IMG/VR virus record: IMGVR_UViG_3300027847_002834 | Coordinates: 1-64,000 of that record | Reading direction: 5' to 3' (one strand) | DNA length: 64,000 nucleotides | Source: a virus | The notes under the pieces: model-generated | Seen by the model: the letters and a program-made list of their open reading frames with translations, nothing else | Database searches by the model: none | Told to the model about the DNA's origin: nothing | Position numbers and translations under genes: made by a program | Part shown: in pieces, positions 1 through 64,000 of the stretch | How positions within the stretch are numbered: position 1 is the stretch's first letter | Layout: every line of letters begins with the position of its first letter

Positions 1-1029
1 TCATAGTTCTTTTACAATTTTCCTTCTAAAAGCCCGAATATGCTCTGGTCCGGTACCGCAGCAACCGCCGATGATCTGAGCACCAGCCTGTAATAGCTCC
101 GGTACAACAACCGCCATATCTTCAGCACTCTGATTATAGATTGTCTGCTGCTGTTTATCCAACTTCGGAATACCAGCGTTTGGATAAGCCATCATGGGTT
201 TAATCGGGTTAATGCCTCTTGCCTTCATTGCCTCACGAAGTTCGATAATCCCCTGACAAACATATGGCATACCCGTATGTTCAACTCGATGTTGCTCCGC
301 ACCGCAGTTGATTCCAAGCACATGAACGAAGTCTAAAAGACTAACGCCATCAGAATATTCGCCGCCGGACAGGAAATCAAGTAACGAAGTTGCGGAGTGA
401 CCCCAGTCTGTTTTGTAGACGATTTTTCCCGTGGCCCGGTCTTTGGTATATTTATATGTACAGTTGACAGCAATTGGCAGGTTGAATCGTCGGATGACAT
501 CAACTGCAATAGCTGCTTCCGTAGCAGAGAACATCGTTTCCAAACAGAACAGATCAATACCGGCCTCAGCCATTCTTTCCGCCACCCGTTCGTGTGCATC
601 GCGCACTTTCTGATTTGGAATGCCGAAATCCGTGCCTCCAGCATCTGTCTCGATAGCTCCGGGTGAGGGTCCAATCGAACCAGCAACGTAGATATCTCTA
701 TCGCTGGCATCGGCTGAAGCCCTAGCAATCTCGACGGCACTGGTGACCAGTCCGTCAGAATCATCGGCATCATGATCCGCCATCTCCAAGTGTAGTGGCG
801 AAGCCACGAATGTGTTCGTTCCGATAATATCAGAACCAGCAGCAACGTAGGAATCGTGTACATCCCGTACCGCTTCAGGATACAACTTAGTCGCCAAAGC
901 ACTGTTTGGCAGCTTAATGCCGCGATTGAAAAGCTCAGTGCCAAAAGCGCCATCAAAAAGAATCGGAGTCACATCCTGTAGGCGTTCAAGAAAGGTTTGC
1001 ATATTTTTGATATTTGATACGACATTCAT
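1..1029 (-). CDS. Homocysteine S-methyltransferase
   Basis: Predicted to transfer a methyl group to homocysteine, giving methionine (cytosolic, zinc-dependent; MetH N-terminal / BHMT fold). Seen: the DGAFGTEL motif near residues 26-33, a GINC zinc-ligand motif near residue 240, and the GGCCGT double-cysteine motif near residue 320; the length of 342 residues is that of a complete single-domain enzyme. The second half of the MetH pathway (cobalamin, folate domains) is absent, so the methyl donor is probably S-methylmethionine, SAM or betaine. The start is uncertain: Met1 (1029) or Met10 (1002); either overlaps the upstream gene by tens of bases. It is GC-richer than most neighbours, suggesting recent acquisition. 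An auxiliary metabolic gene is the natural reading. Family assignment is confident; the donor is unknown. Confidence 0.9.
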   Translation of the reverse strand: MNVVSNIKNMQTFLERLQDVTPILFDGAFGTELFNRGIKLPNSALATKLYPEAVRDVHDSYVAAGSDIIGTNTFVASPLHLEMADHDADDSDGLVTSAVEIARASADASDRDIYVAGSIGPSPGAIETDAGGTDFGIPNQKVRDAHERVAERMAEAGIDLFCLETMFSATEAAIAVDVIRRFNLPIAVNCTYKYTKDRATGKIVYKTDWGHSATSLLDFLSGGEYSDGVSLLDFVHVLGINCGAEQHRVEHTGMPYVCQGIIELREAMKARGINPIKPMMAYPNAGIPKLDKQQQTIYNQSAEDMAVVVPELLQAGAQIIGGCCGTGPEHIRAFRRKIVKEL

Positions 1030-1342
1030 TACATCTAGTATGAAGATCTACCATACCCATATGTTCATTCATTAATGAATTTCTTACAAAGTCAGATAAA
1101 GAATCTAAAACACAAGATTCTACTATTAATGGGGATTTATGATTATATCCCCTATTAACTAATTCAATAGCCAAATCATCATGTCTTTTTTGTAATGATC
1201 TAACTTCTAAATAATGCTTGTTAACATACCCATCCATTTTTGTGCCTTTTTTCATTGCCCCATAAAACATATGACATTCGCAATGTTCACCTAATAAATG
1301 TTGTCGGCACATTGTAGACGGGTCTACCATCCATAATCGCAT
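986..1342 (-). CDS. Pyrimidine-dimer DNA glycosylase-like protein (DenV-type fold)
   Basis: The product (118 residues) has the signature of the phage/bacterial family annotated as pyrimidine-dimer DNA glycosylase: MRLWMVDP start, CRQHLLGEH with a candidate catalytic Glu near residue 19, an RHDDLA helix, RGYNHKSPL and a C-terminal RCNEC pair. T4 DenV cleaves the glycosyl bond and backbone at UV-induced cyclobutane dimers; this protein aligns with its H-L-E and K-R-H-E-L-x-x-E helices by eye. Repair activity is inferred. Its 3' end overlaps the start of the methyltransferase gene by up to 44 bases. Confidence 0.7.
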   Translation of the reverse strand: MRLWMVDPSTMCRQHLLGEHCECHMFYGAMKKGTKMDGYVNKHYLEVRSLQKRHDDLAIELVNRGYNHKSPLIVESCVLDSLSDFVRNSLMNEHMGMVDLHTRCNECRIKYQKYANLS

Positions 1343-1360
1343 CTATTTCTCCAAGTTAAA

Positions 1361-1447
1361 GCGGATCCAGTAGGAGTCGAACCCACAGTCATAAGTTTTA
1401 GAAAGTCGTCCCAATGGAAGACTCTATTCTATGTAGACAGTTCACAA
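1361..1447 (-). tRNA. tRNA-like remnant, isotype unresolved
   Basis: A good T-arm is present (stem GTGGG/CCTAC with loop TTCGACT, 1370-1386) followed by a 7-base acceptor-like segment, but the 5' half does not form a convincing acceptor stem and the anticodon region (GTCTT/GGGAC around CCATT) gives no normal 7-base loop. No CCA is encoded. It looks like a decayed tRNA gene or an undetected class II tRNA; the 5' boundary is approximate. Confidence 0.35.
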
Positions 1448-1461
1448 AGTACCTTTCGTGT

Positions 1462-1656
1462 TCAACTCTTTAAGACTACGAGCTTTCTGTTTCTCTTGAC
1501 GGATTTTGGCGCGCCGTCACATAGGTATTCAATCTCTACAATAATTTCACTTTTTTCTTCATAGATCATATCCACTATGCCGTTGACTGGGTGTGGTCCA
1601 AATTTGAATGTAACCTTATCTCCGCGAGTTAGTTTGTCTACTTCGGATCTAGTCAT
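1462..1656 (-). CDS. Small hypothetical protein
   Basis: A 64-residue basic protein preceded by a strong ribosome site (AAGGGGGAG, 2 bases before ATG). The pattern of alternating hydrophobic strands around TRGDKVTFKFG and NGIVDMIYE resembles a small KOW/SH3-like beta barrel, but this is only a visual impression. No function assigned. Confidence 0.65.
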   Translation of the reverse strand: MTRSEVDKLTRGDKVTFKFGPHPVNGIVDMIYEEKSEIIVEIEYLCDGAPKSVKRNRKLVVLKS

Positions 1657-1692
1657 TTCTCCCCCTTTCTTTTTTTCTTATTCATTGTCTTG

Positions 1693-1983
1693 TTACCGTT
1701 CTCCTGGTTGCCGTTTCTTCTTTGGTGCATATATAATCGGTGGTGGTTCTATCGTTTCATTCGCATACCATGCCCCTATCCAATCTACTGCACTCTTTGG
1801 TAGCTTCCAGCACTTCGTGCGTCCATCTCCTTTCGGCCTATCATCTATGGCAATAATGTAGCCACCCTCTTGGTAGACGCTTATGTTACTAAATCCCCTA
1901 CGTGTCAGACACTGCGCTATTGGATCGTGTCCTCTCTCTTGTGTTGCCTCTACCATATCTTGCTTTGTGACTAATATCCTCAT
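1693..1983 (-). CDS. Hypothetical protein
   Basis: A 96-residue protein with a clear Shine-Dalgarno (AGGTGAG upstream of ATG). It has no recognised motif; the C-terminus is basic and proline-rich (PKKKRQPGER), suggesting nucleic-acid contact. It is intermediate in GC between the AT-rich neighbours and the methyltransferase gene. Confidence 0.65.
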   Translation of the reverse strand: MRILVTKQDMVEATQERGHDPIAQCLTRRGFSNISVYQEGGYIIAIDDRPKGDGRTKCWKLPKSAVDWIGAWYANETIEPPPIIYAPKKKRQPGER

Positions 1984-2081
1984 TTCTTCTCACCTATGCG
2001 CCAATCAATATTCATTAGTTCATCACTTCCATTTAGAGTTCAGTTGCTCTTAACTCTGCTTCGTCTCGAGACTCAGTACAA

Positions 2082-2157
2082 TGGTGGGACCGGCAGGACT
2101 CGAACCTGCAACCAACTGATTATGAGTCAGTTGCTCTAACCATTGAGCTACGGTCCC
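2082..2157 (-). tRNA. tRNA-Met (CAT)
   Basis: Complete cloverleaf: acceptor GGGACCG/CGGTCCC, D-arm GCTC/GAGC, anticodon loop CTCATAA (CAT), T-loop TTCGAGT, discriminator A, encoded CCA. Elongator Met is the default; a CAT anticodon modified to lysidine (Ile2) cannot be excluded from sequence. Confidence 0.95.
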
Positions 2158-2233
2158 GTTTAAATCTTAACGAGCTCTTGTGTTATTTGATTCTTGTCTT
2201 ATGGTTCTTTTACTTCTAGATGTAACTGGACTA

Positions 2234-2380
2234 CTAGTTTGTAGTATCTGCAGGTGTTTCAGCCGGAACTTCAACTGCATCGGTGTTTGCTGGCGCGTCT
2301 GATTCTTCAGCTTGGTTTTGGTTGCATCCTGTGAATGTTAATGCGATTGCTATGAAAAATAATGCTATGGCCTTCTTCAT
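2234..2380 (-). CDS. Small phage lipoprotein
   Basis: A 48-residue protein: MKK, then a hydrophobic signal core (residues 4-16), lipobox-like FTGC with the lipidated Cys at residue 19, then a 29-residue acidic, Ala/Pro/Thr-rich tail. The start is supported by AAGGA 8 bases upstream of ATG. By class it should be processed by signal peptidase II and anchored to a membrane in the host envelope. Small phage lipoproteins are known in lysis (Rz1-type spanins), superinfection exclusion and receptor blocking; which role applies here is not visible. No Rz partner overlaps it. Confidence 0.75.
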   Translation of the reverse strand: MKKAIALFFIAIALTFTGCNQNQAEESDAPANTDAVEVPAETPADTTN

Positions 2381-2443
2381 TGTATTTGTCCTTATGTTGA
2401 TTAGTGATTTTAACGATCTTATTGTTTTATTTTAGGAATAAAT

Positions 2444-2596
2444 TTAAGTTAATTCTTTTATTGCTTTCGTTGGAAACTTGAATGTAAATTTTGTTCTTTC
2501 GCTGTTTTTGATCCTGCTTCTTGGAAATAAAATGGCCCGCCGACCAAGGGATTCGTCAATGAAATTACATACTTTTAACGAGTAAGTAGTTTGCAT
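2444..2596 (-). CDS. Small basic hypothetical protein
   Basis: A 50-residue open frame from ATG at 2596 to TAA; basic, with an RRAILFPRSRIK stretch and a KFTFKFPTKAIKEL tail. The ribosome site is weak (TAGGG close to ATG). It lies between the lipoprotein gene and tRNA-Val, and fills what would otherwise be a gap. Coding status is moderately supported. Confidence 0.45.
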   Translation of the reverse strand: MQTTYSLKVCNFIDESLGRRAILFPRSRIKNSERTKFTFKFPTKAIKELT

Positions 2597-2628
2597 AACC
2601 CTAAGCCGGCAGAACCAAACTCATGAAA

Positions 2629-2705
2629 TGGTAGGCGGTGAGGGACTCGAACCCCCGACCTCTTCGGAGTAAACGAAATGCTCTAGCCAACTGAGCTAAC
2701 CGCCC
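2629..2705 (-). tRNA. tRNA-Val (TAC)
   Basis: Acceptor GGGCGGT/ACCGCCT, D-arm GCTC/GAGC, anticodon stem TTTCG/CGAAG with loop TTTACTC (TAC), T-arm GGGGG TTCGAGT CCCTC, discriminator A and encoded CCA. A pyrimidine at position 37 is unusual for a tRNA and may weaken decoding. Confidence 0.85.
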
Positions 2706-2918
2706 ATTCTGTACTCTTTATCTTTTTCGTCCTAATATGCTCTAGATATGAAATTGTATTAATCATACCTGGATGTGATTGCATACCAACGATAAACATG
2801 TAATGTTTACTTTCCGACCCAAACAAGTTTGCCAGTTCTATCTTTGTTATTGTTCCGTCAGGATCTTCAAGTCGATCTATAAGTCAGGGAAGTGTCTCTG
2901 TGAATTGCCCACTGTCAC
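2683..2918 (-). pseudogene. Frameshifted gene remnant running into tRNA-Val
   Basis: Two open stretches join with a one-base (-1) shift near 2879: a GTG-initiated start (MTVGNSQRHFPDL) and a 66-codon stretch (IDRLEDPDGTITKIEL..., GMQSHPGMINTISYLEHI...) that reads protein-like until it hits a stop inside tRNA-Val. Neither part has a proper ribosome site and function. The C-terminus was probably lost when the tRNA arrived, or this is a sequencing slip in a real gene. No family recognised. Confidence 0.45.
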
Positions 2919-2997
2919 ATTCAACTATTAGTTAGCTATGTGTACTCACAAAAATTAGATTATGTTATTCTTGAAATATGAGTAGAACTTCCTTTAC

Positions 2998-3270
2998 TTA
3001 GTCTTCTCTTTGCCAAAAAGTCTTTTCACAAGAGCAGTACAAACGTTTCACTTTAAGATCTTTAGTACAATATATCCACATCTTACGATGATCTTTCTTG
3101 AACCAAAGAAACTTACAATGAAACAACCGTTTTATCCGTGCGCTAAGAACACCAATAGCATTCAATATACAAATCCTCGATCTAGGAGTAAGGAAGAATT
3201 TAACTTCCATTATCAGATGACAAATTTGATTCCTTTCAATTTTACTCCAGTTTAGAAGATGTTCACTCAT
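2998..3270 (-). CDS. Possible small basic protein
   Basis: From internal Met (MSEHLLNWSKIERNQ) the frame encodes about 90 residues, Lys/Cys/Trp-rich toward the end. There is no ribosome site, and an overlapping 81-codon frame exists on the other strand. The AT-rich promoter-like element (3273-3287) abuts the proposed start, so the region may instead be a leader to the downstream tRNAs. Low confidence. Confidence 0.3.
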   Translation of the reverse strand: MSEHLLNWSKIERNQICHLIMEVKFFLTPRSRICILNAIGVLSARIKRLFHCKFLWFKKDHRKMWIYCTKDLKVKRLYCSCEKTFWQRED

Positions 3271-3272
3271 AG

Positions 3273-3287
3273 ATAAATATATATAAC
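3273..3287 (-). promoter_or_regulatory. Candidate phage promoter, TATATATAT motif
   Basis: Minus strand reads GTTATATATATTTATCTATG, one of seven intergenic copies sharing TATATATAT followed by a TA-rich stretch and ATGA. It lies upstream of tRNA-Val, the lipoprotein and tRNA-Met. Function inferred from recurrence. Confidence 0.45.
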
Positions 3288-3421
3288 TCACCCGAGATAT
3301 ATATGGCAATCAAAGTATAGATACGTGACAATATAAGTACTAGAATACAATACTTTCTTAGTCAGAAAAAGCTCTAATTTATAATCTATTTCCTGTCACT
3401 AATCTCATCTTCCCTTTAATT

Positions 3422-3667
3422 TTATTCTGGTTTAGATAGTAATAATGATAACAATAATATGTCAGCAACATTGTCATCATTACATGTATTTTTTATCTTA
3501 TCTATAGATGTTACTAGTTTATTTAATTCTGTTTTATTATTCGCTAATGCATGAATATCGTTTATCCTATTTTGCAAATTACTAGAAAGCAGAGAAATTT
3601 TAGGTTTCCTCTTTGGTCTAACATTGCGTTTTGGTCTAGGAGCTGGTACTTCTAATTCTGATGACAT
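3422..3667 (-). CDS. Small hypothetical protein with basic N-terminus
   Basis: 81 residues: a proline/arginine/lysine-rich start (PRPKRNVRPKRKPK), then a helical region ending in a leucine-rich tail (ADILLLSLLLSKPE). It starts 9 bases after the end of the HNH-like gene, so the two are probably co-transcribed. A DNA- or RNA-binding tail is plausible; no family recognised. Confidence 0.6.
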   Translation of the reverse strand: MSSELEVPAPRPKRNVRPKRKPKISLLSSNLQNRINDIHALANNKTELNKLVTSIDKIKNTCNDDNVADILLLSLLLSKPE

Positions 3668-3675
3668 AATTTCAT

Positions 3676-4257
3676 TTATTCCCCTTGTAATAATGCTTTT
3701 AAAGTAATAGCAACTTCAATCTTTTTAGATAGATTACTTGCTTCATCCATATTTTTATAGTTTTTGAATTTTATCCATTGTTTAATAACTTCCTCAAGTC
3801 TAGACAAAACTAAAATTTCTTGAGTTTCAAATTCAGATTTTTTATTATTGCAGAGTCTACACATCACTTGATAATTATTTTGAGTGTTACTTCCGTCCTT
3901 ACCTTTACATATTACATGATCTTTAGTAAAGAGAACTTCATCTCCATCATCATCAATCCCATATAAATTTAAATGAAACTTGTCTTGTTTGTCGTGGCAC
4001 TCTGCTGCAAAAAATGTACCTTCTAAATTACACGCGCAGCAAACAGTTCCCTTTTCAGCAAACAGTTTCAATCTTTGTGAAGCCATGTTAATATCTATAC
4101 CATGAAAATTCATTCTTTGTTTAGGAATATTAACAGTTCGAATTATAGTTAATACTTCTTCTATTGTGAATGTACATTGTCGGGTTAGATTTTGTTTCTT
4201 TCTATTATCTCTATTTCGCCCCCGACCACCATGAACTCCTCTCCGTCTTTTACTCAT
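3676..4257 (-). CDS. HNH-type nuclease-fold protein
   Basis: Seen: a CxxC pair (CCAC, residues about 75-78 from the longer start), FHLNLYG, TKDHVICKGKDGS and NYQVMCRLCNNKK, i.e. the paired-Cys, D-H, N and C-x-x-C-N pattern of HNH/McrA-like zinc nuclease domains found widely in T4-like and jumbo phages. Preceded by a basic Arg/Gly-rich tail. The start at Met (4257, MSKRRRG) is preferred to the GTG at 4281, since the upstream part is a short duplicated sequence. It is not inside a gene or intron, so it is not an obvious homing enzyme. Catalysis is inferred. Confidence 0.65.
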   Translation of the reverse strand: MSKRRRGVHGGRGRNRDNRKKQNLTRQCTFTIEEVLTIIRTVNIPKQRMNFHGIDINMASQRLKLFAEKGTVCCACNLEGTFFAAECHDKQDKFHLNLYGIDDDGDEVLFTKDHVICKGKDGSNTQNNYQVMCRLCNNKKSEFETQEILVLSRLEEVIKQWIKFKNYKNMDEASNLSKKIEVAITLKALLQGE

Positions 4258-4319
4258 AATTAACACAAGGCACATTAACACCTACATTTAAAATTAATAC
4301 TAAATCATATTTCCTTTTA

Positions 4320-4397
4320 TGGGTGGAATAGTGGGGTTCGAACCCACGACCTCCTGGGCCACAACCGGGCGCTCTAACCAACTGAGCTATATTCCAC
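4320..4397 (-). tRNA. tRNA-His (GTG)
   Basis: Has the extra 5' G (-1), acceptor TGGAATA/TATTCCA, anticodon loop TTGTGGC (GTG), T-arm GTGGG TTCGAAC CCCAC, discriminator C and encoded CCA, all diagnostic of tRNA-His. One C-A mismatch sits in the anticodon stem. Confidence 0.92.
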
Positions 4398-4468
4398 ATC
4401 TATAAAAATTTCCATTTTAAGAACACCTAGGATCAACTTATGTATGTTCGCGTATCCTATCATTATAT

Positions 4469-4666
4469 CTATATATTATTGATTATATACAGTTTATTAA
4501 TCTCTAACCTAACTACTATTATTTTTTCTTTTATTTTTGATTTGATATCTTCAAACTCAAAATCTTCCATCATTTGGTCAAGTATTAATTTTAATATCAA
4601 AAGACCTGGATATCCTAACTCGTCTACTGGTTTAGTTAACAGGTTTCTTTTCTGACCTGAGGTCAT
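4469..4666 (-). CDS. Small hypothetical protein
   Basis: About 65 residues, start chosen at the second Met (MTSGQKRN) because GGAG lies 9 bases before it. It overlaps the 3' end of the gene upstream by 35 bases. Helical, charged C-terminal half; no family recognised. Confidence 0.5.
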   Translation of the reverse strand: MTSGQKRNLLTKPVDELGYPGLLILKLILDQMMEDFEFEDIKSKIKEKIIVVRLEINKLYIINNI

Positions 4667-4991
4667 TTCTATTAGCTCCATTCATCCAAGGTTGAGAGTC
4701 CATTGTTTTCAGCCAACTACCCAATGTTGGAATGAATCCTAAATCTTCAATTATATGATCCTCGGCAAGTTGACGTACTGATACCTCTTTGTTATCAGAG
4801 TTTATCAATATATGCCCAAATACTTTCTCAACAATAAAAGTACCAAATGCATGATGAAGGACTACACGATGACTGATTTCAGGAAAAGCAGACTTACTAG
4901 AATCCATAAAATCATGTATCTCTATATAATCTTCCCATTTCCCACCATATTTTACCACACTGTTATCCGCATGTATTTTTGGTTTTGACAT
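4632..4991 (-). CDS. Conserved phage protein (DUF6915-like)
   Basis: 119 residues with the pattern HADNSVVKYGGKWEDY, IHDFMDSSK, HRVVLHHAFG, EDHIIEDLGFIPT and a closing PWMNG, which I recognise from a small family common in phages and proteobacteria (DUF6915, recalled from memory). Several conserved His residues suggest metal binding, but the biochemical role is unknown. It lies 3 bases after the next upstream gene. Confidence 0.65.
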   Translation of the reverse strand: MSKPKIHADNSVVKYGGKWEDYIEIHDFMDSSKSAFPEISHRVVLHHAFGTFIVEKVFGHILINSDNKEVSVRQLAEDHIIEDLGFIPTLGSWLKTMDSQPWMNGANRNDLRSEKKPVN

Positions 4992-4994
4992 AAC

Positions 4995-5429
4995 CTACTC
5001 CAATAATTCAGATGTATCAACTACGGTTTCTTGTACGAAATAAAACGGAGAAATCATATTATCATATATCTCATCCCAACGTTCTATTGGCATATTGGAG
5101 TTTATTGAGTCTAGTGGTGACTCAGGATCTTCTTCTACGTATATTTTTTCATGCGGACCAGGACCAATTAATCCTTCATTTTTATGTTGTTCGTAGATAG
5201 TCATAGACTTGAAAAATTCAGAAGGTTCATAATAAAAATTATCTAAGTTGCCATCATAGTCAGATACAACATAATCAAATGACCTCTTTGACGCTTCTTT
5301 TATTGCTGTTTTATGCTTAGTAAATATTATTTCACATGACCCTGAATCGCCAGAATCACAATAATATATTTCGTCATTATACTCATATTGTCGGGCACAT
5401 AACACATACATCTTTGGTGATTCGGGCAT
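4995..5429 (-). CDS. Hypothetical protein, acidic
   Basis: 144 residues from MPESPKMYVLC. This start is chosen because AAGGAT lies 8 bases upstream and the ATG overlaps the stop of the preceding gene (TAATG), implying translational coupling. Rich in Asp/Glu/Tyr, no family recognised. Confidence 0.6.
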   Translation of the reverse strand: MPESPKMYVLCARQYEYNDEIYYCDSGDSGSCEIIFTKHKTAIKEASKRSFDYVVSDYDGNLDNFYYEPSEFFKSMTIYEQHKNEGLIGPGPHEKIYVEEDPESPLDSINSNMPIERWDEIYDNMISPFYFVQETVVDTSELLE

Positions 5430-5767
5430 TAAATTAATCCTTTTGAACAAGTTAATAAAGTGATACTGTCTGATGTATAAACTTCAACATTATCAACAAC
5501 AGTTTCTATCATTACTGATTCTTCTAGCCATCGTTGCATCAAAGAATTGGTGATCATATATACACCTACATCGCCATTAGTACTAACTATTGATGTATCT
5601 ACTAATAAATCTATTACATCTGGAGCATAGATTAAAATTTGATTGAAATCACATTCCTCAAATTCTGTACATATGATTTCTTTATTCTTCTTAAGCCATC
5701 TAACAAAATCTATGGCAGTTATACTCTCTCTATTTCCTGTTAATGCAAGCAGTGTCACATATGCCAT
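5429..5767 (-). CDS. Hypothetical protein
   Basis: 112 residues, first gene of a coupled pair with the one downstream. Mixed helix/strand composition, no known motif. It follows tRNA-Ala on the same strand. Confidence 0.55.
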   Translation of the reverse strand: MAYVTLLALTGNRESITAIDFVRWLKKNKEIICTEFEECDFNQILIYAPDVIDLLVDTSIVSTNGDVGVYMITNSLMQRWLEESVMIETVVDNVEVYTSDSITLLTCSKGLI

Positions 5768-5799
5768 ATTAAGTTCCTTTCTATTACTATTACCACATA

Positions 5800-5873
5800 T
5801 GGTTGGGATACTCGGATTTGGACCGAAGACTTTCTCCGTGCAAGGAAGACTCTAACCGCTGAGATATACCCCA
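5800..5873 (-). tRNA. tRNA-Ala (TGC), divergent copy
   Basis: Acceptor TGGGGTA/TATCCCA, anticodon stem TCTTC/GGAGA with loop CTTGCAC (TGC), discriminator A and encoded CCA. Unusual: the T-loop reads TCCAAAT instead of TTCRANY, the first acceptor pair is T-A, and the D-stem is only three pairs. A second, canonical tRNA-Ala (TGC) exists at 18609, so this copy may be decaying or specialised. Confidence 0.65.
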
Positions 5874-5921
5874 TCTTATTGTTTTGTTTAGGTTATACTA
5901 ATATTAGAAAGGTTCATTCCC

Positions 5922-6992
5922 CTAGCGGTCATCCGCATAATGTAATTCAAATGCGTTCCAATCCGTTTCTCCGTATTCAGAATCAACAAACCACGTTATC
6001 TGTGCTGGTTTTGCGTTACGACCATTTGCGTGATCATATTCAGAACAGCCCGATAAACTACCATTCACCATGAAAAACTCTGTGTTCATGGGAACATGAA
6101 AATGACCAATTATCATCTTATGAAACTGGTGCTCCGTAAACATGCGAGACTTGGCCTCTCTCGATGTTTCTCTCTCTGCGCCGTACCATGGAAATCCTGC
6201 CCACCCTTGAATCGTGTGTCCGTGTTCAACCAAATACTTAACATTTTGAATTTGAATGACTTTCTTGATTGGTACTTCCAAGTGAAAATTAATATTGTCT
6301 ATTTCTGCCAATTTCAATTGAGCCATATAGCCAACTAAATAATTATATGAATTGACACCAGCTTGTTTCATCTGGTTCTTCTTGGTTCTTCTAGAATGAT
6401 TATCCGGAACTAAGAATTCAACTCTTACTGTTTCAAAATGAGGAGAAATTGTAGCAACAAATTCAGAGAATAATGCTGCGGCATTAGTGCATTGTAATGG
6501 TATAGGAAACTCATTTGTTACTCTTAATTCATCATGAATATCACCGGAGATCATGTCCCCATTGCAGATGATAACACATTCGTCAATATTATGAGTATGT
6601 CGTTTCCCTTCCACTTTCTCTAAGAATCGTTCAATTAGAAAGCCAGCTCTTTTTGTGGCAATTTCAAGATTGAATGAATTGAATCCTTCGATCTCATCTT
6701 GTTCAATGTCAGCCCCAATATGCCAATCTGATACCTGTAAAACTGCACTGCATGTTTTATCTATATCAGTATTGGCTACATATTCTATTTCAGGGGCATC
6801 AATGATATCTAGGTGTTCTACTATTTGACCAAAGAAATCTTCCTGTTGTCCAAGTTGTAATTTTAACTCATCTACTTTAGATCTAAGTTTTTTAGCATCC
6901 GCTCTAAGTTTCCTTACTATTGGATCTGGATCTATTTCATTTTTGAATTCTGCTGCTGATATTGAACTATTTAATGTGTCAGTTGACTCCAT
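5922..6992 (-). CDS. Calcineurin-like metallophosphoesterase
   Basis: 356 residues. The five metallophosphoesterase motifs appear in order: VSDWHIGA (about 86-93), CNGDMISG (about 140), PDNHSRR (GNHD-equivalent, about 195), EHGHT (about 262) and IGHFHVP (about 295). A predicted coiled coil (about 25-55) precedes the domain. The family includes phosphodiesterases, phosphatases and SbcD/Mre11-like nucleases; the variant NH motif is typical of phage members, whose substrate is unknown. The gene follows a helix-turn-helix-like gene by 23 bases, suggesting a two-gene unit. Confidence 0.8.
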   Translation of the reverse strand: MESTDTLNSSISAAEFKNEIDPDPIVRKLRADAKKLRSKVDELKLQLGQQEDFFGQIVEHLDIIDAPEIEYVANTDIDKTCSAVLQVSDWHIGADIEQDEIEGFNSFNLEIATKRAGFLIERFLEKVEGKRHTHNIDECVIICNGDMISGDIHDELRVTNEFPIPLQCTNAAALFSEFVATISPHFETVRVEFLVPDNHSRRTKKNQMKQAGVNSYNYLVGYMAQLKLAEIDNINFHLEVPIKKVIQIQNVKYLVEHGHTIQGWAGFPWYGAERETSREAKSRMFTEHQFHKMIIGHFHVPMNTEFFMVNGSLSGCSEYDHANGRNAKPAQITWFVDSEYGETDWNAFELHYADDR

Positions 6993-7015
6993 AATTGTCT
7001 ATCCGATTTTAAAAG

Positions 7016-7471
7016 TTAAGCGACGTCTATAACTTCTTGTAGTGAAGTCAGGACACCTTCTTTTCCCCAAATTACATACTGTCTATTTTTCTGTTTGACT
7101 TCTAATTGATTAGAAGTCAAATCATCATGTGTAACTGCTTTCTTCCATTTGTCTATAGGTATACCTAATTCTCTACGGAAGTCTGCATCTTTTATAATAT
7201 TATTTCCTAGTCTCTCTAATCCATTTTTAATTTTTTGTGGAACATCAAATTCGGCCTTGAATGATTCAACCGACATGGCATTTTGAAGTGCACCTTTAGA
7301 TTTTTTCCGTTTCTTATTAACTGATGAACCATTTACCTTTTTGAGCATCTTATACGTTGCAGAATAAGAAACATTTAAAGCGGTCATGCAATCTTTTATG
7401 AGAAGTGTATTACTTTCATATTTATGTTTATTTATATTAATCCATTGTCTTGTTGTAATTTTAGTTTCCAA
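7016..7471 (-). CDS. Helix-turn-helix-like protein
   Basis: About 151 residues. Start TTG (7471) is preferred because GAGG lies 6 bases upstream, better than the TTG at 7483. Residues 20-40 (LLIKDCMTALNVSYSATYKML) read like a helix-turn-helix; a Lys/Arg-rich linker follows (NKKRKKSKG). It pairs with the metallophosphoesterase gene and could direct it to DNA. Target unknown. Confidence 0.55.
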   Translation of the reverse strand: METKITTRQWININKHKYESNTLLIKDCMTALNVSYSATYKMLKKVNGSSVNKKRKKSKGALQNAMSVESFKAEFDVPQKIKNGLERLGNNIIKDADFRRELGIPIDKWKKAVTHDDLTSNQLEVKQKNRQYVIWGKEGVLTSLQEVIDVA

Positions 7472-7543
7472 TTTATTCCTCAATTGTTATTTTGTTCTAT
7501 CATAAATTCATATTAAATCTCAGAAACTCAACCAGTTATATTT

Positions 7544-8185
7544 TTATTCAGATTCCAAATCTCCAATATTAGGCTGGAAGATTACATTAGTTTGATCTGA
7601 TGTGGTTGATCTCTCACTTGTAAAATCATATTCATAATTTTCTAACAATTCTAAAATCTTTTCATTCAGTTTTATCTCCCTTTTGATTTCATTTATATGT
7701 TTGTTAGTAACTTCTATTTTAGCATCTAACATATGGACTAATGTGTTATCTTTCTTTTCTATTTTATGAGAAATCTTTTCTTTGATCTTCCCATATTTCA
7801 TTATAGCCCTGTCTGCGTTCTTGATTTTCTTGTTTAAAGATAAAACATTATTAGTTATATGATTGGTCATTGTCGTGACAACATTCATATCAAATGACAT
7901 ATCCATATTTGAGTCAACTATTGAACCAAACAGTTGACACATTCCCGATACCGCCATTGATTCTAATGATGTTTCAGATAAGAACTCTAATGGTTCCCCT
8001 GAATCATATCTAGCTTTTTTATCAGCATCACTTAAGACTTCATATGCCTGACTTAATTCTTTAAATTCTTCTTCTTTGTCAGGATGTCGATCAGGATGAC
8101 ACTCCATACTTCGACACCTATATGCCTTTTTGATTTCATCTTCTGATGCATCAACTTCAACTCCTAATATTTCATATAACTTCAT
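7544..8185 (-). CDS. J-domain (DnaJ-like) protein
   Basis: 213 residues. The N-terminal 60 residues are a J domain: MKLYEILGV, helix II basic patch, the HPD tripeptide at residues 30-32, and the [21 protein letters not shown] helix. The rest is a long charged coiled-coil-like region with no zinc-finger or substrate-binding domain of DnaJ. J domains stimulate ATP hydrolysis by host DnaK; a phage J protein could recruit DnaK to phage assembly or replication complexes. Confidence in the domain is high, in the role low. Confidence 0.85.
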
Positions 8186-8188
8186 CTA

Positions 8189-8437
8189 TTATATCATGTC
8201 ATCATGTGTTCGATTAACCTTTTCGTTTAGCTCATCTATGGTTTCAGCGAGAGTTTCCCCGCAATTAGCACATTGGTAGCGATCAACCTCGCCACCAATG
8301 TAATGTGTTAATTGATCACCATATTCAGGGTAACCATCATTAACCTCGGTGACCTCAGAGGATACGGTAACATCCGTCATAATCTCTTCGACAGACGTGT
8401 TTTCCGTATTGCATTTTGTGCAAGTGATACCTTCCAT
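8189..8437 (-). CDS. Zinc-ribbon protein
   Basis: 82 residues with two CxxC pairs, CTKC (residues 6-9) and CANC (about 56-59), enough for one zinc ribbon, separated by an acidic, valine-rich linker. It starts 3 bases after the tail of a small open frame and ends 3 bases before the J-domain gene. GC-richer than its downstream neighbour. Function unknown. Confidence 0.65.
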   Translation of the reverse strand: MEGITCTKCNTENTSVEEIMTDVTVSSEVTEVNDGYPEYGDQLTHYIGGEVDRYQCANCGETLAETIDELNEKVNRTHDDMI

Positions 8438-8490
8438 TCGTCAATGTCTCCGTAGTCTTGTGCGATTCTGGTGCAGAGTTCGATCAACAT
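8377..8490 (-). CDS. Possible 37-residue overlapping frame
   Basis: The frame MLIELCTRIAQDYGDIDEW... looks protein-like and continues upstream without a start to the stop of the previous gene (8575). A ribosome site AAGGAG precedes a different, 14-codon frame (ATGATGATCAAG) whose stop overlaps this ATG. It may be a coupled small gene, or a remnant broken by a frameshift. Weak support. Confidence 0.3.
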   Translation of the reverse strand: MLIELCTRIAQDYGDIDEWKVSLAQNAIRKTRLSKRL

Positions 8491-8574
8491 GTCGCGTCCA
8501 TAGAACGGGCTACCTGCTTGATCATCATACTTCTCCTTGTTAGAATAGTAGCTCCGATTGGGTCCGGCACTGAA

Positions 8575-9270
8575 TTAGTTTGCTATATCCTCCTTTTCGG
8601 GATAAAGCCCATTCTTTTCATCTCGGCGTTGCTGCTCGTCTAAATCCTTTTCCCGCTCATCTATCTCCCGCTCTCGGTCTCCAAAATTTTTCATCCATGA
8701 GCAAAGCAATTCCCTAGCTTTATTTTTAGTTACAAAAAACTCAGTGATGATGTATTTATCAGCTGCAAACATATTGGTTATACCTGATTCGCGCAGTTCA
8801 TCTAAGAACACATTCACTTCCTCTTTGAAACTATTTTCCATATCATCGACATGCTGCATGGGAGTACGCCTCGACTGTCCTTCATGCCATGCTGCATTGC
8901 ATCTTGTAGTAGTGGCAGCTTCGTCTTGCTCCTTCTTACGTTTTTGGGCATCCTTGTATATCTGTACCCCCTCTGCCGGCCAGCCATCTATCCAGCGCCG
9001 CCCCTGTGTGTACTGGGGAGTCTCGTATCGAGTAGTCATATTGTCCCCCTTGTCTACGTCAGGGGTCTGTCGGTAGTCCACTCTAATGCAGTTATCCAGT
9101 ACATCTTCTGCGATTGCTGCCTGTACGTCGAGGGATGTCACACTGAGATACTCGGTCGGGTGAACGATGGCTACTTCTTGTACGCTGTCATCGCTATCTT
9201 CCCGCATCAGAACTACTCGTCCACTTCCGTCAACGTGCATCTCTGTGTAGTAGTCTATTGTCTTTTTCAC
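8575..9270 (-). CDS. Hypothetical protein with NMFAADKYI motif
   Basis: 231 residues, GTG start with AAGGAG 8 bases upstream. The C-terminal third contains GITNMFAADKYIITEFFVTKNKAR, a pattern repeated in many phage proteins of unknown role, followed by a charged coiled-coil tail (REREIDEREKDLDEQQRR). The N-terminal half is unrelated to anything I recognise. GC-rich relative to the genome. Confidence 0.6.
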   Translation of the reverse strand: MKKTIDYYTEMHVDGSGRVVLMREDSDDSVQEVAIVHPTEYLSVTSLDVQAAIAEDVLDNCIRVDYRQTPDVDKGDNMTTRYETPQYTQGRRWIDGWPAEGVQIYKDAQKRKKEQDEAATTTRCNAAWHEGQSRRTPMQHVDDMENSFKEEVNVFLDELRESGITNMFAADKYIITEFFVTKNKARELLCSWMKNFGDREREIDEREKDLDEQQRRDEKNGLYPEKEDIAN

Positions 9271-9383
9271 TGGTTACTCTCCTTGGTTGTTAGCTATTAC
9301 ATGCTAAATGAGTTTTCCGAAAATTATTAATTAACTTTTTGATGCTCGCAAACCTTGAAGTCAAGATTCGTATGTTGTGACTT

Positions 9384-9638
9384 CTAAACGGAGTTTGTAC
9401 ATACCCAAAACCAATTTCCGTGTGAATCCTTCATTACTTCCTTGTTACATTTAGAACAGATCGCATGATACCTACGCCCATCATGGTATTTTCGGCCTTC
9501 ACCGTTTCCATTGTGACAACTAAATAATGTACAAGATAATTTAGTGCCACACATTTTGTCTATTAAACAAAAAACGAAAGGTAACAATATTAGTAAACAA
9601 ACTAAAATTCCTATAACTATAAGCCATTGATTTAACAT
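9384..9638 (-). CDS. Membrane-anchored small Cys-rich protein
   Basis: 84 residues: one N-terminal transmembrane helix (about 4-27), then a soluble domain with CTLFSCH, ICSKC and VC, a likely zinc site similar in pattern to small prophage proteins of the DUF1660 type. Topology would place the Cys domain in the cytoplasm if the N-terminus is periplasmic. Role unknown. Confidence 0.6.
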   Translation of the reverse strand: MLNQWLIVIGILVCLLILLPFVFCLIDKMCGTKLSCTLFSCHNGNGEGRKYHDGRRYHAICSKCNKEVMKDSHGNWFWVCTNSV

Positions 9639-9672
9639 GAAAATATCTCCTTTAGTGTTAGAATGTGGTGGG

Positions 9673-9760
9673 TGGGAAAGGGGAGATTCGAACTCCCAAC
9701 GGTTCTAAAGTAACGGGTTATAACCCGCCGAGGTACATCACCAGTCTCCTAAGCTTTCCC
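9673..9760 (-). tRNA. Class II tRNA with abnormal anticodon loop
   Basis: 88 bases: acceptor GGGAAAG/CTTTCCC, D-arm AGG/CCT with a GG-containing loop, a 16-base variable region, T-arm GGGAG TTCGAAT CTCCC and discriminator A. The anticodon arm is the palindrome CGGGTTATAACCCG, giving a 6-base loop (TTATAA) or 4-base loop, not 7, so no anticodon can be read with certainty. The length and A73 suggest Tyr or Leu ancestry. No CCA is encoded. Confidence 0.6.
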
Positions 9761-9789
9761 ATATGTATTTAAACTGATCTTGTATTTGA

Positions 9790-9862
9790 AAGGTCCAGAA
9801 GAATTCGAACCTTCAACCACCAGGATCAAAACCTGGTGTTCTGCCAGTTGAACTATGGAACC
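9790..9862 (-). tRNA. tRNA-Gln (TTG)
   Basis: D-arm GTTC/GAAC, anticodon stem CCAGG/CCTGG with loop TTTTGAT (TTG), T-arm GAAGG TTCGAAT TCTTC. The acceptor GGTTCCA/TGGACCT has one mismatch and a G-T pair, and CCA is not encoded. Confidence 0.8.
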
Positions 9863-9870
9863 ATTTATAA

Positions 9871-10230
9871 CTACTCTGGAAATCTTACCATCACTTCGTC
9901 ATCATCTAACTTTGTCCACCTAAAACCATATTTGATATACCAATCCGTTAATTCATGGTATGTCATTCGTCCATATGACAAGGGGATACAAATTACTGTA
10001 ATATGATTTTTATCAAGAATCGTCAACAACTCTGTCATCAACAGGGTTCCATCGCCCTGACTCTCGATTTTAGATTTTATCCTAGAAAACCAAAACACTT
10101 TCCCGGGTAGCTCACTATTAGTTATGTCCATGGTAAGACTACATATGGCACCGGACTCGGTTATCATTTCGATAGTTGTAGAAGTTATTTTTGTTGGAAA
10201 AACCAACGTTGGCGTGTAATAACAACTCAC
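9871..10230 (-). CDS. GNAT-family acetyltransferase
   Basis: About 119 residues from GTG at 10230, chosen because GTGA overlaps the stop of the upstream vWA gene; an upstream TTG (10257) is less likely. The acetyl-CoA loop pattern SQGDGTLLM (Q/R-x-x-G-x-G/A) and the closing DWYIKYGFRW strand-turn fit a GNAT fold. Substrate unknown; coupling to the vWA protein suggests the two act together. Confidence 0.65.
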   Translation of the reverse strand: MSCYYTPTLVFPTKITSTTIEMITESGAICSLTMDITNSELPGKVFWFSRIKSKIESQGDGTLLMTELLTILDKNHITVICIPLSYGRMTYHELTDWYIKYGFRWTKLDDDEVMVRFPE

Positions 10231-11387
10231 ATATTTTCTACTATTAACTGAGTACAATCTAAATAAAGGTCAGATATTGCATCATCCGATCTAACATAAA
10301 TGTCATACGGAGTTTGTACATGTCGAATGTCAAACTTATCTGTTAACGGATATTGCCATTCGACAGTATCAGCAGCCATTATTTCTTTATCCTTTTTAGT
10401 TACTAAAATATGATCACCATTACCTTGTCTTAATAGTTCACTTGTAACAGGATAAACACTATGTACCCTTTTGTATATTTTAGCATCTGATTTAAATCCT
10501 AACAGGAATGTAGCATCATTAATCTTAGGCTCTCTCCACTTTCCATTATATGGACAGTTAACAAGCTGCCAATTGAAACGTCCACTTACTGCTCCCTGTG
10601 TAGGTTTCTTTTTTCTTCCCTTATATAATTTAACCATTTGATTTCTGAGTTCTAATGGATAGTTATCCCTAGTTTTTAAGAAAGCAATTAAGGGCTTTAT
10701 CAATGTTGGATTTGTTTGATATGTAGTTATGGCGGTTAATAGCTGATTTATAGTTGACAAGTTATAAACTTTAAAATGTACAGCTCCAGATATACTTGCC
10801 AACTCTTCCCAGTAATCATTGTTCTCAGGTTTGGTCATTATTTGAATTATAAATAATTTAGCCAAATCATTTTCCGCTAATTTCTGAGCTTCAACTCTCC
10901 AATCCAATTTATTAACATTTAATGGGTGATTTATCGAATTAGGTTTATTTTCCCCAATCATCACTAATGCACGTCTCTGGTATATGGAAGTAGATAAAGA
11001 ATGGTTGAATTTACTCAATACTAACTCATAACATGACGAGTCGGAATTAATTTCAGGGAATCTAAGGTCAGTGATCGCTTGGGAAAGAAATGAAGTTGGG
11101 CATCTTAGTGGTGACTGGCAAATTGTAAATGGATCTCCTTCATGTTCATAATTGGTATGAATTATGAATGATGTAGATGTATGACATCCATTGGAACACA
11201 TCGAGGCATAATAATCCCCTGCCCAATCTGCACAATTTAAAAATTTAAATGATTGACATCCTATGTGGGTAGACATGTCAAATGAATAATATATCCCATG
11301 TGAGTTGTCTAGTTTCTCCATAGCTATCCTTGAAGCTAATTTAGAATACTGATACTTCATATGTGAGTTGCTCCGAATTCCTGGCAT
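10227..11387 (-). CDS. vWA-domain protein
   Basis: 386 residues. SFDMSTHIG (about 35-43) has the DxSxx metal-ion site of a von Willebrand A domain; RALVMIGENKPN and the block EAQKLAENDLAKLFIIQIM...ELASISGAVHFKVYNLSTINQLL match the later strands and helices of that fold. The C-terminal 150 residues are unrecognised. Such proteins are usually metal-dependent protein-binding scaffolds. The stop codon overlaps the acetyltransferase start (GTGA). Confidence 0.65.
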   Translation of the reverse strand: MPGIRSNSHMKYQYSKLASRIAMEKLDNSHGIYYSFDMSTHIGCQSFKFLNCADWAGDYYASMCSNGCHTSTSFIIHTNYEHEGDPFTICQSPLRCPTSFLSQAITDLRFPEINSDSSCYELVLSKFNHSLSTSIYQRRALVMIGENKPNSINHPLNVNKLDWRVEAQKLAENDLAKLFIIQIMTKPENNDYWEELASISGAVHFKVYNLSTINQLLTAITTYQTNPTLIKPLIAFLKTRDNYPLELRNQMVKLYKGRKKKPTQGAVSGRFNWQLVNCPYNGKWREPKINDATFLLGFKSDAKIYKRVHSVYPVTSELLRQGNGDHILVTKKDKEIMAADTVEWQYPLTDKFDIRHVQTPYDIYVRSDDAISDLYLDCTQLIVENM

Positions 11388-11479
11388 GTTGGTAATTATT
11401 TCCTTTAGTTATAATGTTTATTTAAAACTATTTAATTTCCTTTTAAAAAATAAAAAAGAGAATAACTCCAATTTGTAAA

Positions 11480-11570
11480 TGGCAGAGAGGGTGGGATTCG
11501 AACCCACGAATCACTTGCACGATTTTCAGTTTTCAAGACTGACGCCTTTTATCCACTCAGCCACCTCTCC
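11480..11570 (-). tRNA. tRNA-Ser (TGA)
   Basis: Class II tRNA with long variable arm; acceptor GGAGAGG/CCTCTCT, anticodon loop CTTGAAA (TGA), T-arm GTGGG TTCGAAT CCCAC, discriminator G and encoded CCA. Confidence 0.95.
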
Positions 11571-11610
11571 ATATAATTTATATTATTTAGAAAACTCCTG
11601 TTCTCTTCTC

Positions 11611-11630
11611 ATATAGGAATATATATAGAA
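11611..11630 (-). promoter_or_regulatory. Candidate phage promoter, TATATATAT motif
   Basis: Minus strand reads TTCTATATATATTCCTATAT, about 40 bases upstream of tRNA-Ser and directly after the terminator at 11645-11675. Same motif as at 15251, 35602 and 41144. Confidence 0.5.
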
Positions 11631-11644
11631 ATAGTTTTCTATAT

Positions 11645-11675
11645 AAAAAAAATCAACCACTGGCCAGTTGGTCAA
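11645..11675 (-). terminator. Rho-independent terminator after tRNA-Pro
   Basis: Minus strand: hairpin TTGACCA...TGGTTGA (11653-11675) followed by eight T (11652-11645). It would end a transcript carrying tRNA-Pro before the promoter-like motif of tRNA-Ser. Confidence 0.65.
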
Positions 11676-11751
11676 TTTTTACTTCTTATAGTTCCTTCGT
11701 TAACACATCCTAAATAACAATTCATTACATTTATAGTTCCTAAATTTTCTT

Positions 11752-11828
11752 TGGTCGGGGCGACACGATTTGAACATGCGACATTTTCGTCCCAAACGAA
11801 ATGCTCTACCAGCCTGAGCTACGCCCCG
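11752..11828 (-). tRNA. tRNA-Pro (TGG)
   Basis: Acceptor CGGGGCG/CGCCCCG, anticodon stem TTTCG/CGAAA with loop TTTGGGA (TGG), T-loop TTCAAAT, discriminator A and encoded CCA. Confidence 0.95.
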
Positions 11829-11874
11829 ATAACTTATTTATCTTTTATTCACAATGTTTCTAACAACATTCAAC

Positions 11875-12105
11875 TCATACCATAGAGATAGTAGATGAAT
11901 CTATAAACACTTTCATGTTGTTAACATGATAATATGGTAATATGAAACTACATGATTTTACCTTCAATCGTTTAGCTTTTTCTTTATATTCAGTCGGAAA
12001 AGATAAAACCTTAAATGTTACATATGGGCCAGGATATTGTCCGGTTTCAGATTTAATTTTCATAACTTTAAGATAAGTTCCTGCCAGAATCTGTGCCGCG
12101 TACAT
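11875..12105 (-). CDS. Small hypothetical protein
   Basis: 76 residues, beta-rich in appearance with a basic middle (YKEKAKRLKVKS). First of four small minus-strand genes between tRNA-Pro and the HNH gene cluster. No family recognised. Confidence 0.5.
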   Translation of the reverse strand: MYAAQILAGTYLKVMKIKSETGQYPGPYVTFKVLSFPTEYKEKAKRLKVKSCSFILPYYHVNNMKVFIDSSTISMV

Positions 12106-12130
12106 TGGTAATAATCTAAATGGTTATATT

Positions 12131-12370
12131 TTATTTTAATTTTAAATTTTTATTCATGGTATCAATGCAGTCCGGACACATGTATATCGGTGGAGAAATA
12201 GGTGATCTGTGATCAACTATAACATTTACAAGATTCCCACCAATTCCACACATATAACATTTAAGAGATTCCATTCTTCTCATGAAATTTCTATGATTTC
12301 TAATACATAACAATACATATACTACAAAACAGCCTATTGCATACCATCCTACTAATTCCATATGAGTCAC
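12131..12370 (-). CDS. Membrane protein with zinc-binding Cys pairs
   Basis: 79 residues: one N-terminal transmembrane helix (about 7-22), basic segment, then CYMC and CPDC pairs about 25 residues apart with an intervening HR, consistent with a small zinc knuckle on the cytoplasmic side. It ends 3 bases before nothing known; upstream gene lies 3 bases away. Role unknown. Confidence 0.55.
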   Translation of the reverse strand: MTHMELVGWYAIGCFVVYVLLCIRNHRNFMRRMESLKCYMCGIGGNLVNVIVDHRSPISPPIYMCPDCIDTMNKNLKLK

Positions 12371-12373
12371 AAT

Positions 12374-12844
12374 CTACTCCGATGCTAGTTGTTTAATTAT
12401 TGATGTTCTATCTAATTCTGTTTGTAGTATCTTACATCTCATACAAGTAGAACGATCTCTTAATGGATCTACAAAATACAGTGTCCCATGATCACATAGA
12501 GGTATTATATAATCATGTACTGATACAATTTGTTTAGCGGGTGTTACAATGGAGTTGTATGTGAAGGTAGGGTGTACATACATGTAACAACCATGCTTCT
12601 TTTTAGGTATTCGTATCTTATATGTCACATTTTGTGATCTCTCTGAACTACTAGAAGATACCCCTATCAACATGGACATAGTTATACATTTACTACATAC
12701 TAGTTGTCCTGTTATCTTTGTTGATTCATAATCAACTTCTTTCTTTTCCCTATCTATAAATATATAATCACAAAATGAGAAATAACTAAAACTACCATCT
12801 ATATTGATTTCTTTATAATAAAAATGACAATCAGAATTAGTCAT
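12374..12844 (-). CDS. Hypothetical Cys-rich protein
   Basis: 156 residues with CSKC near 50, a CDHG near 118 and CMRC near 135, suggesting a split zinc site. Serine-rich loop in the middle (GVSSSSSERS). Begins 2 bases after the next upstream gene. Not recognised. Confidence 0.5.
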   Translation of the reverse strand: MTNSDCHFYYKEINIDGSFSYFSFCDYIFIDREKKEVDYESTKITGQLVCSKCITMSMLIGVSSSSSERSQNVTYKIRIPKKKHGCYMYVHPTFTYNSIVTPAKQIVSVHDYIIPLCDHGTLYFVDPLRDRSTCMRCKILQTELDRTSIIKQLASE

Positions 12845-12846
12845 AG

Positions 12847-13059
12847 TTATATAACACTTCTTACAAAAAAAGTGGTTTCTTCTATAAGATTAGATATAAT
12901 GTGAAAGTGATTATGCTCACAAATAGATGAACATGACAAACATATATTACATTCTTGTGCAAGAGATTGATCTCTATCTAGTTCTACTGCCTCACAAAAT
13001 GATGGGCATCTACTTTTTATTAAATTAGATCCCAATACAAAATAACATATATAAATCAT
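12847..13059 (-). CDS. Small Cys-rich hypothetical protein
   Basis: 70 residues with eight or so Cys/His clustered in the middle (CPSFC, CNICLSCSSICEHNHFH), a probable metal-binding module. Third of three adjacent Cys-rich small genes. Function unknown. Confidence 0.45.
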   Translation of the reverse strand: MIYICYFVLGSNLIKSRCPSFCEAVELDRDQSLAQECNICLSCSSICEHNHFHIISNLIEETTFFVRSVI

Positions 13060-13067
13060 TCTTTAAC

Positions 13068-13685
13068 CTACTCGTCTAGTTTAACATTCCAATAAGCAAT
13101 ATCAATGAATTGCTCCCACGACTTAGGAATTTCTTCCCCTCTGGTTTTGTTTTGAACGTACTGAGGTCTAACTGGATTCTTAATCAATATCATGCCTGCC
13201 TGAATAGGAGTTCTATCTCCCTTAACTGAGTTACATGGGATACATGACACTACAACATTCTTCCATGTAGATTTGCCACCTTGACTTCTTGGCAACACAT
13301 GGTCGATGTTTAATTTATTATATAAAAGTTGCTTCCCGCAGTACTGACACGTATTGTTATCTCTCAGGAATACATTCTTCCTACTAAACTTAACGTTCAT
13401 TGGTCTGAAAATTTTAACTCTAGTAAAAATAATGATCTCAGGGATCATAAAGCATATAGATGAGTTACCAATAAATCTCTGTTTTTGATCCTTAGAAATT
13501 GAAGTTATGTCACTCCAATTATCTACCCATGATTCAAAATCATGTAAAGAAAAATCATGACGTACAATTTTAGCTTTACCTGCTACAACTTTCTTTAGTG
13601 CTTTGAACACTGGCGTCACATTGATTGGTTGCCATGATTTGTTCAGTACTAGTACGTTGTGCCTTAATAAAGCATTCGAGTTCAT
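13068..13685 (-). CDS. HNH endonuclease
   Basis: 205 residues. The C-terminal half carries a complete HNH/McrA-like domain: CQYCGKQL, the ID-H motif NIDHVLPRSQGGKSTWKNVV, and CIPCNSVKGDRTP, with two Cys pairs for zinc. The N-terminal part (VLVLNKSWQPINVTPVFKAL) matches the conserved extension of the bacterial/phage HNH family of this type. Probably a DNA nuclease; free-standing rather than intron-borne, as no interrupted gene is seen nearby. Confidence 0.85.
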   Translation of the reverse strand: MNSNALLRHNVLVLNKSWQPINVTPVFKALKKVVAGKAKIVRHDFSLHDFESWVDNWSDITSISKDQKQRFIGNSSICFMIPEIIIFTRVKIFRPMNVKFSRKNVFLRDNNTCQYCGKQLLYNKLNIDHVLPRSQGGKSTWKNVVVSCIPCNSVKGDRTPIQAGMILIKNPVRPQYVQNKTRGEEIPKSWEQFIDIAYWNVKLDE

Positions 13686-13722
13686 TTTAAATCCTAATTT
13701 CTTTTAGGTTGTTTCAATTTAG

Positions 13723-13795
13723 TGACTCCGACCAGATTTGAACTGGCGTTACTGCTGCGAAAGAGCAGAGTCCTGACCAACTAGACGACAGAATC
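13723..13795 (-). tRNA. tRNA-Glu (TTC)
   Basis: D-arm GTCT/AGGA, anticodon stem CTGCT/AGCAG with loop CTTTCGC (TTC), T-arm GCCAG TTCAAAT CTGGT. The 7-bp acceptor GATTCTG/CGGAGTC can extend by two further pairs. CCA is not encoded (CTA follows the discriminator). Confidence 0.82.
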
Positions 13796-13803
13796 ACTAT
13801 AAA

Positions 13804-14265
13804 TTAAGGGGCGTGTTTAGTTTCATTCCATAACTGATGAATGATCATAAACTTATCCGTTTTATCAAAATCTCTAATATATCGTTTGGGCATTGTTCTA
13901 ACTTTAAACAATTCTACTCCATTAAATCGGAATGTCCATTTTTGCTTTTTTCTTTGTTTTACAATATACCATCCTGGCCTATTGATTAGCCACGTACTAA
14001 CTTTTCTTTTATTGGAATATACTACATAATTACCATGACATACAGATAATTCTGTAAATCTTCTTCTAACGGATTGTACTGATCCTTTTATTACAACTGG
14101 CCCTGTTACAGGATAAGCATATACAACTGCCCATGTACCAGAAGATTCATTAAGACGTTGTTTGCGTTTTAGATGTGTTAGTAATGAATTAATCCCATTA
14201 CTTGGGCCCCAGGTGTTCGCGGGCGACTTCGACCTGTTGTGCGATCCCATAGCAACTATTGCCAT
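13804..14265 (-). CDS. Basic hypothetical protein
   Basis: 153 residues, strongly basic, with a central YVVYSNKRKVSTWLINRPGWYIVKQRKKQKWTF-type stretch (given in part) that looks like beta strands. N-terminus Ser/Asn-rich. Precedes tRNA-Glu by 8 bases. No family recognised; nucleic-acid binding is a guess from charge only. Confidence 0.55.
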   Translation of the reverse strand: MAIVAMGSHNRSKSPANTWGPSNGINSLLTHLKRKQRLNESSGTWAVVYAYPVTGPVVIKGSVQSVRRRFTELSVCHGNYVVYSNKRKVSTWLINRPGWYIVKQRKKQKWTFRFNGVELFKVRTMPKRYIRDFDKTDKFMIIHQLWNETKHAP

Positions 14266-14287
14266 ATATTTCTCCTTGTAATAAAAA

Positions 14288-14477
14288 ATGAACTGGTTCT
14301 CAACTTTGTTATCGTGTCGTCTGGTTTAGACTAAAGGTACTTGTCTAAACCATTAATTATCTAATTTTTAATATCCCTAAATGATATTTAATATGACACC
14401 AAACTATAAGTCTTACCAATGCGTCCCAAGATACAAATAATTTTAAATTAGTGTAATGCATCCAAGAACCAGTTCAT
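14288..14477 (-). ncRNA. Putative structured non-coding RNA
   Basis: A non-coding stretch of about 290 bases between genes holds nested inverted repeats: outer ATGAACTGGTTCT (14288-14300) with AGAACCAGTTCAT (14465-14477), a middle CTAATTT/AAATTAG pair (14361-14367/14445-14451), and an inner perfect TGGTTTAGAC/GTCTAAACCA hairpin (14322-14331/14343-14352). Two AATGC(G/A)TCC direct repeats lie inside. Strand is assumed from the flanking tRNAs. It has no tRNA features and no open frame of note. Confidence 0.45.
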
Positions 14478-14555
14478 ATCTTATAACAAGAAAAAGTAGT
14501 TGATCAAAGACTTAAACCTCATGATCCCCTGCGTTGACTGATATAAATAAAAAAG

Positions 14556-14637
14556 ATCTTCTGACAGGATTCGAACCTGCAAAGACTTACGCCGGGTGTG
14601 AGGTCCCTGCTTTTTCCATAATTAGCATTACAGAAGA
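14556..14637 (-). tRNA. Class II tRNA-like gene with aberrant anticodon arm
   Basis: T-arm GCAGG TTCGAAT CCTGT and D-arm TGCT/AGCA are good, and the acceptor stem can pair for ten bases (AGATCTTCTG with CAGAAGATCT). The anticodon region GGGACCTCACACCC only forms a 3-bp stem with an 8-base loop, so the anticodon (CAC or TCA) is unclear. About 12 bases of variable region. No CCA. Possibly degenerate. Confidence 0.5.
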
Positions 14638-14642
14638 TCTAT

Positions 14643-14728
14643 TGGTACCCGAGGAGGGACTCGAACCCACACACCCTTGCGGATAACGGATTTTAAGTCC
14701 GTTGCGTCTGCCATTCCGCCACTCGGGC
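14643..14728 (-). tRNA. tRNA-Leu (TAA)
   Basis: Class II: acceptor GCCCGAG/CTCGGGT, anticodon stem CGGA/TCCG with loop CTTAAAA (TAA), variable arm, T-loop TTCGAGT, discriminator A, encoded CCA. Confidence 0.95.
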
Positions 14729-14850
14729 ACAACTTAAGTCTCTTAGCTCTACTATAGTTCCCCCTTTTGCAACAAGTCCACATTTCAATAAAGCCTGTCT
14801 AATATTTGAAGTTGAATTTAAAGCTTTGTTAAGAAGGGGGGTAAGGGGCA

Positions 14851-14900
14851 ATAGGTATCTCGGATTCATTTATGATATTTATAAAATCTGAGATACCTAT
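14851..14900 (-). terminator. Strong hairpin between tRNA-Leu and upstream gene
   Basis: Inverted repeat ATAGGTATCTCGGAT (14851-14865) with ATCTGAGATACCTAT (14886-14900), 14 of 15 paired, 20-base AT-rich loop. No T-run follows on either strand, so it may be a processing or stability element rather than a classical terminator. A second imperfect pairing (CCCCCTTTT near 14760 with AAGAAGGGGGG near 14831) encloses the region before it. Confidence 0.45.
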
Positions 14901-14937
14901 CTATGATATAAGACATATTACGCAGCGAATGCATTGG

Positions 14938-15141
14938 TCATACTACAGGTAGCCTTTTCAAGAGTTTAGACGTATGCTGGCCCGGATGAACCATGGATGA
15001 ATTGATTGCATCAATCGCATCATCGTTATCATCCGAGATAGAAGTGGTTCGCCGGAAAGTGGGACACTTTCGATGATTAGTCCCAACTTTTTTTTTTCTC
15101 CGACTGCGCTGGCTTCCACCATTCCGTGCACTCTTCTTCAT
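14938..15141 (-). CDS. Small basic hypothetical protein
   Basis: 67 residues, Arg/Lys-rich N-terminal half (RSRRKKKVG), GC-richer than surroundings, with GAGAGGA upstream of ATG. It sits alone behind the promoter-like motif at 15251 and in front of the hairpin at 14851, as do other GC-richer single genes in this window. Candidate early, nucleic-acid-binding protein; inference only. Confidence 0.55.
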   Translation of the reverse strand: MKKSARNGGSQRSRRKKKVGTNHRKCPTFRRTTSISDDNDDAIDAINSSMVHPGQHTSKLLKRLPVV

Positions 15142-15250
15142 CAGTTCCTCTCTCTTAGTTTAAGATTAGCCTATAAATAGGAGAAGCTAATCATGCTTTT
15201 TTACTGTGTCTTTCATGCAACGCATGACGGCTTAGACATCAAACTCCTTC

Positions 15251-15274
15251 TTCATTTTTAAATATATATAGAAT
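15251..15274 (-). promoter_or_regulatory. Candidate phage promoter, TATATATAT motif
   Basis: Minus strand TTCTATATATATTTAAAAATG, followed by GAAGAAGGAG and a CATGC/GCATG hairpin in the leader of the 67-residue gene. Best match among the seven copies. Confidence 0.55.
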
Positions 15275-15305
15275 ACGGTTTTTAAAAGGGAATCTTATTA
15301 ATCTA

Positions 15306-16256
15306 CTAGCGTGTTTTCGTTTCATACTCCCCTAGATTTTCAACTATGGTCGTTCTTTCACATTCAGTCCTGTCTTCATCAGATAATGGGGCGATTTTAA
15401 TAGTGTTCATGATCTTCTCTATTCGTTCAGGAATATGGTCCCCCTCAGCATAGCGTTTTCTAAAACCTAAATGTTTCTGAACAATTGATTTGACTCTTGA
15501 TTTGGTATTGATCTTCCCTCCTAGTTCTTTATATTTCTGAAGGCAACATAATTCACCAAGCAATGCAAGATGACAAAATGGATTGTAATTATTCTCCTTA
15601 CATACTGGTTGATTGATATCTACATGTTTAGCTTTATGTACCGTCCTCATTCCGCGGATTCTCTCATCATGTAAAGCAGTTACACCAGTATAATGTTTAT
15701 GGGAATTCCATGAGTCATTATAGTTAACAATTCCCAAATCTTTTACTTTTGCAAGTTCCATAATTTGAGATGTTATATCTAATACTGTAGCACCAAACGA
15801 AGTTAAGTTAAATCCTAACACATTCTTGAACATAAGTAACATCCCATGAGTATGAAACATAGTATTTGGTTTAACTACTCTTAAAAGTCGTTTGAAACCA
15901 TCCGCCTTTAACATTGATCCTTTTGGGAATAAAACAGGAAATACAACAGTACATCTAATAAGATCCTTTAGAAAAGTATCCGGAAAAAGTGCAGTCTCGA
16001 CCGGCTTCCCTTGAATACAAAATGCTACTCCGGACGTATGGGAATGAGTACCAAAATCACTAGTGGATGGCCTTTCAAATCTATCCTCTCTATTCAACTC
16101 TGTACAGAATATATTCCAAACCTCTAAATGATGTTGAGTTGGCCAATGTCCCGCTGAATCAATCACAAAATGAGGCATGTTCGGTTTTATTAATGTACAA
16201 CTACCAGGACTAACTAATAAAGTATGAGCCTTATAACTAATATGCAAATCAATCAT
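15306..16256 (-). CDS. Hypothetical protein, 316 residues
   Basis: No family recognised. Seen: several His-rich stretches (FGTHSHTSG, FHTHGML, NSHKHY), a CHLALLGELCC segment, and a basic C-terminal half (KSRVKSIVQKHLGFRKRY). The first 50 residues read beta-rich. The His clusters may bind metal. It stands alone between two AT-rich spacers. Its codon use is like the AT-rich neighbours. Confidence 0.6.
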   Translation of the reverse strand: MIDLHISYKAHTLLVSPGSCTLIKPNMPHFVIDSAGHWPTQHHLEVWNIFCTELNREDRFERPSTSDFGTHSHTSGVAFCIQGKPVETALFPDTFLKDLIRCTVVFPVLFPKGSMLKADGFKRLLRVVKPNTMFHTHGMLLMFKNVLGFNLTSFGATVLDITSQIMELAKVKDLGIVNYNDSWNSHKHYTGVTALHDERIRGMRTVHKAKHVDINQPVCKENNYNPFCHLALLGELCCLQKYKELGGKINTKSRVKSIVQKHLGFRKRYAEGDHIPERIEKIMNTIKIAPLSDEDRTECERTTIVENLGEYETKTR

Positions 16257-16327
16257 TTTATATCAACTAATTATGAATTTTCTAACTCCTAACGAGTCCA
16301 ATCCTTCTACTTGGTCCTTAAAACTTC

Positions 16328-16525
16328 TTATACACTTTTTCTTAATTCATCAACTATATGTTCTTCTAGAAAATATCTTCCCTCGTATTCTGTTATTTCA
16401 TTTATTACATCTGTGCTATTTGCATCTGTCAAAACTGCACACATAAATTTATAGGATTTTAGACTAATCCCATTGGGTTCGTCTAAAATATCAATTGCCA
16501 TTAACCTAATGCCATTCTTTGCCAT
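16328..16525 (-). CDS. Small hypothetical protein
   Basis: 65 residues, acidic C-terminal helix (EITEYEGRYFLEEHIVDELRK). No recognised motif. Upstream AGGAAG lies about 7 bases before ATG. Confidence 0.5.
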   Translation of the reverse strand: MAKNGIRLMAIDILDEPNGISLKSYKFMCAVLTDANSTDVINEITEYEGRYFLEEHIVDELRKSV

Positions 16526-16584
16526 GAATCTTCCTCAAGTTAATTAAAGGATATAACGATTAAATTATACCCTTTAATATTAAA

Positions 16585-17034
16585 TTATACGTCGCCTTTA
16601 TCTCGGAGAACGTCGAATAACGAATTTACAGCCCATTCTGCTGCAAACGTTACAATCTTTCTTTCAAACTTAGTTTCAAGACCACCAATTAACAACGGAA
16701 CATTAATGTTGTTTTTGGTTCCATCCGGATAACCATCAACCGTCTTGTATGTTAACCATACTGCATCAACAACAAACTGTTTCTTTTGTTCACCTGTAAA
16801 ATCATTAATAGTACTGGCCAACGTCATAAATGGTCCAACCACTTTTCCTAAAGTTACAGCATCAGACCATTGAAACCCATCAGCCAATGAACCAACAACC
16901 GAATATACAATCTCTGTTAACTCAGGAATCTTCTCTGCTAACTGCCCATAAGAGACTTCCTCAATCTCACTGGTGCCTTTCAATTTACTCAAAGTGCCTG
17001 TAACGGTTTCTTTTAATTTTTCTAGAATTTCCAT
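16585..17034 (-). CDS. Hypothetical helical protein
   Basis: 149 residues, mostly amphipathic helices, with a N-terminal KLKETVTGTLSKLKG repeat-like stretch and moderately hydrophobic segments (EIVYSVVGSLADGF, AAEWAVNSLFDVL) that fall short of clear membrane spans. AAGGAAA precedes ATG. Not recognised. Confidence 0.6.
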   Translation of the reverse strand: MEILEKLKETVTGTLSKLKGTSEIEEVSYGQLAEKIPELTEIVYSVVGSLADGFQWSDAVTLGKVVGPFMTLASTINDFTGEQKKQFVVDAVWLTYKTVDGYPDGTKNNINVPLLIGGLETKFERKIVTFAAEWAVNSLFDVLRDKGDV

Positions 17035-17101
17035 TTGTTTAATTTCCTTTTACAAATTTAATATATCTTATAACAAATCTTAATATATTTTTAATTTTTT
17101 A

Positions 17102-17214
17102 CTATATTAGATCTCTACATAATCTAACATCATTATGATTAATTAACCATCCATAAATACCCATTCTTCTGGGAAATAAAAAAGTTCTAATTCTCCCTGA
17201 TCAACTATAGCGGT
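17102..17214 (-). pseudogene. Start-less coding remnant
   Basis: An open frame reads protein-like (VDQGELELFYFPEEW, GIYGWLINHNDVRLCRDLI) but has no ATG, GTG or TTG; it overlaps the end of the 77-residue gene upstream in another frame and could be reached from it by a +1 shift near TATAGTTGA. Either a frameshifted extension or a decayed gene. Confidence 0.3.
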
Positions 17215-17434
17215 TAGGGTCTGCTAAACCAGTGTCCAACCGATTCTTTGAGGTTGTGTAGCTTCCCGTATCTGTATCGATGACTACGCTGTCGGTGCTG
17301 CTGAGATTATCAAACTCGATACCTTCATTAAGCGTCTTGGTTGCCTCCTTATCCACCATCGAGGCATGACTGCCGTAGTCTGATGGGTAGGTAGGCAGTA
17401 CTTCTTTCTCTTTCTTTGCTTGGTATTTCGCCAT
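17201..17434 (-). CDS. Small acidic/threonine-rich hypothetical protein
   Basis: 77 residues from MAKYQAKKEKE; this start is chosen because AAGGA lies 9 bases upstream and the two earlier ATGs overlap that site. GC-richer than neighbours. Low-complexity Ser/Thr/Asp content, no motif. A TATAAT box (17469-17474, minus) precedes it. Confidence 0.55.
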   Translation of the reverse strand: MAKYQAKKEKEVLPTYPSDYGSHASMVDKEATKTLNEGIEFDNLSSTDSVVIDTDTGSYTTSKNRLDTGLADPNRYS

Positions 17435-17468
17435 GCTCATCATTCCTTTTTTAGTTTTTGATTGTCCT

Positions 17469-17474
17469 ATTATA
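17469..17474 (-). promoter_or_regulatory. Sigma70-like -10 box
   Basis: TATAAT on the minus strand, about 35 bases before the ATG at 17434; no good -35 box is visible, so this is only a candidate. Confidence 0.3.
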
Positions 17475-17603
17475 CTCTTTTTTTGGAAGGTGGTATTCTC
17501 GTTCTGTAACGTTAAATATAATATTACATATTAAACAGCTAACATTAAATTCCTTTTTCTCCCCAAATTTCCTATCGTAATATTTACAAATTCTTCCTTC
17601 TGA

Positions 17604-17640
17604 CTCCATTTAGAACTTTTTTAATTTATTCTAAATGGAG
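17604..17640 (-). terminator. Perfect 12-bp hairpin downstream of tmRNA
   Basis: CTCCATTTAGAA (17604-17615) pairs with TTCTAAATGGAG (17629-17640) around a 13-base loop, 20 bases past the tmRNA 3' CCA. It lacks a following T-run; probable terminator or 3' processing signal. Confidence 0.55.
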
Positions 17641-17660
17641 CCAAAGAAGGTCGAACCTAC

Positions 17661-18073
17661 TGGTGGAGCTGTCGGGGATCGAACCCGAGTCCGAAATAAA
17701 CCAACAACAAGCGTCTACATACATAGGATTCTGTTTTTTTGTATTATTAAGAGATCAAGTCAACACAGACCAAGACCATTTCTCTGATTCAATTTAGAAT
17801 TTTAGTTCTCCTGCCAATTGACAAATACAGAAGACTTATTCTCACAAATTTTACACCCTCGCCACATCCCCAGAGACCTGAGAATTTGTGGGTTGAGGTC
17901 TACTTAATTAAGCAGCCACCTGATAAGCAACAGTTCCGGGGAACTGAAGGATGGGAGTCTCAACACTAGTTGTTTTAGCAATTAGTATGTTGATCGATAT
18001 TTTATGAGGCCAACGATCATCCTCAGTATGCAACTTGCCATCTAATCTACTCCGTCGAAGCCAATTCAGCCCC
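17661..18073 (-). ncRNA. ssrA: tmRNA (transfer-messenger RNA)
   Basis: Rescues stalled ribosomes by acting as alanyl-tRNA then as mRNA. Seen: 5' GGGGCTG pairing with 3' CAGCTCC, the conserved TTCGACGGAG of the tRNA-like domain, GTTGGCCTCATAAAA of the first pseudoknot region, TTTCGGACTCGGGTTCGATC near the 3' end, discriminator A and encoded CCA. After CTAATT a resume codon GCT (17979-17977) opens a 23-codon tag ending TAA (17910-17908): it begins AKTTSVETPI and ends GTVAYQVAA. The closing VAA fits a ClpXP-type degron, while the body is unlike the host-type ANDENYALAA. Length 413. A gene for a 55-residue protein lies 8 bases upstream. Confidence 0.93.
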
Positions 18074-18081
18074 GTTTAAAA

Positions 18082-18249
18082 TTAATCTGATGTGGAAATC
18101 TTTCTTTTCTTTGTGATCATGCGATTGAGTTTTCTGGCAGCTCGACTAAGAAACTTTCCATTTTTACTTCTCTTCGCGTCATCTGGTAGTTCTTCAAATG
18201 CCTGTTGCGGTGTAAGCTCTTCTGCTTTTACTCTGTCGATCAGTCCCAT
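18082..18249 (-). CDS. Small basic hypothetical protein upstream of tmRNA
   Basis: 55 residues (MGLIDRVKAEELTPQQAFEEL... ending basic, KKRKISTSD), start supported by AAGGA 9 bases before ATG. It ends 8 bases before the tmRNA 5' end, so both are likely on one transcript that must be processed. No family recognised. Confidence 0.65.
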   Translation of the reverse strand: MGLIDRVKAEELTPQQAFEELPDDAKRSKNGKFLSRAARKLNRMITKKRKISTSD

Positions 18250-18292
18250 TTGGTGTGTTCCTTGTAATAGTAATAATAATAATACTTAAAAC

Positions 18293-18490
18293 TTATAGTT
18301 GGATGCCATCGGGATCTTTGTCCGGATGAATCTTCTGGAGTTTACAAGTCGTTTTTATATCAAATTGACAATCTGCAAGTGAGCCATCCATGTGATCTTT
18401 AATTTCTCTACCAATTCTTCTTGCTTCTACGTCATCAAGTGCATCAATCTCAACTCGAATAACTAAGTGATATTTCCCGTTATTCAACAT
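18293..18490 (-). CDS. Small hypothetical protein
   Basis: 65 residues; a single alpha/beta unit by appearance (KYHLVIRVEIDALDDVEARRIGREIKDHM in part). AGGGGG precedes ATG closely. Co-directional with the tmRNA upstream gene, 43 bases apart. Confidence 0.55.
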   Translation of the reverse strand: MLNNGKYHLVIRVEIDALDDVEARRIGREIKDHMDGSLADCQFDIKTTCKLQKIHPDKDPDGIQL

Positions 18491-18608
18491 TTCCCCCTAC
18501 GCTTGTTGTGTTTGTCGATTTATATATTTAAGGCGTATAGGTGTTTTTTTGTTCTTAATTGTTTAGAATGAATATGTAATTTATTATTACCATATTAGAA
18601 TTAAGAAG

Positions 18609-18685
18609 TGGTGGAGCTGATCGGATTCGAACCGATGACTTCTGCCTTGCAAAAGCAGTGCTCTATCCAACTGAGCTACAGCCCC
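18609..18685 (-). tRNA. tRNA-Ala (TGC)
   Basis: Canonical: acceptor GGGGCTG/CAGCTCC, D-arm GCTC/GAGC, anticodon stem CTGCT/GGCAG with loop TTTGCAA (TGC), T-arm ATCGG TTCGAAT CCGAT, discriminator A, encoded CCA. Its acceptor is identical to that of the nearby tmRNA, as expected for a shared alanyl-tRNA synthetase. Confidence 0.95.
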
Positions 18686-18752
18686 CAAGAATTTAAAATG
18701 GTTTAATTACTATTTGTATAATTTGTTTTCTCACTTTAACATACTCCATTAA

Positions 18753-18827
18753 TGGAGCGAGTGGTCGGATTCGAACCGACGACAAGTAGTTTGGAAAACT
18801 ACGGCTCTACCACTGAGCTACACTCGC
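18753..18827 (-). tRNA. tRNA-Gly (TCC)
   Basis: Acceptor GCGAGTG/CACTCGC, anticodon stem GTAGT/ACTAC with loop TTTCCAA (TCC), T-arm GTCGG TTCGAAT CCGAC, discriminator T, encoded CCA. Confidence 0.95.
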
Positions 18828-18972
18828 GTAAAAAGTATTCTTAATCAAATTCTATTCTTATCAAGAATATGAAAATGAAAGACTGTTATGAATCCCACAA
18901 GATTACTCACTAACAATGACCCATTAGAGCTAACCTTTAATAGTTATTCTAATGATAAAATATAGGTTCGAA

Positions 18973-19062
18973 TGGTAGGCGAGGTGGGACTCGAACCCAC
19001 AACTCCCGTTAAAGGAGGCCAGATCCTAAATCTGGTGCGTAGGCCAATTCCGCCACTCGCCC
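18973..19062 (-). tRNA. tRNA-Leu (TAG)
   Basis: Class II: acceptor GGGCGAG/CTCGCCT, anticodon stem CCAGA/TCTGG with loop TTTAGGA (TAG), long variable arm, T-arm GTGGG TTCGAGT CCCAC, discriminator A, encoded CCA. Confidence 0.95.
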
Positions 19063-19204
19063 ACAATAATTACTTCTACTTATAGCCTTTCTTGGTCCAA
19101 GTATAAAATAAAAAATTCATCGTGACTGTGATGACCAGGATCTTGTATCACACCAAACATGAATTATAATCATGTTTATATATATGTTGTTAATAAAGTT
19201 CTTT

Positions 19205-19227
19205 CTTCATTTATAAATATATATACC
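19205..19227 (-). promoter_or_regulatory. Candidate phage promoter, TATATATAT motif
   Basis: Minus strand GGTATATATATTTATAAATGAAG lies (in part 19205-19227) upstream of the Leu-Gly-Ala tRNA group and the tmRNA. It is the only recognisable signal in the 259-base non-coding stretch 19063-19321, apart from a GATCAC/GTGATC palindrome near 19268. Confidence 0.5.
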
Positions 19228-19321
19228 TTTTTATTCTTAACCAAATTAAACTCTATATATTTTATGAAGGATCACCATGTGATCATATGGGCAATTTCTA
19301 TCTCTATCATTATTAGGATCA

Positions 19322-19585
19322 TCAGGAGTCATCAGAGTCATCAGGGTCATCATCATCTTCCTCTGTTTCTAATAAAAGATTCTCCCATGAGTCAGCATCC
19401 GTCCATCCGAAATATATCCCATATCTTATCAATGGATTAATTACGAAAAAGGAAAGAAGCATAAACCATATGAACGCAAATATTCCCCATAATACAGGAA
19501 CCCATTCCCATTCTCCTGCTTCTATTCTTATGGCTACCATCATAGACATAAAACATGCAAATAACCAATAGATAGTTCCTGGCAT
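19322..19585 (-). CDS. Small membrane protein with acidic repeat tail
   Basis: 87 residues: two transmembrane helices (about 4-20 and 29-50) and a soluble tail ending in a run of Glu/Asp/Ser encoded by TCA/TCC/GTC-type trinucleotide repeats. Very strong ribosome site (AAGGAGG, 9 bases). Last gene of the long glycan operon. Two short hydrophobic helices and charged tail are holin-like features, but no lysis genes are adjacent. Confidence 0.6.
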   Translation of the reverse strand: MPGTIYWLFACFMSMMVAIRIEAGEWEWVPVLWGIFAFIWFMLLSFFVINPLIRYGIYFGWTDADSWENLLLETEEDDDDPDDSDDS

Positions 19586-19612
19586 TACAATTTGCCTCCT
19601 TTTGAATTAACT

Positions 19613-19987
19613 TTATTTAATTTTAGTTAATACTGATTTCCACGTATCAAAATGAACTGCTCTATCATCAATATAATATTCAGCCGCATATTTTATGTTA
19701 GTGACCTTTTTGATGTATTGAGCTAAGTCGTATTTTTCTAACCATTCCCAGACTGCTTTCCATTGTTTATCTCCCACTTTATTAATTCGGGCTGTTAAAA
19801 TAAACAATGAATACTTCTTATTTAGTTGTTCTAATGCATCTTTGACATCATCCATTGGTTCATCATAAACTGCACCACCTCTCCATCCACTAGAATATTT
19901 ATGGATAGTAGCATCAAAATCAATTCCTATTAGTTTCTTTCTGGACACTATTGATGCCTCCGCTATATATTCTTTAATTGGTTTCAT
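19613..19987 (-). CDS. HAD-family hydrolase with capsid-targeting-like N-terminus
   Basis: 124 residues. HAD motifs: I, GIDFDATIH (about 21-29, nucleophile Asp); II, FILTAR (about 64); IV, YYIDDRA (about 104-110). The cap is absent, as in small phosphatases. The first twelve residues, MKPIKEYIAEAS, closely resemble the T4 internal-protein capsid-targeting peptide (MKTYQEFIAEA type, from memory) and contain an I-x-E/A site like that cut by the T4 prohead protease. It overlaps the primase gene by 4 bases. Substrate unknown. Confidence 0.75.
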   Translation of the reverse strand: MKPIKEYIAEASIVSRKKLIGIDFDATIHKYSSGWRGGAVYDEPMDDVKDALEQLNKKYSLFILTARINKVGDKQWKAVWEWLEKYDLAQYIKKVTNIKYAAEYYIDDRAVHFDTWKSVLTKIK

Positions 19988-20697
19988 ATTGTTTTACCTG
20001 CCTTTGTCATAGACATATTTACAGACGCTATATTATCACAGATCAATCCTTCTTTTGTTAATCCATGTCTAACTATATGAATTGATCTTGTATAATTGGG
20101 ACTTAAATCAAAATTGATTGTTCCCGGTTTTCGTCCTTTTATATTAACTAAATATTCATTTTGATTATTAGATAAAAGATTATATATCTCCCCCCTCAGT
20201 AATCCTATTGATAGTTTAGGTTTAATGTATCCTATAAGGTGCATTCCGTATGGTGATGTAAAAAGTTTCTCCCAATTCAGAACTCCCATATCATAAAGAG
20301 ATTTCTGTGCAATTTCTGATGCCTCCCATATCTCTTTATAGTTAATTCCTTTTCCTGCATCAATATCCACTATAAAATAATCTGTTCGATCCGGTCTCTC
20401 CACATAAATAGATACTGTTCTCCCTGTAATTAATTCTTCATAATTACTATCATTCAGTATAATAGGCCCGGATTTTAACTTACGTTTAACTACTATCTTC
20501 CCATCAATCACTAAAAAGAAAGCTACTGGGCGACTACCAATCCAATTAAGTATCTTTCTTTTATTCCCCATGTAGTAATCATAAATCTGCTGCTCAGTCA
20601 AACCACGTGGATAGAATTTGTTTTTGATTACAATATCATCTACATTCTGTGGGGCATGTTCACTGATGTCGTTTAGATACTCTGAGATAGTATACAT
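19984..20697 (-). CDS. LigD-like archaeo-eukaryotic primase/polymerase
   Basis: 237 residues. FYPRGLTEQQIYDYYMGNK resembles the start of LigD polymerase domains; catalytic motif I is IVDIDAG (about 130-136, DxD), motif II is SPYGMHLIG (about 167), and motif III is FDLSPNYTRSIHIVRHGL (about 200-217). Members of this fold synthesise primers or fill gaps in end-joining. No ligase or Ku gene is nearby. The N-terminus MYTISEYLNDISEHA is set off from the domain and resembles the targeting-like peptide on the next gene. Chemistry is confident; biological role is not. Confidence 0.75.
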   Translation of the reverse strand: MYTISEYLNDISEHAPQNVDDIVIKNKFYPRGLTEQQIYDYYMGNKRKILNWIGSRPVAFFLVIDGKIVVKRKLKSGPIILNDSNYEELITGRTVSIYVERPDRTDYFIVDIDAGKGINYKEIWEASEIAQKSLYDMGVLNWEKLFTSPYGMHLIGYIKPKLSIGLLRGEIYNLLSNNQNEYLVNIKGRKPGTINFDLSPNYTRSIHIVRHGLTKEGLICDNIASVNMSMTKAGKTI

Positions 20698-20710
20698 ATA
20701 AATTTTCTAT

Positions 20711-21382
20711 TTAATAATCCATTATCATATGATTATAAGAGCTACCATCTATTAATGTATCAGCCGTATCATAATAACTAGCTATAATATTCTTTTTGTT
20801 ATTATCTTTTCCTTGTATCCAATTAATAAGAGTAATATCTTCTATTATCTTTTTATCATTAAATGTTAGAATCTTTTTACATTTGTTATAATACGATAAT
20901 ACATCCTTTAGATAACTATTTGGTTTATCTTTTCTATTTAAAATTTTTAAGTATTTTTTATATTCTGGTAAAATAGCTATTAACTTATCTGTTTCTTTGA
21001 TATGTAATTTCAGAAAGGATTTAAATTTGGGGAGGATCTTTTTGACATTGTTATGTATTATAGGTAACTGTTTATCATAGTATTGTTTGTATTTTAAATA
21101 ATGAGATCTTTTCCCAAAATAGAAAGGACTCCCATATTCAATACTTAGATCTTCTGGCATTGTGGCTACCATCTTACTCAGCCAATGATCAAGAGCTTTA
21201 GTTACTAATGGATCTATAGTATCATTCTTTAAAAAATATAAATAGTCTATTTGTTTGTCTATTTCATTAAGTCTTTTCTTAGCTTCTTTGACTTCCTCAC
21301 TAGCTCGAGGAAAGCGCCACGTAGAAGCGGGAGGGGGTTTAAAAAATAAAGATTCTAGTATCAAAATATATTTATCGTTCAT
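20711..21382 (-). CDS. Hypothetical helical protein
   Basis: 223 residues, Lys-rich and largely alpha-helical, with coiled-coil-like stretches (EEVKEAKKRLNEIDKQIDYL). Begins MNDKYILILESLFF, again a short hydrophobic peptide ending in an I-x-E/S site. Start overlaps the stop of the dehydrogenase gene (TAATG). Not recognised; the context suggests a partner of the primase gene. Confidence 0.6.
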   Translation of the reverse strand: MNDKYILILESLFFKPPPASTWRFPRASEEVKEAKKRLNEIDKQIDYLYFLKNDTIDPLVTKALDHWLSKMVATMPEDLSIEYGSPFYFGKRSHYLKYKQYYDKQLPIIHNNVKKILPKFKSFLKLHIKETDKLIAILPEYKKYLKILNRKDKPNSYLKDVLSYYNKCKKILTFNDKKIIEDITLINWIQGKDNNKKNIIASYYDTADTLIDGSSYNHMIMDY

Positions 21383-22320
21383 TATACAACTCTATGTTGG
21401 ATATGTTTTTTTTCTATGAAGTTTATTGCATTTTCTACTGCACCTACTTCCATACCAAATCTACTTTTAGTTGAACAACTCCCCAAATGAGGAGTTAAGA
21501 AGGTGTTAGGAAGGTCGATTAATTTGCCGGTGTAAGGTTCGTCATTGTATACATCAATAGCAGCACGGGCCATTATATTGGTTAATAGAAAACCACATAA
21601 GTCATGTTCATTGATTATACCCCCTCTACTTGTATTTATCAAACAAACATCAGATCTAAGATTATCAAAATCAGAACCAGCAATATAATTTTTGTTCTCA
21701 TCTGTATATGGGATATGTATTGTCACAATATCACACATGCTTAATATTGACTCTTTATAATCAGGCTCACATCTAGGCAAGTTCATCTTCTCTTCATCTA
21801 TATCATTAACGAAGATACGTCTAGGTTTCAATCCTTGGAGTTTTTCAATAACCAATTTGCCTACTCGGCCACATCCTATAACTCCCACATTACAATCCCT
21901 GATCTCTTTTCCTATTCTTCTAATCCACTTGCCATTTCTAATATCTTCATCTGTCTTTTGAACATGTCTTAACATATTTAACATCTGACAAATAGTTAGT
22001 TCAGCTACAGCATTAGAAGGAGCATCTGGTGTATATGCTACAGTGATTCCTTTCTTATGACATAGATCTAAAGGTATTGAATCAAGACCAATTCCCACCC
22101 TAGAAATCATTTTTATGCAATCAAATTGATTTAAAATATTATTATATTTTTCAGTTCCTGCTATAACTATATTAGGTTGATGTTCTGTCAAAAGTTTTTC
22201 TATTTCAGCTTCTGTATATTCTCGACCTACTTCATTATAATGGACATCATACTTATCTAATAGCAATTTAGGTGTCTCATTTGGAGTCCCAAATGGATAA
22301 GTTGTAACCATTATTTTCAT
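21382..22320 (-). CDS. D-2-hydroxyacid dehydrogenase (SerA/LdhA family)
   Basis: 312 residues from ATG at 22320, which overlaps the upstream stop (ATGA); the longer reading starting at 22350 is unlikely. NAD-binding GVIGCGRVG (about 145), NTSRGGIINEHDL with the substrate-binding Arg, an Asp/Glu pair and HLGSCS with the catalytic His. Oxidises or reduces a 2-hydroxy/2-keto acid with NAD. In this operon it may make or reduce a keto-acid precursor of the CMP-activated sugar. Confidence 0.85.
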   Translation of the reverse strand: MKIMVTTYPFGTPNETPKLLLDKYDVHYNEVGREYTEAEIEKLLTEHQPNIVIAGTEKYNNILNQFDCIKMISRVGIGLDSIPLDLCHKKGITVAYTPDAPSNAVAELTICQMLNMLRHVQKTDEDIRNGKWIRRIGKEIRDCNVGVIGCGRVGKLVIEKLQGLKPRRIFVNDIDEEKMNLPRCEPDYKESILSMCDIVTIHIPYTDENKNYIAGSDFDNLRSDVCLINTSRGGIINEHDLCGFLLTNIMARAAIDVYNDEPYTGKLIDLPNTFLTPHLGSCSTKSRFGMEVGAVENAINFIEKKHIQHRVV

Positions 22321-22973
22321 TTCAACACATCCAATAATTTCACGGCCCAATCAAATTGTACAGGAGTATCAATATCTAAACTCTCAGGATAAGGCACATC
22401 AATAAATGAATGATGACTAGATATTCTATTCCCTGTTTCTTTAAATGATGAGACTCTAAACATATAAAATGAAGAATTTTCCTCAATCATTATTGGTAGG
22501 TCTTGGGTCTGTAATAACTTTAAAGGATTATGATTAACGGGAACGGGTATATTTCCAAATGACTGCATCCAAAATCTAGACTTCTTATATTCTCCACCAC
22601 ATATAGAATCACAATCGTCCATTTCCATTAGGTTAAATGCTCGCTGTATAGTATCAGGCTTCAAGAACGGAGATGTTACATGAATCTGACAAAGAATATC
22701 AGATGGATGACAGTAATTATTTACACAGTATTTGATAAGACTGTTTACAGACATTTCATGGCCTTCTAGATTATGACTTCTTCTATAAGCCCTAACATGA
22801 CCATATGATTCTGCTTCTTCTAGTATTTGTTGACTATCAGTGTCAATCAAAATCGTATAATCAGAAAACTTTTCAACAGTTCTCTTCCATAATTCTTTAC
22901 CCCCAAAGTCCCTAAAATTCTTATTAGGTACTCTTTGGGATTCTTGTTTTATTGGTATAAATAGTATTTTCAT
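22317..22973 (-). CDS. Cytidylyltransferase, NeuA-like (1)
   Basis: 218 residues. N-terminal signature IPIKQESQRVPNKNFRDFGGKEL is that of CMP-sugar synthetases (NeuA/KdsB/SpsF group), followed by IDTDSQ (nucleotide-contacting Asp) and ESLDIDTPVQFDWA near the C-terminus, characteristic of acylneuraminate cytidylyltransferases. Activates an acidic sugar or related ketose as CMP derivative. It is the second of two adjacent paralogues. Confidence 0.82.
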   Translation of the reverse strand: MKILFIPIKQESQRVPNKNFRDFGGKELWKRTVEKFSDYTILIDTDSQQILEEAESYGHVRAYRRSHNLEGHEMSVNSLIKYCVNNYCHPSDILCQIHVTSPFLKPDTIQRAFNLMEMDDCDSICGGEYKKSRFWMQSFGNIPVPVNHNPLKLLQTQDLPIMIEENSSFYMFRVSSFKETGNRISSHHSFIDVPYPESLDIDTPVQFDWAVKLLDVLK

Positions 22974-22987
22974 TATGTTAGTTTAAG

Positions 22988-23689
22988 TTATAAATTGTAT
23001 TTAAAAAATGATTCCCAATCATATATATCATTATCCCCTATCACTGCTTTAGCAATAGCGAAATCAAATGGAGTATCAATATCAATAGATTCTATGTCAT
23101 CTAATATATAAAAGTCTGGATTATCACTGATTACTCGTTTCAAAGTTTCCATTACAGTCCGTTTAACCAATGTTATAGCATAGTTCAATTTCATAACATC
23201 TGGAAGCTCTTGACTATTTGGAACGTTATCTAATTGATAGTTTATTGGTTTTTTATCTAACCATAAATGATTTTTAACTAAATCGACTGAAGTTAAACTA
23301 TCATAATCATTAGAATCAAAATGTTTAATTGCATTGATATGACTAGTAACTGATACGTGAGGAGAACACACAGGGGCAAGAAAAATAAAATCAGTATCTG
23401 TAGTCTGTGCTATATTTCCATGAAATTCACTATTAGTACATTCGGAACTAGCAAAGTAATCTTCTCGTTTATAAGTTTCACACTCATAATCTTTTCCAAG
23501 ATTAAGCATCTTATCACAATCACTATTCACAATGATCTCATCTAAAAATCCATGTTGTTTAACGGCACATAAAACTTCTAATTTTCGTTCTAAAAGAGTA
23601 GTATTTCCTAATAGTTTAAGATTTTTATCTTTTATTCTCACTGAGCCTTTTCTAACTGCAACAACCGCAGTCAATTTACCTCGTTTCAA
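22988..23689 (-). CDS. Cytidylyltransferase, NeuA-like (2)
   Basis: About 233 residues. The TTG at 23689 is chosen as start: GGAGG lies 6 bases upstream and TTGA overlaps the stop of the SDR gene. Motifs: VVAVRKGSVRIKDKNLKLLG, IIVNSDCD, APVCSPHVS, and SIDIDTPFDFAIA near the end, as in CMP-sugar synthetases. Divergent in sequence from the paralogue downstream, so the two probably act on different sugars. Confidence 0.8.
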   Translation of the reverse strand: MKRGKLTAVVAVRKGSVRIKDKNLKLLGNTTLLERKLEVLCAVKQHGFLDEIIVNSDCDKMLNLGKDYECETYKREDYFASSECTNSEFHGNIAQTTDTDFIFLAPVCSPHVSVTSHINAIKHFDSNDYDSLTSVDLVKNHLWLDKKPINYQLDNVPNSQELPDVMKLNYAITLVKRTVMETLKRVISDNPDFYILDDIESIDIDTPFDFAIAKAVIGDNDIYDWESFFKYNL

Positions 23690-24387
23690 AGTTGACCTCC
23701 ATTTATATCTATACATGCACCATGAATATAAGAACTCCCATTAGAACATAAAAAAACAATCGGGTCTACTATTTCCCGTACTGTTGCTAATCTACGTAAT
23801 GGGATATTCTTGGCTAATAGCACTTGTTCATCCGTAGTCATTGATTGCATCAACATTTCTGTCATGGTTTGACTTGGGCAAACACAATTTATATTTATTC
23901 CTTTATGTCCAAATTCATATGCTAACTGACGAGTGAATCCTATAATTCCAGCTTTAGATGAAGTATAATGTATACCACTAACAATACTTCTATTTCTTCC
24001 TGCTATTGAAGATACATTAACTATCTTCCCTCCCGGTTTCATTGACTTTAAAGCCTCTTGGCATGAAACAAAATAAGATGCTAAATTAACTTTTAGAACT
24101 TCATCCCATTCAAGAATATCGATTTCAGCTAACGGTTTACAATAATTGACCCCCGCACAGTTTATTAAGATATCAATATTGGAATCTAATCGTTTTATAC
24201 GATTGAACGCTTCTACTATTTCAGTGTAATATAAAATATCTGCTTTTATATGAACACCTTCACTATTTTTGATTTCGGTCCGAGATAAATAATAAACATT
24301 TTCATTTTTATCTAAAAAATAATCAACCACGCCTTTACCTATTCCTCTACTTCCCCCAACAACTACAACTGTTTTACTCGTAGACAT
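23686..24387 (-). CDS. SDR-family oxidoreductase (FabG-like)
   Basis: 233 residues with GGSRGIGKG (cofactor loop, residues 11-19), NCAG (about 85), a catalytic Ser in SSIAG (about 130), YTSSK (about 145-149) and a C-terminal DINGG. Classical NAD(P)-dependent short-chain dehydrogenase, here probably modifying a sugar or precursor within the operon. Overlaps the cupin gene by 14 bases. Confidence 0.85.
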   Translation of the reverse strand: MSTSKTVVVVGGSRGIGKGVVDYFLDKNENVYYLSRTEIKNSEGVHIKADILYYTEIVEAFNRIKRLDSNIDILINCAGVNYCKPLAEIDILEWDEVLKVNLASYFVSCQEALKSMKPGGKIVNVSSIAGRNRSIVSGIHYTSSKAGIIGFTRQLAYEFGHKGININCVCPSQTMTEMLMQSMTTDEQVLLAKNIPLRRLATVREIVDPIVFLCSNGSSYIHGACIDINGGQL

Positions 24388-24787
24388 GATCTACATCTGG
24401 TCTAGTAATTGCATATCTTGCACCAACATCAGAAATACATTTAATCTGATGCCATACGTTGTTTGGTACTATAATGATATCCCCGGTATTGACTTTCTGG
24501 TATCCTTGACCATCAATCCACCATTCCCATTCGCCGTCAAGTATCACCCAGTTTTCATCAGCATCCGGATGATAATGTCGTCTGTTACCTTCATTCTTTA
24601 ACTGTTGAATTACTACCCCACCAAACAACTCATTATATGCTACCCTGACTGCCCAAGACCCCATACCCAAATCTTTTCTTAATTCCTCAAGATTTATGGT
24701 AGATATATTTTGATATTTTAACACAGTATCCCAATCAGCGGAAATTAGACCATCACTTTTTAATACTTCTACTAAATCTGTACTCAT
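24374..24787 (-). CDS. Cupin-domain protein
   Basis: 137 residues; RRHYHPDADENWVILDGEWEWWIDG is a cupin motif 1 (two His, a Glu, Gly turn), then GDIIIVPNNVWHQI is motif 2. Metal-binding beta barrel, probably an isomerase or epimerase of a sugar intermediate, or a sensor. First 50 residues are a separate helical segment. Confidence 0.75.
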   Translation of the reverse strand: MSTDLVEVLKSDGLISADWDTVLKYQNISTINLEELRKDLGMGSWAVRVAYNELFGGVVIQQLKNEGNRRHYHPDADENWVILDGEWEWWIDGQGYQKVNTGDIIIVPNNVWHQIKCISDVGARYAITRPDVDHVYE

Positions 24788-24796
24788 ATTATTCTC

Positions 24797-25663
24797 TTAT
24801 GCCTCTAATGTATCATGCCATTTAAAACGATCATTTAATTCTTCCGTAAATAAATTATTTAGAAGATTATCATCAAGTTTCATTGTATCTGTATGATTAG
24901 GAACTACTATATCTCTAAAATATCTAGCTTGTGCTAATTGATCATGGAGAGTAAGAAAGTTTCTTTTACCTCTATAATCTATATGATCAGCAGCTTCTAA
25001 ATATTTAGTATAGTTCTTATGATATTTTAAACCTTTGTTTTCTTCTTCTGTAATTTCATCTACTTCCTTATTATCAATTCTAAATCCATAAGCCTTACCA
25101 TAGTTATAAAAATTCAATCCAGTAATAAAAATCTCTTGTACTGGATAATTCAATATCATTAGAAGACCAGCGTATCCATTATTAAAACTAGAATTAGAAT
25201 GAACACCATTCTCGACATATGCCTTTCCCTTAATTTCATTGGCAATATTTCCCCTCAATACAGGATCTATAATGTACAATGGGATATCATACTGTGACAC
25301 ATATTGTTTATAATTTGCTTCAGTATCTGGCATTCTCCAATTAGTTTCTCCTTCTTTTATTTTACAATTTTCCCCAACAACTATGTATTTAATACCTTTT
25401 CTGTTTTCTTCTTCTTTTAAGAATTCTCCTAGAATTGGACCATAACAATTATTTAAGTTATGAACCAAAATATCAGTTCGAGATCCATAATCTACAGGAT
25501 CAGGAATAGTTTCATTGATTCTTATAACTAAATCATAAGAATCGATTACGGATCCTAAACCAGACCCCATTATATGTGGGGACGGTCCAACATACGCAAC
25601 ACGTTTACCAGATACAAGATTTGAAAAGTTTTCATCTTTATTAATATTTAGATATGCGGGCAT
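24797..25663 (-). CDS. GT29-like sialyltransferase
   Basis: 288 residues. VAYVGPSPHIMGSGLGSVIDSYDLVIRIN with YGSRTDILVHN resembles sialylmotif L of glycosyltransferase family 29, and NNGYAGLLMILNYPVQEIFITG resembles motif S; a late HxDTM-like HTDTMK follows. GT29 enzymes use CMP-activated sialic acid. With two cytidylyltransferases next to it, transfer of a CMP-sugar is the coherent reading. Acceptor unknown; no signal peptide is visible, so it would act in the cytoplasm. Confidence 0.7.
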   Translation of the reverse strand: MPAYLNINKDENFSNLVSGKRVAYVGPSPHIMGSGLGSVIDSYDLVIRINETIPDPVDYGSRTDILVHNLNNCYGPILGEFLKEEENRKGIKYIVVGENCKIKEGETNWRMPDTEANYKQYVSQYDIPLYIIDPVLRGNIANEIKGKAYVENGVHSNSSFNNGYAGLLMILNYPVQEIFITGLNFYNYGKAYGFRIDNKEVDEITEEENKGLKYHKNYTKYLEAADHIDYRGKRNFLTLHDQLAQARYFRDIVVPNHTDTMKLDDNLLNNLFTEELNDRFKWHDTLEA

Positions 25664-25675
25664 TATTTATATTCC

Positions 25676-26533
25676 TTATAATTTAGATAAATCAAAAAAT
25701 TCTGTTATTAGATCATAATTTAAATGATTTGTTTTTTGGCCATTTCGTTCTATAGGTACTATTTTCATTCTATCTAATACCGATAACATAAATTCTTTAA
25801 TTCGTAAAGATCGATTATCAGTCTTTAATGTATTTAATGGAAATGGAGAATATGCCATATTGAGGTGCTTCTCTATAGCTTCAAATTTAATAGCCGGACG
25901 TATCCATTGCCACATTCTATCCATGTTTCCCATAGGATCACTAACTTGATTATGATTAGACTCACTAGAACTAATATCATTATTGTAGAGTATATTATGT
26001 GTTACTACGGCATCATTATAAAATGGAATTTCTAGAATATTGAAGAAATGACAAGATGACCATCCTCCATCAAACTCTAATGTGTATGGAAAGAACCAAT
26101 CTAGTAATGAATTATGTACCATCTTAAATCCATTATGGGTAAACAAATGAGAAGAATAATTACAGCTTCTCAAAAAATCATGATCGCCTGAATATTTAGA
26201 TGAAATATTCTTCCATGGGTATACTGTAAGTGTTGCAGGCACAAGAACAGTTAGATCTTCTATTAGTTGATCCAAAATAGATTTATCACCTAATGCTTCA
26301 ATACCATAATCATAATCTACAAATCCATAATATTCATAATCTTTAGGAACCATGTCTACTAATATATTTCTAGTCTCCGCCCATGTAGTATTCGGACAAA
26401 ACTTAAGTGCATCAGGATGCGGAGAATCATGAGTTACAAAATAAAAATCACACTCATCTTTATTTGCAAATAACTTTATATGTTCCGGATTTGGTGTAGT
26501 CGGTGTTACTTGTAAAATGCATAATTTTTTCAT
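25676..26533 (-). CDS. Putative glycosyltransferase
   Basis: 285 residues. A DYDYG (DxD) motif at about 73-77 in YYGFVDYDYG, preceded by a Rossmann-like N-terminus (LCILQVTPTTPNPEH) is typical of GT-A enzymes; no specific family recognised. Context strongly supports a glycosyltransferase. It overlaps the next gene by 4 bases (ATGA). Confidence 0.5.
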   Translation of the reverse strand: MKKLCILQVTPTTPNPEHIKLFANKDECDFYFVTHDSPHPDALKFCPNTTWAETRNILVDMVPKDYEYYGFVDYDYGIEALGDKSILDQLIEDLTVLVPATLTVYPWKNISSKYSGDHDFLRSCNYSSHLFTHNGFKMVHNSLLDWFFPYTLEFDGGWSSCHFFNILEIPFYNDAVVTHNILYNNDISSSESNHNQVSDPMGNMDRMWQWIRPAIKFEAIEKHLNMAYSPFPLNTLKTDNRSLRIKEFMLSVLDRMKIVPIERNGQKTNHLNYDLITEFFDLSKL

Positions 26534-27513
26534 TTGACTTCTTTTTTGTATACCTCAAGCCAATGTGTTGTCATTTCATTCATCATAGTTTCAAATGTAT
26601 ATTTCTTGTCCCAATCAAATAAAGTCTTAGCTTTCGAACAATCCCCTTTAAGATACTTCAATTCATCTGGTCTCATGTATCTAGGATCTTGTTCTATGTA
26701 TTGAGTATAATCAAGTCCTAGCTTACTAAATACTTGATCACATAATTCCCTAATTGAATGTGTTATTCCTGTGGCTATCACAATATCATTAGGTTTATCA
26801 AGTTCAAGAATCTTTTTCATTGCTCTTACATAATCATATGAATGACCCCAATCTCTATAAGCATCAAGATTACCTAATGTTAAAACATCTTGTAGTCCTA
26901 ACTTAATTCTAACCGCAGCTTTAACTACTTTATTTGTTACAAAGTTAGCTCCCCGTCTAGGACTCTCATGATTAAACAGAATACCATTTGATGCAAATAA
27001 TTTATATGCTTTTCTATATGATCTAACTATATTATATGCATACAACTTTGCACATCCATATGGACTAACTGGTGTCATTGGGGTGGATTCTCTTTGATAA
27101 TTATCATCATCTACTGAATTACCAAACATCTCAGATGAACTAGCTTGATAGAATCTTGCGGCTGGGCATATCTGTCTATAGCATTCTAACATATTTAATA
27201 CACCCAATGCATTAACTTGGCATGTAAACTGAGGTTGATCGAAACTTATTCGCACATGACTTTGTGCAGCCAGATTATATATTTCATCTGGCATTATTGC
27301 CATCATAGCTTTTTGTATAGATGAAATATCTAGTAAATCACCATATGTTATATTGACCTTACCGTCAAGATGATCAATGCGGGTGTGCTGATGTTCAGGA
27401 GTTGAGTTTCTCCTTACTATTCCGTGTACATCGTATCCTTCATCTAATAAATGTTCAGATAAATATGAACCATCCTGGCCAGCTATTCCTGTTATAAATG
27501 CTTTCTTTTTCAT
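26530..27513 (-). CDS. gmd: GDP-mannose 4,6-dehydratase
   Basis: 327 residues. Makes GDP-4-keto-6-deoxymannose from GDP-mannose using tightly bound NADP. Seen: GIAGQDGSYLSEHLL at the start, NLAAQSHV, ASSSEMFG (catalytic Ser/Glu), YGCAKLYA (Tyr-x-x-x-Lys) and NHESPRRG, all hallmark Gmd motifs. Full length. Sits directly downstream of an aminotransferase gene, so the product is likely converted to GDP-perosamine. Confidence 0.93.
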   Translation of the reverse strand: MKKKAFITGIAGQDGSYLSEHLLDEGYDVHGIVRRNSTPEHQHTRIDHLDGKVNITYGDLLDISSIQKAMMAIMPDEIYNLAAQSHVRISFDQPQFTCQVNALGVLNMLECYRQICPAARFYQASSSEMFGNSVDDDNYQRESTPMTPVSPYGCAKLYAYNIVRSYRKAYKLFASNGILFNHESPRRGANFVTNKVVKAAVRIKLGLQDVLTLGNLDAYRDWGHSYDYVRAMKKILELDKPNDIVIATGITHSIRELCDQVFSKLGLDYTQYIEQDPRYMRPDELKYLKGDCSKAKTLFDWDKKYTFETMMNEMTTHWLEVYKKEVK

Positions 27514-28550
27514 TTTTCCTTCTCTATTTTTAATACAGTTTCACATATATATTCAATATCATCATCAGTAAGAGTCAAGGATGATGGCAAATATACAATA
27601 CTTTTATAAACTTTTTCTGTAACTGGGAATTCTTTATGTGAATAGAAATAATTATTATGATATATCGGAACGTAATATTGAGTTGCCGATATTCCTGATT
27701 CTTTTAATTTAGATATCAATGTTAAAGGGTCATCAGATCTAATTATAATTCCCCAGGATGAATCATAACCATAATCAATTATATCTAAATATTGTTTATA
27801 TTTATTCCATATTCTGTTTCGAATACTTAGTAATTCATCTAACTTCTCTAATTGATCTAGGCCGTATGCTGCAAGAATATCATTAAACTTAAGATTTAAA
27901 CCTACATGTTCATGTATCCTAGTTTTTCTCCAGTTGCCACCTTGATCTCTTAATTGAAGACTTCTCTCGTAGATGTTTTTGTCGTTGGTAAATAATACTC
28001 CACCTTGACCAGTTGTAACTAGCTTAGGAACTGAGAATGAGAATGTGCCAAATAATCCTTTCTGACCACAATCTCTAATACCTATTCCCTGACAAGAATC
28101 TTCAATCATTAAAACTTCGCTATCATCACATGCATCACTTATTAAATCTCTATCTTCACCACAATACCCATTATGGTTTACAAAGATAATACCTGAACAT
28201 GCAGCCATGCGCTCTATGACTAAATCAGGATTCATGCATAGTGTATCTTCTTTTATATCTATCAATTCAATATCCAGATTTAAAAATTTAGCTACATTTG
28301 CTGCTGCCAAGAAAGAATATGCAGGAAACAAAATAGTTTCCCCTTTTATGAATCCACAGGCATTCATACCTAACAATAATGCTGATGTTCCTGAATTAGT
28401 AGAAACGCAATACTTACTATTAGTTATCTCACATATTTTCTCTTCAAACTTTCTAACAGTTTCTCCTGGTCCTACGAAACCAGTTTCCATCTGACTACAA
28501 ACTCTTTTAACACTAGATGACATTACTAATGGTTCTACTTGATGTATCAT
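27510..28550 (-). CDS. DegT/DnrJ/EryC1 sugar aminotransferase (perosamine synthase-like)
   Basis: 346 residues, PLP-dependent. Seen: NSGTSALLLGM (cofactor phosphate pocket), IEDSCQGIG (Asp contacting the pyridine nitrogen) and FSVPKLVTTGQGG with the catalytic Lys. Next to Gmd the expected substrate is GDP-4-keto-6-deoxymannose, giving GDP-perosamine with glutamate as amino donor; a 3-amino product is an alternative. Confidence 0.88.
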   Translation of the reverse strand: MIHQVEPLVMSSSVKRVCSQMETGFVGPGETVRKFEEKICEITNSKYCVSTNSGTSALLLGMNACGFIKGETILFPAYSFLAAANVAKFLNLDIELIDIKEDTLCMNPDLVIERMAACSGIIFVNHNGYCGEDRDLISDACDDSEVLMIEDSCQGIGIRDCGQKGLFGTFSFSVPKLVTTGQGGVLFTNDKNIYERSLQLRDQGGNWRKTRIHEHVGLNLKFNDILAAYGLDQLEKLDELLSIRNRIWNKYKQYLDIIDYGYDSSWGIIIRSDDPLTLISKLKESGISATQYYVPIYHNNYFYSHKEFPVTEKVYKSIVYLPSSLTLTDDDIEYICETVLKIEKEK

Positions 28551-29101
28551 GGTTTTGTTGCTTCAATATTCAGACTTATCAACCGTCCAGTGGAATCCAT
28601 ATGTGGAATATATGCCATTGAATAATCATCGTAATCTTCTGGCATAACGTCTTGCCATCTATATCGACTAACATGTGTAAACCCACATTCATATAAAGTT
28701 TCACTCATAGACTTGAAATCATAAGTTGTTTTTTGATAGATATATTTATTTTCTCCATCAACTATTATCTTCCAACGTCCAAATATAGGACCTAATATAC
28801 CTTGGTGATTTAAGTCACCGGTTGTTGAATATACACTAACTATTGATTCGAAATCGGGAACCGATAATCTAAGAGTTCCGCCCGATTTTAATACTCTTTT
28901 CCACTCAGTTAAAACACCTGGTATTTGAAATCTATCAAAATACACTAATGCTCCACATGAGTAAATTATGGATACACTGTCTGATTCAATCATAGGTAGA
29001 GTTTCTATTGTATGACAATAATCTATATGTTCAGAATTATTTATATCTACATGGACATATCCTGGAAGAAATCTATCTCCGCATCCCAAATGTAAATTCA
29101 T
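28547..29101 (-). CDS. Class I SAM-dependent methyltransferase
   Basis: 184 residues. NLHLGCGDRFLPGYVHVDI is the SAM-binding motif I with the acidic motif II, then SIIYSCGALVYFDR, and EWKRVLKSGGTLRLSVPDF (motif III/post). Likely O- or N-methylation of a sugar in the operon. Start overlaps the aminotransferase by 4 bases. Confidence 0.85.
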   Translation of the reverse strand: MNLHLGCGDRFLPGYVHVDINNSEHIDYCHTIETLPMIESDSVSIIYSCGALVYFDRFQIPGVLTEWKRVLKSGGTLRLSVPDFESIVSVYSTTGDLNHQGILGPIFGRWKIIVDGENKYIYQKTTYDFKSMSETLYECGFTHVSRYRWQDVMPEDYDDYSMAYIPHMDSTGRLISLNIEATKP

Positions 29102-29520
29102 TGACTCTGTCCTTGTTCAATCAAATGAGGAGTAATTCTAAATGTATCAGATTCATAATCACTTCCGCCTCTTGGACCTTTAGAGAAAACTACAAATTCA
29201 TTATCTTCTAACATGTTTAAAGCGTGAATTTCATATGGAGTAGAAGTAATCAAATCTCCCACCTCCATGATTTCACATTTAATGGAATCATTATCATCTC
29301 TAGCATCTGTATACCAATATTCCAATCTGCCTTTTGTAACCAAAATAGTTTGAGTACTTTGTTTATGGTAATGACTACCTCTCCATGCACCTTTTACTGA
29401 TTTTATTATTGCAACATGATCTATTTTATCCTTATAAAATAGATCAGCTATCACTCCCCTATCATCTTCATGGACTTCTAATGGTTCTTTTACTTCATTC
29501 CATGAATTCCGTTTAATCAT
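29098..29520 (-). CDS. Cupin sugar isomerase-like protein (FdtA/RmlC-type)
   Basis: 140 residues. DDRGVIADLFY then SHYHKQSTQTILVTKGRLEYW and GDLITSTPYEIHAL fit the WxcM/FdtA and dTDP-4-keto sugar epimerase cupin group. It may move a keto group or act as epimerase on the nucleotide-sugar intermediate. Substrate inferred only. Confidence 0.7.
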   Translation of the reverse strand: MIKRNSWNEVKEPLEVHEDDRGVIADLFYKDKIDHVAIIKSVKGAWRGSHYHKQSTQTILVTKGRLEYWYTDARDDNDSIKCEIMEVGDLITSTPYEIHALNMLEDNEFVVFSKGPRGGSDYESDTFRITPHLIEQGQSQ

Positions 29521-30734
29521 TCTGTTATCCCATCCATATCCATAATTATGGCTTTGGGATTTATATTATATATAATTTCTTTAAGTTTACTTGATAGGTT
29601 CCATGACAATATCAATACATAAACCCCTTTATACTTTTCTAGTATTTCATCCCCGGTAATTAGTATTCTGCTTAATGGAGTATATTTTCCTTGTTTATAT
29701 TCGGAACAATCCGTAACATAATCTATAACACTACTATCAAGATTATAAAAATTAAGAAATGTATTCCCCTTTGCTGCTGCACCAACTGCTACAATATTAT
29801 GCCCCATAGTTTTCAAGGTATATATTTTCTGTAAAAAACTATTTCTTCTACTAAGAATACTTTGCATGAAAGAATCATACGTAGAAGGTTCAAATAAACC
29901 CATAGCCTCTTCTTGAGCTTTAAACTCTCTAACTGAATAAGGAGAACGTACTTTCTTCTTTCCTGCATATATTCTTAATGATCCACCATGATAATCAACA
30001 ATCTCCGCATCATAAATATATAATCCAGCTTTTCCGAGTAGATTTTGTAAACCAGTTATCGTAAAATAACTAACATGTTCATGATAGATTTGATCAAAAC
30101 GTTGAGTCTCAACTGATGTTGCCCAATATGGTTGTTCACATACAAATGTTCCATTCTCTACTAGTACGCTTGCAACACCTTTAGCAAAATCTAAAGGATC
30201 ATTAGAATGATTGAATACATTATTTGCTAGTACAACATCGGCGGCAGTCATATGATCTGCCATATTTAAATCAAAACACCCATGAATCACATCAATGTCA
30301 TTTTCGTTAGATATATCCACCATTGCTTTTGCTGCATCTACTCCAGATACATTCATTCCAATAGATTTAAATTGATTACATAAATAACCATCATTAGATC
30401 CAATTTCTACAAGTATAGATTCTGGTTTCAATGATAATTTTTCAGTCACCGTTAATGCATATTCCTCCCAATGAGCTCTCGCTATTCCCGAATTAGATGA
30501 TGTATACGAATAATCATAATCATTATATCGTTTAACAGCATCTGATTCATAACCCGTTTGGATATGTCCACACTTTTGACATAAATGACATTCTAATGGC
30601 AACACTGGTTCTGATTCTTCTAATCGTTCTTCCCCTATAAACGTATCACTAAATGGATGAACTCCTAATTGAATTATAGGGATTAATGTTTTAGATTTAC
30701 ATGATAGGCATTCAGTTCTTCTCATTTTATCCAC
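29517..30734 (-). CDS. NDP-sugar C-methyltransferase (TylC3/NovU-type)
   Basis: 405 residues in three parts typical of the family: an N-terminal zinc-binding region (CLSCKSK and CHLCQKCGHIQTGY), a central Rossmann domain with VEIGSNDGYL (SAM motif) and a Q-P-Y/E-H stretch (EQPYWATSV... QIYHEHVSYF), and a C-terminal domain with VAVGAAAKGNTFLNF. Members methylate carbon of a keto sugar. Start overlaps the next gene by 13 bases. Confidence 0.88.
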   Translation of the reverse strand: MDKMRRTECLSCKSKTLIPIIQLGVHPFSDTFIGEERLEESEPVLPLECHLCQKCGHIQTGYESDAVKRYNDYDYSYTSSNSGIARAHWEEYALTVTEKLSLKPESILVEIGSNDGYLCNQFKSIGMNVSGVDAAKAMVDISNENDIDVIHGCFDLNMADHMTAADVVLANNVFNHSNDPLDFAKGVASVLVENGTFVCEQPYWATSVETQRFDQIYHEHVSYFTITGLQNLLGKAGLYIYDAEIVDYHGGSLRIYAGKKKVRSPYSVREFKAQEEAMGLFEPSTYDSFMQSILSRRNSFLQKIYTLKTMGHNIVAVGAAAKGNTFLNFYNLDSSVIDYVTDCSEYKQGKYTPLSRILITGDEILEKYKGVYVLILSWNLSSKLKEIIYNINPKAIIMDMDGITE

Positions 30735-31132
30735 GCCTTATCGTTTGATTGACCTAGATATGGTCCATTTTTAAATTCAAAGACCTTAGTTCCATCTTCA
30801 ATCATTTCAAAGAAATGGCCACCTCTAAATGTCATACAATAATCTGATGGCAACAATTCTACTTCTTGTAGTATTGTATCATCTAAATCATAAAATACAG
30901 CTTTAAGAACTCCAGCTATAACTATGATTGATTCTTGGGTTATATTATTTTCTTTCTTTACTTCTAAATGTTTATGTGCTTCAAATCTTTTTCCAGTATT
31001 ACCTTTTATTATAGCCATCTGTAAGGCTTCTTGTTCAGTAGTAACATCACATCTACCTTCACTTATGTCGTCAATATTCCCAACTACATGAAGAAGATTC
31101 CCAGGTTCAATTTTAGAATATATTTTTTCCAT
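30722..31132 (-). CDS. Cupin-fold protein, WbuC-like
   Basis: 136 residues; KRFEAHKHLE, ESIIVIAGVLKAVFYD and RGGHFFEMIEDGTKVFEFKNGPYLG are the three conserved segments of a cupin frequently found next to surface-sugar genes (with the closing GP-Y-x-G). Role unproven in the family. Packed 1 base from the next gene. Confidence 0.65.
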   Translation of the reverse strand: MEKIYSKIEPGNLLHVVGNIDDISEGRCDVTTEQEALQMAIIKGNTGKRFEAHKHLEVKKENNITQESIIVIAGVLKAVFYDLDDTILQEVELLPSDYCMTFRGGHFFEMIEDGTKVFEFKNGPYLGQSNDKAWIK

Positions 31133-31133
31133 T

Positions 31134-31940
31134 TTACGCTTGTATTAGTGTTAGGTTTCCCCAATCTTTATTGGGAGTGCTTATATTGTTTTGTATATTG
31201 GATACAGATTTATATTTATTTGCTTTCATCTCGACATATATTTTATGTCTTGATTCGTCTGAGTGAGTTTCATGACTTACACATGAATGTTCACTTGATA
31301 TGAATCTATAGTTATTAACAAATTCATGTGGTTCTAAATCTTCTCTATCATCCAAATGACTACATATTTCAACTAAAGGAGTAGATTTATTAAATATCAT
31401 TATTCGGTTTAATAAATCTCTTTCTTCTGATCCCCAACCTACAAATTCTTCATCGAATCCTAAAACTGATTCAACTAGTTTTCGAGGATAAACCCAACAA
31501 CTACCATAACGGTCACCTTTTTTGAACTCATAATAAGATTCTTGATATGGGAACGTCATGCCATTTCTTGATCCGTCTTTAGTTTCATAACATGCAATCT
31601 TAAAAACAGTTGATGGACTTGATTCTAACATTGGGACTAATGTTTCTAAAAATTGACTATCAAATCTGAAATCACAATCCCAACCTAAAACGAAATCGGA
31701 TTCGCTTCGTTTAAATCCAAAATTCAAAAGTTTTCCTCTACTCCAATCACAATCAAGATCAACAACATAATGTGTTAAATTATCTAATTTTATAGTATCC
31801 GGATTTACTATATTTTCACTAACTGCTTCCGTTATAACAAACGCACAATCATTCAGGTTATCTTGAGTTGAGATAGATTTAATAGAATCGGGAATCATAT
31901 GAAGTCTATCTTTCAAACACATACAAAATGTCAATATCAT
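31134..31940 (-). CDS. Family 2-like glycosyltransferase
   Basis: 268 residues. ILTFCMCLKDR start, GWDCDFRF (DxD-like, about 92-99) and GFDEEFVGWGSEERDLLNRI (acceptor-side motif of GT-A chondroitin-synthase-like enzymes, about 160-180). Similar in motif order to the middle domain of the next gene upstream, with which it overlaps by 4 bases; the pair may have arisen by duplication. Confidence 0.8.
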   Translation of the reverse strand: MILTFCMCLKDRLHMIPDSIKSISTQDNLNDCAFVITEAVSENIVNPDTIKLDNLTHYVVDLDCDWSRGKLLNFGFKRSESDFVLGWDCDFRFDSQFLETLVPMLESSPSTVFKIACYETKDGSRNGMTFPYQESYYEFKKGDRYGSCWVYPRKLVESVLGFDEEFVGWGSEERDLLNRIMIFNKSTPLVEICSHLDDREDLEPHEFVNNYRFISSEHSCVSHETHSDESRHKIYVEMKANKYKSVSNIQNNISTPNKDWGNLTLIQA

Positions 31941-34900
31941 GTTATTAATTCTTCTTCTAATGTAGACATCCTAAAACAATCTAAACTACTACCAGGACTA
32001 CAATTAACTACTTCCACCCCATGTTCCTTAGAGAATTCAGCAAATGCATTCCATGCTGGTCTATGAAATATTTCTGGTTTAGGATAGTTATATTTATCCC
32101 CAACTTTTTGGTAATCATCAAGCCAATAGTTTTCATTTTTTGCAGGCGGTTTAGTTATTACTAACTTCCCTCCAATTTCAGATGCACCATCAACTATTTC
32201 TTTGTACTTACAGTCAACCCCAACAAGAATTATTTTTGTATAACCCAAGATGAGTGCTACTTGACAACAGTTAACTCCAGTGTTTCCACCATAACCAAAC
32301 GTTTCAAATGTATCTCCAAATTCAGCAATGTCACTATTTCTCAAATGAAGATTGACATATTGAAATCTATCATTAGCAGAAATATTCAAAGCCATAAAAA
32401 AGCGTTTAATTGGTACATTTGAGTCATTTATCATCTTCTCAAATTCAGCTTGGTGATTAGGTATTACTGTTTCATCAAAGCAACCAAAATACTTAGGCCA
32501 CCATTTGTTTTCATAATACCATCTATATGCACCATTCATTCCAAACGTATCAACATTCTCAATTAAATCAAAATTGATTTCTTTCATTGATGGCCCATTA
32601 CCCATTATCACTATAGTTTTTTGGGTGTAATCTTTCTTTTCTACCAGTTTAGAATCTCCCCATCCGTTAGGATTAACTTCCATTACTCGTCCTCTTTGAT
32701 TTTTAATCATTCTTCGTTTATTTATGTCATAATGTGCCATATCATCTCTACTTTCATCACCATGAGATAAATGATATATGTATCCATGCTCTGTAATATA
32801 TTCCACGTCAATACCATACTTCCTGCATATCCGATCGTTAGCATCTAACTCCTCAAAACCATAAAATTTAAATTCCTCATCATATCCATTTACTCCCTGA
32901 ATATGTTTCGTTTTATAAATATACATTCCACCATATAATTGACCTGGATGAAACTTATGACCCCCCCTATATGAATGTCCAGTCTCCGTGACACGTATAC
33001 CATAAAATGTTTGAGTGAAATTCCACCCCAACAAGTCTTCTCTAAAAGTGTTTAGAAATTTATCTGGAAAAATAAAATCAGCATCCCATGAACTAACAAA
33101 AGTGGTTGTTGCTCGTCTAAATCCATAGTTACATGTTTTGGATCTATTCCATTTATCACCGGTATTAATTACATAATGATCTATATGTTTAGCATATTTG
33201 AAATTGGAAAGATCTAATAAGTCATCACTGTAATCTTCTGATATAATAAAATTACAATAAGGGATTGTTCTTTCATTAACTAAACTTTCAATAGATCTAA
33301 TAGCTGTTTCTGATCTATTTTTTAGACACATACAAAATGTTATTAGTTTTGAATCCTTTACTATTACTTGTAAATTTCCAGCTCTTCCCCAATTAGGATT
33401 AGTCCATTTGGAATTATTCGCTAATGGTAAATTGCCAGTCGCTCTGTCTTGAAAAAATGAACCAACTTTTGGAGTTGCACGTCTAGCGTGATTTATATGC
33501 AAAAGTATATAATCAGAATTACTATGGAGATCTATACTATCTGTTTTTTCAAGTCTTCTACATAACTCAGTATCATCATGACCCCATCCAAATATATCTT
33601 CACTATAACCACATGCCTTATGCCAATCTCCACGATGCATTGCAAAACATGCACCAAGACCACCTTTATCTTTATCTAGACCTTCCCACTTCTCTAATGT
33701 CATACTTGGTTGCTGTTTAGATACATGAGAACATAAGCATATTCTGGCATGACCTAACGATACTTCATCTCGTAAATAATTGAAAATATTAGAAGTGAAC
33801 ATGATGTCAATATCAGTTTTCACTATTATAGCAGACGTATCCTGAACTGCCCTTATTCCATAATTTACAGTCTTCCCTATTGAAAATTGAGTCTGTTCAA
33901 TTGGATACATGATGTATGATACATTATCATAATTAGAATTGTAATGGGTATTAGTTACTACAATTACGTTAATTTGCATAGATACAAATACAGATCTGTT
34001 CATTTCAAGAAAGGCATCTACCTTTCTTTTTTCTATATTATATCCTGCAACTACAACATATATTGGAATTATATCTTTAGCTATTGATTTTATACGATTG
34101 ATATATACTACTTCGGTTGATATATCAGGGTGATTAACTCCAGATGATCCTTTCCGTCTATGGATAATAGTATTTGTTTTAGGAGTGTCTAACTTCCCAA
34201 TAAGCTTCCCAAATATTTTTCCGGAAGTAGTTGACACTCCAGTATAATTTAAAAAATCTACTGAGAAATCTAATACAGTAACAGTTCCTTTTGAATCATT
34301 CCACCGTATTCGTAATCTCCTTCCTTTAACTGCCAACTCTCCCCTAATTCCACCCCACCCCGTACATTCCCCAAGAATAGAAAAGTAAAACTCAGTCTTA
34401 ATACCTTTAATAGAGTTATAACTATAAGTCCGACCTATTAATAAGGTTAGAATATCTTGTTTGTCCATTATGTATGCCTCTTCGCCTTCATTACAGTCCT
34501 TATTGTACCATTCCATATTTCGAGCCACATAAGGGCGTCTGGACCTAAGAGCACAATCACCTTGTACATATCGTTGATATACAGCAAACGAATCATTAAT
34601 ATCCGCATAATATGCATCTTTATCTGGCATTAAGTTTTGCCAGTGTTGTTCTTCCTCTATAATTCTGTCAGGTTTAGATTGAATTTCGGGTAGATCGTTT
34701 ATCTCTAGTGACAATCCAACCTTTTTCATGGTCGGATATTTTCTTGCTAGACTGATTAAAAAATCAATGCTGTTTGATGGACAATTCTCTTTTGGTAATA
34801 TAGAACTACTTGTTATAAAATAATAATTAAACTCACCTATAAGTTTTAGTTCTCTATTTAATATATCGTAATCCAATTTTGGGAAAGATACAAACTTTAT

Positions 34901-35077
34901 ATCACTATATGTATTCTTTAGACTGTCAGGTATTTCCTCGTATGCAACATACAAGGAAAGGCTATGTCCAGTTTTACATCTAGTAAACCAAGCTAATATT
35001 CTTCGTAAATACGAAATCGGATTCTTTTTGTAATGCAGTATAATTATTGGTATTTTATTATTTTCTTTTACGTTCAT
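31937..35077 (-). CDS. Large multidomain glycosyltransferase
   Basis: 1,046 residues from ATG at 35077; the upstream extension to 35158 would read through a terminator. Domains: a poorly known N-terminal GT-A-like region; a GT-2 like domain with KTDIDIMF and GYSEDIFGWGHDDTELCRRL; a second one with SSWDADFIF and GYDEEFKFYGFEELDANDRI; and a C-terminal domain starting IVIMGNGPSMKEINFDL with GYGGNTGVNCCQVALILG, resembling DUF115 / Cst-type CMP-sialyltransferase folds. It would perform several transfers on one polypeptide chain. First gene of the long operon. Confidence 0.8.
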   Translation of the reverse strand: MNVKENNKIPIIILHYKKNPISYLRRILAWFTRCKTGHSLSLYVAYEEIPDSLKNTYSDIKFVSFPKLDYDILNRELKLIGEFNYYFITSSSILPKENCPSNSIDFLISLARKYPTMKKVGLSLEINDLPEIQSKPDRIIEEEQHWQNLMPDKDAYYADINDSFAVYQRYVQGDCALRSRRPYVARNMEWYNKDCNEGEEAYIMDKQDILTLLIGRTYSYNSIKGIKTEFYFSILGECTGWGGIRGELAVKGRRLRIRWNDSKGTVTVLDFSVDFLNYTGVSTTSGKIFGKLIGKLDTPKTNTIIHRRKGSSGVNHPDISTEVVYINRIKSIAKDIIPIYVVVAGYNIEKRKVDAFLEMNRSVFVSMQINVIVVTNTHYNSNYDNVSYIMYPIEQTQFSIGKTVNYGIRAVQDTSAIIVKTDIDIMFTSNIFNYLRDEVSLGHARICLCSHVSKQQPSMTLEKWEGLDKDKGGLGACFAMHRGDWHKACGYSEDIFGWGHDDTELCRRLEKTDSIDLHSNSDYILLHINHARRATPKVGSFFQDRATGNLPLANNSKWTNPNWGRAGNLQVIVKDSKLITFCMCLKNRSETAIRSIESLVNERTIPYCNFIISEDYSDDLLDLSNFKYAKHIDHYVINTGDKWNRSKTCNYGFRRATTTFVSSWDADFIFPDKFLNTFREDLLGWNFTQTFYGIRVTETGHSYRGGHKFHPGQLYGGMYIYKTKHIQGVNGYDEEFKFYGFEELDANDRICRKYGIDVEYITEHGYIYHLSHGDESRDDMAHYDINKRRMIKNQRGRVMEVNPNGWGDSKLVEKKDYTQKTIVIMGNGPSMKEINFDLIENVDTFGMNGAYRWYYENKWWPKYFGCFDETVIPNHQAEFEKMINDSNVPIKRFFMALNISANDRFQYVNLHLRNSDIAEFGDTFETFGYGGNTGVNCCQVALILGYTKIILVGVDCKYKEIVDGASEIGGKLVITKPPAKNENYWLDDYQKVGDKYNYPKPEIFHRPAWNAFAEFSKEHGVEVVNCSPGSSLDCFRMSTLEEELIT

Positions 35078-35098
35078 AAAAAAACGGGATTTAACCCG
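35078..35098 (-). terminator. Rho-independent terminator
   Basis: Minus strand CGGGTTAAATCCCG (35085-35098) followed by seven T. It ends the single 151-residue gene, and its T-run abuts the ATG of the large glycosyltransferase gene. Confidence 0.85.
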
Positions 35099-35108
35099 CT
35101 CTTCCAAA

Positions 35109-35564
35109 TTAAGGTTTAATTTCTTGGGTGTCTCCGCATTCACCTGAAGCGCATTCACTTAACACCCCAGAAATACTATCATCCGATACGGTATGAATGC
35201 ATCTTTTCCCGGATGAATCAATGATGATTACTTTATACGTCCCCTCAACCGGAGGATCCATATATGCAGGAGCAGGATCAGCAGCAGATTTATGATTTGC
35301 TTTCCACATAAGTTTATTAGAGTCGGAAAGCGTAAGAGCATACGCCGTCGTGATTGCCGATCTAGTGGCCTCCCATATTTGACAGGGAACCGGATCCAGT
35401 GTGCTTTTCACCAAAGTTTCTGTAAGATTTCTAACAAATCTAGCAAATTCTAAAGCTTCAGCTTCAGTATTGAACTCAAGTTTAATATCTGTATTCTGAT
35501 CGAAGTCAAACTGCGGCTGCAGTTCTTCCCACGGCGACAAATCCCAAAACGTTGTAACTGGCAT
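35109..35564 (-). CDS. Hypothetical protein, GC-richer single-gene cassette
   Basis: 151 residues, acidic, no recognised motif; C-terminus Ser/Cys-rich (SECASGECGDTQ). It is a single-gene unit: the TATATATAT element (35602-35624) lies 38 bases upstream, and a clear terminator follows directly. Base composition is GC-richer than neighbours. Candidate early, host-directed protein by organisation only. Confidence 0.65.
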   Translation of the reverse strand: MPVTTFWDLSPWEELQPQFDFDQNTDIKLEFNTEAEALEFARFVRNLTETLVKSTLDPVPCQIWEATRSAITTAYALTLSDSNKLMWKANHKSAADPAPAYMDPPVEGTYKVIIIDSSGKRCIHTVSDDSISGVLSECASGECGDTQEIKP

Positions 35565-35601
35565 AATTTCACCAAAGTTAATTAGTTATAAACGATTGCT
35601 T

Positions 35602-35624
35602 CAATTATAGATATATATAGAATT
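35602..35624 (-). promoter_or_regulatory. Candidate phage promoter, TATATATAT motif
   Basis: Minus strand AATTCTATATATATCTATAATTG, in the divergent spacer between a minus and a plus gene; it may serve either, but matches the other copies on the minus strand. Confidence 0.5.
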
Positions 35625-35680
35625 AATTTTCTTACTTATTTACAGGTTAGAGAACAAAAAAATAATTAAAGGATTGATTT

Positions 35681-36193
35681 ATGACAACCATTCAAAACAT
35701 TCTAAAGAATATAGTTCCCGGTCAAGCAAGTCAAGGATATGGTTATATATTTAAGGCTTTAAATGACTTCTATAAAAGTATTAGTAAAGAAATAACAATA
35801 ACATATGTAAAAAAAGAAGCAGGTGGAACTACGGTATATTACGAATTGCCATCTTCTGATAGAACCAAGATATACACTATAGTAATTTGGTTTGATTCTA
35901 TAACTAGAGTAAGTTCAGGGACGGCTGTTAAAATTTATTCCGATTCCCCAAATTTCGCTTATACCTTTGCTTACACTTTTAATAACACTAAGGATCTTTT
36001 GTATTCAGACAAGTACCCACAGCAATTTATAAATATTCCACCAAAAAAAAGAAATCCGAGTGGATCTAAAGGATTTGATAAACATGTTTACTCATGCCTT
36101 AAACTAGCAACTAAACATGATTTAGCTACACTAGCTAGCAAATTTGAGACTATGCAAGAACCTATAGTTCCTCGATTTATTTCGCAGAAGTAG
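35681..36193 (+). CDS. Hypothetical protein, probably virion-related
   Basis: 170 residues, basic; AAAGGAT lies 7 bases before ATG. No family recognised. AGAACAAA (35651-35658) lies in its leader, a signal also found before structural genes, which is the only link to virion genes. Confidence 0.5.
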   Translation: MTTIQNILKNIVPGQASQGYGYIFKALNDFYKSISKEITITYVKKEAGGTTVYYELPSSDRTKIYTIVIWFDSITRVSSGTAVKIYSDSPNFAYTFAYTFNNTKDLLYSDKYPQQFINIPPKKRNPSGSKGFDKHVYSCLKLATKHDLATLASKFETMQEPIVPRFISQK

Positions 36194-36358
36194 ATATTAT
36201 CATATACCCTTAGTGATATAGTTTCTATCTTATATGAATATACGCGTGTCACAACTACGTTGTTCATCATCAGGGCATAATAATTTATTAATTATATAGT
36301 CCCGTCACCTATTGATAATAAACGTTTTTTATCTTAGCCATATCATATCTCAATGTTC

Positions 36359-36391
36359 AAGTCTACTAGAACTATTAATCCTAGTAGACTT
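36359..36391. terminator. Bidirectional hairpin terminator
   Basis: AAGTCTACTAG (36359-36369) pairs perfectly with CTAGTAGACTT (36381-36391) between convergent genes; the plus strand is followed by an AT-rich stretch with a TTTTT run. The rest of 36194-36410 shows no gene. Confidence 0.75.
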
Positions 36392-36410
36392 AACAATAAT
36401 TAATTTTTAA

Positions 36411-37520
36411 TTAGATATGTTGTTCTAACTTGTTAATTGCATTGTTAGCTATAAATTCACTAGCTGCCTTTTTATTGAATTTTATAAATAATATTTCAGG
36501 AAGTTGATCTATTGAATCTGCAGTTGTTTCAACTTGAGCTAATGGTACAAAATTAGATCTTGTAGAGATTCGTAATATCGTTTTCTCTCCAGTTCTAATT
36601 CTGTGTCTATTTGAATTATCTATAGCAAGGTAATAGAATACCCTTTCATCATCTTCTAAATATGCTAATGATTCTTCTGTTAAACCTGTTCCTTTAACTC
36701 GAATAGAATTAGAAAGTATTTCGAATACTTTATAATTATTCATATCTTCAGGGTCAGTTATTTGGACTTCATTTAAGTTAGTTAACTCAACAACATCCAT
36801 ATTTCTAAACTGTGACAATTCAACATTGGCACTTGCTAGAAAGTCTTGACCATATTTTCTAGAGAATCTATTCAAATGACATCTATTCATGAAATCATTA
36901 TTTTCAATAGCGACCTTCAGATTAGATGGCCGTCTGAGTTCTTGACGTGTTAGAAATTCTCTAGTGAACGATTGGGTCTCATATAACTTATTCCATAATT
37001 CCTCATCATCATATGACCCTGCTGGCAATGATGTATGAATAGTTCTAGAATTTTGATCTTCTTGCCAACTAACTTCAAATTCAATATAATCAGTATTAGA
37101 GAATATAAAAGTATCAGATTGTTGAGCTTGGTTACCGGTAGAAGTTCTAAACATTATAGGTGCCAATTTGTAATTGGTATCAACTATAATAGTTCGCTTT
37201 CCATAAGCACCATAACATGTACCTGATAATCTCGTTTCGTTTAGGATTCTACAATCTCCTAAAACTATTGATGCCATTGCTTCAGCAGTAATATCATTCT
37301 CATCGTACTGAAAATACAATTTAGATGATTGGGCTGATGCATTTCTTCTAGATCTGGGAACGTCTATCTTGACAATATCCGGATCATAACTATATTCTAT
37401 GCCTTTATGTACAACACACATTCTGGCGGAAAGAGAACTAAAGCCTGGATTAAATCGTACATATTTGAATCCACTTTTGCTTATAGTTCCATTTCTATTA
37501 ATTTTTAAGACTCCTATCAT
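36411..37520 (-). CDS. Hypothetical protein of the MoxR-VWA operon
   Basis: 369 residues, no recognised motif; mixed alpha/beta with several Arg-rich patches (RSRRNASAQ). Third gene after the metallopeptidase-VWA and the MoxR ATPase, 8 bases after the latter, so it may be the substrate or a component of that complex. Not a shadow: clean 369-codon frame with SD GGAG just upstream. Confidence 0.65.
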   Translation of the reverse strand: MIGVLKINRNGTISKSGFKYVRFNPGFSSLSARMCVVHKGIEYSYDPDIVKIDVPRSRRNASAQSSKLYFQYDENDITAEAMASIVLGDCRILNETRLSGTCYGAYGKRTIIVDTNYKLAPIMFRTSTGNQAQQSDTFIFSNTDYIEFEVSWQEDQNSRTIHTSLPAGSYDDEELWNKLYETQSFTREFLTRQELRRPSNLKVAIENNDFMNRCHLNRFSRKYGQDFLASANVELSQFRNMDVVELTNLNEVQITDPEDMNNYKVFEILSNSIRVKGTGLTEESLAYLEDDERVFYYLAIDNSNRHRIRTGEKTILRISTRSNFVPLAQVETTADSIDQLPEILFIKFNKKAASEFIANNAINKLEQHI

Positions 37521-37528
37521 TTTATCTC

Positions 37529-38779
37529 CTATACTATAACTATAATGTCTTTAATAAGGGCAACAACTTCACTATCCGCCAAAAGGCGTCTAGTGACCGG
37601 GGATGATACCTTCTGTTTGTTTCCTGACTGTTCCTCTCCTATAAGCAATTTTAATCCTAATGGAATGATTGCTCTGAATTTTATTGCCAATGGTTTAATA
37701 ATATCATCTTTGACAATATCTATCATTGGTGATACTGTTTTATCTTCTTTAAAATTATTATTTCTAAGATGTTTAAGTAACTCACCGATTGTCGCACTCA
37801 TTAATGCATAACAATCTACTTGGTTCATAGATGATATGACCCAATCCTTCGGGGAAGTTCTATCGTTTTCTGTTAAAACTACTTTTCTAGTTCCATTTAG
37901 GATTTCAAAAGATACCCATTTAGCCAAGAGTTGTCTGTATTCTACAAACTTCCCTGCATATTCTGGCCCAACACATCCTTTCATTACAGTATCAACCATA
38001 TTAGCTGACAAATCCCCGCCCTCTATTATAGTTTCTAGCATGTCTAGTTCCATTGAAGCATAGGTCCAACTTCTTGGACTGGCCCACGAACTACTTTCTA
38101 ATGGAGTACTACTGAAACATTCCTCTGAATGTTGTAAGAACGATATAATATCTGGTCTTACTTGATTGGGTATTGCAAAATTAGTCACCCAACTATCAAC
38201 ATCGTAATCAACATAGATGTATCTCATTCTATTAGCAATTGGTGCTAACGTTTGCTGGAATCCTGCTTTATCATCAGACGAATTTCCTGCAAGTACAATT
38301 GCTACTCGTTCAGGTAATTTATGACTGTGTATCTTTTTACTACCCAACAATTGGAACATGTAATTCTGAATTGATTTTTGGGCAGTGTGGGCATCATCTA
38401 ATAATAGAACAACAGGACTGTCGTCAGACGCTGGAGATACTTGTAGATTATGCTTGAAATTGAATATTTCAGGTGTTGACCATGGAACGAATTTCTCCGT
38501 GTCACCATCATCAGTCACCTTAATCATCGGCATTCCCGACAGCATATCAATTGTCATCTGACTTATAAATACGACAACAAGACCCCAGCCTTGTTCTCTG
38601 CATATATGTTCCATCCATTCACTTTTCCCTAATCCCGGAGGTCCAGAGATCCATAATGTTGGAGACTGTTGTTTTGTTTTGTTTCTTTTTATTTGCAGTT
38701 GTACGTTACTGACAATATGAGGAGTTAACTCGCTTAATGTGAGACTTTGATTTGTAGTTATCGTTCGTTGTTGTGGCAT
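37529..38779 (-). CDS. MoxR-type AAA+ ATPase
   Basis: 416 residues. Walker A GPPGLGKS (about 45-52), Walker B LLLDDAH (about 122-128), sensor-like AGNSSDDKAG (about 160). MoxR ATPases act with VWA-domain partners as chaperones for metal-centre insertion or complex assembly. Here the partner is the adjacent peptidase-VWA gene. Well within the usual length. Confidence 0.85.
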   Translation of the reverse strand: MPQQRTITTNQSLTLSELTPHIVSNVQLQIKRNKTKQQSPTLWISGPPGLGKSEWMEHICREQGWGLVVVFISQMTIDMLSGMPMIKVTDDGDTEKFVPWSTPEIFNFKHNLQVSPASDDSPVVLLLDDAHTAQKSIQNYMFQLLGSKKIHSHKLPERVAIVLAGNSSDDKAGFQQTLAPIANRMRYIYVDYDVDSWVTNFAIPNQVRPDIISFLQHSEECFSSTPLESSSWASPRSWTYASMELDMLETIIEGGDLSANMVDTVMKGCVGPEYAGKFVEYRQLLAKWVSFEILNGTRKVVLTENDRTSPKDWVISSMNQVDCYALMSATIGELLKHLRNNNFKEDKTVSPMIDIVKDDIIKPLAIKFRAIIPLGLKLLIGEEQSGNKQKVSSPVTRRLLADSEVVALIKDIIVIV

Positions 38780-38788
38780 AAATTCTCC

Positions 38789-40234
38789 TTACTGATTAAT
38801 TCTTATTACTCGTCCCAATAAACCGTGTACATTGTGATCACTATTTACAATCCATACTCTAGGAATAGAACTAGGTATGATATTTTGAGTTGTTTCTAAA
38901 TCTGAATATAAATCTGTACATCCTACTAAAACTGATGGCTGTATATCTTGTCTTGATTTCATAAATTCAGCTATTTTCTCAAACACCCATTTATGAGATG
39001 TTCCGCCTGCATGACGCCTTTTTAATAAATCTTTTATTTCATCTTTCTCTCCACTTATACCTTTTTCATAAAATTTAAGCCAGACATTATCATAATCATG
39101 AGTGGCTAACAAAACACCATCATAATATTCATCAGCTTCTATTGTTATTGATAATGCTTTAGTTACATCTTCATCTGACATTGATCCAGACTGATCACTT
39201 ACAAATATAGCATATCCTGGTATCTCATCCTCGTCAAAATTCGGCAAGTATGGCATATATGGATTTGCAAGCCACACCGTTCTAGGCATATGCCAAATTT
39301 GATCTTGGCTTACCTGTAATGCAGTCAAAATAGAATCTTTAAGTATTCTGGCCCAATCTATTTTGATTTTAAGTAGTCGTCTTAAAAATGCTTGAAATGA
39401 TGTCGACCCTATACCTTTGGATAGAGTCTCCCCTAATTTTCCTCTAGCTATGGCTGTTCTGCCTTCTTTTTCTCCAGCTTTATCTTTACCAATAATCTGT
39501 TCTAATGGTGGAAAGTTAATATCCGTTCTAGTGTGTCCACCAAGACCAGGAAGATCAATTGTTGTTTCAGTTATCTCAACTACTTGGCCATCTATATCCT
39601 CAGGACTTTTAGAAATGGAAGGAGTTTCTCCTTCTCCATCTACTGAATTTTTAAAGTCGGCATACGACATATAGTACTTTTTCTTTTTGTAAGATTTAGA
39701 AGCTAATTGAGAATAGACTTCTTCCTCTAGCATATTCTCAAACATACTATTTAATAAAATATACCCATCAGGAATTTCAGATATGCCCAAGTTGACCAAG
39801 TTGTCTGCCTTAGACGATGTTTGATTATGGGATTCTTCTTCCAAATGTTTTAGTATTAAATTAATAACATAGTCACATGCTATATTCCATAACTCTGGAT
39901 CTCTATGGCCTCTTCTTCTATTATGTTGAAGCATTATATGTAATACTTCGTGCATAAAAAGAGTACTCAATAATTGACTTCTCGTTATCCTTTTCCCTAC
40001 CACGGTGAAAAAAGCAGATGTGGGACATATCCATATTGTTTCATAATCAGTACATGCAGGAACATCCTGTGGAAATGGAAGACTATCTACAAACTTTATA
40101 TCATAATTTAAACATTCTAATGCAAACGGTAAAAATATATTATCTCGTAATGCTGTGGATAATATAACATCCTTCTCTCTTTGTAATTTAGGGAGCTCTC
40201 TTGTGAATAATGCTTTTCTATTTAGGTCAGACAT
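38789..40234 (-). CDS. Putative zinc metallopeptidase-VWA fusion
   Basis: 481 residues. MHEVLHIMLQHNRRRG near 91-106 gives HExxH plus downstream His; this N-terminal domain matches the DUF2201/putative metallopeptidase type. The C-terminal half has FVSDQSGSMSDEDV (DxSxS metal site of a VWA domain) and GGTSHKWVF. A MoxR ATPase follows immediately (9 bases), the normal partner of such proteins. Function in a phage is unknown; assembly of a phage complex is one option. Confidence 0.82.
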   Translation of the reverse strand: MSDLNRKALFTRELPKLQREKDVILSTALRDNIFLPFALECLNYDIKFVDSLPFPQDVPACTDYETIWICPTSAFFTVVGKRITRSQLLSTLFMHEVLHIMLQHNRRRGHRDPELWNIACDYVINLILKHLEEESHNQTSSKADNLVNLGISEIPDGYILLNSMFENMLEEEVYSQLASKSYKKKKYYMSYADFKNSVDGEGETPSISKSPEDIDGQVVEITETTIDLPGLGGHTRTDINFPPLEQIIGKDKAGEKEGRTAIARGKLGETLSKGIGSTSFQAFLRRLLKIKIDWARILKDSILTALQVSQDQIWHMPRTVWLANPYMPYLPNFDEDEIPGYAIFVSDQSGSMSDEDVTKALSITIEADEYYDGVLLATHDYDNVWLKFYEKGISGEKDEIKDLLKRRHAGGTSHKWVFEKIAEFMKSRQDIQPSVLVGCTDLYSDLETTQNIIPSSIPRVWIVNSDHNVHGLLGRVIRINQ

Positions 40235-40250
40235 ATTTATTTACCCTCCT

Positions 40251-40289
40251 AAAAAAAACAAAGTGACAAAGGTATTACCCCCTGCCACT
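40251..40289 (-). terminator. Rho-independent terminator
   Basis: Minus strand: AGTGGCA...TGTCACT stem (40262-40289) with a second GGT/ACC pairing in the loop, then TTG and eight T. It closes the 247-residue gene and lies 17 bases before the ATG of the peptidase-VWA gene. Confidence 0.85.
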
Positions 40290-40303
40290 CTATTTTTTTT
40301 ACG

Positions 40304-41047
40304 TTATACTGTTACTTCCGGATAGACTGGAGCTCCCGCTCCTTTAATAGACTTCTCGAGTAACGCCCGCTGCTGGCGAGCGGAAACAATCACCAGCTTG
40401 TTTTCCGCTTTGGGTTTTTTCACCAACATGAATTTGTCAGCTTCCGTCATAGCTTCCGCACACTCAACACATGACTTTGCAGCCAAGAGAGTGCTATGTT
40501 GGTGGAGGTGTTGTGTAGCTACGAAATATGATGGAGTGGCAGGAAAAATCCGACAGTGATCGGTGTCAACTTGCAACCCAAACGAGGTATGTTTCATGTC
40601 CATGAATGCCCAGGCGATGTGCCTAGCCAACCAATTCATGGGTCGGAATACACCGAGAGGTGTCGGATTTCCATTGAAGTGATCTCTTGGTACACAGGAT
40701 AGGAACGACATTGACATCTTCGTTTCTTGTTTCACAGGGTCATGATAGTCCCCTAAACTCATGTGACCAAAACAACGGATCTCGGTCTCTTGGGTTTTAA
40801 GGTTATACATAGCCATGTGGATGGCCGCCGCGACCGAGTTTCGACTCTTTGAAAGGAAGAACTCATACCTAAGTGATTCTTCCCTCGATGCGGTGCTGGA
40901 TTTGTATTGCGCCGTTCCGCTGCAGGCATGGTCTAGGTTTGAACCTATCCACATACCGGCTTGAATCGGAGAGATCTCTGATGCCGCTCTTTTATAACTC
41001 TTTGTTGTTGACTTCTGCGTGGGAGCAGTTCCGGAAGCGTTTGGCAC
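40304..41047 (-). CDS. Hypothetical protein, GC-richer single-gene cassette
   Basis: 247 residues, GTG start with AAGGAG upstream. Several His/Cys residues (HLHQHST, CVECAEAM) but no recognisable motif. GC-richer than its neighbours, preceded by the TATATATAT element (41144-41168) about 100 bases upstream and followed by a terminator. Function unknown. Confidence 0.65.
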   Translation of the reverse strand: MPNASGTAPTQKSTTKSYKRAASEISPIQAGMWIGSNLDHACSGTAQYKSSTASREESLRYEFFLSKSRNSVAAAIHMAMYNLKTQETEIRCFGHMSLGDYHDPVKQETKMSMSFLSCVPRDHFNGNPTPLGVFRPMNWLARHIAWAFMDMKHTSFGLQVDTDHCRIFPATPSYFVATQHLHQHSTLLAAKSCVECAEAMTEADKFMLVKKPKAENKLVIVSARQQRALLEKSIKGAGAPVYPEVTV

Positions 41048-41143
41048 TTTAGGCGGTTCTCCTTGTTAAAAAAGATGGAAGGGTTTTATTCTTCCGGTTC
41101 TCGGTTTAATGGAAAACATTATTAATACATAACAAAGTTTTCC

Positions 41144-41168
41144 TCTCATAATTTAATATATATAGAAT
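41144..41168 (-). promoter_or_regulatory. Candidate phage promoter, TATATATAT motif
   Basis: Minus strand ATTCTATATATATTAAATTATG, in the 198-base spacer between divergent genes. The plus-strand AGAACAAA (41203-41210) signal also lies in this spacer. Confidence 0.5.
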
Positions 41169-41245
41169 GAGTTTATTAAACCAAGATACGATTAATACGA
41201 CAAGAACAAATAATAAGAGGAAATGCCATCCACGGAAAAAGTTTC

Positions 41246-41404
41246 ATGAATGATAAATTTATACAAGTTAAACAAATACTGCAAGATAACACATCTGCAA
41301 CTATATCTGGGTACGAATCTTTACCTACCAATAATGGTAATTTAATAGATTCATCTAAGAAAAAGAAAAAGAAAAAAATACTAAAGTTATATAAAGACTA
41401 CTAA
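41246..41404 (+). CDS. Small Lys-rich protein at head of structural block
   Basis: 52 residues ending in a run of seven Lys and KILKLYKDY; directly followed (0 bases) by the next gene. It starts with ATGAATGATAAATTT; the ribosome site is weak (GGAAAAAG). Likely a real small gene because it is packed tightly against the next frame. Not recognised. Confidence 0.45.
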   Translation: MNDKFIQVKQILQDNTSATISGYESLPTNNGNLIDSSKKKKKKKILKLYKDY

Positions 41405-42481
41405 ATGGCACAATCTATTGTTGATACCCCATATCTGGATACATCGCCTCCAGTTTTCAATGTCTCTCCTGTAATTGTTGAACCTTTCATTTTTGTCCCT
41501 GAAATTAATTATTGGGCCACTAATGTTATAGAAAACAGTTCAGTGGAAGTAGACTATATGAAAAAACCAGTTAAAGTTTCTGAAACCGATTGGAAGCTAG
41601 ATGGTTCAGTATTAGACTTATTGTTTAATTATACCTACAATTCCGATAAGTACGGTATATACTATAGAAAAGTATCAAAAGAAAAAATAACAGATAAACA
41701 GGTTAGTAATAGAATTAGTATATATGCTGGCCGATTAGATATATATCATTCTGATTCTACAACTGCATTAGAAGTAGGAGTGGTAGCTGGAGATACCACC
41801 ACATTTGGTATGAGTGTAGAAATTATTCCTGATACTACTATTACTCTTGTACAAGCTCAAGATAATGCTCTTCTACTTGATACTAATGTACTGGATAGCA
41901 AAAACATCTTCAATATCACATTTGGTGAGAATGATATGTTGTCATTATTATATGATTTCAAAGTAGGAAATACTATAGTATTAAATAGCATAGTGTATAA
42001 TGACCTTCCTAGTGATCTATCAAAGCTAATTTATATATTTCTGAATTACGAATTAAATAATGATACAACATTATATGAAACAGGAACTTCTCTCTCCACC
42101 GAAGATAGACTTATAACTTGGTTATTTGAACAGTGGTTAGTAAATCATTTCTTTAGACGAAAGAAATTCAATCCTTCGTTACCTTTTACAGATTTAGGAT
42201 CTTTATTAGAAAGTCAAGATTTTTGGCAGATTATAGAATTAGATCAAACTTCTATAACTGATAAAAAAGTTGTATTTCCTCCAGGAAAAGATCCTATAAA
42301 TGCATCATTCATATTTATGGCGCATGATTCACATAAGCAAGTATTAGATACTGATTATAAATTTATAACCAACGATGATTCTACTGCATCAGCAGAAGTA
42401 AACTGGAGCGGATTAGGACTAGAGAGTAAAGTATCTCTAACCGATAGAATCTATTTATTATGGGCATACAATCCTAATTAA
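41405..42481 (+). CDS. Virion structural protein (tail/baseplate)
   Basis: 358 residues, beta-rich, low in Cys, with Asp/Thr/Ser-rich loops as in baseplate proteins. Position in the plus-strand tail block, 2 bases before the 818-residue gene, supports a baseplate-peripheral role. No family recognised. Confidence 0.55.
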   Translation: MAQSIVDTPYLDTSPPVFNVSPVIVEPFIFVPEINYWATNVIENSSVEVDYMKKPVKVSETDWKLDGSVLDLLFNYTYNSDKYGIYYRKVSKEKITDKQVSNRISIYAGRLDIYHSDSTTALEVGVVAGDTTTFGMSVEIIPDTTITLVQAQDNALLLDTNVLDSKNIFNITFGENDMLSLLYDFKVGNTIVLNSIVYNDLPSDLSKLIYIFLNYELNNDTTLYETGTSLSTEDRLITWLFEQWLVNHFFRRKKFNPSLPFTDLGSLLESQDFWQIIELDQTSITDKKVVFPPGKDPINASFIFMAHDSHKQVLDTDYKFITNDDSTASAEVNWSGLGLESKVSLTDRIYLLWAYNPN

Positions 42482-42483
42482 AC

Positions 42484-44940
42484 ATGCATAGTCACAACGA
42501 CGTTTTCACTCTAATTAAATTCTATGATGACAATAAAAACATTATAGGTTCAAGTCAATCCGATCTACAGGACATAATTCTTACAACTGAAACAAAAGAT
42601 ATAGAAGAAACGACCCTGCAAATTGCAATTGATACTAAGCTGCAAACTTTAGAATATTTCAAAGTAGCAATAGATGTTCCTGCTTTTAATTCAACTGATT
42701 ATAATAAAATAAGAAGATTACTTATAGACTGGTATTCCGCAAATAAAACCTTCTCGACTCTTCAAAAAAATACATCTGACCCTAATACATTAGAAGCACC
42801 ATTATTAGAAGAAGCAATAAAGAGTATGGGTTTTAATTACTCTCATCTAATAACACAAAAAGATTCTAGAGCTCAGTTTTTATTAAACTTAACAGAGCTA
42901 TATAAAACAAAAGGCTCACCTCAAACTATGTTAGATGCATTAAAATTCTTCGGATTCTTTAATGTAAAGGTGTATGAATGGTGGTTAGTAAGAGATCATA
43001 CTGATGATAAATTCACATTCGAAGGTCGGAAAGTAAATACGACTGAGACTGAATTTGAAAGTGTATTTCCTGAAACACGACTTTTAGATTATGAAGACTT
43101 TGAATTATTAGCTGATCCTCATTGGTTTTATAATAAAGCAAAAATATTAGAATTAGATAATGATCCTGATAGAGGACTGTTAGGGTTACCTTCAGGTACT
43201 CCATATTTCAGTCTAGCTTCTATTGCTGACATCGGAACTATCAATGAATCATATCTAATCATTAGTAGGTTAGTTAAGGATCAATACGATAATCATATTG
43301 CAGGAACTCCTCCACCTAAAGATATTTTAATTGATGCATTCAGATATAAAGTGTCATTACTTTCGTTATTTTTATCTATTCTTTATATTCATTGGAAATA
43401 CAATGATTTCTTAAAATATGATAAACTTAGAGATTATGTTATTACAGAGTTTTTTGTTGATCCCGAAACTGATCTATTAAATCCTTTTACATTTGAACAA
43501 CCAAATTCATATGAAAAACTTCTCTTCTGGACTATTGCAAGAGTTAATGCCATTGGTGATCCTGATCCATTTGATATAACGGCATCTAACAAAGCAATAA
43601 ATCTCCCTAAAGTTAAGACTATACCTGATCTTCCTGTAACTGCGGAATTGAATACACTGAATACCGTGTTAATTGGTGCTAGTGGTACTCCAGAAATATA
43701 CAAATACAATGGAACATCTTGGGACCTTAGTGAAATTCCATTCATTGCCAAACAGCCACAATCAGAAACATCATTTAAATTATATCCGGCATGTCATGAA
43801 GTTTATGATTCTGAAGTTGATGTCTCAAGTGATTTAAATGATTCGTTTTTAAATTTTGATGATTCAGTAATCAATTATGATGAAAAGGTATTATATCCTC
43901 TGTTAAATAGATCTCCAAATCTACCCGATTTTGCTAAGTATTTATATGCAACAGATGATGATATTCCTAACTACAATCTACCATTTACACAAGTCGTAGA
44001 TTTAGAAGAAGAGATTACAGAAACAATTGCAGCATACAAAACAACAATTGAAAGACCTACTGATTATGATGACGCTAAAGCAAAATTAGATACGTTGTTA
44101 TCTACCTATCATAGAAATCAATCATTAAACTTCTTACAGAATAAAATAAACCCTGAAGCATTACTGACAGCTTTGAATCCTGAATTTAAAGCAGATATTG
44201 ATGCACGAATTGGTACTGACTTATTTTCATCTGTCGATATAGAAGAGATACTGTTCATTGAATTAGATGCGTTTTCTGCTGGATTAATTGGCAAAACTCC
44301 TATTGATCTAAAACAATTATTATTAGGTATTCCTAATATTGATACTAAGTTCATTCCTGTTGTTGATTTCTGGAAGCCTAAGCGTGCTAGATTTTTAGCA
44401 TTTGAGTTGATATATCAGATATCTAATGCATTAACTGATTCTATTAATTTAAAGGATACACTTAGCCAAACAATATCTGAAACTTATCATGACACGATTA
44501 GAGGAGTACATAGAGAGAACTATGATGTATACCCGTATAGCCATGATCAGAACCATGTAAGAGACGAGGTAACTGTATCAATGACATTGTTCAATGATGA
44601 CCCAATTCCATCTATACAGATAGCAACTGGACCACATAGGCTATACCCATGTAAAGCTCTTACAGGGGATGACCTATCAGCTAAAAATGATTTAGTTACA
44701 TTAGCTGATGACGAAGGAACAACATATACAATAATAGAAGGTGATAGAATAGTGTCATCATTTGATCATAAGATATATGTAGCACAAGCAACCGGTACTA
44801 CTTGGGTTGTAGCATACAATGGAACCTTAACCACAGATGACATTTTTAGAGTAGATACTGATTTAACTAAGACACCTGGATCTGCTGAAGTATCAGCATT
44901 GTACTTTTATAACGGATCTAGCTTAGACTTGATAATTTAG
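42484..44940 (+). CDS. Large baseplate/tail structural protein
   Basis: 818 residues. LTELYKTKGSPQTMLDALKFFGFFNVKVYEWW resembles (in part) the KGT-type motif seen in P2 I / tail protein I-like baseplate proteins; GTPEIYKYNGTSWDLSE is a short repeat motif, also present as WNGNSW and WTGISW in the 933-residue baseplate protein. Long, acidic, without signal peptide. Likely baseplate wedge or tail-fibre attachment; exact counterpart not identified. Confidence 0.55.
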   Translation: MHSHNDVFTLIKFYDDNKNIIGSSQSDLQDIILTTETKDIEETTLQIAIDTKLQTLEYFKVAIDVPAFNSTDYNKIRRLLIDWYSANKTFSTLQKNTSDPNTLEAPLLEEAIKSMGFNYSHLITQKDSRAQFLLNLTELYKTKGSPQTMLDALKFFGFFNVKVYEWWLVRDHTDDKFTFEGRKVNTTETEFESVFPETRLLDYEDFELLADPHWFYNKAKILELDNDPDRGLLGLPSGTPYFSLASIADIGTINESYLIISRLVKDQYDNHIAGTPPPKDILIDAFRYKVSLLSLFLSILYIHWKYNDFLKYDKLRDYVITEFFVDPETDLLNPFTFEQPNSYEKLLFWTIARVNAIGDPDPFDITASNKAINLPKVKTIPDLPVTAELNTLNTVLIGASGTPEIYKYNGTSWDLSEIPFIAKQPQSETSFKLYPACHEVYDSEVDVSSDLNDSFLNFDDSVINYDEKVLYPLLNRSPNLPDFAKYLYATDDDIPNYNLPFTQVVDLEEEITETIAAYKTTIERPTDYDDAKAKLDTLLSTYHRNQSLNFLQNKINPEALLTALNPEFKADIDARIGTDLFSSVDIEEILFIELDAFSAGLIGKTPIDLKQLLLGIPNIDTKFIPVVDFWKPKRARFLAFELIYQISNALTDSINLKDTLSQTISETYHDTIRGVHRENYDVYPYSHDQNHVRDEVTVSMTLFNDDPIPSIQIATGPHRLYPCKALTGDDLSAKNDLVTLADDEGTTYTIIEGDRIVSSFDHKIYVAQATGTTWVVAYNGTLTTDDIFRVDTDLTKTPGSAEVSALYFYNGSSLDLII

Positions 44941-44990
44941 AAAACGACAACTAGAACAAATTTACTATATCACTAGTAGGAAATTAGAGA

Positions 44991-45671
44991 ATGGTCAATA
45001 TAATAAACATTAAAGAAAATCTTCACAAACATGTAAAGGACGAAGTAACCTCTACGGTTAGAGGACAAGTAGAAATATACGAAAAGTTCCCCGATGGTAA
45101 TTTAAAGTTACACGACAAAAGTAATTTAGTAGTATACCAAGGACGTAATTGGTTAATGCAAAGGGCATTAAATGAAATCACTATTCCCGAATCTGTGTCA
45201 AATATAAAGAATGCATTTATATCTTGGTTTGGTTGTGGATCAGGTGGAGCATCGTCAAACTTAATGGTCCCATTAGCTCCATCATTGAGTGATGCAGATT
45301 TAACACAACAGTCAACTATAAATAACAAAGTCTCAACTGATTGTATTGATGATGGAAAATATCATCCATTTGATAGTGTGGAATTTGTTATTGATTCTGA
45401 TAACAATAATGAATTACTTAAAGCTTCTATAACTGTTACATTAGGAGCAGATGACGGTAATGGTCCAGCAGGCGGAACAACTGTTTCAGATTTCTATGAC
45501 CTCAATGAAGCTGGCTTATATGTAAGTGACAGTAAACTTCAAGCGGACTTCACAGGTGGAAGTGCAGCCGCACATTTAGCAACTATTAGAATGTTTGCTA
45601 GAGTGACATTCAGCACATTAAGAAAGTTTCCAGAACGTCAGATTGTTTTCGTCTGGAATGTATTCTTTTAA
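44991..45671 (+). CDS. Virion structural protein
   Basis: 226 residues. SNLVVYQGRNWLMQRALN and CGSGGASSNLM, then a beta-rich C-terminus (ATIRMFARVTFSTLRKFPERQIVFVW) resemble small phage virion proteins seen in jumbo myoviruses. AGAACAAA (44953) is in the leader. Specific role unknown. Confidence 0.55.
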   Translation: MVNIINIKENLHKHVKDEVTSTVRGQVEIYEKFPDGNLKLHDKSNLVVYQGRNWLMQRALNEITIPESVSNIKNAFISWFGCGSGGASSNLMVPLAPSLSDADLTQQSTINNKVSTDCIDDGKYHPFDSVEFVIDSDNNNELLKASITVTLGADDGNGPAGGTTVSDFYDLNEAGLYVSDSKLQADFTGGSAAAHLATIRMFARVTFSTLRKFPERQIVFVWNVFF

Positions 45672-45691
45672 AAAAAGAGAGAAATAAAGAA

Positions 45692-45886
45692 ATGACTAAA
45701 TATTCATATGTATTACGAGAACTATCTGGATCAAGTATCAACAAGAAATCCAATAAGACTGCCAAAAAGGAAGTCCCAGAAGCTTTTAAGAAGGAATGGA
45801 AGAACAAAGACAAAGATGGTGATGGCAAGGAGAATGAACCCAAACCTGACTTCGTGAAAGAGGTTGAAAAGAATAAGAAGAAATAA
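45692..45886 (+). CDS. Small basic protein with targeting-like N-terminus
   Basis: 64 residues, very Lys-rich. Begins MTKYSYVLRELS, nearly identical to the start of the next gene (MSIYSYVLREL). The rest (VPEAFKKEWKNKDKDGDGK, then NEPKPDFVKEVEKNKKK) is low complexity. Small basic proteins with a short amphipathic N-terminal tag are typical of phage internal head proteins; this is inference. Confidence 0.6.
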   Translation: MTKYSYVLRELSGSSINKKSNKTAKKEVPEAFKKEWKNKDKDGDGKENEPKPDFVKEVEKNKKK

Positions 45887-45900
45887 TCAAAGATAATAAA

Positions 45901-46250
45901 ATGTCTATATATTCATATGTATTACGAGAATTATTTAACAAGAAAAGAAAAGATTGGAATCGTAAGATATCACCAGAAGAAAAATAGCTCAGGATATATA
46001 TGATGTATCAATTAGTGGTCGAACAGATGTTTACGATTTAGCAGAGTCAAAATTTAAAGATTTAGAAAAAAATCCAAAAACTGTACCCATAGCTGCAAAA
46101 TGGATGGCTGATCATTGTTTTAAGAAATATAAACAACTGATCAACAAGTTATCAAAATCTCAAAAATTAAAAGTTCATACCAAACTTAAAGATGGATTTG
46201 AAGAGCAACTTTATGAAAGTGGAAAAATGGATTGGATAAAAAAGGGGTAA
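45901..46250 (+). pseudogene. Frameshifted gene with targeting-like N-terminus
   Basis: A 28-codon frame (MSIYSYVLRELFNKKRK..., stop TAG 45985) would continue, after a -1 shift in AAAAA (45980-45984), into a further 88 codons: KIAQDIYDVSISGRTDVYDL... to WIKKG. The joined protein (about 115 residues) looks coherent: helical, Lys-rich. Either a programmed -1 frameshift, a real mutation, or a homopolymer sequencing error. The stop overlaps the terminator at 46238. Confidence 0.55.
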
Positions 46251-46262
46251 CCCCCTCTTTTA
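46238..46262. terminator. Bidirectional rho-independent terminator
   Basis: GGGG-TAA-CCCC stem with A6 on the left and CTCTTTT on the right: forms terminators with T-runs on both strands, between convergent genes. Confidence 0.85.
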
Positions 46263-46487
46263 TCCCGGAATACGGAGTGTTACACATGTAACATCGTGTT
46301 TTTCCGCATGACGATCATTCATCGCCACATCGACTTGATTCTGAAGAAAATCAATCCCCCAGTCCATTACGTCTTTGTGACTCAAAAACGCGTCCACTGA
46401 TTCAATAGTGAACTTTGTTTTCAATGTGGATTCCAATTGACTCACTGCTTCTGCAATACTCGTAGCAACATCAATGACATCTGGCAT
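46260..46487 (-). CDS. Small hypothetical protein, single-gene cassette
   Basis: 75 residues, GC-richer than surroundings, with GAGGGA before ATG. Helical (IAEAVSQLESTLKTKF), no motif. It lies between the TATATATAT element (46766) and the bidirectional terminator, alone on the minus strand inside the plus-strand tail block. Possible early gene inserted in the late region. Confidence 0.6.
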   Translation of the reverse strand: MPDVIDVATSIAEAVSQLESTLKTKFTIESVDAFLSHKDVMDWGIDFLQNQVDVAMNDRHAEKHDVTCVTLRIPG

Positions 46488-46862
46488 TTTTAATTCCCTC
46501 TGTTAGTTGTTAAAGTTTGAATAGTTTCTTTGAATCACAAGTTAATATGTATAGACAAACTATAGCCAAAAGAAACATGCAACCAACTGAAGGGTTAGTT
46601 CAATTGGCCACATATCCAAACGACTGACTCGTCTTGTACTAATTGTGAGTATAACGTTTATACTCACAATTCAATGTATCTGAATCACATTGGACTGTCC
46701 TCCTATTTCTGATTCCTATACCGTTGTTATAGCAATATGGAACGAGTTTCGTTCCTGATGCGTGCATCAATATATATAAATGAATTATCCTATACCATTC
46801 TCCAGAACAAAAATAAAAGTACAATTTAAGTATAATAGATTTTAAACTAAGGATTAGTTATT
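46488..46862. promoter_or_regulatory. Divergent intergenic region upstream of tail sheath
   Basis: 375 bases without a gene. Holds a perfect 13-bp inverted repeat (AATTGTGAGTATA / TATACTCACAATT, 46641-46671), a TATATATAT element (46766-46784) followed on the minus strand by a GATGC/GCATC hairpin, and AGAACAAA (46804-46811) plus TATAAT-like sequence 30 bases before the sheath ATG. Likely controls the minus gene and the sheath gene. Confidence 0.55.
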
Positions 46863-48539
46863 ATGGCAAACAATGTAAGCCCAGGTGTGTTCACTAAAAT
46901 AATAGATTTATCTTCCTTTCTTGTAGAAACTCCAGGAACTCATGCATTCCTGCCATTTCTATCGAGAACAGGTCCAGATAACAAAGCAGTTTTTGTTGCA
47001 AGTCTTCAACAGTTTGTAGATCTATATGGAAGACCAAATATCAATGACTTTGGGAAGTCATTCGGGCAAGGCCCATATGTGGCGTATAACCACATTTCTG
47101 TTGCTCCTGGATTTTGGGCAATGCGCGTTCTACCTACTGATGCAACGTATTCTAATTTATTTGTAAACTATAATACAGATTCAACAGGGGCAATATCAGT
47201 AACTCACGAAACTACCCTTAATACACATGGGGAAATAGATACTGAAGTAGCACAGACAACTGGGACTATTACTCCATTAGTAGCTTTCTACCCAATTGGT
47301 AGAGGAGATGCTTATGATGATTTTGCCATTACAATTACTAAACATGCAAATACACAATTAACTGGAATCTACATTCTTGATATTTGGAAAACTCAAGCTG
47401 ATGGAGATGATGTAATTATAGAAACATATGAGATTTCATTTGAATCAACTGCTATAGATGATTCTGGTGATTCCATATTCATTGTGGATGTTGTAAATAG
47501 ATACTCCAAATGGATTAGAGTTAAAGCCAATGAAACATCTATTAATGAATGGCAAAAATCATCTATCGAAATTGTAGTTGGTGATTCAGTAACACCTGTT
47601 CACTTATTCAACGGTTCAGAAGGCAATATCATTGCGGTTGATTCCGATACCGGTAAGAGAACAATGGGGTCAACCGAAATTACAAATGCAACTTCACTTC
47701 TAATTGATGCATATACAGGATTGATTGAAAATCCCGAAAGTGGACTATTGGATGAAACTGTATTAGACCTAGATGATACATACATACCAATCGTATATGA
47801 TGCTGGTTATCCAACATCAGTCAAGAATGCTGCTGTTACATTAACAAGTAGCTTAAGATTAGATGGTGTAGCTATCCTTGATAATGGTGATAATGTATCA
47901 GTAGATGCAGCCCTTTCAGCTAGAGATGCTAGTCATACATACAATACTGCTTACGCATCAATATTTGAATGTTACAGTAAAATATTTGATAACCATACTG
48001 GTAAAGAATTATGGGTAAGTCCTGTTTATCACATGGCTTCAATGATTCCTCAGAATGATAGATTGTTTGGTATTTGGTATCCAAATGCTGGATTCAATAG
48101 AGGAACCGTTGATAACATTATGGAATTGAGATTCAATCCCAGGATAGCTGATAGAGACAGATTATATCTCAAACAAGTTAATCCAATTGTTAAATTCTCA
48201 ATCGGTTATGCAGTATTCTCTAATTTAACTACACAAAGAAAACCTTCTGCTCTTCAAGACTTAAGTGTACACAGAACAATTCTGTATATTCAAAGGAACT
48301 TGGAACAATTTCTCAAGTTCCATATCTTTGAATTAAATACACCTGAAGAACATTCAAGAATGGCTGCGGCAATAACACCGTTCTTATCATCAATCAAATC
48401 TGCAAGAGGATTGGTTGATTACAGTGTTGAGGTCGGAGCAAACGAATATGAAATTAAAACTAAACAAATGCACGTTAATGTAATATTACAGCCAACGAAA
48501 GCAATTGAAAGAATTAACTTAAATCTATTCATAAAATAA
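46863..48539 (+). CDS. Tail sheath protein (gp18-like)
   Basis: 558 residues. N-terminal VSPGVFTKIIDLSSF is the hallmark of contractile-tail sheath proteins; the C-terminal part (MNVILQPTKAIERINLNLFIK) forms the conserved inner domain strand. Its size is slightly smaller than T4 gp18 (about 659). Polymerises around the tube and contracts during infection. The start is clear (AAGGAT 9 bases upstream). Confidence 0.93.
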   Translation: MANNVSPGVFTKIIDLSSFLVETPGTHAFLPFLSRTGPDNKAVFVASLQQFVDLYGRPNINDFGKSFGQGPYVAYNHISVAPGFWAMRVLPTDATYSNLFVNYNTDSTGAISVTHETTLNTHGEIDTEVAQTTGTITPLVAFYPIGRGDAYDDFAITITKHANTQLTGIYILDIWKTQADGDDVIIETYEISFESTAIDDSGDSIFIVDVVNRYSKWIRVKANETSINEWQKSSIEIVVGDSVTPVHLFNGSEGNIIAVDSDTGKRTMGSTEITNATSLLIDAYTGLIENPESGLLDETVLDLDDTYIPIVYDAGYPTSVKNAAVTLTSSLRLDGVAILDNGDNVSVDAALSARDASHTYNTAYASIFECYSKIFDNHTGKELWVSPVYHMASMIPQNDRLFGIWYPNAGFNRGTVDNIMELRFNPRIADRDRLYLKQVNPIVKFSIGYAVFSNLTTQRKPSALQDLSVHRTILYIQRNLEQFLKFHIFELNTPEEHSRMAAAITPFLSSIKSARGLVDYSVEVGANEYEIKTKQMHVNVILQPTKAIERINLNLFIK

Positions 48540-48583
48540 AACAATAAGATGGAACAAATTAATAAAATTCGCGGAGTAATAGG

Positions 48584-49405
48584 ATGCATAATAGTTTCGT
48601 AAAAACCCAAGAGAACCGCCATGATAGATATTTTGGCGGGACTAGTAAGGGGGTCGCTGATCCATATATCAGTGGCTATCACTTCATTCATTTCAAACAT
48701 CTTCCGCCAAACCTTTCAGCCCACCTAGCTGTTAATGACCCGGCAGATCTCGGTTTTCAAGAAGGTCCTCCTGGAAACGATGAAATAGCTAGATTATTAG
48801 CTGCATCATGTTTGTCTGTTACTCCAGTCGGGGGAACACTAAACAGAGCTGAATTCACTGGTCTTGGCGGAACGAAATGGTCCGTTCCTACAAATATTGA
48901 TTATGGGAATACTCTTTCAATGAGATTCCTGGAATATAGTAGATTACCTATCCTTCATGTATTCAACAACTGGTTTAGAATGATCAGAGAATACAGAAAT
49001 GGTACCAGTTTGTTAACTGGAAGTGCTAAAAGCCAGACATCTATAGAATATACTAAATCGGCATATTCTGGAACACTATTATACTGGACAACAAAACCAG
49101 ATGGTGTAACAGTAGAATATGCTGCATGTTATACAGGTGTTTACCCAACAAAAGATCCCCAAGAACTGTATGCTGGCGACATAGCCTCATCAGATAAGCT
49201 AGAAGTTGATATGGAGTTCAGCTTCGATATGCCTTTCATGGAGAGTTGGGTAAGAAAAGAATGTCAGTTCATGGCAAATCTCTACCACGGGGAAGGTATC
49301 AAGGCACATGGCGGATATAAGGTAGGTACTTCAACAGCTAATAATACTGAAGAAGGTAGTCATACCGATTCCGGTGGAATTGGCACTGCAACATCACCTG
49401 CATAA
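48584..49405 (+). CDS. Tail tube protein (gp19-like)
   Basis: 273 residues, SD GGAG 9 bases upstream. ILHVFNNWFRMIREYRNG and YAACYTGVYPTKDPQELYAGD with VDMEFSFDMPF fit the T4 gp19-like tube proteins of jumbo myoviruses, where the gene follows the sheath. A strong terminator follows. Assignment rests on these motifs and on position. Confidence 0.82.
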   Translation: MHNSFVKTQENRHDRYFGGTSKGVADPYISGYHFIHFKHLPPNLSAHLAVNDPADLGFQEGPPGNDEIARLLAASCLSVTPVGGTLNRAEFTGLGGTKWSVPTNIDYGNTLSMRFLEYSRLPILHVFNNWFRMIREYRNGTSLLTGSAKSQTSIEYTKSAYSGTLLYWTTKPDGVTVEYAACYTGVYPTKDPQELYAGDIASSDKLEVDMEFSFDMPFMESWVRKECQFMANLYHGEGIKAHGGYKVGTSTANNTEEGSHTDSGGIGTATSPA

Positions 49406-49436
49406 TAAGAATAATAGCAGCTAAATCATAAGTTCA

Positions 49437-49483
49437 CAGGAATCAACATAGTATATGTATTATGTTGATTCCTGTTTTTTTTT
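49437..49483 (+). terminator. Rho-independent terminator after tail tube
   Basis: CAGGAATCAACATA pairs with TATGTTGATTCCTG around a 10-base loop, followed by nine T (49475-49483). Separates sheath and tube genes from the baseplate-hub gene. Confidence 0.95.
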
Positions 49484-49570
49484 CGTTATATACTAGGAAA
49501 TTTATTTCTACGATTAATTAAATCAAATCAATAACTATCTACAAACTAATTTTAATCGAAGGAGCTTGTC

Positions 49571-50524
49571 ATGGACAACCCATCTGTAGAAGAATCACCA
49601 ATGGCTAATGTTGCACCGTTACCGCAACAATTAACGCCTGACACACCCCCACCCCCACCCCAAATGCCACCACCCCAAATGCCACCACCAGTGGTAACAC
49701 CTCAAGTATCAACTGCTACAATGTCCCCAACAGGATACTTTGCTGGCTTTACTGATGTTAAGTTACCAGAATATGAGTTAATAACTCCTCAAAGTTTATA
49801 TTCCATAACAGTTAAAACAATGACTGTTGAAGTGGAAGAAAATCTTAAAGGTAGTTTAATAACCCCTAGAAAAGTTCCGGAACATTTGAATAAAGCACTC
49901 TGGCAATCAATTGTAAGCAAACCTGAAAATATTGTAACATATGATGACTTTCTAAAAAATATAACTATTAAGGATAGAGATGTCCTTATGTATGCATTGT
50001 ACCATATCTCATATAAAGATGTGAGGAATTATGATGTAACATGTTTACAGTGTAGAAAATCCAATCCTATTACATTTGAAATTGGAAAGATATTTCAGAT
50101 GGAAGCATTTAATGGTAGTCCTGGAGAAATAATCAATAAACGTATTGATATTCCACTGCCTATCATAAGCAATGTTACTGCCGTTATAAAGCAACCAGTT
50201 ATTGCAGATGAAAAAGCAATGTTAGAAGATATGCTTTTTCAGAGCGATAAGAATTTAGAATTGGGAACAGAAATGTTAGTCATTGATAAATTCGTTATGG
50301 AAAATAATGGAGTACGTCAAGATATTACAGGACGAGACAATATATTCAGAGCATATAATACATTGTCGAGTCAAGATAGAAAAGCAATAAGTCGTGAGTA
50401 TGTAGAAAACTTTGGTAAGTATGCTATGAAATTAGAAATACAAACCACCTGTCCAAGTTGCGGAGTCTCGGACGATACACCCATAGACTTATTCAACCAA
50501 TTTTTTCGTTCACTGCACGAATGA
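49571..50524 (+). CDS. Tail chaperone / baseplate-hub protein with Cys pairs (gp26-like)
   Basis: 317 residues. N-terminal Pro-rich region with two 15-base direct repeats (PPPQM). Core with DVLMYALYHISYKD, CLQCRKSNPITFEI (C pair) and CPSCGVSDDTPIDLFNQFF near the end (C pair), a zinc-ribbon arrangement reminiscent of T4 gp26. The last codons run over TTTTTT, and an in-phase +1 continuation follows (see next). Position before gp25 fits a tail/baseplate chaperone. Confidence 0.6.
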   Translation: MDNPSVEESPMANVAPLPQQLTPDTPPPPPQMPPPQMPPPVVTPQVSTATMSPTGYFAGFTDVKLPEYELITPQSLYSITVKTMTVEVEENLKGSLITPRKVPEHLNKALWQSIVSKPENIVTYDDFLKNITIKDRDVLMYALYHISYKDVRNYDVTCLQCRKSNPITFEIGKIFQMEAFNGSPGEIINKRIDIPLPIISNVTAVIKQPVIADEKAMLEDMLFQSDKNLELGTEMLVIDKFVMENNGVRQDITGRDNIFRAYNTLSSQDRKAISREYVENFGKYAMKLEIQTTCPSCGVSDDTPIDLFNQFFRSLHE

Positions 50525-50714
50525 AGAATCACTGATCGAGTACCAGAAGTCAATACAGGAAAATATATTCCTAGCAATGGAACTCGGTAAACAACAATAT
50601 ACCTCTATTATTAAAATGCCGATTGATCGTCTTCATAGTTACATCAAGTGGAAAGTTAAATTTGACGAAGAAGTGTCCAAAATGAAAGAAGATCAACTTA
50701 AAGATATTAAGTAG
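50505..50714 (+). CDS. Frameshift extension of the tail-chaperone gene
   Basis: In the +1 frame from the T6 run (50501-50506), 69 codons follow: VHCTNEESLIEYQKSIQ, NIFLAMELGKQQYTSII, KMPIDRLHSYIKWKVKFDEE, ending TAG at 50712. The extension may be reached by a +1 or -2 frameshift, as gpG/GT-type chaperones do, or initiated separately at ATG 50577 (45 residues). The tail of the frame (helical, KMPIDRLHSYIKW) resembles the C-terminal part of other tail chaperones. Confidence 0.5.
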   Translation, partial: FVHCTNEESLIEYQKSIQENIFLAMELGKQQYTSIIKMPIDRLHSYIKWKVKFDEEVSKMKEDQLKDIK

Positions 50715-50727
50715 AGAACAAATTTAA

Positions 50728-51234
50728 ATGATTGAATATAAGAAAGTTTTAGCTCCTGTAGATACTACAACTACAACTTCTCTGGAAATAGCTAATAATA
50801 CATCCAGAACATTTTCTAGAAGTTTAGAAGGAGCAGATAATATTTATGTAGACTTCTCCTCTATTATTTCACCCGAGGGAGATTTTAAAAGGCTATCCGG
50901 TATCAACGTTTTAATAAACTCTATCAGAAATTTATTAATGACACCTATTGGGACATATCCATTTAATCCGTTATATGGATCAAATTTATATAAGAAGATA
51001 TTTGATCTGGCCGATAATGATACTGAAGATGAAATTATAGCAGAAGTAGTAGACAGGATTAGAGAATGGGATGATAGACTTGAAATAACTGATGTTGATA
51101 CTGGATTCTTTTCTAATAGGAAAGGATTTCGATTATCTATAACTATCCAAACAGGAGAAGAGACTGCCTCTACATCTCTTGACTTTATAGAATCGTATAC
51201 AGACTTATTTACAGACTTACACGGAGAAGCATAA
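50728..51234 (+). CDS. Baseplate wedge protein, gp25-like
   Basis: 168 residues; INVLINSIRNLLMTPIGTYPFNPLYGSNLYKKIFDLAD (in part) and EIIAEVVDRIREWDDRLEI are the gp25/phage lysozyme-like W motif block. It links sheath and wedge in contractile tails. ATGA-type overlap with the next gene. AGAACAAA (50715) lies 13 bases upstream of ATG in place of a normal ribosome site. Confidence 0.88.
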   Translation: MIEYKKVLAPVDTTTTTSLEIANNTSRTFSRSLEGADNIYVDFSSIISPEGDFKRLSGINVLINSIRNLLMTPIGTYPFNPLYGSNLYKKIFDLADNDTEDEIIAEVVDRIREWDDRLEITDVDTGFFSNRKGFRLSITIQTGEETASTSLDFIESYTDLFTDLHGEA

Positions 51235-51884
51235 TGCAAAATTGGTTAAGGCTTCAACACTATCCCGCTGATTATTTAAATCTCGTATACAGGTATTATG
51301 CAGCTCATGGTGTTTCCTATATTTGTAACTATTATCACTTGGATCTCCCTAGCAGCACGGCAGATCTCGAAGTGTTAGATTCAGGAGCATATGAAGTATT
51401 GGGAGAATTATCTGGATATTGTTGGGAGAAGATTACACTACTACCTATCTATAACACAGAACAGATTCAGCCAGTATTTGAAGCAGATGAACGAGGATTT
51501 GGTAAATTCAATCAATCATCAAGTCTTAACTTTCCTACTCTATATAACATTCAGCCTACTGCTACTGATTTCATTCAATTTGTAGAACCAAAATTAAACG
51601 AGAGCGATGCTCCTTCAATTGATAGTCCTTTATATAGAGTGGTAAATTTTGAGAAGGCAACTAATTCATTTTTCTCTTTCTGGAAATTAAGTTTACAAGT
51701 TAGTGAATTTACACTAACAAAATTAGAAAAACAACTTAGAGCAATTTTTTCATTTGTCGATTATGAAAAACAAATATATGATATTGACACTGCAACATTA
51801 ATATATAGATTGTTAGATAAAAATCAAACATCTAAGGTTAAAGACTATTATAATGAACGAATTGGATTCTATTTTAACTCATGA
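51234..51884 (+). CDS. Baseplate structural protein (unassigned)
   Basis: 216 residues, starting at the overlapping ATG. Aromatic-rich beginning (LRLQHYPADYLNLVYRYYAAHG), Tyr-rich overall, beta-type middle. Position between gp25-like and gp6-like genes implies a wedge component, possibly in the place of gp53; sequence similarity to gp53 is not obvious. Confidence 0.55.
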   Translation: MQNWLRLQHYPADYLNLVYRYYAAHGVSYICNYYHLDLPSSTADLEVLDSGAYEVLGELSGYCWEKITLLPIYNTEQIQPVFEADERGFGKFNQSSSLNFPTLYNIQPTATDFIQFVEPKLNESDAPSIDSPLYRVVNFEKATNSFFSFWKLSLQVSEFTLTKLEKQLRAIFSFVDYEKQIYDIDTATLIYRLLDKNQTSKVKDYYNERIGFYFNS

Positions 51885-52000
51885 CTAATTGTTCATATAT
51901 CGCAAAAGATATTAATACTAATAAACAAAGAAGAATGGATTATTCTATAATATTTAATGGAAAATCTTCCCCTAAGATAAAGCTAGAATATGGTTATTAA
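51881..52000 (+). CDS. Small hypothetical protein
   Basis: 39 residues, start overlapping the stop of the previous gene (ATGA), so translation is coupled. Asn/Lys-rich with no motif. Short but tightly packed. Confidence 0.5.
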   Translation: MTNCSYIAKDINTNKQRRMDYSIIFNGKSSPKIKLEYGY

Positions 52001-52032
52001 TCATAAAACTAATCTGAGAACAAATATTTAAA

Positions 52033-54834
52033 ATGGCCCTATTTAAAGATAACGATATAAAGATCTTCAGTTCTAGAGAAGAGATAAGGAATCAGCTTGT
52101 AGAGGAGGCTAAAAACTATTTAGAACTATCTAATGTTGACCTGACTAATACTAGTTTTATGTCATACATTATAAATATACTATCCATTCTGTCCGCCAAT
52201 CAAATGTTTTATAGTTCTACGTTATATAGAGAATTCTTTTTAACTCAAGCTCAAATACAAGAGTCAGTATATAACTTATCGAAATGGATAGGATATACCA
52301 TACCCCAAGCCACTCCTTCAAATATCAATGTATTATTTACACTACCTTTGCAATTTAATGATCCCCACGTAAACTTAGTTTTCCCAACTGATTTTCAAGT
52401 ACGAGCTGGAGATGTAGCATTCACATTAGACACCAGCTTTGTTTTAAATGGAACTTTAGTATCTGGGACAGAAGAAGATCTTCGTGCCCAAATAGCAAGT
52501 ATGATCGCTAATGGAGTTCAAACTGAAATATTAAATAACCGAATTGTATCTGTACGAAATGCAACTACTGGTTTCTTATATCCAGTAGAAATAAATATTG
52601 GTGACGGAGGAGATACTGCATCAGCATCATTCGTTTTACCATTTAGTCAAATAGTTAAAGAATATAGATCATTTACAATTCCTGACGATTTGGAATTTTA
52701 TCAATTCTTTACAAAACGCTTAACTAATCTTGATGGTCAAGTTAGTGAGTTAACTATTTATGTAATTCCTCCAGAAATAGACATGACAGATGTATCAACT
52801 GTTACAGACATAGAATCTAAATTAACGGAAGATCAAAAAACTGAATACCTATGGACTGAAGCAATTTCTGGGCTATATACTTTAAACCAAGGAGATAAAT
52901 CATTCATAAGCACAAACTTTGATGGTGAATCCGAAATACTCTTTGGAAATGGAATTATTGGTGAACAACCAACTAGAGCTTCAACAATTGCAATAATTGT
53001 ATCATTAACTAAAGGCGAAAAAGGAAATGTAATTCCTGCTTCAATTACTTCATCAGATAGTCTATTCTATGAAAATGATAATAATAGAGTCCAACGGGTA
53101 AAACTGACCACAGTAAATACTGAACCTGCTACTGGAGGAAAAGATACTCCATCCTTATCAGAAATTAAAAGTGCAGCAATAACCAATCTCACCAGCAAAG
53201 GTAGACTCGTATCAGAGTTTGACTATGACGATTTTAATATTATTGCTCCTAATGTACCTATTAAAAAAACGAAACCTATTCTAAAACGAAGCGATTTAAA
53301 AACAAACGAAATTTCGGTATTTTCTGAGCTCATATATAACAATCCAGAAAACGCAAATGGGGCGGCTGAAATCGTACCAACTAGAAATCTCCCCTATGTG
53401 TTTGATAGTACAAGTTTCTTTGTCCCTAGGGGTGCTACAATTCCTAATCATGATGATTTTGAATCAGCATTCAATATGATTATTGATTTAACATCGCTAC
53501 AAGCTAGTTATGAATATATCTTAAGAGAAGTTACAATTACTTCTGCTTTAGAAAGTAGTGATCCGACATATAATCCTCTTGTATTTTTAAATATTCCTTC
53601 AGTCAAATTTACATCAACTGTTGATCCAAATGATACTAATATTATCAATATAGATATCTATACAAATGCAAACCATACGCCCACAACTAATGTTACTCAA
53701 TTCAGAGCAAATCTAATTACTACATTTGATAATGCAAAGTATTCAATGACAACTGAATTAGATACTGAAGATGTTACAAAGGTTAATGGATTTAGTTATC
53801 AATTCTTTGACTTCTTAAACTTTCCTAGAAACTCTGTTCAATTCAAAGTATTAGTGGAAGGACTTATTCCGTACAGCCAGATTACAATGGAAGATAAAAT
53901 CGCATTAGGAATTGAAAGCGATACATCTCAACCATCAAAATGGATTACATTAACTACTCATACTGCAGATGTAATCATTAGAAAAGATTTAAGTGATTTC
54001 ATGTTTAGTTCAATAACGGAGACTGATGGAGTAACAACAGTACATAACGTTCCAACTATACTCTCATCTTATATAACTCAAGAAAATTTCAATGTAGATA
54101 ATTTTGAATTGGCTGTATTTCAGAAACTTATTGGTAATCTAAAAATTAACTCAATTCGAATGTTAACAGATTTTCTCAATATTAAGTTTGCAGATACAAT
54201 TGGCAAGTTGACTAACATGAAATATAATGCCATTGCATCAACAAAGATAATATCCAGAAGTTTAACTGAAGTTCCTAATACTCCAGTAATAAATGATACA
54301 TATATTGTAAATGGAACAGAAGGAATTGATATATTCAGTCAAGACTGGAATACACATAAAAATGAACTGGCACAATGGAACGGTAACAGTTGGATATTTA
54401 TAAAACCATCATTCGATGAGTTTATTCAAATAGTTAATCCATTAAATACAAGTGATCCAGATCAAAACAAAAAATTACAATGGACAGGAATAAGTTGGGT
54501 TGAACCAATATTTGATATTCCGTTTAATGTATCTTTAAAAATTAACAAAGATCCTGATATAGCAATATCTTCTTCAGCATTAGAAGCTAACATAAAAACA
54601 GCATTACTAGATAATTTTGCATCAAAATTTGGTATGGATGTTGATATTGATAGATCGGAAATTGTAAAAGTTGCTAGAGGGGTATTAGGTGTTCGATTTG
54701 TAGAAATTATTGGCCCAGAAATAGATATTAGATTCAACTATAAAATAGATGATCTTGTGTTTGCTGATCTATTAGATTATACACCTCAATTAGTAGCATT
54801 CACATCAGATTCAATATCCATTACCATTATATAA
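52033..54834 (+). CDS. Baseplate wedge protein, gp6/J-like
   Basis: 933 residues. The N-terminal block SYIINILSILSANQMFYSSTLYREFFLTQAQIQESVYNLSKWIGY (in part) is the helix pair of T4 gp6-like baseplate J proteins; IFDIPFNVSLKI and RGVLGVRFVEIIGPEIDIR near the end fit the C-terminal region. NGTEGIDIF...WNGNSW and WTGISW motifs recall the 818-residue protein. Forms the inner baseplate ring. Confidence 0.88.
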   Translation: MALFKDNDIKIFSSREEIRNQLVEEAKNYLELSNVDLTNTSFMSYIINILSILSANQMFYSSTLYREFFLTQAQIQESVYNLSKWIGYTIPQATPSNINVLFTLPLQFNDPHVNLVFPTDFQVRAGDVAFTLDTSFVLNGTLVSGTEEDLRAQIASMIANGVQTEILNNRIVSVRNATTGFLYPVEINIGDGGDTASASFVLPFSQIVKEYRSFTIPDDLEFYQFFTKRLTNLDGQVSELTIYVIPPEIDMTDVSTVTDIESKLTEDQKTEYLWTEAISGLYTLNQGDKSFISTNFDGESEILFGNGIIGEQPTRASTIAIIVSLTKGEKGNVIPASITSSDSLFYENDNNRVQRVKLTTVNTEPATGGKDTPSLSEIKSAAITNLTSKGRLVSEFDYDDFNIIAPNVPIKKTKPILKRSDLKTNEISVFSELIYNNPENANGAAEIVPTRNLPYVFDSTSFFVPRGATIPNHDDFESAFNMIIDLTSLQASYEYILREVTITSALESSDPTYNPLVFLNIPSVKFTSTVDPNDTNIINIDIYTNANHTPTTNVTQFRANLITTFDNAKYSMTTELDTEDVTKVNGFSYQFFDFLNFPRNSVQFKVLVEGLIPYSQITMEDKIALGIESDTSQPSKWITLTTHTADVIIRKDLSDFMFSSITETDGVTTVHNVPTILSSYITQENFNVDNFELAVFQKLIGNLKINSIRMLTDFLNIKFADTIGKLTNMKYNAIASTKIISRSLTEVPNTPVINDTYIVNGTEGIDIFSQDWNTHKNELAQWNGNSWIFIKPSFDEFIQIVNPLNTSDPDQNKKLQWTGISWVEPIFDIPFNVSLKINKDPDIAISSSALEANIKTALLDNFASKFGMDVDIDRSEIVKVARGVLGVRFVEIIGPEIDIRFNYKIDDLVFADLLDYTPQLVAFTSDSISITII

Positions 54835-54840
54835 TAAACC

Positions 54841-55989
54841 ATGCCTAACATATCCTACATTCGAAAATTAGATGCACCTAACAACACTTCTAAGGACGAT
54901 ATAATTGCTATACTTGATGCAGCTAAACTTCATAGATTAATTTTAAAGAAAGTAGCTAATGAGCTTCAATTCTTGATTCAGGAATGCTACTATCCACGTG
55001 TTGCGGATATACACAAAGAACTTCTACATGTAACTAAATCTAATGAAGCTGATCTATTAGCATATTCTAAAGCTAAATACAGAAATCCAAAATGGAAGAA
55101 AGTAGATCCTAAACTTCTGCATGATGCTCAAACTGTTTTACTTGTATTAATTTGTCAAGACTTTACAATCAAAAAAGATTCCGCCGCTGGTCTAGCTACA
55201 TTAAATCTTTTAGCATTAAGATTCTATACTAATACAATGTATAAGTTTATAAAATACTGTAACCCAGATTATTTTAGAGCAGCCATTAGTAGGTTATCAC
55301 ATAATCATTTATTTACGACCAAAAAAACAATTGGGGAAGCCGTATTATATTTATCGGGTCAAGTCTATAAGAAGTTCCAAAAGGGTCTATCTAATGATGA
55401 TCCTGTAGAAATTATTGATATGATATATGTACTACGTGGAAGAATTAACCAATCAGTTAGGAGCTTCGCTAATAAGTATTATGACATTGCGAAAGATGGC
55501 GGAGCATCAAGATTAACAAAAGAAGATCTTCCAGAAGAACAAACCACAGATAAAAAATTAAGAATAGAAGCTGGAAGAATTGCTAAAGAAATTACTATCT
55601 ATAGAGCCGTAGATACTAGTGCCATTAAATTATCTCAGCAAATTACCAAATTTAATAGACGGTTAGCTAAAGAATATTCAAATACTTTAACTAATACTAA
55701 ATACACGGAGAATCTAGAATTACTAATATTCTTGTTATTACGAGAAACTCCTAGTGTACATATGCCACAAAATGACTATGCAAAAATAGTCAAAAAACTA
55801 ATGGCAATAAAGAAAAGTACAAAACCTGTGTACTTTAAAAAGGTCCTAATTCAAGTACATAATCAACTTAACCAAGATTTAGGTTATGTTGAAAAATTCG
55901 ATAAACTCTCTTCTCAATCGAAGCATATTTCAAGGAGCTATTTAGCATATTATATTGCTATGCTTGTTTATAATCATTTCAGCAATTAA
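54841..55989 (+). CDS. Hypothetical structural protein
   Basis: 382 residues, helical and Lys-rich, 6 bases after the gp6-like gene. No domain recognised; position suggests a baseplate or tail-completion protein. Convergent with the gene downstream (4-base overlap). Confidence 0.5.
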   Translation: MPNISYIRKLDAPNNTSKDDIIAILDAAKLHRLILKKVANELQFLIQECYYPRVADIHKELLHVTKSNEADLLAYSKAKYRNPKWKKVDPKLLHDAQTVLLVLICQDFTIKKDSAAGLATLNLLALRFYTNTMYKFIKYCNPDYFRAAISRLSHNHLFTTKKTIGEAVLYLSGQVYKKFQKGLSNDDPVEIIDMIYVLRGRINQSVRSFANKYYDIAKDGGASRLTKEDLPEEQTTDKKLRIEAGRIAKEITIYRAVDTSAIKLSQQITKFNRRLAKEYSNTLTNTKYTENLELLIFLLLRETPSVHMPQNDYAKIVKKLMAIKKSTKPVYFKKVLIQVHNQLNQDLGYVEKFDKLSSQSKHISRSYLAYYIAMLVYNHFSN

Positions 55990-57293
55990 GTAGTATTAAA
56001 CAAGCCAGGATTTGAATTAACAAGCCCATTACCTCGGGCAATTTGTGCCGGCGTCACTCTGGCAGATGTATCATTTCTAGTACCAGTACTACTTACTCTG
56101 GATATTGAGCTCGGTTTAGTAGCCAACACAATACTAGCCTCATCATCAAGAGCAGAATCAATGTGGAATTGTTTATCAGGATAATCATCCCCACCATAAT
56201 TTATCCAATGAGGAGGACTCTCTTGTGCACCGTCTGACCACCCCTTACATGCCCCAAATTCATTTAAGTAATCTAATACCGTAGGGGTATCTGTTTTTAT
56301 ACCATGTGCAGCTTTAGTAACATTAACCATCGTGTCATATAAACTACCAATTTCAACTGTAACATCTACAATACCGGGACGTTGATTATATGCAATATGA
56401 TTATCGTCTCCACCCTTTGTAACTGTTACAGTTTTTATGTACGCTGCCTTCAAATTAAATAATCCAGCGATTCTGGCACCACACAACCAAGGCCAGAAGA
56501 ATGTATGCCCATCAACACTCCTTGGTGTAACGAACATCATAAGGGTAGCTAATGGGGCAGTTATATATTTGTGTGTCATATCGCTATCGTTAGGATACGG
56601 ATTATATAATCTGATCTGTGCTCTATATGATGGAGACCACCCTGAAGATTTCCAAATATGGGGAAAGTCTAATTTATGACCCATAAGTACCCCTGACACA
56701 GCATTACCAATTGTTTTGGCTTGACCCGAAACTCCACTATTTTTTAATCTTGAATCTAAAGACTCTCCCCATCCTGTTAAAGTTCCTGACAGGGCATCTG
56801 GTAATAGTTCTGAAAGTGTCTTCAATCCTTGTCCTGCTGTTTCTGTTCCTGTTGCAAATGTAAACTCTCTAACTGCTTTAGATGCAGCATCTGTACTACT
56901 AGCAAACATACTTTCTTCATAATCATTACTATATGATTCAGTAGGAGGATTGTTATTTAATGTTGCATATTTAAGTGTATTCTGTGATGTTCCATTGCCT
57001 TTCAATATTATGTTATATGTATCTTTAAGATGCTGTCTAAATGAAGGTTTAACATCTGTTCCACCATCCATTGCAGCAGTAAGTCTGTAAAATTCTGATC
57101 CAGAATGTGATAATCTAGGAGTTTTTGGACTAAGTTCTAATATAGGAAGAGTGTCTATAATCGCATCATCAGGAGTTGGTCCTTTGGCATCCATACCCAT
57201 TATTCTTCCGTCTAAAGGCGGGAGACCTAATGGTATATTATTATTAAGAATAATCTCTTTTGCACCGAGTCCTGATTCTGTTATTGACGCCAT
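55986..57293 (-). CDS. Baseplate-hub/tail-tube-cap-like protein
   Basis: 435 residues. GHKLDFPHIWKSSGWSPSYRAQIRLYNPYPNDSDMTHKYI (in part) with APLATLMMFVTPRS and IVDVTVEIGSLYD are features I associate with hub or tube-cap proteins next to tape measures in large myoviruses. The stop of the next (tape-measure) gene overlaps its start by 1 base. Exact counterpart uncertain. Confidence 0.55.
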   Translation of the reverse strand: MASITESGLGAKEIILNNNIPLGLPPLDGRIMGMDAKGPTPDDAIIDTLPILELSPKTPRLSHSGSEFYRLTAAMDGGTDVKPSFRQHLKDTYNIILKGNGTSQNTLKYATLNNNPPTESYSNDYEESMFASSTDAASKAVREFTFATGTETAGQGLKTLSELLPDALSGTLTGWGESLDSRLKNSGVSGQAKTIGNAVSGVLMGHKLDFPHIWKSSGWSPSYRAQIRLYNPYPNDSDMTHKYITAPLATLMMFVTPRSVDGHTFFWPWLCGARIAGLFNLKAAYIKTVTVTKGGDDNHIAYNQRPGIVDVTVEIGSLYDTMVNVTKAAHGIKTDTPTVLDYLNEFGACKGWSDGAQESPPHWINYGGDDYPDKQFHIDSALDDEASIVLATKPSSISRVSSTGTRNDTSARVTPAQIARGNGLVNSNPGLFNTT

Positions 57294-60200
57294 TATCTTA
57301 CTCCTGTTCCATTAACTACACCAGACATATTAACATCCAAATCTCCATCTGTAGGAGCTGAAGTAGTACTAGAATTAGATGTATTGGTATTATTAATAAT
57401 TGTTTGACCCACGTTAGTTAACTGTGCAACGGTTGCAGTCTGCATTTGATGCATTTGATTCATAATTTTCCTCTGGTTAGCTGATTGTCCTCTTATTGCC
57501 ATCATCTCATCTTGAGCTTTAGCATTAATAATTTCACCATGATTAACACGTAATCTATTAGCTGCTCCTTCTCGCAGATTATCATACTTAGAATCTTTAA
57601 ATGCATTCTCCCCTCTGGCAACCATTTTTAATTGACGATAATTAAGACCATTAAGAAGCCTTCCCCCTAACGCCTTATCCTTACCAGTACCAGTATATTG
57701 GGCTATAGCTAAGTTTGTACTGTGTTTCTTTCTATCAGTCTCTACTGCATCAATTGAAGCTAAAAGACCTTTCCCGCCAGGAGCTAAGGATATAGCTTTT
57801 CTAAGTAAAGGATTATCCTTTATTATGGATGACATTGCAGATTTAATACCAGTGATTATAAGATTATATAAACTCGATACAGTAGAGGCTATCTTCTTTG
57901 CAAAAAATATGGATGTCTCAGCTACTATATCTTTTATTGCAACTGCTGCTTCACCAATAGCTATAATTGGAGATAATATCATAGGAATAATCCTGTCCCT
58001 ATTCTCGTATAATGCTTCTCCTAAAGAGTAAAATACATTCACAAATAATTTAGGCAGATGCCAGAAAATAAGTTTAGATATATGCCATACCATCTTACCC
58101 ACTATCTTACCCAGGAACGCTTGTGTTTTAATATACTTAATAGTTATGTCAAATATTATTTCTGCTATCTTCCAGTAGTTTCCACCAGAGGAAAAGAAAG
58201 TAACTACTCCAGAAACAAACTTTTTCATTATACCAATTATGTTAGGGATTACTATATCTGGAAGATCCTTTTGAAGGAAATCAAGTATTCTAGGGACTAT
58301 AGCTTTAATAGAAGCAGTAACTCGTTTTTGACTTTCAGCAGGATTCATTAAAAAGGAAACGATATTAGATATAGAATCTCCTAGAAATCCAAGAATCTTT
58401 AAATTCATCTCACCCATAAAGTTTAAATACTTAGCTATCGGTTTACCCAAACCGGGTAATTGAAAATTAACACCCAGTCTTTCCAGTATGAAATTTACAG
58501 GCCATTGTATTATTCTCCATAACCCATCAAGTACTCCACCAACTAATGATGAAAATTTCATTAATAACGTTGGCTTAAGTGTATCAAACCATGTTCCGGC
58601 TTTAGTCCACCCAATGATTCCATCGATGACCGTAGTAATAATCAACAAGGGAAGGAATATTTTGGAAGCTAGTCCCGCTATAGGTGCCAGAAGCTTAACT
58701 GCTCCAACTCCTCCTAAAATGCCAGTAACTCCAACAAGTGCACCAGCACCCTTTACTCCTTTTGCTCCTCCCAATAATTTTGATAGTGCAGACATTGGCC
58801 CTTTACCTAATAATTTTAAACCTACTCGTTTTGCAGACTGAAACATCCCACCTTTAAAGAATTTTCCTTTTTCTGCTGCTTCTCCTACTCCTGTGAGAGC
58901 TCCACTAGCTTTTGATACTGCTCCTCCTTTTGTTATTGTTTTTAACCCGAGTAGCGAAGCAATGCCTGAAAAAGCACCACCAAATACTCCAGTGATAGCA
59001 GCACCAATAGAACCAACCACAGATGCCATTATCACCCAAAGATTATTTAACAATGCATTAAACTTATTCTTTCTAAGCCATTCCCAGTGTTTTCCTTGAT
59101 GCATTGATGTCTTACGATCAGTTATTACAGTGTGATCATATAACCGTTTAGTATATTCAGCAGCTTGTTGTGTATCTGTTGCATTTTTCTTCCATCGTCT
59201 CTGTGCATTATCACCACTAGGACTTATCATTTCTCCAGGTTGAACATGTACCATCCCTTGTTTCGTAACATTCAATGGCACCATAGATCCCATTGCGGCC
59301 TTAGGTGCTCTACCTAGCATACTATTTAGTCTGCCTTTAGCCCTACTAAATAATCCACCACCTGCTTTCTGTTCACCCGTATCAGATGACATCAAATCTA
59401 AAAAATCACCAGATGCTGAAAATCTCTTGAATCTATCCCATAATTTATCTGGTCCGTCAATTAATCCTCTGCCTTTTGGAGTTATTGCTCCGCCACCCGT
59501 ATTTTGAATAATTCTATTCAACTGATCTTGCATCACCTCAAATCCATAAGACAATTGTCCAAATATAGACATAGCAGATACAGCTATTGTATCTATTGCA
59601 GTTCTTCTAATTACCCGTCTAGAATATTTTTGAGCAGGACCACTTAATACTGTATAATTAGCAGTGAAAGATACGAAATCTGTAAACATTTTAAATCCCT
59701 TCCACACAGATTTAAGAGGACCAGATTTAACAAATGAATCAACCACGTTATCAGCCATACTAAGCATAGTAGCACCCAAGATACCAACATTATCTGCCAT
59801 CAGTTGTACGTTAGGTGAAGTTTTTGCTATATTAGAAGATATAATATGAAGATAATCTAACTGTAATTGTAATGCTTTAGATGGTATAATAGCTTCCCCT
59901 TCATGGACAATCGCTTGTCCTGACTTTGTTACAAACCCACCCTTTCTAGCTTTAGGTAAATTTTTCTTTTTAAGTTCACCTTTAGTAAGGGTATTTACTG
60001 CTATTAACCATTGTGCATTACTAATTCTTAATCTGTCAATTGCTTCAATTTCATCTGAAGAACCATACATTCTACTATAGGATGTATTATGTATTCTCTT
60101 TTTAGATCTCGTTTTAGATTTTTCGGTTTTATCTACAAATCTACCTTTATCATCTCTAGTTTGATTAGACATATGCCCTTTAGATATTACCGATAATTTT

Positions 60201-60559
60201 TCTTTAGGGCCACCATCAATCATATTTTTTTGAGATTTCTCTCTATTGAGCTTGTTTTTAACTGCACCTGCTAAATCTTTAGTTCCTTGATACATTCCTC
60301 GTACAGCAGAAGAAAGAGTACCTTTATTTTTTTCTATAATACTTTTAGCTAACTGGCCAACAAATGGATTAATTGCAGTAGCAACCGTTATTCCAGCAGC
60401 TTGTGTTCCACTAAAACCTACTTGGTCTTTTATAGCACTAGCTGCCGCAGTGATAGGACGGGAAGCTGCTCTTATAGTTGTAGTTGAAAGATTCTTAATA
60501 CTGTCAGATAAAGAGGATACCTGAGAGCTAAGATCTCTCATTTGATAATCTTCTGCCAT
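57293..60559 (-). CDS. Tail tape measure protein
   Basis: 1,088 residues. HEGEAIIPSKAL and VQPGEMISPSG (the x-x-GE-x-I-x-P motif repeated), NHGEIINAKAQ, a hydrophobic central region with several membrane-like helices (about 530-700) and long coiled coils fit tape measures. At about 0.15 nm per residue the tail would be near 160 nm, an estimate from general ratios. Sits between a hub-like protein and a metallopeptidase gene. Confidence 0.85.
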   Translation of the reverse strand: MAEDYQMRDLSSQVSSLSDSIKNLSTTTIRAASRPITAAASAIKDQVGFSGTQAAGITVATAINPFVGQLAKSIIEKNKGTLSSAVRGMYQGTKDLAGAVKNKLNREKSQKNMIDGGPKEKLSVISKGHMSNQTRDDKGRFVDKTEKSKTRSKKRIHNTSYSRMYGSSDEIEAIDRLRISNAQWLIAVNTLTKGELKKKNLPKARKGGFVTKSGQAIVHEGEAIIPSKALQLQLDYLHIISSNIAKTSPNVQLMADNVGILGATMLSMADNVVDSFVKSGPLKSVWKGFKMFTDFVSFTANYTVLSGPAQKYSRRVIRRTAIDTIAVSAMSIFGQLSYGFEVMQDQLNRIIQNTGGGAITPKGRGLIDGPDKLWDRFKRFSASGDFLDLMSSDTGEQKAGGGLFSRAKGRLNSMLGRAPKAAMGSMVPLNVTKQGMVHVQPGEMISPSGDNAQRRWKKNATDTQQAAEYTKRLYDHTVITDRKTSMHQGKHWEWLRKNKFNALLNNLWVIMASVVGSIGAAITGVFGGAFSGIASLLGLKTITKGGAVSKASGALTGVGEAAEKGKFFKGGMFQSAKRVGLKLLGKGPMSALSKLLGGAKGVKGAGALVGVTGILGGVGAVKLLAPIAGLASKIFLPLLIITTVIDGIIGWTKAGTWFDTLKPTLLMKFSSLVGGVLDGLWRIIQWPVNFILERLGVNFQLPGLGKPIAKYLNFMGEMNLKILGFLGDSISNIVSFLMNPAESQKRVTASIKAIVPRILDFLQKDLPDIVIPNIIGIMKKFVSGVVTFFSSGGNYWKIAEIIFDITIKYIKTQAFLGKIVGKMVWHISKLIFWHLPKLFVNVFYSLGEALYENRDRIIPMILSPIIAIGEAAVAIKDIVAETSIFFAKKIASTVSSLYNLIITGIKSAMSSIIKDNPLLRKAISLAPGGKGLLASIDAVETDRKKHSTNLAIAQYTGTGKDKALGGRLLNGLNYRQLKMVARGENAFKDSKYDNLREGAANRLRVNHGEIINAKAQDEMMAIRGQSANQRKIMNQMHQMQTATVAQLTNVGQTIINNTNTSNSSTTSAPTDGDLDVNMSGVVNGTGVR

Positions 60560-60566
60560 TAAAATC

Positions 60567-61442
60567 CTAAGTTAATAAATTTATTACCTTGTAATGTAAA
60601 GAATTGGGCTTATCACATGCTATAGCTGCTATTTCACTAGGCCACATTAATTCCTGTGCCGCAGTTGTATCTGGGTCAACTATTCCGATTTCTTTGTATG
60701 CATCTATTAATGCATAATACAAATTATTCATCTGTTTGTTATTATTTATTGTCGCAACAAACACAGCATTGTTTTTCATATAAAGACCAAACGCCGATGC
60801 CAAATCCATTGCAATTTCTTCTGCTCGTTTTTTCCCAAACACACTAAGTTCTTTTTTTATAAACTCATAGTACACCTTTAAGTTGACTTTATACTGTTTA
60901 GTATTTTCAAAGTTTGATATTAGAAATTTTGCTATTCGTTTTGCTGAATTTGATTCAATTTGTATTCCCGCATAAATCTCGAAAAATTTGCTATAGTATG
61001 ATGCAAACATATCTTTAAAAATATTAAAAAACTTGTTTTGATCTTGTCTACATGCATAATGCATTACTTCATGTAAAAGTATTTGAGATACATTTTTATC
61101 TGATACCCATGAAAATAAATTTACATTATTGTCCATTAAAATATATATTTTATGACTCTCAGGATGATATATCCCCATCAAAGTCTTTTTAAATCCATTA
61201 GCAAATTTTTTATGTAAAAGAAGCTTAATAATATTCTTCGACATAAAGCCTGGTACTATGACATCATCATTTATTAGATTCGAAATAGGTCCTCTGACTG
61301 GAGATATTAATTTATTCTTAGACACTATATCAATAAAACTAGATTTTAATTTCTCCGAGGAATAGACCGAATAATCATGTAATTTTACAATCTCTTTAAC
61401 AGAGAAAGGAATAATTCCTAATTTCTCTTGTAAATCGGTCAT
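60567..61442 (-). CDS. Putative virion zinc metallopeptidase
   Basis: 291 residues. ILLHEVMHYACR near 125-136 has HExxH; a Glu 30 or more residues on would complete a zincin, but the third ligand is not obvious. No signal peptide. Lies between the tape measure and terminase genes, 7 bases from the first. Probably packaged or acting on head or tail proteins; could also have lost activity. Confidence 0.6.
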   Translation of the reverse strand: MTDLQEKLGIIPFSVKEIVKLHDYSVYSSEKLKSSFIDIVSKNKLISPVRGPISNLINDDVIVPGFMSKNIIKLLLHKKFANGFKKTLMGIYHPESHKIYILMDNNVNLFSWVSDKNVSQILLHEVMHYACRQDQNKFFNIFKDMFASYYSKFFEIYAGIQIESNSAKRIAKFLISNFENTKQYKVNLKVYYEFIKKELSVFGKKRAEEIAMDLASAFGLYMKNNAVFVATINNNKQMNNLYYALIDAYKEIGIVDPDTTAAQELMWPSEIAAIACDKPNSLHYKVINLLT

Positions 61443-61490
61443 CTACTAAGCCTCTTTGTATTTTGTTCTAGGATCTTATACTTAACAAAG

Positions 61491-63212
61491 TTAATGTACA
61501 ATATCGTCTGAATCATTTATATTAAATCCTAATATTTTAGTTACATCTACCATAGGAGAATCTTTACTTACTTCATGTAAATTCTCTTTGATATGTTTAA
61601 GAATTTTATTACTTACGTCATGTTGGGTCATTTTCTCTCTATACTTCATATCATTAATATCAGAACTATAACTACCTTCCGAGAATCCCATATCTAATAC
61701 TCCCATCATATCATCAACTACAGCTTCAGATGTAACAGACGATATACTCATGGGTGGATCATACATTCTAACATATGCACCAAATCCTAATGATATAGCC
61801 ATATCGTCATTCATTCCCCTAGAGGCTTCAACTCTATTAATTCGACCACCTGTATTTTCTTCTAGTCCTATAAGCTCCAATGCTAACTTCCTAGATTTAA
61901 TAAGATTAGTATTTTCAGATACATATGTGTATAACGAATCAAAGATCAAAGGTCTAGTTTGTGCATTCGTTGATAATCCATATTTGTATGTTGGTCGTTT
62001 ATTCTTGGCGGTGTTCTTTATTTTATGCTGATATAAATTATGGTCGATTGAACTTCGAGTTAAAAATTCTATAACTTGATTACCATATGAGTTTTCCTCT
62101 ACAATAGTTAAATTCCGTGGGAAAATCTTACACACTGACTCCACTACCTTACAAAAATCATCAACCCGTAGCTTACCTACATACTCCGCAACCTGTTCAA
62201 ATGTAACATAATCTATAATTTCAATTGCTGAATAATCAGTACCAGATGCAGATGCCACATCAACACATATCATATAATATGAATCTTTATTTGGCTGTTT
62301 CCATATCTGCAAATCGTGACTCTCAAATGTCAACTTGGCTATAGGGGGAGTATCAACATCATTAAGTTTCTCGATAATTTCACCAGGGAAAAATGAATTT
62401 ATTGAAGCTAAGAATTTCATTTCTAGCTCTTGTTGAATCTTTGCACGATCATTATGTAAGATAGCACACTGCCTAGGATACCAAGTAGGATCTTCTCTGA
62501 ATTCTTTAACCTGCTTCCAATGAATCTTTTTAGCTTTATAGATAGAATTAGGATTAGTCTCAGCTTCTACCCAACGCTCATAATACCATTTACCAATACC
62601 TACAGTTTTATTAGGAGTACTAATTACTATTGTCCCATAAGGAACTCCCTTTGCTTCGGCTGCACTTTGGGCCTTAACAAGAGTTGGTCCAAATCCCGAG
62701 AATGCTTCATCTATATAATCAATGAATGCAGCTTCATCCACAACAACAATCGTACATGCCTTTCCTCTAAATAAGTTTTCAGGTTTCTTTGCATTTACCT
62801 GTGATGCATGAAATTTACATCCATTATCTAATATGAATGTTTGCTCTGCTTCTTTAACAAATTTAGGTCTGATCCAATCTGGTAAATTCCTGATCATTGC
62901 CATGACCTTTCTGCAAAAGTCAGTAGACTCAGGACCATCTCTACTAACAACACCAACAACAACGTTTTTATTGAATATCAATGCCCATACAATAAATGCT
63001 TGAACTATTGTTGAAATTCCAATCTGTCTTGACTTTAAAGTTATAACATGATGATCATTTACAATAGTACGCAAGAAATCTTTTTGTGGATCGTACAACT
63101 TAAATAGAATGTTTCCGCCTACTTCTTCTAGCTCTATAAAATGCTCTATAAAATAGACAGAATCTTCTTTAGCTTTATAGTATATCTCTAATCGTTCTGT
63201 TGTTGTTTCCAT
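61491..63212 (-). CDS. Terminase large subunit (gp17-like)
   Basis: 573 residues. ATPase: LKSRQIGIST (adenine/Walker A, about 59-68), TIVVVDEAAF (Walker B, about 153-162), STPNK (motif III). Nuclease: VDVASASGTDYSAIEI (first Asp), EENSYG (Glu), GMNDDMAISL (last Asp). Standard T4 gp17/TerL order and size. Packages DNA into proheads. The gene after it is a structural protein. Confidence 0.95.
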   Translation of the reverse strand: METTTERLEIYYKAKEDSVYFIEHFIELEEVGGNILFKLYDPQKDFLRTIVNDHHVITLKSRQIGISTIVQAFIVWALIFNKNVVVGVVSRDGPESTDFCRKVMAMIRNLPDWIRPKFVKEAEQTFILDNGCKFHASQVNAKKPENLFRGKACTIVVVDEAAFIDYIDEAFSGFGPTLVKAQSAAEAKGVPYGTIVISTPNKTVGIGKWYYERWVEAETNPNSIYKAKKIHWKQVKEFREDPTWYPRQCAILHNDRAKIQQELEMKFLASINSFFPGEIIEKLNDVDTPPIAKLTFESHDLQIWKQPNKDSYYMICVDVASASGTDYSAIEIIDYVTFEQVAEYVGKLRVDDFCKVVESVCKIFPRNLTIVEENSYGNQVIEFLTRSSIDHNLYQHKIKNTAKNKRPTYKYGLSTNAQTRPLIFDSLYTYVSENTNLIKSRKLALELIGLEENTGGRINRVEASRGMNDDMAISLGFGAYVRMYDPPMSISSVTSEAVVDDMMGVLDMGFSEGSYSSDINDMKYREKMTQHDVSNKILKHIKENLHEVSKDSPMVDVTKILGFNINDSDDIVH

Positions 63213-63218
63213 AAATAT

Positions 63219-63992
63219 TTAAACTATATTTTGAGTTGATCCAGAAAATTTATTTTCTATAATTGGATTCTCAAAATAACTAGGAGAAGTTCTGAATAAT
63301 GTCAAGTGGCACACTGAATCCCAGTTATCAGATGTTTCCCTACTAAGAATAAAATCACTAGAATTCAAAATATACTTTCCTCTATATGATTGATATTCAA
63401 ATATCGTTGGTACAAAATCTACTGGATTTCCTATTTTAACAATAGGTATCATCCTGATATTTCTTCTTATTGTAATCCCCATCCCCAACATACTTCTGAT
63501 ATCATTGGAGACGGCTGTCGTTGCCAATGCTGAATTACTCACACCACCAATATTATGAGTATACCGTTTTCGGATTCTTACATTAGGATGCATCTTTGCC
63601 CCTGAAGATCCTTCAAACACACCTTTGGTTGTTGCAATATTTCCAATAGTCTCAGAAAAATGTTGATATAAATCATTTGGGGGATGTGTTGTAAATACTC
63701 TATTAAATCCATTTTCTACAATAGAACTATTTCCAAAATATAAAGTTTTAATAGGATCTCTAGTGTAATATGTACCACTATTATGATGTACATCATCCAT
63801 TATTTTAGAGAATAGAGTCTTATCTCGTCTTGCAGTGTTCATCTGGAATATTCTACATACGGGAATATCTTTTATTTTCTCATTTAAATTCCACATATGA
63901 ATCTTCCCATCAAATCCACAAAATCTAAACATCGGCCCATTATATAAAGAAAATGCATTATCTATAAATGAAATCAGTTGTGTTACTGTCAT
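63219..63992 (-). CDS. Hypothetical structural protein
   Basis: 257 residues; VKIGNPVDFVPTIFEYQSYRGKYILNSSDF then HLTLFRTSPSYF is a beta-rich C-terminus. Next to terminase, so probably a head or tail structural protein. The gene may extend beyond the window end: no ribosome site precedes the visible Met, and the frame stays open to the edge, so the N-terminus may be incomplete. Confidence 0.55.
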   Translation of the reverse strand: MTVTQLISFIDNAFSLYNGPMFRFCGFDGKIHMWNLNEKIKDIPVCRIFQMNTARRDKTLFSKIMDDVHHNSGTYYTRDPIKTLYFGNSSIVENGFNRVFTTHPPNDLYQHFSETIGNIATTKGVFEGSSGAKMHPNVRIRKRYTHNIGGVSNSALATTAVSNDIRSMLGMGITIRRNIRMIPIVKIGNPVDFVPTIFEYQSYRGKYILNSSDFILSRETSDNWDSVCHLTLFRTSPSYFENPIIENKFSGSTQNIV

Positions 63993-64000
63993 TGGTGGGC

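Follow-up and report, generated by a model that had tools for sequence, protein, structure and literature searches.

Transfer-messenger RNA (tmRNA) releases stalled ribosomes and attaches a tag to the incomplete proteins on them. Its gene has been counted in 402 of 18,146 phage genomes, a share stated as 2.3% (PMC9004378), and the current tmRNA database holds 79 unique phage sequences (PMC11915505). Described carriers include mycobacteriophages and phage G (PMC4131195) and huge phages, some of which also encode SmpB (PMC7162821). Two-piece (permuted) phage tmRNAs are mostly from marine or aquatic phages (PMC9004378). Long tags are found in bacteria as well: Mollicutes, Elusimicrobia, Clostridia, Berkelbacteria and other groups have tags of 20–28 residues that do not resemble ANDENYALAA, with ends such as VAA, IAA or FAA in the four named groups. 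Phage tmRNAs and tags of comparable length are already known or readily found elsewhere.

The tmRNA gene described here lies in the window, which comprises the first 64,000 nucleotides of a 193,518-base viral record from IMG/VR. Like E. coli ssrA (RF00023), it has a tRNA-like domain with G3-U70 and CCA, a pseudoknot 1, a resume element and a stop codon in a hairpin. It differs from E. coli ssrA in being phage-encoded, in its length of 413 nt, in its 23-residue tag (10 residues in E. coli) and in the loose fit of pseudoknots 2–4. Complete tmRNAs in large, tRNA-rich phages are shared with the mycobacteriophage Bxz1 group, Bacillus phage G, Streptomyces BE1 phages, Stenotrophomonas phage Marzo and huge phages. 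However, no DNA similarity to the gene was detectable in 50,697 phage records, its tag sequence is new among those fetched, and no SmpB like that reported in some huge phages was found in the present record. Among marine T4-like myophages, Melnitz and the pelagimyophages also carry a tmRNA of their own (PMC9004378), but theirs is in two pieces and the present one is in one. Mycobacteriophage DS6A carries a tmRNA-like RNA with the tRNA-like domain and without the mRNA-like part, which is intact here. With this locus, the small set of known phage tmRNAs gains a one-piece, long-tag example from a clade of uncultivated myophages.

A complete one-piece tmRNA gene

ARAGORN called a one-piece tmRNA in the window at 17661–18073 (−), with the 23-residue tag AKTTSVETPILQFPGTVAYQVAA followed by a stop. 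The Rfam covariance model RF00023 matched over its whole length (1–374) at 150.2 bits (E = 4.6e-59; gathering cut-off, 47 bits). In order-2 Markov sequence modelled on the window, ARAGORN made 1 tmRNA call in 6.4 Mb, roughly 0.01 for every 64 kb; the E-value of the covariance-model match excludes a chance origin in practice. Gene order is standard and not circularly permuted in both the ARAGORN call and the Rfam alignment, and the permuted tmRNA model RF04321 has no match in the 193.5-kb record. The locus is a complete, structurally intact, phage-borne one-piece tmRNA gene. A preliminary description of this DNA had placed a tmRNA with all its landmarks here; ARAGORN returned identical coordinates and tag residues, the Rfam model that it proposed as a check matched at full length, and the acceptor stem, CCA, T-arm, pseudoknot 1, resume element and stop hairpin were all found. 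Its remark that phage tmRNAs are known but rare agrees in order of magnitude with the published count of 402 genomes.

All landmarks lie on the minus strand. The 5′ acceptor strand GGGGCUG (18067–18073) pairs in the stem list with CAGCUCC at tmRNA positions 403–409, which is followed by a discriminator A and the encoded CCA (together 17661–17671; sequence and Rfam alignment). The third acceptor pair is G3-U70, an alanine identity element. Together with the T-arm UCGGG-UUCGAUC-CCCGA (17672–17688; stem list and Rfam alignment) these form a tRNA-like domain that has no anticodon arm. Pseudoknot 1 consists of UGAGG/CCUCA interleaved with UGAUCG/CGAUCA (17991–18025; stem list), aligns to the pseudoknot region of the model and sits upstream of the resume codon. 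A UAAUU element (17980–17984) precedes the GCU resume codon; the stretch reads UAAUU-GCU ... GUGGCUGCUUAA, and its UAAUUGC equals the model consensus (UAAuUGCaAA). The conserved A at −4 from the resume codon is the counterpart of E. coli A86, the main frame determinant (PMC2481249). The tag frame (17908–17979; ARAGORN and translation) is open from GCU to UAA and finishes ...QVAA before the stop, a small hydrophobic end. The stop codon is held in a P5-like hairpin (17897–17920; Rfam alignment and sequence).

Pseudoknots 2–4 match RF00023 loosely, with several non-standard or weak pairs and low posterior values, and there were no divergent relatives for covariation; the stem list for this region includes a strong stem, 184–191/224–231 in tmRNA numbering, and others. 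A hairpin within the tag frame, CAGUUC-CCCG-GAACUG, was dropped as a candidate (folding z = −0.94, p = 0.17 against dinucleotide shuffles). Directly 3′ of the encoded CCA is a strong hairpin at 17587–17659 (−) (MFE −33.4 kcal/mol, z = −6.4, equalled in 0 of 200 shuffles). This hairpin may be a processing site or the transcript end; as it lacks a U tract, a role in processing or stabilisation is more likely than simple termination.

Genome setting and relatives

With a T4-type terminase domain, a tail sheath and a match to a baseplate wedge, the record is a T4-like myovirus contig. Its best terminase and sheath matches to named phages are below 30% identity. The tmRNA gene lies inside a cluster of 12 tRNAs spread across 2–19 kb (ARAGORN), with tRNA-Ala(UGC), tRNA-Gly(UCC) and tRNA-Leu(UAG) just upstream at 18609–19062 (−) (ARAGORN and Rfam). 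A 55-aa frame (MGLIDRVKAEELTPQQ...; 18082–18249, −) ends 8 bases upstream of the tmRNA and probably shares its transcript. The tmRNA is letter-for-letter identical in two other IMG/VR contigs of the same virus, where it lies in stretches that are 99.97–100% identical to the window; the gene is therefore not an assembly accident. SmpB (PF01668) had no match in the 193.5-kb, possibly incomplete record even at E = 10, and the same search matched SmpB in 12 of 14 control genomes. ClpP and a tyrosine integrase were likewise not found in this possibly incomplete record.

A scan based on the tail sheath yielded 76 loci of the wide clade. No tmRNA exceeded the cut-off in any of the 41 relative records searched, including two large records (224 and 277 kb), and no permuted tmRNA was found in the subset of relative records searched for it. 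The rest are mostly fragments, which leaves just the two large records to count; their lack of a tmRNA makes the gene dispensable in the clade. It looks to be a sporadic accessory gene that either was acquired by this lineage or has been lost from those of the relatives.

Several other features of the window were recorded. The tail sheath gene has its 3′ end (...PTKAIERINLN.FIK-stop) repeated in a 59-base, 93% identical copy (the pair being 2416–2473, −, and 48493–48551, +); the copy adjoins tRNA-Val on the opposite strand and is a partial duplication of no assigned use. A weak tRNA match without an ARAGORN call at 3184–3248 (−) (32 bits, E = 0.0027) is perhaps a decayed or odd tRNA, and T-arm-like pieces outside the called tRNAs at 14562–14582 and 1370–1387 (−) (CAGGATTCGAACCTGCAA; GTAGGAGTCGAACCCACA) are possible tRNA remnants. 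Metabolic genes in this phage encode a homocysteine S-methyltransferase (PF02574, E = 1.3e-54; 4–1029, −) and a D-2-hydroxyacid dehydrogenase (PF02826, E = 3.2e-40; 21385–22350, −). A DnaJ-domain protein is encoded at 7547–8185 (−), and a 1073-aa protein with a sialyltransferase-like stretch (phrog_4603) at 31940–35158 (−).

The tag and its probable function

The E. coli tag, ANDENYALAA, is no general yardstick for tmRNA tags, and the absence of an SspB motif says little outside the proteobacteria whose SspB reads ANDENY-type tags. As the preliminary description stated, the phage tag has 23 residues, has no ANDENY-like stretch and ends in VAA. Its contrast with a host-type tag stands in so far as the tag is unlike ANDENYALAA; as a contrast with the host it is unsupported, the yardstick being the E. 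coli tag and not that of an identified host, and so is the altered proteolysis that it suggested. The length, described there as unusual, is not peculiar to this phage, given the long tags of several bacterial phyla and of viral contigs, where tags have at least 20 residues in 9 and at least 23 in 6 of 69 distinct one-piece tmRNAs among the matches listed. These numbers are rough: the set comes from pattern scans of viral contigs that placed no constraint on the tag, and part of these contigs are bacterial, including one that carries smpB beside its tmRNA (L010).

The VAA ending is also present in fetched bacterial tags such as ANNIVPFARKAATVAA and AKTLTEKAKTAFAGFAFSPVAA, and the bacterial long-tag tmRNAs gave no close sequence match beyond conserved ends. 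A scan of genome contigs for long-tag one-piece tmRNAs yielded 78 loci, none with the phage's tag. BLAST found no close ssrA in 5 chosen genomes or in 396 genomes of one phylum, with matches only to the conserved tRNA-like end.

The phage tmRNA very probably frees ribosomes during infection by ordinary trans-translation, drawing on the SmpB, alanyl-tRNA synthetase and proteases of the host. Because neither SmpB nor ClpP was found in the record, host factors would be needed, and those of the host are the most likely partners. We infer that the gene is expressed and that host alanyl-tRNA synthetase charges the RNA with alanine. Host SmpB would then carry it to ribosomes stalled on truncated mRNA in the infected cell, where it would add alanine and the encoded tag, the ribosome being released at UAA. 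The hydrophobic VAA end probably routes the tagged product to a ClpXP-type host protease. The most likely benefit would be that ribosomes are kept free late in infection, when mRNA may be cut or short-lived, alongside the phage tRNA set.

No other fetched tag equals that of the phage (its best alignment score is 23, and shuffled best scores have a 95th percentile of 16), which would fit a long, unlike tag selected, as the preliminary description suggested, to alter the fate of tagged proteins through another protease or adaptor or through slower decay. However, long, unlike tags in several bacterial phyla mean that it may simply reflect its donor, and its nearest matches, from Berkelbacteria, are weak and rest on the AKT start and VAA end; such selection is unlikely. 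It is equally doubtful that the phage replaces the host degradation tag with its own long tag and so alters the handling of rescued proteins in infected cells. If the tag were functionally unlike that of the host, the phage would be steering protein turnover via ribosome rescue.

The RNA might instead act mainly as a decoy, a competitor for host SmpB or EF-Tu that blocks host trans-translation, a role that has been put forward for the tmRNA-like RNA of DS6A. The DS6A molecule, which has little beyond a tRNA-like domain, is reported as a strong tmRNA inhibitor (PMC4131195). Unlike that molecule, the present gene has an open tag frame and a resume element that fits the consensus, and it retains pseudoknot 1 and the stop hairpin, none of which a competitor would need, and this role is quite improbable. 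Least probable is that the gene is an unused passenger or attachment-site relic taken from host ssrA: mobile elements often integrate at ssrA (PMC9004378, PMC11915505) and the relatives lack the gene, but it is whole from the 5′ end to the CCA, lies within a tRNA cluster and is accompanied by no tyrosine integrase or smpB found in the record.

A 23-residue tag (ANDNVELPAWMIGASAPEFRAAA) is also carried by a viral one-piece tmRNA encoded at 730–1101 (−) of a 196.8-kb contig (L025). There is a UUCG hairpin within its tag frame (p = 0.025, with about 40 tested).
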